A stretch of DNA of 23,799 nt, from positions 1 to 23,799 of IMG/VR virus record IMGVR_UViG_3300032020_000049. One strand, 5' to 3'. The position numbers were made by a program, and so were the translations under genes. Shown here one piece after another: positions 1-23,799 of this stretch (position 1 is the stretch's first letter; every line of letters starts with the position of its first letter). The notes under the pieces are model-generated. The model was not told where the DNA came from and ran no database searches. It was given only the letters and a program-made list of their open reading frames with translations. This stretch comes from a virus.

Positions 1-2
1 TC

Positions 3-257
3 GACTTAACTGGATGCTCGGCAAAATTACAGCTAATCGAAAGAGACACGGGAATCGTGATTCTAACTAAAACTGCAACAATATTGAGTCCCCCAACAAA
101 CGGACAAGTGCAATATGACTGGGAAACAGGCGAAACAAAAGTGGAAAAAGACAAATATAAAATAAGATTCGAAATCACATTCAGCGACACAAAATCGCAA
201 AGTTTCCCAGTAGACGACAATCTCTACATAACGTTCGCTAATAAGGAGGGAACTTAA
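3..257 (+). CDS. BppU-N-like baseplate/adhesin domain protein, 5' partial
   Basis: The frame is open from the window edge, so the start lies outside; 84 residues plus stop are visible. It begins DLTGCSAKLQL and contains GQVQYDW followed by YKIRFEITFSD and FPVDD. This is the usual pattern of the immunoglobulin-like N-terminal domain of phage baseplate upper proteins (BppU-N type): a DLTG turn, a YdWt strand, and a final strand carrying fP.d. A GTG at 57 exists but would remove the first strand of the domain, so I read the gene as entering from outside. Its stop overlaps the next start (TAATG at 255-259), and AAGGAGG at 244-250 serves that next gene. Its position just before a neck gene is unusual for a baseplate domain; it may be an Ig-like decoration of the neck or head. 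The family assignment rests on pattern recognition only. Confidence 0.6.
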   Translation, partial: DLTGCSAKLQLIERDTGIVILTKTATILSPPTNGQVQYDWETGETKVEKDKYKIRFEITFSDTKSQSFPVDDNLYITFANKEGT

Positions 258-1417
258 TGGAACTTTTCGAAACAAAACTAGGAAAATGGATTCAAGAAAC
301 AAGCGGAGAACTACACGGCGAAGGCACCAGAGCATACGCCGTAGCGGGTGAAGAAACGGACGTAAACTACACGGCGCAAGCAACCTTACGCCTTGTGAAA
401 GGAACCAAAGCATCCATAATCGGGTTCCACATTTCGTTGCCGACGGAAAAATACGTGGAATTCGTATTAGATTCCGTAACCAATAAAGTGTTACTGGATA
501 AGATAGAAGGAATAACAAGGACAAACATCAAAGAACAAGCATACACAATAAAAGTGAACACCGACTATACATGCGAACTTTCCATAACAATCAACTTGAT
601 AATGTGCAAAATCAATGGGGCAATCGTGATAAAACAAGCTCCGCCGACGGGATATACAGCGGGTAGATACGGGTTTGGACACGACGGCACATTAACTACA
701 GACTATAGCATCTTCAACAAAATATACGTTCAAAAAGCAAACCACTACACAACTGTTTCCACTTTGATCTCTTGTATCCGCTCAGTAGATCCGAAAGAAC
801 TGGTGGGAAAAGACGGAACAGTACAAGACTACTTCGACTATTTAACAACCCTCATTGAACAGTCCAGCAGATTCATAGACGGAGAAACGCAACGAGAAAC
901 AAATTTCTTCGAGGAAGGCGGACTATCGTTGATAGAATACTTTAGCGGAATAGGATCGCCGACGCCCACGGGATTATACGAATTTACAGAACAAGCAGAG
1001 GCGTGGCAAACAAAGGCGGCTTCGCTGTTTCTAACACAACGCCCCGTTTTGAGCATAACAAAAATAGAAGAAAACTCGGCGGAAATCGGTGATGTTGATG
1101 TTTGGACAGAAATAACCAAATACAGATGGTTCACACACGGCGAAATCGTGTTCGCTTCAGGCTCAATTCCTGCTAAAGGAACAAAAAATGTACGAGTAAC
1201 ATACAAGGGCGGATACAACAAAACTCCCATAGACATTCAAATGGCTTGCACGAGGCTGATTGTGAACATGATTCACAAGACAATAAGCGACCGCACAGCA
1301 GCATTCGTGAGTTTCGCAAGACCAACTGCTGTTAATTTTTCCATGCCAGAAGTGCTTACTCCAGACATTAGAGGAGTTCTGTTGAGATACAGACTACTAG
1401 GATTTGGTGAGTTTTAA
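257..1417 (+). CDS. Head-tail connector (gp6-like) fused to N-terminal lectin-like domain
   Basis: This 386-residue protein has two parts. Residues about 1-165 are beta-rich, with the spacing of a LamG/concanavalin-like jelly roll (ELFETKLGKWIQ, YAVAGEETDVNY, GRYGFGHDG). Residues about 190-386 resemble phage gp6-like head-tail connectors: a helical start (QDYFDYLTTLIEQSSRFIDG), a beta region, and the family-typical end VRVTYKGGYNKTPIDIQMAC followed by a long helix. A connector alone is usually 100-200 residues, so about 180 residues are additional. It would sit at the neck under the portal and could display the lectin-like domain as a collar or whisker. An AGGAGG site precedes the ATG. A homing endonuclease gene follows directly at 1418. 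The connector half is fairly secure; the lectin half is inferred from strand pattern. Confidence 0.7.
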   Translation: MELFETKLGKWIQETSGELHGEGTRAYAVAGEETDVNYTAQATLRLVKGTKASIIGFHISLPTEKYVEFVLDSVTNKVLLDKIEGITRTNIKEQAYTIKVNTDYTCELSITINLIMCKINGAIVIKQAPPTGYTAGRYGFGHDGTLTTDYSIFNKIYVQKANHYTTVSTLISCIRSVDPKELVGKDGTVQDYFDYLTTLIEQSSRFIDGETQRETNFFEEGGLSLIEYFSGIGSPTPTGLYEFTEQAEAWQTKAASLFLTQRPVLSITKIEENSAEIGDVDVWTEITKYRWFTHGEIVFASGSIPAKGTKNVRVTYKGGYNKTPIDIQMACTRLIVNMIHKTISDRTAAFVSFARPTAVNFSMPEVLTPDIRGVLLRYRLLGFGEF

Positions 1418-1870
1418 ATGATTAATTTTCCAAACGAAGAAAGTCAATGGATTTGGTTAGCAGGTATCATAGACTGTGATGCAACTATATCATTATCTAA
1501 GGTGAAGGCAAAAACACGAAGTGGAATCGGATGGAAACCTGTAGTTCAATTCAATCAAACCAGTGAAACATTCATAAAAGGAATACAAGAAACTGTTGGT
1601 TATGGACAAGTTATAAAAGTAAATTATGCAAAACCTAGAAAATGTCAATGGGTATATGTCGTAACGGCTAATCCAATTCGCTGGGTTCTTCCCAAAATTG
1701 TTCCGTTTCTTTTAAAGAAAAAAGAACAAGCAATATTGCTTTTAGAAGCATTAGACTTGATAAAACAACATCGTTCTTGTCATACACATAATATTGCTAG
1801 ATTAGAAGAGATTTATAAAAAATTAAGAAGTCTCCATGAAAAAGGATGTGCTAAATTTGGAAGATATTGA
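1418..1870 (+). CDS. LAGLIDADG homing endonuclease, single motif, free-standing
   Basis: This 150-residue protein carries the LAGLIDADG helix as LAGIIDCDA (residues 14-22), preceded by WIW and followed by a beta strand, as in homing endonucleases. There is a single motif, so it would act as a homodimer. The middle acidic position is Asp (IIDCD), so the catalytic acid is present. The rest (WKPVVQFNQTSE, YVVTANPIRWVLPKIVPFLL, then basic helices) fits the short single-domain form of this family. It begins one base after the connector stop and runs 35 bases into the start of the next tail gene. That placement suggests insertion at a gene junction with the downstream start reused. Its codons are visibly more A+T-rich than those of its neighbours, consistent with separate origin. 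It is not inside an intron or intein that I can see. Confidence 0.85.
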   Translation: MINFPNEESQWIWLAGIIDCDATISLSKVKAKTRSGIGWKPVVQFNQTSETFIKGIQETVGYGQVIKVNYAKPRKCQWVYVVTANPIRWVLPKIVPFLLKKKEQAILLLEALDLIKQHRSCHTHNIARLEEIYKKLRSLHEKGCAKFGRY

Positions 1871-2303
1871 GTTACAGCTTCTCAACCTTCTGCAAACGAA
1901 TTGGAGCGTCGAAAAAGACACCACGATTTTCCACCGCAACATGCGTCGAGTTGAAGGGATCCTCACTCAACCCAACGTCATAATCAAAGAAGAAACAGAC
2001 GTGAATAGATGGGACACAGAAGGATCGGGCGAGTGCCTAGCACTCATAACAGTAAAAATCAGGATGCAAGCAAAATCAACAACGAACGAGTCCGTCGAAG
2101 AAACTAAAGAATTGAAGCATAAGTTCATAGAAGAAATCTACGACATTCTCAAAAAGGTTAACAATGGAGACTTGAAAACTCCAGAAGGATGGGAATGGGG
2201 CTACATCACACGTCGAGTGAACGAGGACTTATTTGATGTTGAACCGCCCATGCTCGGAGAAGGTCTCAACATTACGATAGCTTATCAGAGGACAAGCAAA
2301 TGA
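1836..2303 (+). CDS. Putative tail terminator / neck protein
   Basis: This 155-residue protein lies between the connector and the gp10-like gene, where tailed phages encode head or tail completion proteins. It has an N-terminal helix (LEDIELQLLNLLQTNW), an alternating beta middle (CLALITVKIRMQAK), a helix (KHKFIEEIYDILKK) and a final strand (GEGLNITIAYQR). This alpha-beta plan and the ending in a YQ strand resemble tail terminator proteins that cap the tail tube, but no diagnostic motif is visible. The ATG at 1836 lies inside the end of the homing endonuclease gene, so the first dozen residues may have been shaped by that insertion. The stop overlaps the next start (ATGA at 2300). The role is mostly inferred from gene order. 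Confidence 0.5.
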   Translation: MKKDVLNLEDIELQLLNLLQTNWSVEKDTTIFHRNMRRVEGILTQPNVIIKEETDVNRWDTEGSGECLALITVKIRMQAKSTTNESVEETKELKHKFIEEIYDILKKVNNGDLKTPEGWEWGYITRRVNEDLFDVEPPMLGEGLNITIAYQRTSK

Positions 2304-2776
2304 GTTCAATACAAATCCTGACTCCAGACCATGAATTTGTGTTCCAGCAACTTCAACTTATGGGTGAAATGGCTCCAGTCAAGTTGGACATGGTACTGCA
2401 AAGGCTTTGCGCCATCTTGGAAGGCGGCATAAAGAATTTGATTATGTCTGAAACACACGGAACAGGCTTAACCGCCTCAAGCATCGAAACAAGAAAAGAA
2501 GGAGAACTCGAATACGGCGTAGGCTCTTACACGCGCGGAAATATTCTAAGATTCCTCGACGCTGGAACGGGCATCTACAGAAGCGGCAAAGCAATATTCA
2601 TAACTCCCGTCGCTGCCAGAGCGTTGCGTTTTATATCTAAAGAAACGGGAGATCTCGTTTTTGCAAAATATTGCATTGTCCTTGGCATAATTCCTCACAA
2701 TTTCCTTATTCGAGCCGTTTATTCGAGCATTAACGAGTTAGACGCAATATTGAAAGAGGAGATGGAAAAAACATGA
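2300..2776 (+). CDS. HK97 gp10-like tail completion protein
   Basis: This 158-residue protein matches the pattern of HK97 gp10-like proteins: a helical N-terminus (KLDMVLQRLCAILEGG), a central hairpin with a glycine pair (EYGVGSYTRG), then FLDAGTGIY, ITPVAARALRF, FAK and the family-typical C-terminal PHNFLIRAV followed by a helix. In the family this protein works at the head-tail or tail-terminus interface during morphogenesis. It starts by an ATGA overlap with the preceding gene and ends in an ATGA overlap with a 19-codon frame leading to the tail tube gene. Its length is slightly above the typical 110-150. Confidence 0.72.
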   Translation: MSSIQILTPDHEFVFQQLQLMGEMAPVKLDMVLQRLCAILEGGIKNLIMSETHGTGLTASSIETRKEGELEYGVGSYTRGNILRFLDAGTGIYRSGKAIFITPVAARALRFISKETGDLVFAKYCIVLGIIPHNFLIRAVYSSINELDAILKEEMEKT

Positions 2777-2832
2777 TAGAATCACATTCCTTAAATGAAA
2801 AAGGAAAACATAAGGAGGTATTTGAAAAATGA
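2773..2832 (+). CDS. 19-residue coupled leader ORF before tail tube gene
   Basis: A tiny frame (begins MIESHSLNEK, ends VFEK) starts by ATGA overlap with the end of the gp10-like gene (2773-2776) and stops by ATGA overlap with the tail tube start (2829-2832). It fills what would otherwise be the only untranslated gap here, and it contains the strong AAGGAGG of the tail tube gene within its own codons. It may keep ribosomes on the message and pass them to the highly expressed tail tube gene. No protein function is proposed. The double overlap could be chance. Confidence 0.35.
   Translation: MIESHSLNEKGKHKEVFEK
2812..2818 (+). promoter_or_regulatory. Strong Shine-Dalgarno of tail tube gene
   Basis: AAGGAGG lies 10 bases before the ATG at 2829. 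It is one of the best ribosome binding sites in the window, fitting the high copy number needed for the tail tube protein, and it supports that start. Confidence 0.8.
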
Positions 2833-3653
2833 GCATAGCGTATGGAGATAAATACAAAATAAATCGTTTCGCAACCCCAACATACTATGGATTAGGAGGA
2901 ACCGTGATGACAGCAACAATAGATCCAGACGCGGAAATCGCAACTGAAGTCGGCTGCGGCGAAGGAACACGGGCAATCGCATTCCGAAAAATCACAGCCG
3001 TGCGCCCCAAAGTTTCGTGGACTCAAAACGTGCGAAAACTCACAGACTATCTCACAACCTACGCATTGATAACCGCAGAAGGAGCAGTTCCAGCACATAA
3101 CCTAGCACTAGATGAAGGCGGTGGTGGACTGCACTTGTTCACAGATTGCAAAGTAAATACATGCAGAATCACGATTCGCCAAATGGAAAGCATCAAGGCG
3201 GCGTTGGAAGTTCTCGCAAAAGACCGTTCAACCCAAACCACATGGACATTCGTGAAAGCAACGGAAGAAGCAATGTATAAGACAGCACTAACGACATTGA
3301 GCATCGGCGGAACACCAGAAACAAAATGGCAAGAAGTCGAATTCGGAGTCGACAACAACGTGATACAAGAAATTTTAGGCGTTGCAATAAAGCCAACAGA
3401 AGTCGGCGAACGCCAAGCTCTCTACAGCGGACACATCATAAGGGCGGTGGCACAAGCAAGCCTAGTGTCAGACGTTATTGCTGGAACACCAAAAACAATC
3501 GAGATAGCTCTAACGGACAATGCAACAACTCCAGTAACTAAAACTTTCACTTTCGCCAACGCAGAACTGAGGCGCTCGCAAGTGCAAGCAAGAGGATTGG
3601 ACATGGTGATCGAACGCATCGAATGGGAAGCAAAAACGATGGTGATAACGTAA
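2829..3653 (+). CDS. Major tail tube protein
   Basis: This 274-residue beta-rich protein lies between the tail completion gene and the tail chaperone, the normal place of the siphovirus major tail protein. Its N-terminal part has a fixed-pattern beta region (KITAVRPKVSW), followed by a long loop, a sheet with a helix (MESIKAALEVLAK), and a C-terminal beta domain (KTIEIALTDN, VTKTFTFANAELR). Length and plan fit tail tube proteins, which form stacked hexamer rings. It has the strong AAGGAGG upstream, as expected for an abundant structural protein. Its stop overlaps the next ATG (TAATG at 3651). No catalytic motif is present. The call rests on position, size and fold pattern. Confidence 0.72.
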   Translation: MSIAYGDKYKINRFATPTYYGLGGTVMTATIDPDAEIATEVGCGEGTRAIAFRKITAVRPKVSWTQNVRKLTDYLTTYALITAEGAVPAHNLALDEGGGGLHLFTDCKVNTCRITIRQMESIKAALEVLAKDRSTQTTWTFVKATEEAMYKTALTTLSIGGTPETKWQEVEFGVDNNVIQEILGVAIKPTEVGERQALYSGHIIRAVAQASLVSDVIAGTPKTIEIALTDNATTPVTKTFTFANAELRRSQVQARGLDMVIERIEWEAKTMVIT

Positions 3654-4039
3654 TGAAAATAAAATTCACCGTCGTCAAAGGCAAAACTTCCACCCCATCA
3701 GAAATCAGCATCGGTGAAGACTGGAAACCTGAAGTCTACGGCGAATACGAAGTTAAGGAACTAACGGCGCAAGACGGAATCGACGCGTTAAACGAACTCG
3801 TGTCGGAACTCACCGAACCCGAACGCATAACGCCAGCAGTATACAAACAAAAACTGTTGCAAAAAGCAGTAATCCACAACGGCAAAACATTCAAAATTGA
3901 AAACTTCAGTCAAATCCCAAATAAACTCTACAACATGTTGCTCGCAGCAAACGAACGATTAAACAACATCAGCGACGAAGAAGCCCGTTTTTTACTGTCG
4001 CCGTCTTCCTCAAACAACCCGTCTTCCATCCCGCCATAA
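3653..4039 (+). CDS. Tail assembly chaperone, unshifted product (gpG-like)
   Basis: The ATG at 3653 overlaps the tail tube stop and gives a 128-residue acidic protein (starts MKIKFTVVKG, ends in a serine/proline-rich tail). An in-frame start 30 bases upstream would lie inside the tail tube gene and is unlikely. Gene order (tail tube, this gene, tape measure) is that of the G/GT tail assembly chaperone pair of lambda-like phages, which coats the tape measure before tube polymerisation. Residues 33-113 (EYEVKELTAQDGIDALNELV onward) look like the typical helical chaperone body. The serine/proline tail after residue 114 is low-complexity, as expected if it is only the read-on after a missed frameshift. 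See the slip site and fused product. Confidence 0.75.
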   Translation: MKIKFTVVKGKTSTPSEISIGEDWKPEVYGEYEVKELTAQDGIDALNELVSELTEPERITPAVYKQKLLQKAVIHNGKTFKIENFSQIPNKLYNMLLAANERLNNISDEEARFLLSPSSSNNPSSIPP

Positions 4040-4158
4040 AACTGTACATCGCCACTAAAGAATTGGGATTGCAAATGGATCCCCAAAAAATTTCCCTGCG
4101 GTTATTTACGCAGTTAGAAAGGATAAATGAAGCGAGGAAAATGAAATGGCAGACTTAA
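3653..4158 (+). CDS. Tail assembly chaperone, -1 frameshift fusion (gpGT-like)
   Basis: If ribosomes slip back one base at TTTTTTA (3988-3994), translation leaves the first frame after residue 114 and continues from 3994 in the -1 frame for 54 codons to a TAA at 4156-4158, giving about 168 residues. The added part reads like real protein (FLKQPVFHPAIKLYIATKEL, then LRLFTQLERINEARK), with a helical C-terminus. It fills the 106 bases between the unshifted stop and the tape measure start that no other frame explains. It ends 13 bases inside the tape measure gene, the arrangement known for G/GT pairs. The T part binds tail tube subunits in lambda; the same role is inferred here. Confidence 0.78.
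3988..3994 (+). promoter_or_regulatory. Programmed -1 ribosomal frameshift site
   Basis: The heptamer T TTT TTA is in the correct phase (zero-frame codons TTT at 3989 and TTA at 3992). It matches the X XXY YYZ rule for tandem slippage, being the U UUU UUA used in several viral frameshifts. The zero-frame stop is 43 bases downstream. I do not see a strong hairpin or Shine-Dalgarno stimulator nearby by eye. Confidence 0.8.
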
Positions 4159-5084
4159 CATACAGACTCGTATTACGCGCCACATTCGAAGGACGCGAAC
4201 AACTAGACCAAGCTGTGCAGGAATTGGAGAAAATCCAGTTTCAAGGTGCGAAAGTAGGTGTAAGCGTCCAACAAGGAGGAGCACGAGCGGGTGAGGGACT
4301 GCAAGGCATCGCCCGCAGTGCGATGAGTATTGGATTTATGTTCAACATGGTCGAATCCGCTTGGATGCGACAGACGATGGCTTCGATAATGGCTGCGAAC
4401 GCTCAAGACCGCTACAACAGCGCAGTCGCCCGCTTTGGTGTAAAGAGTGAAGAAGCACAGCGGGCAGCGAGACAGTTGACTCAGGAAATGCAGTATCTCG
4501 ATGCCGCTAACATGCGAGCAAACGTGAGCATGGGACTCATGGCAGGAACGCTTCTCATTTCAACTGACCTTTTAAAGAAAGAAAGTTGGGCGACAATAGC
4601 TTCAACAGCATCTAAAACTTACCACACTATAGCCACAAAACTTAACACGATTGCAACGGGTGAAAACATACTAACGAAGATAGCACATAAAGCTGTCACA
4701 ATAGCGTCCACAGCCATAGAGTGGTTAGAAAACGCGGCTTTACAAGCACAAATAATTCTTAGAGGAACGTTAAGTATGGGACTCTTAGTTCCCGCAATGA
4801 TCGTGGGAGCCGCAGCCGCAGCGGGAATCGCTGGATATTCCATGGGACAATCGAAACAAGAAGGCGGACACATTCCACAGACAGGCATGTATCTACTACA
4901 CGAAGGTGAATACGTGCTTCCAAAAACAAACATGGGAACAAGCATTCAAACAACAAGTTTGGAAACATCGAAAGTCGAAGTGTTCAGCATCCAATCAGAC
5001 ATTCACGTTGAAACCGACCTTGAACGGGCATTAACAATTCAGAACAAGAAAATAGTAAGCGAATGGAAGAGGATGCGCCCATGA
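4146..5084 (+). CDS. Tape measure protein (short)
   Basis: This 312-residue protein directly follows the tail chaperone, the normal place of the tape measure, and overlaps its frameshifted end. It is helical in the first 180 residues, with alanine- and glutamine-rich segments (NSAVARFGVKSEEAQRAARQ). A hydrophobic glycine/alanine-rich stretch follows near residues 205-235 (LLVPAMIVGAAAAAGIAGY). The C-terminus has the phage tape-measure signature GGHIPQTGMYLLHEGEYVLP, then a beta segment and a final helix. The length is at the low end for the family. At about 0.15 nm per residue it would set a tail of roughly 45-47 nm, unless the next protein contributes. It ends by ATGA overlap with the repeat protein. 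Confidence 0.75.
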   Translation: MADLTYRLVLRATFEGREQLDQAVQELEKIQFQGAKVGVSVQQGGARAGEGLQGIARSAMSIGFMFNMVESAWMRQTMASIMAANAQDRYNSAVARFGVKSEEAQRAARQLTQEMQYLDAANMRANVSMGLMAGTLLISTDLLKKESWATIASTASKTYHTIATKLNTIATGENILTKIAHKAVTIASTAIEWLENAALQAQIILRGTLSMGLLVPAMIVGAAAAAGIAGYSMGQSKQEGGHIPQTGMYLLHEGEYVLPKTNMGTSIQTTSLETSKVEVFSIQSDIHVETDLERALTIQNKKIVSEWKRMRP

Positions 5085-6856
5085 GAAAACTTCCACGACA
5101 CATCCACTATTTAGAAGAATCTTCCCCAGTCTATCAGTCCATAACTTCACAAGACTGGATTCCACAAATTGACTGGGCAAAATTAGCAACCACAATACAG
5201 GACACAATAACCGCTGCAGGAGCATGGATAACCAGCGTACTAAAAACCATTTATGACGCTGGAGCCGTAGCGTGGACGACACTTGCAACAGCCGTTCAGA
5301 ATACGATAACCGCTGCAGGTGCATGGATAGGCACAGTCGTCGAAACGATAAAGACTCTTGGCAAAGTGGCATGGGATGTACTAACAACAACTTTACAAAA
5401 CACGATAAATGCCGCTGGAGCGTGGATAGGTACAGTCATTGAAACAATAAAAATTGCTGGAGCTGTGGCATGGGCACATCTTGCAGCGGCTTTACAAACC
5501 ATAATAAATAATGCTGCTGCGTGGATTGGAACCGTAGTTGAAACCATAAAAACCGCAGGAAAAGTTGCGTGGGATGTGTTGACAACAACCCTTCAAACCA
5601 CGATAAATGCCGCTGGGGCGTGGATTGGATCTGTTATTGAAACAATAAAAATTGCTGGAAACGTGGCTTGGGCAGTATTATCGACATCCGTACAAAACAT
5701 AATAAATACTGCAGGAGCGTGGATCGGCACAATTATTGAAAGCATAAAGACTGCTGGCGCAGTTGCAACCACATATCTGTCGGGCGTTATTCAGTCAGCA
5801 CAAATGGCATTATCTAGTTTCGCAGACGGCTTCTTCGCAGGAGCCAGTGGACTAGCAAAGTTTGTAACCGACTTTTTCAGTGGCGCAACGGGTAGAGCCA
5901 AATTTGCAAACGACTTAGCATTGCCATTCACAAAACTCGAAGCTGTCCCATACAAACTTCCCACTTCCGCATACAACTACATCGTGAATCCGAGCTACGA
6001 ATATGGTACTTGGGGCGGAAGCGAAACGCAAAGTGAAGATTATGCCAAATTCGGCAAGTATTCTGCGAAAATCGTGGCGTCAGGCGCAACGCTATCTAGT
6101 GGATATTCAAACTTCGTAAATGTACGAGGACTATCAACCATAACTGTTTCTGTGTGGCTTAAAATAACAAGTTATGTTTCGGGAAATTTAGCTACAAGAA
6201 TATATTATTACAATTCCGCCAAAACGGAACTTGGTTGGGAATGGAGTGGTTCATTAGGTGCCATTACAGATTGGACACGAGTGGAAATAACGAAAACGTC
6301 TTTTCCAGCGAACACCTGTTTCATTCGTGTCTGTTTTCTTGCCGCCCTTACTCCAATCTTCACAGGATACGTAGATGGCTGGCAATTCCACGCGGGCGAC
6401 CAGATTCCAGCGTTCCAAGACTTCACCGCATACAGTTTCAACTGGTGCCCCGAAAAGATAGAGACTTCTCTCGCAACTGATACGTCATGGTCAAGCGATA
6501 CATGGACGACCGTATTAACGTTGCCTTTCGATTGTGATTCCACTATGTTGTGTTTGGTTTTCGTCTATGCTCAAAGCCAAGTCGTAAGACCGACAGAAGG
6601 CATAGCCATTGCATATTTTAGACTTCTTTTAGACGATAGTGAAATGCCCATAACTAATGGATGGATTGGTTCAAATCAATGTCACGCAAATCAACAATTA
6701 ACAGGAGATTACAGTTTACATACAATTGCAATAGTAGTCAAAGGCACACACAACATAAAACTACAAATGAAATGTTATGCCTCGTCTATGATAGTTTATG
6801 CCTACAATAGAAGGCTTTCCGTTTTAAAAGGCTTCTACAACGGAGGCACAACCTAA
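5081..6856 (+). CDS. Tail tip / tail-length protein with 33-residue repeats and C-terminal binding domain
   Basis: I place the start at the ATG at 5081, which overlaps the tape measure stop (ATGA); an ATG at 5063 is in frame but deeper in the overlap. The 591-residue product has three parts. Residues 32-229 are six tandem 33-residue repeats with consensus AAGAWIGTVxETIKxAGxVA, followed by a degenerate seventh. Then comes a hydrophobic alanine/phenylalanine-rich linker. Residues about 300-445 form a beta domain of galactose-binding/CBM type (NPSYEYGTWGG, then YAKFGKYSAKI, and YVDGWQF at its end), followed by about 145 beta-rich residues. The repeat period of 3 x 11 with conserved Trp resembles the repeat habit of tape measure proteins. 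It may be a distal tail or tip component that carries the receptor-binding domain. Role inferred from order and domains. Confidence 0.6.
   Translation: MRKLPRHIHYLEESSPVYQSITSQDWIPQIDWAKLATTIQDTITAAGAWITSVLKTIYDAGAVAWTTLATAVQNTITAAGAWIGTVVETIKTLGKVAWDVLTTTLQNTINAAGAWIGTVIETIKIAGAVAWAHLAAALQTIINNAAAWIGTVVETIKTAGKVAWDVLTTTLQTTINAAGAWIGSVIETIKIAGNVAWAVLSTSVQNIINTAGAWIGTIIESIKTAGAVATTYLSGVIQSAQMALSSFADGFFAGASGLAKFVTDFFSGATGRAKFANDLALPFTKLEAVPYKLPTSAYNYIVNPSYEYGTWGGSETQSEDYAKFGKYSAKIVASGATLSSGYSNFVNVRGLSTITVSVWLKITSYVSGNLATRIYYYNSAKTELGWEWSGSLGAITDWTRVEITKTSFPANTCFIRVCFLAALTPIFTGYVDGWQFHAGDQIPAFQDFTAYSFNWCPEKIETSLATDTSWSSDTWTTVLTLPFDCDSTMLCLVFVYAQSQVVRPTEGIAIAYFRLLLDDSEMPITNGWIGSNQCHANQQLTGDYSLHTIAIVVKGTHNIKLQMKCYASSMIVYAYNRRLSVLKGFYNGGTT
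5174..5767 (+). repeat. Six tandem 99-bp in-frame repeats (33 residues each)
   Basis: Units start at 5174, 5273, 5372, 5471, 5570 and 5669, each beginning with a Trp codon, and the second Trp falls at repeat position 18 (AAGAWIG). DNA identity is partial with many synonymous changes, so the copies are old or selected at protein level. A degenerate seventh unit follows from 5768. Units 3 and 5 are especially alike (WDVLTTTLQ start), as are units 2, 4 and 6 in part, which hints at duplication of a two-unit block. Confidence 0.9.
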
Positions 6857-7198
6857 ATGAAAACAACAACACACGAAAACTTAGAAATCGAAAACTTTGA
6901 AAATTGGTATAACACCATACACAAACAACATCCCAAAATCTTAGGCGCAGAATGGGATAAAAAACGTAAAACACTCAAGATTTTCTATGAAGACAATGCA
7001 ACAGAATTAACCACAGAAGAATTGAAAAACATCCAAATCCCCACGCTTTTACGATTCAGAAAAAAGTTTCCGCAAATAGACATTCCAAACACAACGACAA
7101 TAAATGAAAACGAATTTTTAGTAGAAACTTTCGATATTACAGACATCCGCAAAAAAGTTAAAGAAAAATATCCAGAATTTGAGGAAGTATCAGAATGA
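6857..7198 (+). CDS. Hypothetical protein in tail operon
   Basis: This 113-residue charged protein (starts MKTTTHENLEIENFENWYN) begins immediately after the repeat protein's stop and ends by ATGA overlap with the hub gene. It shows a helix, two strands (KTLKIFYEDN), a helix (EELKNIQIPTLLRFRKKF) and a lysine/glutamate-rich C-terminal helix. No signal peptide, membrane segment or motif is visible. Its position between two tail proteins suggests a small baseplate or assembly factor, but I do not recognise a family. Confidence 0.55.
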   Translation: MKTTTHENLEIENFENWYNTIHKQHPKILGAEWDKKRKTLKIFYEDNATELTTEELKNIQIPTLLRFRKKFPQIDIPNTTTINENEFLVETFDITDIRKKVKEKYPEFEEVSE

Positions 7199-8952
7199 CC
7201 GACGAAAACAATCCAGACATCTACATCGAATACAGCGCCGAAGCGTTTCCGCCGACAAACTGGACTTCACTGTTAGCCAACGCCATAAACTTCAAAGTTA
7301 AAAACAGCGGAATAATGAAAACTCCAGAATTAACGCTCGTGCTCAAAAACAAAAACGGCGAATACACGGGCGGAGGATCATTAACGCTAGCACTTAACAA
7401 AATATTACGAATACGGACAGACGTACGTGGAACTGTCGATACCCTCTTTTACGGAAGGATGACGGAACCCCCGTCTAAACAAGACCAAGAAAAACGGGAA
7501 ATCTTAACGATTACCGCACGGGGAATGCTCCAAAAATCTCTCAACGACACGATAACCAAAAACTACGCGAAAGACCAAAAAGAAAACGTGGCAGACAAAA
7601 GCATGAAACAAGTGATTGAACATTTCTTGACAACTCCAGACAGCGGATACGCTACAGGAATATCTTTAGTAACGGACGCTGGAGACATAACAACCGTAAA
7701 AGCAAAACACGATTTCAACCGCAGTTCTCTCCTCGAAGCTATACAACAAATATGCGAATACATCAGTTACGCGGGATACGAAGAAGTAAGCGGCTCAAAC
7801 ATTAACGTGAACCTTTATCCCTACGGATGGCAAGCCACGAATCCAGCAATAACAATAAACGAGAACGACGATGGCACGTATAAAGTGCTTGAACGAGAAT
7901 TTTCGAAAGGAAACTTGGACGACGTTTACAACCACTTATTCATTTGGGGAATGAACTGTAAAGGAGCATATCCGCAGGGAGACTACTGCACGGAAGGAGG
8001 CGTCGCCCTCGGATACTGGACACCATTAAACGCCGAATGCACAGTAGCAGATGAACTCACAGAAAAGAAAGTCAACAATAAAAGCATAAAAATAACGAAG
8101 GCTGCTGGAACCTTAACAAACATGGGAGCCACATGCACGTTTCCAGCAACCTATATAGACGCACTAACAAATAAACTTACACACTTATCATTTCTCATAA
8201 AATCCACGTATGAAGACATGTACCTCAAAATAACTCTTCTCGATTCCGCAGACCACGAAGCCCAGTGGATTCAAAGTTTAAAAGTAAGCGTTCAGAAATA
8301 CGGCGAAGACTGGGTAATACTCAACATTCCAATAGGAGCAATTTACAGTCCTAAAGGCTACATGACATGGCACGAAAGAGAAGTGGGAGGAGGCGAGACT
8401 CCGCCGAAAGATACTTGGTGGGTAGCCGCGGGCGTAGATTTCCATTGGGACGCCCTCAAAAAAATGCGACTTGAAGTTTGGTACATTCCCGCCACACAAG
8501 CATGTATTTGGTATGTCGATGGCTTACACTTCGAAGGGGCAATAATAATAAACCCCATCTTAGACACATCATTGCAAGTGGTTGATGCCACGAGCATAGC
8601 AAACTACGGAAGACGCGTACTTCATCTTGAAGAAGAAGCTTTAGACATTTATTTTCTTTTAAATGAATACGGACAAAAAGTTTTGCTCCACACTAAAAAC
8701 CCAGTTCCAAAACTAATCGTTAAAGTCGGCGCGAAAACTTGGGTGAAACCAAACCAGTACGTAACCGTAAACATGAGCCGATACGGAATCTCAAACGAAC
8801 AATGGAGAATAATGGAACTGGAATATGACTGGAGCACGGACACGAAAATGCTCCATTCAAAATTAAGTTTGACTCCTCGAACTCAACCCGTAACGGGAAA
8901 AGAATGGTATCGCGGACAAGTAGAAGCGATACTAAAAGAAATTACATGGTAA
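7195..8952 (+). CDS. Baseplate hub / tail-associated protein with inserted carbohydrate-binding-like domain
   Basis: This 585-residue protein fits the gp27/Tal-like hub plan. An N-terminal beta domain (DIYIEYSAEA, ELTLVLKNKNGEYTG, LFYGRMTEPP) is followed by a helical segment (KQVIEHFLT) and a second hub domain (HDFNRSSLLEAIQQICEYIS). The C-terminal hub part is WVKPNQYVTVNMSRYGISNE, then EQWRIMELEYDWST and KLSLTPR. Between them, residues about 270-440 form an inserted beta sandwich (KSIKITKAAGTL, LTHLSFLIKST, ending IWYVDGLHF) that resembles a galactose-binding/CBM domain, similar in plan to the one in the repeat protein. It would close the tail end and could bind surface glycans. It starts by ATGA overlap. 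Confidence 0.65.
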   Translation: MTDENNPDIYIEYSAEAFPPTNWTSLLANAINFKVKNSGIMKTPELTLVLKNKNGEYTGGGSLTLALNKILRIRTDVRGTVDTLFYGRMTEPPSKQDQEKREILTITARGMLQKSLNDTITKNYAKDQKENVADKSMKQVIEHFLTTPDSGYATGISLVTDAGDITTVKAKHDFNRSSLLEAIQQICEYISYAGYEEVSGSNINVNLYPYGWQATNPAITINENDDGTYKVLEREFSKGNLDDVYNHLFIWGMNCKGAYPQGDYCTEGGVALGYWTPLNAECTVADELTEKKVNNKSIKITKAAGTLTNMGATCTFPATYIDALTNKLTHLSFLIKSTYEDMYLKITLLDSADHEAQWIQSLKVSVQKYGEDWVILNIPIGAIYSPKGYMTWHEREVGGGETPPKDTWWVAAGVDFHWDALKKMRLEVWYIPATQACIWYVDGLHFEGAIIINPILDTSLQVVDATSIANYGRRVLHLEEEALDIYFLLNEYGQKVLLHTKNPVPKLIVKVGAKTWVKPNQYVTVNMSRYGISNEQWRIMELEYDWSTDTKMLHSKLSLTPRTQPVTGKEWYRGQVEAILKEITW

Positions 8953-8968
8953 CAGGAGGTAATAAAAA

Positions 8969-9463
8969 ATGAAAGAAAAAATAGAAAAACTGCAAGTGCT
9001 ACATGCGATGGGATGGCTCGAAGGAGCCGTCGAAGTCGCCCGCAAAGAACCAGCAATCACGTACGAGAAACTGCCTAGCCTCAGCGTGCAAGCCGATGGA
9101 GCAGTAGCCATAAAGTGCCTCGACGAACCAAGACTCAAAACCATGCCAGACGGAAAAGAATTGGCGTTCGTGAACATGGAACTCTTAGAACCCGCCTCAG
9201 TATTTGAAAGAAAAGAAGGCGAAAAAGAAGGAGCAGAACACGAAGCGCCGAAGGGAACCAAAGTAACCATGAACCTAAAGAGACACGCTTCACTATGGAG
9301 AAACTTCCAAAAGTTCTTGCCATGCACAACCAAAGAGTTAGTGATTATCAATGTTGGAAAACGAACCTTTAAGACACCCAAGGCTCCAAAAGGAAAAGCA
9401 ACGGGCTACGACTACCGCATTTACACACTTGCAGAAATGAAGGAGAAAATGAGGAAGAAGTAA
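8969..9463 (+). CDS. Putative OB-fold / single-strand DNA-binding-like protein
   Basis: This 164-residue protein has its own good ribosome site (AGGAGG at 8955-8960), unlike the overlapping tail genes, marking the start of a new functional pair with the nuclease gene that follows one base after its stop. It has a helical start, then beta strands with typical OB-like alternation (AVAIKCLDEPR, ELAFVNMELLEP, GTKVTMNLKRHASLW, KELVIINVGKR) and a basic C-terminus (KAPKGKATGYDYR, ending EKMRKK). This suggests nucleic-acid binding, perhaps loading or protecting single strands for the Cas4-like nuclease. The fold is inferred by eye. Confidence 0.4.
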   Translation: MKEKIEKLQVLHAMGWLEGAVEVARKEPAITYEKLPSLSVQADGAVAIKCLDEPRLKTMPDGKELAFVNMELLEPASVFERKEGEKEGAEHEAPKGTKVTMNLKRHASLWRNFQKFLPCTTKELVIINVGKRTFKTPKAPKGKATGYDYRIYTLAEMKEKMRKK

Positions 9464-9464
9464 A

Positions 9465-10214
9465 GTGGAAAAACTCAATCCTATAGAGCTATACCGAAAA
9501 CTCATCCACATTCCACACATAGTCCGCACCATAAGGGCAAGTTGCCTCTCTGGATACTGGTACTGCAGCGAGAAAGCACGATTGCAAGCTCTTGGGATTG
9601 AATCTGAAACCAGCAACGAAGCCAAAACAGGCACTCTCATCCATACCAAGATAACAACGGCTCGCAACCCATCGCCCCTCGAAGTAGAACTGAATGAAGC
9701 ACTAAAACCATTCTACACGCTTGGCGAAGACGGCGAACCCATAATCAGCCGAACATACAAGAACACAAAGATTCAAGCAGACGGCACCTTCATCACCCAC
9801 GGCGCAGACGAATTTCAGGTTTCCGCCGACCGCAAAGTGTGGATAATCGAGTACAAGACAAAAAGCAGTATGTATGTGAACCCGATTGACTTGTCTCCAG
9901 CCCGCTTTCAGAATAAGCTTTACTGCTGGTTATTTGCCCCCATTTTTAGTTTAATTCCCTTTAACCTTGCAGGCGGACAAATCGTGTTTCTGATGCGTAA
10001 AGGCAGAAACGGAAACTTTGAAGAAATCGGACAATCTGAACGGTTACTATGGAATGAAGAAATCGAATTACAACTCCTAACAGACATTGAACGAATATTG
10101 TGGAGTTGGGACAATCCGACTAAACAAATTCCTCCAAAATTGTGGAAATGCCTGCGCTGTCCATCCATATACAAAAGTAGATGTATATTTCAAGTAGGTA
10201 AAAAAGATGAATAA
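9465..10214 (+). CDS. Cas4-like RecB-family Fe-S nuclease
   Basis: This 249-residue protein starts with GTG one base after the previous stop. It has the layout of Cas4/Dna2-type PD-(D/E)XK exonucleases: Cys27 and Cys34 near the N-terminus (YWYCSEKARLQALG), His60 in TGTLIH, Asp106/Asp115 in the DGTF and GADEF strands, the catalytic EYK triad end at 129-131, Gln149 in FQNKLYCW, and a C-terminal cysteine cluster at 229, 232 and 240 (KCLRCPSIYKSRC). Cys34 with the three C-terminal cysteines would hold a 4Fe-4S cluster. All catalytic positions appear intact. No other cas gene is nearby, so a role in viral DNA end processing or recombination is more likely than adaptation. Archaeal viruses are known to carry such stand-alone Cas4-like genes. 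Confidence 0.8.
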   Translation: MEKLNPIELYRKLIHIPHIVRTIRASCLSGYWYCSEKARLQALGIESETSNEAKTGTLIHTKITTARNPSPLEVELNEALKPFYTLGEDGEPIISRTYKNTKIQADGTFITHGADEFQVSADRKVWIIEYKTKSSMYVNPIDLSPARFQNKLYCWLFAPIFSLIPFNLAGGQIVFLMRKGRNGNFEEIGQSERLLWNEEIELQLLTDIERILWSWDNPTKQIPPKLWKCLRCPSIYKSRCIFQVGKKDE

Positions 10215-10395
10215 CCGTTTTCAAGCTCAACAAATACGTTCAGACTTACAAAAGAAAGTTGGTATAATGGCAAAAATGAATGATATTACAGCGAAAGAAC
10301 TTGCAAGCGAAATAATAGAAGTCATGCTCACCGAACATAAAGAAGAAGTGGAGCAAATAATAAAAAAATTGAAGATGAAAGGAAAAAGAGACTAA
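10207..10395 (+). CDS. Small hypothetical protein, end of tail operon
   Basis: This 62-residue basic protein overlaps the nuclease gene by 8 bases and is the last plus-strand gene of this block. It is mostly helical (TAKELASEIIEVMLTEHKEE, then a lysine-rich end). Its stop overlaps the stop of the convergent minus-strand gene (10392-10395), so there is no spacer for a terminator between the blocks. No family recognised; it could be a partner of the nuclease. Confidence 0.5.
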   Translation: MNNRFQAQQIRSDLQKKVGIMAKMNDITAKELASEIIEVMLTEHKEEVEQIIKKLKMKGKRD

Positions 10396-10718
10396 GCCGT
10401 AAACTGTCTTGTTTTGCCGTCCCAAGTTATTGTCACAGGAACAGAAGTTGCATATACAGAAAATCTTTTACCATCATAAACGTTCAACCTGCTTATTCCT
10501 AAATAATCTTGAATTGTGATGATTGTAGATTCACCGCTCCACTCAAGATAGTATCTTTTCCATGCAATTGTCTGCCAAGGATTAAGTTGTTGTACACCAG
10601 ATTCTGTATGAAGTATCACTATTTCCCCGCCAATTTGTTGCCTTGACATTAATGCTATTCCAACAACAAGCAGGAGTATAATGGAAATTCCTATTGTAAT
10701 AATATACTCTTTCTTCAC
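10392..10718 (-). CDS. Membrane-anchored extracytoplasmic protein
   Basis: This 108-residue protein starts with GTG and has a clear GGGGGTGA site upstream. One membrane segment lies at residues 6-24 (IITIGISIILLLVVGIALM) after two lysines, so it is a type II-like anchor or uncleaved signal. The remaining about 80 residues are beta-rich (GEIVILHTESG, STIITIQDYLG, VPVTITWDGKTRQF) and would face outside. It is the last gene of the minus-strand block, after the integrase and a zinc-finger gene. The function is unknown; a surface protein made by the lysogen, for example for exclusion, is a guess from topology. Confidence 0.6.
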   Translation of the reverse strand: MKKEYIITIGISIILLLVVGIALMSRQQIGGEIVILHTESGVQQLNPWQTIAWKRYYLEWSGESTIITIQDYLGISRLNVYDGKRFSVYATSVPVTITWDGKTRQFTA

Positions 10719-10745
10719 TTTCTCACCCCCATCTCGTTCTACTTT

Positions 10746-10907
10746 CTATCTCTCTCTATGTTTAGTTTTACAATGTTGATCTATTGCAAGCAGTAACGCT
10801 TCTTTGGCTTGGTTAGGAGAATATCTGTCAACACAGATTCTTTCTCCACAATTTGGACATTCAACACAATAAGTTTGGAGTTTTAATAATTCAGTCATCC
10901 TTTTCAT
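10746..10907 (-). CDS. Small zinc-finger protein coupled to integrase
   Basis: This 53-residue protein starts MKRMTELLKLQTYCVEC and ends HCKTKHRER. Cysteines in CPNCGERIC and a distal His/Cys set (DQHCKTKH) form a C2H2- or zinc-ribbon-like site. Its ATG overlaps the integrase stop (ATGA, 10904-10907), so it is probably translated by coupling; AAGGGGGG lies just upstream. A second ATG three codons in is also possible. It may bind DNA as an accessory factor for integration or excision, or act as a regulator; the position next to the integrase is the only hint. Confidence 0.65.
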   Translation of the reverse strand: MKRMTELLKLQTYCVECPNCGERICVDRYSPNQAKEALLLAIDQHCKTKHRER

Positions 10908-12088
10908 CCCCCCTTTATCTTCTCCAATTGTTCTCTTCCGTTTCTAAACTTTTCGATAGTCTCATTAAATTCATCAGAGCTTTTACATTGTAAAGCTAAC
11001 TGCTCAAACTGTTCATATACTTCAGGTTTCATCCACAACTTTGCCGAATCTAATGTGCCTTGCTTTCGCCTTTCAAGTTCATCAAGCGGCTCTGGAGTCA
11101 AACTCAACCGCGTGCGAGCCTGTTCCATCGCCGCGGAAACCTCACGCTCGTCGTACTTGTCGTAGGCTCCACCGTAGCCGACAACGTGACCGAGCATGAA
11201 CTCTCGAAGTTCTGGATCAACCCCCGCCAACCGTGTCTGCGTCTTGAAATAGCGCCTTCCTATTTGAGCGTGAATCGCCCACCGCTTGCGCCCACGCCGA
11301 GTTTGAACACTCCACTGGAACCCCAATTTCTCCGCCGCCCTTTCAATGAGACAATTTAAATACCCCGCTTTAATGGGAGAAACCCGCGAATCAGAAAAGT
11401 CCACCTTAATCCGCCCATCCACACGGCGACTCCTGAACAACCAAGACTCAGGCGTTATCCGCTCTCCAGCACGTTCCCTCTCTTCCAAATGAAGCTTGAT
11501 GAATTGAGCAACATCGTTGAGAATCGCGAACCGATACCGCACATTACGTTTATTCTGGTTTCTTCCGCCGACGTCTGGAACAAAATCTTGAACGTCAAAC
11601 ACTACGACGGAAGCAGTTTTCCAATCTTTAGTTTGAATGTATTTGACTTTTAAGCAACAAACAAGCCCGTCCCGTTGTCCCATTAAGGTTATGGCACTGG
11701 CGCCTTTATCCCTATAATTATGAATTGCTTCGATTATCTGGAAAACTTGTTTCTGAGTTAAAACGACACGCGCCTCGAATTCAGAATGCCCCTTAAACTT
11801 GCTTCCCGCCTTCGCGAGCCGAACGCCATTATAAGCAAAGAAACTGCGAACCGTGCCGTAGGCGCAAGAGGAACTGGAGCTTGAATATCCTTGGGACTGG
11901 AGCCATGAATGAAATGCGGAAGCCGCGTCGCCAGCGTCCTGTGGCGAAAGCTTAACCAACTCGTCCGCAGAAACAATTTTGTACTTTTCTTCGGCGAACC
12001 GTTTAAAAATTTTCCACCACACAACGTAGGTTTCCCAAGTGGAATCGCCCAAAGAATTCTTCCAGCGTTCGACAGGATCGGAAATCAT
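10904..12088 (-). CDS. int: Tyrosine recombinase (integrase)
   Basis: This 394-residue protein has an N-terminal SAM-like core-binding domain (residues about 1-100, WETYVVWWKIFKRFAEE) and a C-terminal catalytic domain. Visible catalytic residues are Arg139 in MGQRDGL, Arg278 in IGRRYFKTQTRLAGV, His301 in MLGHVVGYGG, and the nucleophile Tyr309 (or Tyr312) in AYDKYDE. The usual HxxR box is altered: the His is at 273, five residues before Arg278, and Gln275 occupies the normal His place. About 65 residues follow the catalytic domain as helices. The GQR box and the GH..G...AY spacing look archaeal. It is coupled by ATGA to genes on both sides, so it is expressed with the accessory train. I found no tRNA or att site next to it. 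Confidence 0.88.
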   Translation of the reverse strand: MISDPVERWKNSLGDSTWETYVVWWKIFKRFAEEKYKIVSADELVKLSPQDAGDAASAFHSWLQSQGYSSSSSSCAYGTVRSFFAYNGVRLAKAGSKFKGHSEFEARVVLTQKQVFQIIEAIHNYRDKGASAITLMGQRDGLVCCLKVKYIQTKDWKTASVVVFDVQDFVPDVGGRNQNKRNVRYRFAILNDVAQFIKLHLEERERAGERITPESWLFRSRRVDGRIKVDFSDSRVSPIKAGYLNCLIERAAEKLGFQWSVQTRRGRKRWAIHAQIGRRYFKTQTRLAGVDPELREFMLGHVVGYGGAYDKYDEREVSAAMEQARTRLSLTPEPLDELERRKQGTLDSAKLWMKPEVYEQFEQLALQCKSSDEFNETIEKFRNGREQLEKIKGG

Positions 12089-12210
12089 TTAACTTCCTCA
12101 ACTTCATAAGTATCTTCAGGACTTGACACACGATTTCTTGCAATAGTTACTGCTTCAGCAGAGGTATATGCTTCTACGATACGAATTATTTTTACTCGAT
12201 ATTTCCCCAT
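12085..12210 (-). CDS. 41-residue DpnD/PcfM-like small protein
   Basis: Starts MGKYRVKIIRIVEAYTSAEA and ends EVEEVK. The pattern of one strand (KYRVKI), then a turn and an A.SAEEA-like helix, is that of the very small DpnD/PcfM-type C-terminal domain found in many mobile elements, whose function is unknown. It overlaps the integrase start (ATGA, 12085-12088) and begins two bases after the stop of the gene upstream. Confidence 0.6.
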   Translation of the reverse strand: MGKYRVKIIRIVEAYTSAEAVTIARNRVSSPEDTYEVEEVK

Positions 12211-12212
12211 TT

Positions 12213-12602
12213 TCAATCTTCCTCTTCAATCTTAATTTTCGGAGACTTCTTGATGGTTTTCAAATACTGAGAAGACGCTTTTCCCTTCATGGCTTTGCTG
12301 ATGGCTTCACGATGACGTTCTGCGGAAGACACATAAGAATGAGATGTGGTTCTTCTGTGAGTTTGCGGTTTTGGAAGAAACTCTTTCTTTACTTGTTCTT
12401 CCTTCGCTTTTTCTAATTGTTTCCAACCATACGCATCTTTAGTCCACAACGTTCCTTCTTCTGGTTTTGGTTGTGATGTTGGTAGTTTCTCACGAACAAC
12501 CTGAACGGTGTAACCTTTGATTTTAATAACCTCGCCAGTCTTTTCATAAACTTTTTCCACACATTTTTTCCTTCTAAATAATTTTTTGAGCCATTCAAAC
12601 AT
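12213..12602 (-). CDS. Basic hypothetical protein with amphipathic N-terminus
   Basis: I choose the ATG at 12602 (MFEWLKKLFRRKK), which overlaps the upstream stop by 8 bases and gives 129 residues; a GTG at 12614 would add four. The N-terminus is a short amphipathic basic helix of the type that lies on a membrane, followed by a strand-rich segment (VIKIKGYTVQVV), a WTKDAYGW motif, a charged helix, and a serine/lysine-rich tail with HREAISKAMKGK. No known domain recognised. It belongs to the ATGA-coupled accessory train. Confidence 0.5.
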   Translation of the reverse strand: MFEWLKKLFRRKKCVEKVYEKTGEVIKIKGYTVQVVREKLPTSQPKPEEGTLWTKDAYGWKQLEKAKEEQVKKEFLPKPQTHRRTTSHSYVSSAERHREAISKAMKGKASSQYLKTIKKSPKIKIEEED

Positions 12603-12831
12603 TGGTATCACCAAACCACTTTTGGAACCATTGTTCTTGTGCTTTTAGACATTCTTCTATGATTTGCTCGCCATCTTTAAGTTCTGGGTGCGACACCACA
12701 AATTTTTCAAGAAAAGGAAATTCTTTTTGAGCCTCATCAAGTATAGCGAATAAAGGATTTTCGAAACTCGCCATACGCGGCAATCTCTTTTGGAGTAACC
12801 GTATTTCTTTTTTAAATTCTCCTTCATTCAT
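12595..12831 (-). CDS. Small acidic helical protein, paralogue B of the KWFGD pair
   Basis: This 78-residue protein (starts MNEGEFKKEIRLLQKRLP) is mostly helical with a middle ILDEAQKEFP and the ending WFQKWFGD. The neighbouring upstream gene has the same start (EGE.KK.I), the same middle (ILDDAKKEI) and the same end (FVKWFGD), so the two arose by tandem duplication and diverged strongly. It overlaps both neighbours by ATGA or 8 bases. Function unknown; the conserved tail suggests a shared binding partner. Confidence 0.6.
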   Translation of the reverse strand: MNEGEFKKEIRLLQKRLPRMASFENPLFAILDEAQKEFPFLEKFVVSHPELKDGEQIIEECLKAQEQWFQKWFGDTNV

Positions 12832-13079
12832 TTTTCGTCACCAAACCACTTAACAAACGTTTGCCTCTTTACAATCAAAACTTCTACAGTTGAATGCACA
12901 TCTTTTATCTCTCCAGAAGGAAGCCAAACAGCACCATTTAATATTTCTTTTTTAGCATCATCCAAAATCTTGAAAATATGTTCCGTATCACGCGGTTCTT
13001 CTCCTTCTTCCAACAAGAAATCTTCGTATGCAGGAATCAATTGTTTTATTCGCTTTTTGAGTTCTCCTTCTTCAACCAT
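12828..13079 (-). CDS. Small acidic helical protein, paralogue A of the KWFGD pair
   Basis: This 83-residue protein (starts MVEEGELKKRIKQLIP) shares the N-terminal EGELKK, the central ILDDAKKE and the C-terminal FVKWFGD with the next gene. A short segment specific to this copy (NGAVWLPSGEIKDVHST) separates the middle and the end. The EGELKKRI start recalls small proteins common in archaeal genomes and proviruses, but I can name no function. Starts at ATG 13079, six bases after the stop of the zinc gene. Confidence 0.6.
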   Translation of the reverse strand: MVEEGELKKRIKQLIPAYEDFLLEEGEEPRDTEHIFKILDDAKKEILNGAVWLPSGEIKDVHSTVEVLIVKRQTFVKWFGDEK

Positions 13080-13085
13080 TTTTAA

Positions 13086-13235
13086 TCACCAGAAATAGCA
13101 ATCGTGTCCATTCCATTTACACTTCAGATATTGCAAGAAACTAATCGATTTATGCTTCAAGCGGCTTATGTATCCACTTTCTCGTGTTCTCCAATTTGGA
13201 TTTTCTTTTTCTGCACACGTAATACACCAAGGCAT
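13086..13235 (-). CDS. 49-residue zinc-binding protein
   Basis: Starts MPWCITCAEKENPNWRTRES and ends NGHDCYFW. A CxxC knuckle at residues 4-7 and a distal C...H.C set (KCKWNGHDC) provide four to five zinc ligands. AGAGG at 13244-13248 lies in the expected place before the ATG. It is the first gene after a 114-base spacer with a possible promoter, so it may head a sub-operon running to the integrase. Basic residues suggest nucleic-acid binding. Confidence 0.55.
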   Translation of the reverse strand: MPWCITCAEKENPNWRTRESGYISRLKHKSISFLQYLKCKWNGHDCYFW

Positions 13236-13269
13236 TTTTTCAACCTCTACGAATGCTATGAGCACTCTG

Positions 13270-13278
13270 ATTAATAAG
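13270..13278 (-). promoter_or_regulatory. Possible archaeal TATA box in minus-strand spacer
   Basis: The only spacer of more than 100 bases in the accessory train (13236-13349) contains CTTATTAAT on the minus strand, preceded by a purine/A-rich BRE-like GATAAA. It is about 35 bases before the ATG at 13235, which would give a short leader. Weak single-site evidence. Confidence 0.35.
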
Positions 13279-13349
13279 TTTATCTATCAAAAATGAAGTG
13301 ATAACTAAGCTTTAGATGTTAAAAATAGCAGATAAAGTAGAAATTGAAA

Positions 13350-13493
13350 TCAATCCTTCCCTCTCTCTTTAATAATTAAAACGTCACCCCTTCTAACAAC
13401 CGAGTAATAAACTTCACCGTCGCCACCAAGAACGGTTTGATTCTCCTTCAACTTAAAGAAAAGCTTCAAATCTTCGATTCTAAGTTTTACCAT
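13350..13493 (-). CDS. 47-residue hypothetical protein
   Basis: Starts MVKLRIEDLKLFFKLKENQT and ends LIIKERGKD. It has a helix followed by a beta hairpin (GEVYYSVVRRGDVLIIKE), a compact fold of SH3- or AbrB-like size. An AGGGATTG ribosome site lies before the ATG, within the end of the gene upstream, three bases away. No family recognised. Confidence 0.5.
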   Translation of the reverse strand: MVKLRIEDLKLFFKLKENQTVLGGDGEVYYSVVRRGDVLIIKERGKD

Positions 13494-13496
13494 TTT

Positions 13497-13658
13497 TCAA
13501 TCCCTATCATAATTGTTAAAAAGACACGTTTTGCACACCTTACCAACCCACGAATCTTTCTTTAGCGAGCCGTGAGGATTCCAATACCTCCATTTAGAAC
13601 AGATTTCCTCGTGTTCGTCCTTAATGATGTGACCATCTTTAGAGCAAATGTTAGTCAT
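13497..13658 (-). CDS. 53-residue zinc-binding protein
   Basis: Starts MTNICSKDGHIIKDEHEEIC and ends VCKTCLFNNYDRD. Ligand candidates are Cys5, His10, Cys20 and a CxxC near the end, typical of a small zinc ribbon or treble clef. It starts by ATGA overlap with the gene before it (13655-13658). Possible DNA- or RNA-binding role; not assigned to a family. Confidence 0.55.
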   Translation of the reverse strand: MTNICSKDGHIIKDEHEEICSKWRYWNPHGSLKKDSWVGKVCKTCLFNNYDRD

Positions 13659-13876
13659 TTCGGTTTCACCCAAAAACCTTGTTTATTTTTAACTAATGCC
13701 TTCAATCGTTGCCAATACTCTTTATCCGATACTAATAATGAAACAACATTCGCTCCTAACATATTTACTAAACATTCTTCACATCTCGGTCTAGGCTCCG
13801 TTAAGCCAGAAGCAGAAGTAGGCGAACAAGTATTAACCATTGCAACGGCTTCGTTTGAACAACTAAAACATTTCAT
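13655..13876 (-). CDS. 73-residue zinc-ribbon protein
   Basis: I use the ATG at 13876 (MKCFSCSNEA), which overlaps the upstream stop by ATGA; a longer frame extends to 13903 but lies inside the upstream gene. Two CxxC knuckles (residues 3-6 and CEEC near residue 33) form a zinc ribbon. The C-terminal half is a helix with VVSLLVSDKEYWQRLKALVK and a basic end. Probably a regulator or adaptor. Confidence 0.6.
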   Translation of the reverse strand: MKCFSCSNEAVAMVNTCSPTSASGLTEPRPRCEECLVNMLGANVVSLLVSDKEYWQRLKALVKNKQGFWVKPK

Positions 13877-14094
13877 TTCTTTCCTCTTCCAACTTTGTCG
13901 CACAATTCAGTGAGTTCTTTACTAAATCCTTTTTCTCTTATTTCTTTCATAAGTTGCCAACCTGAAACCATATCGACAGCCCCAGCTAACTCGGAAAGTC
14001 CTTGAGCATCATCACAAAAAACATGCATATCAACCTTTTCTTTAACGACTCTAAGAAATTCGTCTGCTACTTTTCGAAGTTCACGTCGTTTCAT
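13873..14094 (-). CDS. 73-residue helical hypothetical protein
   Basis: Start at 14094 (MKRRELRKVADEFLRVVKEK) by ATGA overlap with the upstream gene; an in-frame GTG at 14103 would lie within that gene. Nearly all helical, with a basic N-terminus, an acidic loop (FCDDAQGLSELAGAVD) and an end rich in lysine. No motif recognised. Confidence 0.5.
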   Translation of the reverse strand: MKRRELRKVADEFLRVVKEKVDMHVFCDDAQGLSELAGAVDMVSGWQLMKEIREKGFSKELTELCDKVGRGKK

Positions 14095-14285
14095 TTCAAC
14101 CACTCACTCGGCTTCTTCTTTTCTATTCTTTTATTCATTAAATCGTGATACTTCCAACAATCTTGATACGACATTTGCCATAAACAAGTTTTTACTCGAC
14201 AATGCTGTTCGTATCGTTCTTTGCTAATTGTCAAATCGCACGTTTTAATGAACGGACATTCGATAATTCTTTTTCTAAAAATCAT
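14091..14285 (-). CDS. Cysteine-rich 64-residue protein
   Basis: A longer open frame extends upstream to 14480, but it lies opposite in phase within a membrane-protein gene; the ATG at 14285 overlaps that gene's stop (ATGA), so I use it. The protein starts MIFRKRIIECPFIKTCDL and contains five cysteines and two histidines (EQHCRVKTCLWQMSYQDCWK), enough for one or two zinc sites. It belongs to the coupled accessory train. Function unknown. Confidence 0.5.
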   Translation of the reverse strand: MIFRKRIIECPFIKTCDLTISKERYEQHCRVKTCLWQMSYQDCWKYHDLMNKRIEKKKPSEWLK

Positions 14286-14512
14286 CCGAACACCACTCCA
14301 AGAAAAATAATGACTCCAAATGCCATTAAAGGCATCCATACAGCAAAGAATAATATCACAGCAATGATGCTCCAAAGCGTAAGAGTCGCAACAGCGGAAA
14401 CAAGAATTGAACACGTTGGAATAGTCCACAAGAATAGAGCTACCCACCAGCCGATTACATCGAGAATCCAAACGGCGCAAACGAGGAAAAGAGCTAAATC
14501 ACTTTTATCCAT
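14282..14512 (-). CDS. Small membrane protein, about three membrane segments
   Basis: This 76-residue protein starts MDKSDLALFLVCAVWILDVI and is almost entirely hydrophobic, with segments at about residues 6-30, 32-48 and 50-75. The stretch VWILDVIGWW recalls VWAPLGLDVTWW of the larger membrane protein at 14976-15332, so the two may be distant paralogues. It follows one of the two CRLR zinc proteins, as the other membrane protein does. Topology only; no family assigned. Confidence 0.55.
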   Translation of the reverse strand: MDKSDLALFLVCAVWILDVIGWWVALFLWTIPTCSILVSAVATLTLWSIIAVILFFAVWMPLMAFGVIIFLGVVFG

Positions 14513-14543
14513 TTTTCAAACACCCGCACATAAATAAAAGGGC

Positions 14544-14567
14544 GTTTCGGCATGTTTCAGCCGAGAC
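14544..14567. repeat. 8-bp inverted repeat in intergenic spacer
   Basis: GTTTCGGC and GCCGAGAC flank an 8-base loop; seven of eight pairs are standard on the minus-strand transcript. It lies between the CRLR zinc gene and the small membrane protein gene, the only clear spacer there. Could be a processing hairpin or operator. Confidence 0.35.
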
Positions 14568-14571
14568 ACTA

Positions 14572-14631
14572 TCATTCTTCTTCTCCTTCAGTTCCAGTTT
14601 CTTCTTCTTCCTCTTCTTCTTCCTCAAACAT
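14572..14631 (-). CDS. Possible 19-residue polyglutamate peptide
   Basis: A GGGGGTGA site precedes an ATG at 14631 that opens a 19-codon frame (MFEEEEEEEEE, then TGTEGEEE). Thirteen of 19 residues are Glu, an extreme acidity that could mimic nucleic acid. Equally, the run may be a simple GAA repeat with a chance ribosome site. Low certainty. Confidence 0.25.
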   Translation of the reverse strand: MFEEEEEEEEETGTEGEEE

Positions 14632-14643
14632 AGATTTCACCCC

Positions 14644-14979
14644 CTACATGCTCGCTAAAATCTCCAGAACTGTTGCGGCAAGCCCAAACAACACGTTCTT
14701 AATCTTCGAGTGTGGACGATCTTGCCAAAGCCAAATAGTGTAAGGACTAACGCGAATCTTCTTGGGAATCTTACCTACGTAAGCCGCCCGCAGGCGACAT
14801 CTGAAACAGCCAGCATGAGGACGATTCAGTTTATATATGCAAATAGAATTACACGGAAAACTAAATGGGGACTTGTTCTTATCCACGTTAAACTTTTCTG
14901 GAAAACGAAACTTCATGTAATACTGCCCGTCCTCATCGTCGCGTTCAAGATGACAATATTCGCCGAGAAGTCGAATCAT
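14644..14979 (-). CDS. CRLR zinc protein, paralogue B
   Basis: Start at 14979 (MIRLLGEYCHLE) by ATGA overlap with the membrane protein gene upstream gives 111 residues; a longer frame to 15075 lies inside that gene. It shares with the gene at 15329-15649 a full set of motifs in order: FPEKF, HAGC..CRLR, IRVSPY, WQDRPH, and a hydrophobic C-terminal helix (LFGLAATVLEILAS). The cysteine/histidine set (C.Y.L.R.HAGC..C) would bind zinc. Function unknown; the C-terminal helix could contact a membrane or the adjacent membrane protein. Confidence 0.65.
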   Translation of the reverse strand: MIRLLGEYCHLERDDEDGQYYMKFRFPEKFNVDKNKSPFSFPCNSICIYKLNRPHAGCFRCRLRAAYVGKIPKKIRVSPYTIWLWQDRPHSKIKNVLFGLAATVLEILASM

Positions 14980-15332
14980 ATCATCAACACTCCCAGAACC
15001 ACGCACACTATTCCACATACCCACCACCATGAATAACAACCAAGCACTAACGGCAATCCCAAATAATTGTCCCAATCCGCCCTATCGTGCCAAACGTGGC
15101 AGTCCCAATATCGAATAAGCCACCATGTAACATCAAGTCCAAGTGGCGCCCAAACAAAAAGAAATAAAAACTTTAAAATTGAACCAGCAGACACAGCATT
15201 TAAAAAGAATATTACAGTAATCCATAAATGATAAAGTCTGAAATGATTCATAATCGTGGCTTCACCAGACTCGTGCATAAGCCTGTTCTCGCCGACTCCG
15301 TAAACGACTGGAATCAACAGTTGTGCAATCAT
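14976..15332 (-). CDS. Tryptophan-rich membrane protein between CRLR paralogues
   Basis: This 118-residue protein has about three membrane segments (LWITVIFFLNAVSAGS, ILKFLFLFVWAPLGLDVTWW, WWWVCGIVCVVLGVLMI). A hydrophilic loop (RYWDCHVWHDRADWDN) rich in Trp, Asp and His could bind metal. It is coupled by ATGA on both sides to the two CRLR zinc genes, so the three are likely made together. No known family; holin-like size but the loop composition is unusual for a holin. Confidence 0.6.
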   Translation of the reverse strand: MIAQLLIPVVYGVGENRLMHESGEATIMNHFRLYHLWITVIFFLNAVSAGSILKFLFLFVWAPLGLDVTWWLIRYWDCHVWHDRADWDNYLGLPLVLGCYSWWWVCGIVCVVLGVLMI

Positions 15333-15649
15333 AAACTCGCCAGCATTTCCAGCACGCTCGCAACAAGACTAAACAATTTATCAGTCATCCGCCTATGCGG
15401 ACGATCTTGCCACTTAAAAACTATGTAAGGACTCACGCGAATGCGCTTCGGCATCTTGTCAAGCCACACTCGACGCAGCCGACAAACGAGACAGCCCGCG
15501 TGAACCCGCTTCAAAGAATACCCACATAAATAGTCGCACATGAAACTGGAATGACTAAACTTTTCTGGAAAACAGAACTCCTGCCAGAATTGACCGTTCT
15601 CATCCACGACTATTCGACTGTATTTGCCAAACTCCATAAAGACTTTCAT
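15329..15649 (-). CDS. CRLR zinc protein, paralogue A
   Basis: This 106-residue protein (starts MKVFMEFGKYSRIVVDENGQ) is a clear paralogue of the gene at 14644-14979: FPEKF, HAGCLVCRLR, MPKRIRVSPY, WQDRPHRR and VLEMLASL occur in the same order. Zinc ligands would be the two CxxC cysteines, the His of HAGC and one or two preceding cysteines. It is the first gene of the accessory train, after a run of six T on the minus strand that may end the capsid operon, with GGAG before its ATG. Function unknown. Confidence 0.65.
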   Translation of the reverse strand: MKVFMEFGKYSRIVVDENGQFWQEFCFPEKFSHSSFMCDYLCGYSLKRVHAGCLVCRLRRVWLDKMPKRIRVSPYIVFKWQDRPHRRMTDKLFSLVASVLEMLASL

Positions 15650-15666
15650 AAAGGTTCTCCAAAACT

Positions 15667-15672
15667 AAAAAA
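15667..15672 (-). terminator. Oligo-T terminator after capsid operon
   Basis: The minus strand reads CCCCTTTTTTAG just after the stop of the membrane protein gene. A T6 run in a spacer is the usual archaeal intrinsic termination signal. It separates the capsid operon from the accessory train. Confidence 0.4.
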
Positions 15673-15679
15673 GGGGAAA

Positions 15680-16153
15680 TTAATCGCTGAAGATTTTTTT
15701 AACTTCAACAGCGGTTATTCCGACGGTACTCAATGCCTGCTTCAGCAAATCAATGATTACTATCAGAAACACAACAAAGTTTCTCCAGACATCGGGTATA
15801 TTTAGAGTCGCTGCAACAGCCAAAAAGGTTCCAAGCAAACCAACGTAATAAGCCACAGTAGTCCAGAACTTACTGAAATCATAGCTTTCTTTGTATGATG
15901 ACTTTACCCAATCCGTAATGTATCCCCACTGGTTTCGAACTACAGCTAACACAAACAACGCTAACGGCGAAAGCACAGGCACACCACCAGCAAAGAAAGT
16001 CTTTAGAACCGCAAAGAATTCTTGCAACTGAGACGGCATTGTTGAAACGTCAAGATTTGTGATTCCCGTTTGCAATCCAAGAAGAACAGCAGTAGTCAAC
16101 ACGACAGCAAGTATCAGTTTTCCGACTTTCTCAAGATTCGGCGAAATAGTCAT
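15680..16153 (-). CDS. Multi-pass membrane protein, possible holin
   Basis: I start at the ATG at 16153 (MTISPNLEKVGKL), which has AGGAGG at a good distance; a TTG at 16162 is less likely. The 157 residues hold about four membrane segments (LILAVVLTTAVLLGL, PVLSPLALFVLAVV, TVAYYVGLLGTFLAVAATL, FVVFLIVIIDLL), with a charged end (VEVKKIFSD). Size and topology suit a holin at the end of a late operon, but no lysin gene is visible, and many viral membrane proteins look alike. Confidence 0.55.
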   Translation of the reverse strand: MTISPNLEKVGKLILAVVLTTAVLLGLQTGITNLDVSTMPSQLQEFFAVLKTFFAGGVPVLSPLALFVLAVVRNQWGYITDWVKSSYKESYDFSKFWTTVAYYVGLLGTFLAVAATLNIPDVWRNFVVFLIVIIDLLKQALSTVGITAVEVKKIFSD

Positions 16154-16170
16154 TTTTCTCAATCCTCCTT

Positions 16171-16425
16171 TTATTTTGCTTTCAGCCCCTCAAGATACCT
16201 TCTTCCGACAGCCGTGATTTCATAAGGACTGAAGCGGTTTTGGCTGTCGCTCTTTATGACGTATCCTTTCGTCTTCATCCAATTCATCGTGTGACTTAAA
16301 GCTGCTAAGTCGCCACCAGCAGGAAGCCAGATGGCGATTATGTCTTTGTAGCGAAGCGGGCGCCTTTCAAGACCTTCAAGAACCGTTCGAATGCGGCTTT
16401 GACGACGCTCAAAATCGAAGGGCAT
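16171..16425 (-). CDS. Winged-helix DNA-binding protein
   Basis: This 84-residue protein (starts MPFDFERRQSRIRTVLEG) shows the winged-helix order. Helices RIRTVLEGLERRPLRYKDII and LAALSHTMNWMKTKGYV lead to a wing (IKSDSQNRFSPYEIT) and end in the archaeal-style AVGRRYLEGL. It starts by TAATG overlap with the decoration protein gene. It probably regulates the late or accessory operon; its targets are unknown. Confidence 0.65.
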   Translation of the reverse strand: MPFDFERRQSRIRTVLEGLERRPLRYKDIIAIWLPAGGDLAALSHTMNWMKTKGYVIKSDSQNRFSPYEITAVGRRYLEGLKAK

Positions 16426-16769
16426 TAATCTTCCACCGTCCCGATTCCTATGTGTCCCGCGTTCACTTGCACATTCGTGTTTGCCGTAATACTTAGTCGA
16501 TAGCGACGCCTCTTTTTTGGAACGTCACACGTCAAATATTTTGTTTGCACAACGGAACCAACGAAACCTGTAACAGTTTTACTTCTGAGAGTTTCCCAAG
16601 TCTCGTCCGCCGTGCGCAATCCTTCAATAGCAATAGTTATTGTCGCGCCTGCCCCTATGCTTACCAAAGCAACTTTTGCCATCACTGGAAGCCGAGGACT
16701 AACTCCTTTGTAGAGCGAATGTTGCTGGACTTCCGAACTCAAGCCCGTGCCCGTCTTATCCGTGAACAC
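16425..16769 (-). CDS. Putative capsid decoration protein 1
   Basis: This 114-residue beta-rich protein starts with a GTG (MFTDKTGTGLSSEV) that overlaps the upstream stop (TAGTG). A related N-terminus (FTDKTGTG.SEV) and a similar segment (RLSITANTN..VNA.HIG) occur in the protein encoded at 17023-17292 (RLSITSNDG.LNAWIG), so the two are paralogues. Small beta proteins just after the major capsid gene are usually decoration or head-fibre proteins; that is the basis for the call. Residues 84-93 are basic (PKKRRRYRLS), which might contact the capsid or DNA. Confidence 0.5.
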   Translation of the reverse strand: MFTDKTGTGLSSEVQQHSLYKGVSPRLPVMAKVALVSIGAGATITIAIEGLRTADETWETLRSKTVTGFVGSVVQTKYLTCDVPKKRRRYRLSITANTNVQVNAGHIGIGTVED

Positions 16770-17026
16770 TAAGTTTTTTCTTCGCGTTTTTCTTCACCCT
16801 CCCTTTTTTCTAATTCTTCCTTTTTTCTCCTAGCTTTTTGTACCAAACGCTCTCTTTTACTCGACTCGGTCTTCTTTTCTTCAACAACCTTTTTTTCGAC
16901 ACTTAATAGACTTTCAAGTTCGTTTGTGTACCGCGTGTCCGCACCCATGAAGTCTTGAAGTGCAGTAATCAAAATTGCATATCGTCGTTCTCTGTCTTGC
17001 TTCATCATTTGAGTATTTTCGCTCAT
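16769..17026 (-). CDS. Charged coiled-coil protein between decoration genes
   Basis: Start at 17026 (MSENTQMMKQDRERRYAILI) by ATGA overlap with the upstream gene, giving 85 residues; the frame extends to 17047 inside that gene. The C-terminal half is an unbroken, highly charged helix (SVEKKVVEEKKTESSKRERL, ending EEKREEKT), a likely coiled coil. It may be a structural spacer, an assembly factor or a scaffold helper in the head operon. Not assignable to a family. Confidence 0.5.
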   Translation of the reverse strand: MSENTQMMKQDRERRYAILITALQDFMGADTRYTNELESLLSVEKKVVEEKKTESSKRERLVQKARRKKEELEKREGEEKREEKT

Positions 17027-17292
17027 GCTCCACCCGCTCCTATCCAAGCGTTTAATGTGCCATCATTAGAAGTTATACTCAATCGCCAATGAAGTGCCCA
17101 AGTGGTTCCGTTAGTGCCAGAATCACCAGTTATCGCAGAACCCACATTAAACCAGTCAACTCCATTGATGCTTCCCTGCAATTGTATGCTGTGAGCGGTG
17201 CCACCCGTTCGTTTAATATATGCAGTAACGTTCGGATACCAGTTACCAGTAAAGACTTCACTCGTTCCAGTCCCAGTTTTGTCCGTAAACAC
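17023..17292 (-). CDS. Putative capsid decoration protein 2
   Basis: I choose the GTG at 17292, which gives the start MFTDKTGTGTSEV, matching the start of paralogue 1; an in-frame TTG at 17325 would add 11 residues. The 89 residues are beta-rich (YPNVTAYIKRTGG, HSIQLQGSINGVDWFNVGSA, WRLSITSND), like a small beta sandwich. It is the first gene after the major capsid protein and a T6 run, as expected for a decoration protein made in smaller amounts. No clear ribosome site decides the start. Confidence 0.5.
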   Translation of the reverse strand: MFTDKTGTGTSEVFTGNWYPNVTAYIKRTGGTAHSIQLQGSINGVDWFNVGSAITGDSGTNGTTWALHWRLSITSNDGTLNAWIGAGGA

Positions 17293-17331
17293 TTTTCTTG
17301 GTTCTAACAGTTTTATTCCCCCCAAATATTA

Positions 17332-17358
17332 GGGTTGATTAAAAAACCAGCCCAACCC
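17332..17358 (-). terminator. Hairpin with oligo-T after major capsid gene
   Basis: A 6-bp inverted repeat (CAACCC/GGGTTG) encloses GGTTTTTTAAT on the minus strand, 20-45 bases after the capsid gene stop. The T6 run (17346-17341) fits archaeal termination; a partial stop here would leave the capsid message more abundant than the genes downstream. Confidence 0.45.
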
Positions 17359-17376
17359 CAAAGGCATTCGTATGAA

Positions 17377-18465
17377 CTAAGCGATGCCGCTTACGACGGC
17401 ACCAAATTCTGGAGCACGGTTAATTGTTACGCCGTACCATTTGATTGCGAAGTTCTGCTCGTCCTTAACCTTGCCGTAAAGTTCAGTTGTAACATCGGTT
17501 AAGATGGCGTTGTAAGCAAAGCGTCTGTCAACGAACAACACTTTCTTCACATTTGATCCTGTGGGCATCTTGCGGCTCTTTATGAACGGAATTCCTTGAA
17601 TGCTGAAAGTCTTCAGTCCCCAAGGAAGCTCGTAGTTTTCAACGTTCACATAGCCCAAGTATTCGCTCACCAAGTTCTTTATTGTGTCAAACGTGGCTGG
17701 ATCAGTTACCGCGAACCCGTAGCTTTCTAAGTCTCCGCCCGCCACCCACGCTTTTCTGATTGCTTCTTGAAGTTCCGCAAGCGTTACAGCAGCGGAGCCA
17801 GCAGCAACCTCATTCGTGGTTCCTTGCCATGTCAACAAACCCTTGTTGTAAATTGTGGTTCCTGCACCATTCAAACATCCGTCTTCAAGACCGTTAGTCA
17901 TTAAGCCATAAAGCCGCTCTCTGTGTGCTTCTTCGAGCATATCTTTGAAGTTTTCGGCAGCAGCACGCTGGAAACCAGTTGTGCCACCCCAAGTTTCAGC
18001 AATTACCTTTTGGACATTTTGACGATCTGGAGTTGGAGACACGTAATCTGGACTTCCAGTTTCAGCCATCCAATAGGATGTGGGGTTACCCAAAGTAGTG
18101 ATTCTAACGTAGCTCTCCATTGCGCCTAGACTTGCCTTGCGGGGCAAAGAGGCGTACAACGGAGCGTCTGTCGGAACCGCATAAGCGAACGCTGGATCTA
18201 GGAAGGTTGGCAGAATTGTGGGAACAGTCTGTGAACTCGACGCATAAGCCCAAATAGCTCTCTCGATTGCCCTGTTATTCTTCAGCCACGGATTAGGCGT
18301 GTAATCAATGCCAACCCACGGATCATAATAAGTTCTGCCGTTGTAGCGTCTTATGAATGGATCAGGCTCAGACTTCCACGGATCTTCAGGATTCACAATA
18401 ATCTTTGAATAATCCAGAACAACTGGCTTTGGTTTAAACTCTTCGTCTATTCCGAAAGGTCTCAT
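17377..18465 (-). CDS. Major capsid protein, HK97 fold
   Basis: This 362-residue protein lies directly after the prohead protease and overlaps it by ATGA. It has an N-terminal extended arm (residues 1-70, proline-rich), then a mixed body. Capsid-typical elements are a spine-like helix region (QRAAAENFKDMLEEAHRERL), the GLLTWQGTTNEVAAGSAAVT linker, a helix (LAELQEAIRKAWVAGGD), the GFAVTDPATFDTIKNL segment and a C-terminal beta part (PFIKSRKMP, VKKVLFVDRRFAY, QNFAIKWYGVTINRAPEFG). The length is typical for a proteolytically matured HK97-type capsid protein. It would assemble the icosahedral shell. Family assignment rests on position and fold pattern. Confidence 0.78.
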   Translation of the reverse strand: MRPFGIDEEFKPKPVVLDYSKIIVNPEDPWKSEPDPFIRRYNGRTYYDPWVGIDYTPNPWLKNNRAIERAIWAYASSSQTVPTILPTFLDPAFAYAVPTDAPLYASLPRKASLGAMESYVRITTLGNPTSYWMAETGSPDYVSPTPDRQNVQKVIAETWGGTTGFQRAAAENFKDMLEEAHRERLYGLMTNGLEDGCLNGAGTTIYNKGLLTWQGTTNEVAAGSAAVTLAELQEAIRKAWVAGGDLESYGFAVTDPATFDTIKNLVSEYLGYVNVENYELPWGLKTFSIQGIPFIKSRKMPTGSNVKKVLFVDRRFAYNAILTDVTTELYGKVKDEQNFAIKWYGVTINRAPEFGAVVSGIA

Positions 18466-19916
18466 TGAGTTCCCCTCCGACTTGCTTCGAGCATGTCTCC
18501 AAATCCTCCCATTCCACGCCGAACGGGCTTCTCACCCGTGGTCGCAGGACTTCGGAGATCTGGAATGTTCTCGATTGCGGCTAATCTTTCGTCCACTTTG
18601 CCCAGTTTGCGTTCAACAACATCTTCGACGCTCTTGATAATAGTGCTTGCTAAATCGTCCCTTTGCTTTTCAATTTCAGTTATCCTAGCAACCAAGTTAC
18701 TATTGTCTTCGCCTTCAGCTTTCAACGTCTTCTCAAGACCGCGAAGTTTCTCAATTTTCTTGTCTAAACTCTCAATCTTGTGTTGAACATCGCCAAAGGT
18801 CTTTTCAACTTGGCTTGGCTCCTTCTTTTCAGCAAGTTTCGCATCCAATGCTTTCATAACTCTTTCTTCCATCGCCTTCAACGAATCTTCCATAGAAACA
18901 GTCGTCTTTTTAGCGTTAATTGCCTCAGTTACTTTGTCGAATATTCGCTTCTCTGCATCTTTCAACCATTGCTCCATTTCTTCTTTATTTTCCATACTTT
19001 TTTCTACTCCTTTATAGCAGAAACCGCCTTTCTCGAAAGCGTTATCAATTCCGAACTTTCGCGCCGCACTACAGATTTTGGCTTTCACTTCAGCCGTCTG
19101 ACATCCTTCCGCTTGATTGTACCGCGCCATCGCATTGCGACAGTGGGCAGCATCATTAATCGGAAGCTTTCTCTGTTTGTTGTCGCCAGAACCTACAATG
19201 CACGCAAAGCTCGAATCGCTAAGACGCTTTTCTTCTTCGGCAGTTATCCGCTCGTTTGTCACAAAATTACCCCCTTTATGACCGTCAATCATGCGGCGCA
19301 TCACGTATGCAACCGCATCTTCATGGGCAGGAGAATCTACAACGCTGACCTCATAAAGAACGCCCTTCACAAACCTTCCTTCATGGTCAACTCCGCCGCC
19401 CTTCACATCAGGCATAAAACCGTAACTGAAACCCCAACTACCACGAGTAACCATATTCCATTGCGTTTCCGCCTCTGGATAAATTTCACATAAAACATGA
19501 AAACCGTTTTCACCAACAAAAGTTTTGATGCCGTCAACGTCTTTATCAAAAACTATTTGCCCAAAAGGTTCACGATGCATAAAACGCACGGCTGGAAACT
19601 TTCGCAAATGTGGAAGACTGTCCTCAACCACCCCTTTAGTCATTGTGGTTCCAAAAAAGTCTGGACTATCAAAAATAGCGGCGTAACCGTAAACATACCT
19701 TTTACCGTCACTTTCAAAACTGCGTAAAAGAGGAATCGGCTCACTTTCAAATCCGACTTCCCTTGCATATTCACGCCATTGTTCATAACAAATAGCGCTT
19801 ATCTGATCGTCAGGACGCTTCTCGTCCCTCGCTTTATTTTCGTCATGTAAAAACTTATGACATTTTGCTAAATAATCTTCCTTGGATTCACCCGTTTCTG
19901 GTTTCGGTACAGGCAT
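18462..19916 (-). CDS. HK97-type prohead protease with extra domain and scaffold tail
   Basis: The 484 residues fall into four parts. Residues 1-50 are a short phage-associated module (GESKEDYLAKC, AICYEQW). Residues about 60-210 are an S78-type prohead protease with the catalytic His114 in RFMHREPFGQ, Ser164 in GFSYGF, and the family-typical EVSVVDSPA (189-197). Residues about 230-300 form a cysteine-bearing module with NDAAHCRNAMARYNQ, known from other phage capsid-processing proteins. From about 305 onward a charged coiled coil (EEMEQWLKDAEKRI and later) acts as a scaffold-like delta domain. The protein would line the procapsid and cleave itself and the capsid arm. It is the first gene of the minus-strand head operon, divergent from the portal operon. 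Confidence 0.85.
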   Translation of the reverse strand: MPVPKPETGESKEDYLAKCHKFLHDENKARDEKRPDDQISAICYEQWREYAREVGFESEPIPLLRSFESDGKRYVYGYAAIFDSPDFFGTTMTKGVVEDSLPHLRKFPAVRFMHREPFGQIVFDKDVDGIKTFVGENGFHVLCEIYPEAETQWNMVTRGSWGFSYGFMPDVKGGGVDHEGRFVKGVLYEVSVVDSPAHEDAVAYVMRRMIDGHKGGNFVTNERITAEEEKRLSDSSFACIVGSGDNKQRKLPINDAAHCRNAMARYNQAEGCQTAEVKAKICSAARKFGIDNAFEKGGFCYKGVEKSMENKEEMEQWLKDAEKRIFDKVTEAINAKKTTVSMEDSLKAMEERVMKALDAKLAEKKEPSQVEKTFGDVQHKIESLDKKIEKLRGLEKTLKAEGEDNSNLVARITEIEKQRDDLASTIIKSVEDVVERKLGKVDERLAAIENIPDLRSPATTGEKPVRRGMGGFGDMLEASRRGTQ

Positions 19917-19930
19917 ATCAATCTCGACAT

Positions 19931-19978
19931 ATCATAGAAATCGTAGTGAAAGTATTTATATATTTGTAGTGCTATGAT
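19931..19978. promoter_or_regulatory. Divergent promoter/operator between capsid and portal operons
   Basis: The 84 bases between the two divergent starts hold an A/T box TTTATATAT (about 19955-19963), preceded on the plus strand by GTGAAAG as a BRE. It is flanked by a 7-bp inverted repeat ATCATAG (19931-19937) / CTATGAT (19972-19978) and a direct repeat GTAGTG (19943-19948, 19966-19971). The minus strand reads ATATATAAATAC in the same place, so both operons could start here. Expected plus-strand start is about 25 bases after the box, near 19983, just before the GAGGAAAGG of the RHH gene. Confidence 0.6.
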
Positions 19979-20000
19979 TATGAAACATGAGGAAAGGTCT

Positions 20001-20204
20001 ATGAACAGAGGACGACCTTCAAAATTAACCATTCTCAACAACAAAAACCGCGACCACTGCGTTGCCATCAACATTACAATTCCCCAAAAACTTCTCAATA
20101 AAGTTGAGCAGAACATTGTTGGAGAAAGCAGAAGCGAAAAAATTGTAAAATGTATAGAAGCAGGTTATCCGACAATCACAAATGCGAATGCGGTGATGAC
20201 ATGA
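20001..20204 (+). CDS. Ribbon-helix-helix transcription regulator
   Basis: I choose the ATG at 20001 because GAGGAAAGG sits 3-11 bases upstream and because the predicted TSS is near 19983; ATGs at 19974 and 19980 would lie before it. The 67-residue protein has the RHH order: a basic arm (NRGRPSKLT), a strand with alternating residues (AINITIPQKLL), helix A (KVEQNIVG), and helix B starting SRSEKIVKCIEAGY. RHH proteins bind palindromes as dimers, and the inverted repeat around the shared promoter is a natural operator, so autoregulation is likely. Stop overlaps the next ATG. Confidence 0.75.
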   Translation: MNRGRPSKLTILNNKNRDHCVAINITIPQKLLNKVEQNIVGESRSEKIVKCIEAGYPTITNANAVMT

Positions 20205-20383
20205 AAGCTAGAATAACCATAGAAAAAGTAGATAACGGATACCTCGTAGAATATACACCATATTCGTTTTTTGGTATAGAAAAAAAAGTTTTCAAAACCT
20301 TCAGAGAAATGATAAACTGGCTCTCACTCTGGCTTGATGAAGAAACTTTGGAAAAATACCTTGAGGAGCAAAAACGACAATGA
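20201..20383 (+). CDS. 60-residue hypothetical protein
   Basis: The ATG at 20201 (MKARITIEKVDNGYLVEYTP) overlaps the RHH stop (ATGA) and is the likely start; the open frame begins 51 bases earlier, inside the RHH gene. It has a beta hairpin and a helix with WLSLWLDEETLEKYLEE, the plan of small proteins seen in archaeal proviruses. Ends by ATGA overlap with the portal gene. Role unknown, maybe regulation of the operon. Confidence 0.5.
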   Translation: MKARITIEKVDNGYLVEYTPYSFFGIEKKVFKTFREMINWLSLWLDEETLEKYLEEQKRQ

Positions 20384-21774
20384 AAAACCCATTTAAACGC
20401 GCCCCCATCGCCACACAACCAACTCAATATATGGACATGTCATCATACGACGACGCCGAAGAAAAAGTCGTCATGCCCACTTGGATGTTTAACCCACCAT
20501 ACGGACTGGGCAGACTAATGCGAAACGGAGAAGTCTTCAACGCCCGCGAAATGCGGTTGCTAGGCGGTTCAACGACGGTGTGGCAATGCAAAAAGAAGAT
20601 TGCAGATGCCGTTATCGCCGCAAAATGGGACATATTACCCACAAATCCCCAAAAAAGGAACGAGGATAAAATAAGAGAAATAAGACAATTTCTACAACTA
20701 GGCGCCAGACCAAACGTTCAAAACTACGAAACTTTCAACAGCATAATCTTCAGCACCGTCATGGACTTGCTGGATTTGGACGCGGGAGTAATCGTTAAAG
20801 TGTTCAGCAAAACGTTGAAAAACAGACTCGTCCGCATCCACAGCCGCGACGGAAGCACAATAATCAAACAAACTGATCCTTATGGCATATTGAAACAATA
20901 CTGGCAATACGACTACGCATCAATGATAGAACCCATCGCCCTAACACCAAGAGAAATCGCTTATCTCTCATTGAACCCGCGCAGCGACAGCGTTTACGGC
21001 GAAAGCCCAGTCGAAACAATAGTGATGGTAGTAAAAGGACTTGTAAAAGGAATCCAAACACACGAAATGATGTACCGCAAAGGTGGAATACCAAGCGGAA
21101 TCTTGGCTCTGGAAGGAATGAACCAACAAGACTTCACCGCCTTCAAAGCATGGTGGGAAACCAACATCAAGAATAAGGTCTATCAAAGAACAATGATAAA
21201 CGTGCCGACAAAATGGGTTCCACTCATAACAAGTTTCAGAGACTTGCAATTTCTGGAAACACAACAATGGTTCACGGAAATCGTTTACCGAACCTTTAAG
21301 GTTCCCCATCGCGGAATCGGAGCAGCCACACGCGAAGCCAAGGGAATACCAGAAGAAGAAACCCGCAGCTTCTACAAAGAAACAATAATTCCAATTTTGA
21401 CGACTCTGGAACAAGTAATGAACCAACAAATAATCCCGCACTTCTACGAGAACGGACAAGAACCAGACTGCTACTTCCACTATACGCTAATCGACTTGCT
21501 GGAAGAAACAAGCAAAATGGAACTGTGGCAAAAGAAATGGGACTACGGCGCAGCAACAATAGACGAATATCGATTATCAGAAAGTTTGGAAAAACTGCCT
21601 TGGGGCAACTTGAACCCACAAGCAATGAAGAACCTGCAAAACATCGCCCAATCATGGTGGTACGGAGCGTTTGACTCCGACGCGTTCAAAAACATCACTG
21701 GAATCCCCGTGCCATCAAAAGAAGAAATCCGCAAACTACTAACCAAACCAACACCAACGGAGACGCAACAATGA
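20380..21774 (+). CDS. Portal protein
   Basis: This 464-residue protein has the HK97/SPP1-type portal plan. An N-terminal arm is followed by a clip/wing region (CKKKIADAVIAAKWDI), a stem-like beta region (AGVIVKVFSKTLK, RIHSRDGSTIIKQ), and a central helical part with VYGESPVETIVMVVKGLVKG, the typical Y G.S..... helix. Then come GGIPSGILALEG and a long crown helix near TRSFYKETIIPILTTLEQVM. Length is typical. It forms the dodecameric ring at one vertex through which DNA passes. It is the third gene of the plus-strand operon and overlaps both neighbours by ATGA. No terminase gene precedes it, unlike most tailed viruses. Confidence 0.82.
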   Translation: MKNPFKRAPIATQPTQYMDMSSYDDAEEKVVMPTWMFNPPYGLGRLMRNGEVFNAREMRLLGGSTTVWQCKKKIADAVIAAKWDILPTNPQKRNEDKIREIRQFLQLGARPNVQNYETFNSIIFSTVMDLLDLDAGVIVKVFSKTLKNRLVRIHSRDGSTIIKQTDPYGILKQYWQYDYASMIEPIALTPREIAYLSLNPRSDSVYGESPVETIVMVVKGLVKGIQTHEMMYRKGGIPSGILALEGMNQQDFTAFKAWWETNIKNKVYQRTMINVPTKWVPLITSFRDLQFLETQQWFTEIVYRTFKVPHRGIGAATREAKGIPEEETRSFYKETIIPILTTLEQVMNQQIIPHFYENGQEPDCYFHYTLIDLLEETSKMELWQKKWDYGAATIDEYRLSESLEKLPWGNLNPQAMKNLQNIAQSWWYGAFDSDAFKNITGIPVPSKEEIRKLLTKPTPTETQQ

Positions 21775-22061
21775 GAAGGGACAGATTCACCATGATGATA
21801 GCCATGATGGAAGTCTTAGAAAAACCAATAATTATTACTCACATAATGAACAAAGCAAATGTCAATTGTTCCACAGTAAAACAAGAACTCGAAAACTTGA
21901 TAACTAAAAACCTTGCCACAATGATAATGCCTCCTAAAAAACCATTTCAACAATGCAACAACGAAAACATAAACCGATTTCACTACGTCTTAACACCCGA
22001 AGGAACAGAAGTTTTAAACAGTCTTCTAAAAGCAAGAACCCTTCTAATGGAGCCATCCTGA
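21771..22061 (+). CDS. Winged-helix protein in portal operon
   Basis: This 96-residue protein (starts MRRDRFTMMIAMMEVLEKPI) shows a helix, a recognition-helix candidate (NCSTVKQELENLITKNL), a long polar wing (with PPKKPFQQCNNENINRFHYV) and the archaeal wHTH ending LTPEGTEVLNSLLKARTLL. Overlaps the portal stop by ATGA. Its position inside a structural operon suggests a role in timing; direct contact with the virion is not excluded. Confidence 0.6.
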   Translation: MRRDRFTMMIAMMEVLEKPIIITHIMNKANVNCSTVKQELENLITKNLATMIMPPKKPFQQCNNENINRFHYVLTPEGTEVLNSLLKARTLLMEPS

Positions 22062-22120
22062 AGTTGTCGCTTCCCTCTCCTTTCTCCTCGAATTCCACGT
22101 TTTAAAGGAAGTGCAACAGG
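22057..22120 (+). promoter_or_regulatory. Imperfect long hairpin in the operon spacer
   Basis: CCT/AGG, GTTG/CAAC and CTTCC/GGAAG pair in nested order across the only spacer (62 bases) of the portal operon. The right arm includes the purine region that could serve as ribosome site for the zinc protein at 22124, and the loop begins with a pyrimidine tract (ctctcctttctcctc). It could control translation or RNA processing. Confidence 0.3.
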
Positions 22121-22123
22121 AAA

Positions 22124-22285
22124 ATGACTTCAATAGAAAAACTCAAGAAACTCAGCAAACTCGTATGTGAAAAATGCTTCCGACTGTCAGGCATCCCCGC
22201 TGAATATCTCGGAGCAGATTACGTCGTATGTCAAAGTTGCCCCATTCACCAACTCATAAACGAACTCATGGAGGAAATAAAATGA
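22124..22285 (+). CDS. 53-residue zinc-ribbon protein in portal operon
   Basis: Starts MTSIEKLKKLSKLVCEKCFR and ends INELMEEIK. Two knuckles, CEKC and CQSC, separated by about 18 residues form a classic zinc ribbon. It overlaps the next gene by ATGA (22282-22285). AGG precedes the ATG closely. Possible DNA- or RNA-binding protein; not assigned to a family. Confidence 0.6.
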   Translation: MTSIEKLKKLSKLVCEKCFRLSGIPAEYLGADYVVCQSCPIHQLINELMEEIK

Positions 22286-22569
22286 TAGAATACGAACTCG
22301 CAAACTTTTTCAGAACATTTATAATACTCTTCAGCGGAGACTGTATACTCGGCATCTGTTATGGATACAATAAGAAACTAGGAATAACAATAATTTTGCT
22401 TGGTTTAATCGGATTAATTACATTAGCAACAATAGCAATAATGTCTCTTTCAACATCTTCAACTTTCAACTTCTCATGGGGAAGTACAATTGCGGGATTT
22501 CTCATAGGATTAACTCATTCAACAATTTGGAAAAAAGCAACCGATGTAGGAAAGGAGCTAAAAAAATGA
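22282..22569 (+). CDS. Small membrane protein in portal operon
   Basis: I use the ATG at 22282 (MIEYELANFFRTFIILFSGD), overlapping the zinc gene stop; the frame is open from 22228 but within that gene. The 95 residues have about three membrane segments (FFRTFIILFSGDCILGICYG, LGITIILLGLIGLITLATIA, SWGSTIAGFLIGLTHSTIW) and a basic end (KKATDVGKELKK). Topology suits a holin-like or genome-entry membrane protein, but nothing decides. Stop overlaps the MuF start by ATGA. Confidence 0.55.
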   Translation: MIEYELANFFRTFIILFSGDCILGICYGYNKKLGITIILLGLIGLITLATIAIMSLSTSSTFNFSWGSTIAGFLIGLTHSTIWKKATDVGKELKK

Positions 22570-23210
22570 GCTTTACCGATCCATCCCGCACGATTTTGAC
22601 ATGGCGAGAATTCGGCAACACCGTCCAAAACAAGATAACCGAAATTTCCCTCACTCCAATCCACACAGAAGAAGACCTCCGCCTGCGACTGCTCCTGATG
22701 GAAACAGAAATCATGGAACTGTTCAGCGAATTCATGTGGTTGATGATGAGCCGAGGAATAAACTTCGCCGTTGAATACATGAACAACACTTCACCTGATT
22801 ACCACTTCGCATCGGAGTGGACTCCAGCCGACGATGAACTGTTCGCAAATCTTATGGAAGGGTGCCACGAATACCTAACAAAATGGACGGAAGACATACG
22901 AACGGATGCCTCCATAGAAATTCGCGAAGGAATAAGCCTCGGAGAAAGTTTGGATGAAATAGGCGCCCGCGTGGCGGAAACAGTCGGCACTTTCAAAAAC
23001 CGAGGAATGTTGATAGCACGAACGGAACTCATGCGAGCATTCAACAAAGCAGCACAAGACCGCTACAAGAAGGCTGGCTTTCGTATGAAATGGATAACTG
23101 CAAGAGATCCCCGTGTATGCGAAATATGTGAACCGATGGATGGACAAATCACGGAAGAAGTTCCACCCAAACACGTTTTATGCCGTTGCTGTCTCGTTCC
23201 AGTGATTTAA
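22566..23210 (+). CDS. MuF-type minor head protein
   Basis: I use the ATG at 22566 (MSFTDPSRTILTW), overlapping the preceding stop. The 214-residue protein has a helical N-terminal region and the phage Mu gpF-like C-terminal domain. This begins RIAETV-like at residue about 138 and runs through RGMLIARTELMRAFNKAAQD, then WITARDPRVCEICEPMDGQI, and ends PPKHVLCRCCLVPV. The CxxC and the HxxCRC set are the family's conserved ligands and are all present. MuF proteins work with the portal in head assembly and DNA injection; position after the portal agrees. No toxin domain is fused at its C-terminus, and the domain is complete. A homing endonuclease starts at the next base. Confidence 0.82.
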   Translation: MSFTDPSRTILTWREFGNTVQNKITEISLTPIHTEEDLRLRLLLMETEIMELFSEFMWLMMSRGINFAVEYMNNTSPDYHFASEWTPADDELFANLMEGCHEYLTKWTEDIRTDASIEIREGISLGESLDEIGARVAETVGTFKNRGMLIARTELMRAFNKAAQDRYKKAGFRMKWITARDPRVCEICEPMDGQITEEVPPKHVLCRCCLVPVI

Positions 23211-23799
23211 ATGATAAAAACAAAATGTGATTGTTGCAAAAAACGAATTCTAGTCAGTCCACATCATTACAAAAAATATAAACATCATTTTTGTTCTAGA
23301 AGCTGTTTTATTAATAAACATCCACTAAAAAAGACCAAACCGAGCAAAGAGGAACTATATAAACTACATTGGATAAAACAAAAATCTATAGCTGAAATTG
23401 CTCCGATATTTAACGTAGCAAGAATAACGATTAATCGATGGATGAAAGAGTATGGAATAAAATGGCGCAACAGTTCACAAGATATGAAACGCCAATTCAG
23501 ATTGGAGATAAGAGACAGATACAAAACAACACAAGCTGCTCATAAAGCTTGCAAAGGAAAACCAAATCCTAGATATAAAAAACAGCGATTAAATCCAACA
23601 AAATCAGAACAATACTTCATTAATTTATGTGAGCAATTAAGTTTGCCTTTTGAATATTGTGGTAATGGTGGAACAATAATAAATGGTCTAAACCCAGATT
23701 TTGTTCATTTGACAGAAAAAAAGATTATAGAAACTTATACTGGGCATAGAGCCTCATATAAAAAGAAACGAATAGAAACCTACAAGCAAGTTGGTTACG
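23211..23799 (+). CDS. EDxHD/Vsr-type homing endonuclease, 3' partial
   Basis: The gene starts at the base after the MuF stop and is cut by the window edge after 196 codons. Order of parts: a zinc knuckle (KCDCCKK, HHFCSRSC), a helix-turn-helix (KSIAEIAPIFNVARITINRW), a basic linker with a short repeat of charged residues, and a nuclease domain. The nuclease domain has SEQYFINLCEQL, FEYCGNGGTIINGLNPDF, then KKIIETYTGHRASYKKKR and YKQVGY, the pattern of Vsr-like (I-Bth0305I-type) homing endonucleases. Catalytic Glu, Asp, Glu and His positions appear intact. Its A+T content is higher than that of the portal and MuF genes, as expected of a mobile gene. Confidence 0.82.
   Translation, partial: MIKTKCDCCKKRILVSPHHYKKYKHHFCSRSCFINKHPLKKTKPSKEELYKLHWIKQKSIAEIAPIFNVARITINRWMKEYGIKWRNSSQDMKRQFRLEIRDRYKTTQAAHKACKGKPNPRYKKQRLNPTKSEQYFINLCEQLSLPFEYCGNGGTIINGLNPDFVHLTEKKIIETYTGHRASYKKKRIETYKQVGY

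Follow-up and report, generated by a model that had tools for sequence, protein, structure and literature searches.

The region between the tail tube gene and the probable tape measure gene of the viral record IMGVR_UViG_3300032020_000049, of which we analyzed a stretch of 23,799 nucleotides (the window), raises the question of whether a short gene located there is read in one frame or in two. The initial annotation proposed that a programmed −1 frameshift produces a G/GT pair of tail chaperones at this locus. Reading from the ATG at 3653, which overlaps the stop codon of the tail tube gene (TAATG), the zero frame of G continues for 128 codons to a TAA at 4037-4039 (ORF 3653-4039), and it reads the slippery heptamer T_TTT_TTA at 3988-3994 (plus strand) as CGT TTT TTA, i.e., in the X_XXY_YYZ phase, which is the exact slippage phase that the annotation had claimed. 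Beyond this site, the −1 frame (3994-4155) stays open for 54 codons up to a TAA stop at 4156-4158, giving an extension, T, with the translation TVAVFLKQPVFHPAIKLYIATKELGLQMDPQKISLRLFTQLERINEARKMKWQT (54 aa), and it ends 13 nt inside the downstream ORF starting at 4146. We found no other plus-strand ORF of at least 50 aa that fills the gap at 4040-4145, bearing out the view that the −1 frame occupies an otherwise unexplained stretch, and in the window no ATG, GTG or TTG precedes the slip site in the −1 frame. Fused, G and T give a protein (GT) of 168 aa, 19.4 kDa and pI 8.7.

Table 1. Tail module features in the window, including the proposed recoded gene
Feature	Position	Strand	Basis or remark
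Head-tail adaptor	257..1417	+	phrog_442, E 1.2e-12
Neck / tail completion protein	2300..2776	+	phrog_5, E 3.1e-4
Tail tube protein, upstream neighbor	2829..3653	+	PF18906, E 1.9e-10; phrog_290, E 1.4e-12
Gene G, predicted short tail assembly chaperone (128 aa, 14.4 kDa, pI 5.3)	3653..4039	+	zero frame; synteny; AF2 model; VIA-align to 2OB9
Slippery heptamer T_TTT_TTA	3988..3994	+	same sequence and same phase in both G001 and G002
T extension, 54 codons and stop	3994..4158	+	−1 frame; lacks its own start codon
Dual-coded stretch (C-terminal tail of G in the zero frame, beginning of T)	3995..4039	+	substitution pattern versus G001
Probable tape measure protein, downstream neighbor	4146..5084	+	position and C-terminal motif; first 13 nt shared with T
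Repeat-rich second tape-measure-like or tail fiber-like protein	5063..6856	+	phrog_1272, E 3.4e-12

In the window alone, an open frame of the length of T was kept in 7.5% of dinucleotide shuffles, and an equally long open frame followed from 5.9% of the −1 starts within genes. The sequence TTTTTTA occurs 15 times in the window, with 16.7 occurrences expected, and is not enriched. Since shuffles keep the frame open this often and the heptamer is no commoner than expected, the open frame and heptamer of the window by themselves are weak, i.e., suggestive, evidence, and it is the openness of so many shuffles that speaks for a reading in which the −1 ORF arose by chance and 4040-4145 is a non-coding spacer.

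Our comparison set consisted of three genomes: the window, a close relative identified by a protein-guided scan of IMG/VR (G001; IMGVR_UViG_3300032020_000006, 50,859 bp) and a distant relative identified by a scan with the major capsid protein, MCP (G002; IMGVR_UViG_3300032053_000154, 44,106 bp), with tail tube proteins 90% and 45% identical to that of the window, respectively. Only G001 emerged from single-sequence scans, in which the fused protein, the tail tube and a core stretch of the portal were the queries, and from alignment scans based on the portal and on the neck protein, and later scans with the portal and the fused protein found nothing beyond these two genomes. Both ends of the G001 contig run into one repeat-rich tail gene, so this genome is probably circular or circularly permuted, and the window would represent roughly half of a G001-like genome.

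The comparison with these relatives, which had been set out beforehand, showed that both of them keep the slip site, an open −1 frame and conserved −1 residues; none of the three opposite outcomes (loss of the site, an interrupted frame, a lack of conservation) was found. The 506-bp region of G001 aligns with the window without gaps, has an identical heptamer and both frames intact, and encodes a T protein 93% identical to that of the window. Of the codons changed by the 13 substitutions in the T region, 6/10 are synonymous in the −1 frame, compared with 2/11 and 1/12 in the other two forward frames, a −1-frame level that random placement of the same substitutions reaches in 0.085% of trials (P = 0.00085). 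Within the 45-nt stretch read in both frames, where four substitutions separate the two genomes, the −1 frame has 3/4 synonymous changed codons and the zero frame 1/4. In G002, the identical heptamer lies in the same phase, with the zero frame ending after 4 more codons rather than the 14 of the window, and T aligns with that of the window without gaps at 23/52 identities (about 44-45%). The score of this alignment is 121, against a shuffle maximum of 40 and scores of 50-57 for the other two forward frames, and the T of G002 overlaps the next gene by 10 nt. Furthermore, across the surveyed ORFs of at least 100 aa in the three genomes (~39,000 codons), an in-phase T TTT TTA occurs once per genome and always at this junction, removing chance as an explanation. 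The conservation of T in a distant relative, in a gapless and frame-specific alignment, and the excess of synonymous changes in the −1 frame versus G001 refute the chance ORF, to which we assign a negligible probability, and confirm that the 54 open codons are protein-like.

Having established that T is coding, we considered how it is translated. As in the window, no ATG, GTG or TTG lies upstream of T in the −1 frame of G001, which becomes open just 24 nt ahead of the site. Because the −1 frame has no upstream start of its own in these two genomes, frameshifting appears to be the simplest way to translate T. A small T protein in its own right, translated from a separate start by ribosomes that re-initiate after terminating G, is very unlikely: the single ATG in the −1 frame of G002, 60 nt upstream of the slip site, and the GTG start annotated for the equivalent gene (gp48) of the virus HHTV-2 would suit it, whereas the window and G001 offer no such codon, the first usable start would drop the most conserved part of T (LKQPxxHPAI), and the identical heptamer in three genomes would be left unexplained. 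We also regard as very unlikely that RNA polymerase slips on the T6 run and adds one U to some transcripts, with GT being made from the edited mRNA. All three genomes carry this run, and the product would be nearly the same GT; however, what they conserve is a T6 with an A behind it, placed in the codon phase that tandem tRNA slippage requires, transcriptional slippage usually needs longer A/T runs than this short one, and tail chaperones otherwise use ribosomal slippage. Finally, homopolymer errors are common in some sequencing methods, and with one more T the gene would be a single fused ORF, but the same T6 recurs in three records whose genomes clearly differ, and real tail chaperones show exactly this two-frame layout, making an assembly or sequencing error highly improbable.

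The assignment of G as a tail chaperone draws on the gene order and on its predicted fold, which agree and support the G/GT pair proposed by the initial annotation. The order tube, G/GT, tape measure is common to the window, G001 and G002, and also to HVTV-1 and HHTV-2. We modeled G and T as separate chains. Among solved structures, the AlphaFold2 model of G (mean pLDDT 81, pTM 0.69) comes closest to the HK97 tail assembly chaperone 2OB9 (VIA-align Z 7.1 over 82 residues at 3.5 A, 8% identity; E 2.2 with Foldseek alone), followed by YqbN 3KLU (Z 5.4), and a search of a viral structure library returned many tail assembly chaperones, including those of Mu (FS-gp41) and HCTV-1, all at E > 0.001. 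With Z under 8 and Foldseek E-values this weak (above 0.001), we regard a predicted fold of G nearest to the HK97 chaperone as supportive, not as proof. The T model was poor (pLDDT 58). Neither G nor T matched a family in Pfam or NCBIfam, the sole named PHROG match was not significant, and a sequence search of the PDB returned nothing significant; known G/GT pairs likewise share low sequence similarity among themselves (PMC5009743).

With the site, its phase, the conserved −1 coding, the gene order and the chaperone-like predicted fold of G established in this analysis, we consider it very likely that the locus between tail tube and tape measure makes a pair of tail chaperones, G and GT, by a −1 frameshift. 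The region 3653-4158 would then be one recoded gene, in which most ribosomes translate G and stop at 4039, and in which a minority move back by one base at T_TTT_TTA while tRNA-Phe occupies TTT and tRNA-Leu occupies TTA. We infer that the slipped ribosomes read on in the −1 frame and yield GT with a basic, probably helical T domain of 54 residues. By analogy with gpG/gpGT of phage lambda (PMC5009743), the tape measure protein would be covered by many copies of G and few of GT as a long tail is assembled, and T would bring in the tail tube subunits. The slipping would be carried out by archaeal ribosomes, since the virus most likely infects an archaeon.

Phage lambda and related pairs have the same layout as the window, with an A/G-rich slip site and a bacterial host, and we found no family-profile similarity to them. 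In these pairs, −1 slippage at a low level close to the end of G appends the T domain ahead of the tape measure gene (PMC5009743). Rfam matched nothing in the window. By eye, no clear Shine-Dalgarno sequence was seen upstream of the slip site, and the 60-135 nt after the site folded no better than shuffles in either the window or G001, using a program that excludes pseudoknots. A downstream structure or an upstream Shine-Dalgarno sequence is common at −1 frameshift sites and is not universal, so neither is defining. The gag-pol slip site of HIV-1 has a downstream stem-loop, whereas none was seen in the window. The HIV-1 site, U_UUU_UUA, comes from an unrelated virus and gene and is the identical heptamer; in E. 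coli, ribosomes shift on it less readily than on A_AAA_AAG (PMC5009743).

Frameshifting of the G/GT type is common among long-tailed phages, and it has already been predicted for the haloviruses HVTV-1 and HCTV-1/2/5 (PMC5009743, PMC8211752) and annotated as such in HVTV-1, so tandem slippage for G/GT in archaea is not the novelty that the initial annotation implied. The chaperones of HVTV-1 (gp129/gp130) and HCTV-5 (gp128/gp129), both Druskaviridae, lie in the same order between tube and tape measure; they differ from the window in the slip site, G_GGA_AAG rather than T_TTT_TTA, and in a T that is much longer and has no significant sequence similarity to ours. A joined GT product is annotated in HVTV-1. 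Both of these viruses infect archaea, whereas the host of the window is only likely to be archaeal. A resemblance between our T and halovirus T domains that is plausible by eye (AIKLYIATKELGL versus AVEMLLTKEVGL) was not significant, and homology is therefore not claimed. Published halovirus slip sites are A/G-rich, and U_UUU_UUA is not listed for HVTV-1 or HCTV-1/2/5 (PMC5009743, PMC8211752). What is new here is the virus lineage together with a U_UUU_UUA (HIV-type) site that has no detectable downstream stem-loop. To our knowledge, this is the first candidate U_UUU_UUA site that would be read by archaeal ribosomes. Predicted G/GT frameshifting is thereby extended to a tailed-virus lineage without a close relative in a phage collection of 50,697 records, and this extension probably reaches archaea outside the haloarchaea. 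Standard gene callers would miss the fused GT in all three genomes, and its recognition would help to identify the tail modules of such viruses.

In HHTV-2 (Saparoviridae), which shares the gene order of the window, gp47 and gp48 are annotated as two separate genes with the junction GAG GAA AAC TGA and no T6, and profile comparison found no homology between G and gp47. Examination of this junction (NC_021340 31056-31076) identified a −1 frame resembling the T domain of HVTV-1 (49% over 51 aa); the resemblance starts at GAG GAA AAC TGA, 18 nt before the GTG of gp48, and a contig related to HHTV-2 (L018:14346-14412) keeps the −1 residues GKLRAAVRR, with GTA replacing the GTG. An unannotated frameshift, at a site of non-canonical sequence, probably yields GT in HHTV-2 as well.

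That the virus is probably archaeal, as initially annotated, is favored by several genes and is likely, not proven. The window encodes an HTH_45 / Sso10a-like winged helix of archaeal type and a XerA-like integrase, an Hjc-type resolvase and a family B DNA polymerase occur in its relatives, and two of the Pfam families among this host evidence occurred mainly in archaeal control genomes, and also in Thermotoga. The nearest match to the MCP of the window in the phage collection is that of HHTV-2 (25%), and the matches of the G001 polymerase in this collection are haloviruses and Salinibacter phages. Two scans of genome contigs, with the portal and the terminase, found no provirus or host genome, and as these scans used few patterns this result is weak evidence.

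Archaeal frame maintenance could be tested with this site, since slippage on U-rich sequences depends on the modification of tRNA-Phe at position 37. This modification differs among archaea (PMC7761594); where tRNA-Phe carries wyosine derivatives, −1 slippage is prevented, and in Haloferax volcanii this position bears m1G alone (PMC7761594). We speculate, with considerable doubt, that at this U-rich, HIV-type site without a structural stimulator the G:GT ratio, and hence tail assembly, may be set by whether the tRNA-Phe of the host carries m1G or wyosine derivatives at position 37. If true, tRNA modification would be a host factor for an archaeal virus.

The gene that T overlaps at its end is probably the tape measure gene, as had been proposed. 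Its product has no family match at E < 0.001, and it carries near its C-terminus the motif GGxIPxTGxYLLHxGExVLP, with a similar motif present in the annotated tape measure of HHTV-2. The two close genomes differ in the length of this protein, which has 312 aa in the window (4146-5084) and 478 aa in G001 (L002:6494-7930), the extra length consisting of repeated GGxVEKEGxYHLHTGExVLSKES units near the C-terminus. The adjoining repeat-rich tail protein, with 99-bp tandem repeats at 5303-5757, has 597 aa in the window (5063-6856) versus at least 1,500 aa in G001, where the contig breaks inside the gene (coordinates there, L002:7909-10486 and L006:17960-19993). The proteins neighboring it are 83-94% identical between the window and G001, and its shorter form in the window is either a true difference in length or a collapse of repeats during assembly of the window. 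We also observed a free-standing LAGLIDADG endonuclease (weak Pfam match) at 1418-1870, flanked by the head-tail adaptor gene and the connector gene that follows; its counterpart in G001 (L002:4722-5180) sits before the tail tube gene, and because its position differs between two otherwise collinear genomes, it is read as a mobile insertion. Another mobile endonuclease may be encoded at 23211-23799 by a partial ORF that has a zinc-finger-like N-terminal part and a G001 relative (L006:1197-1694) and that runs off the end of the contig.
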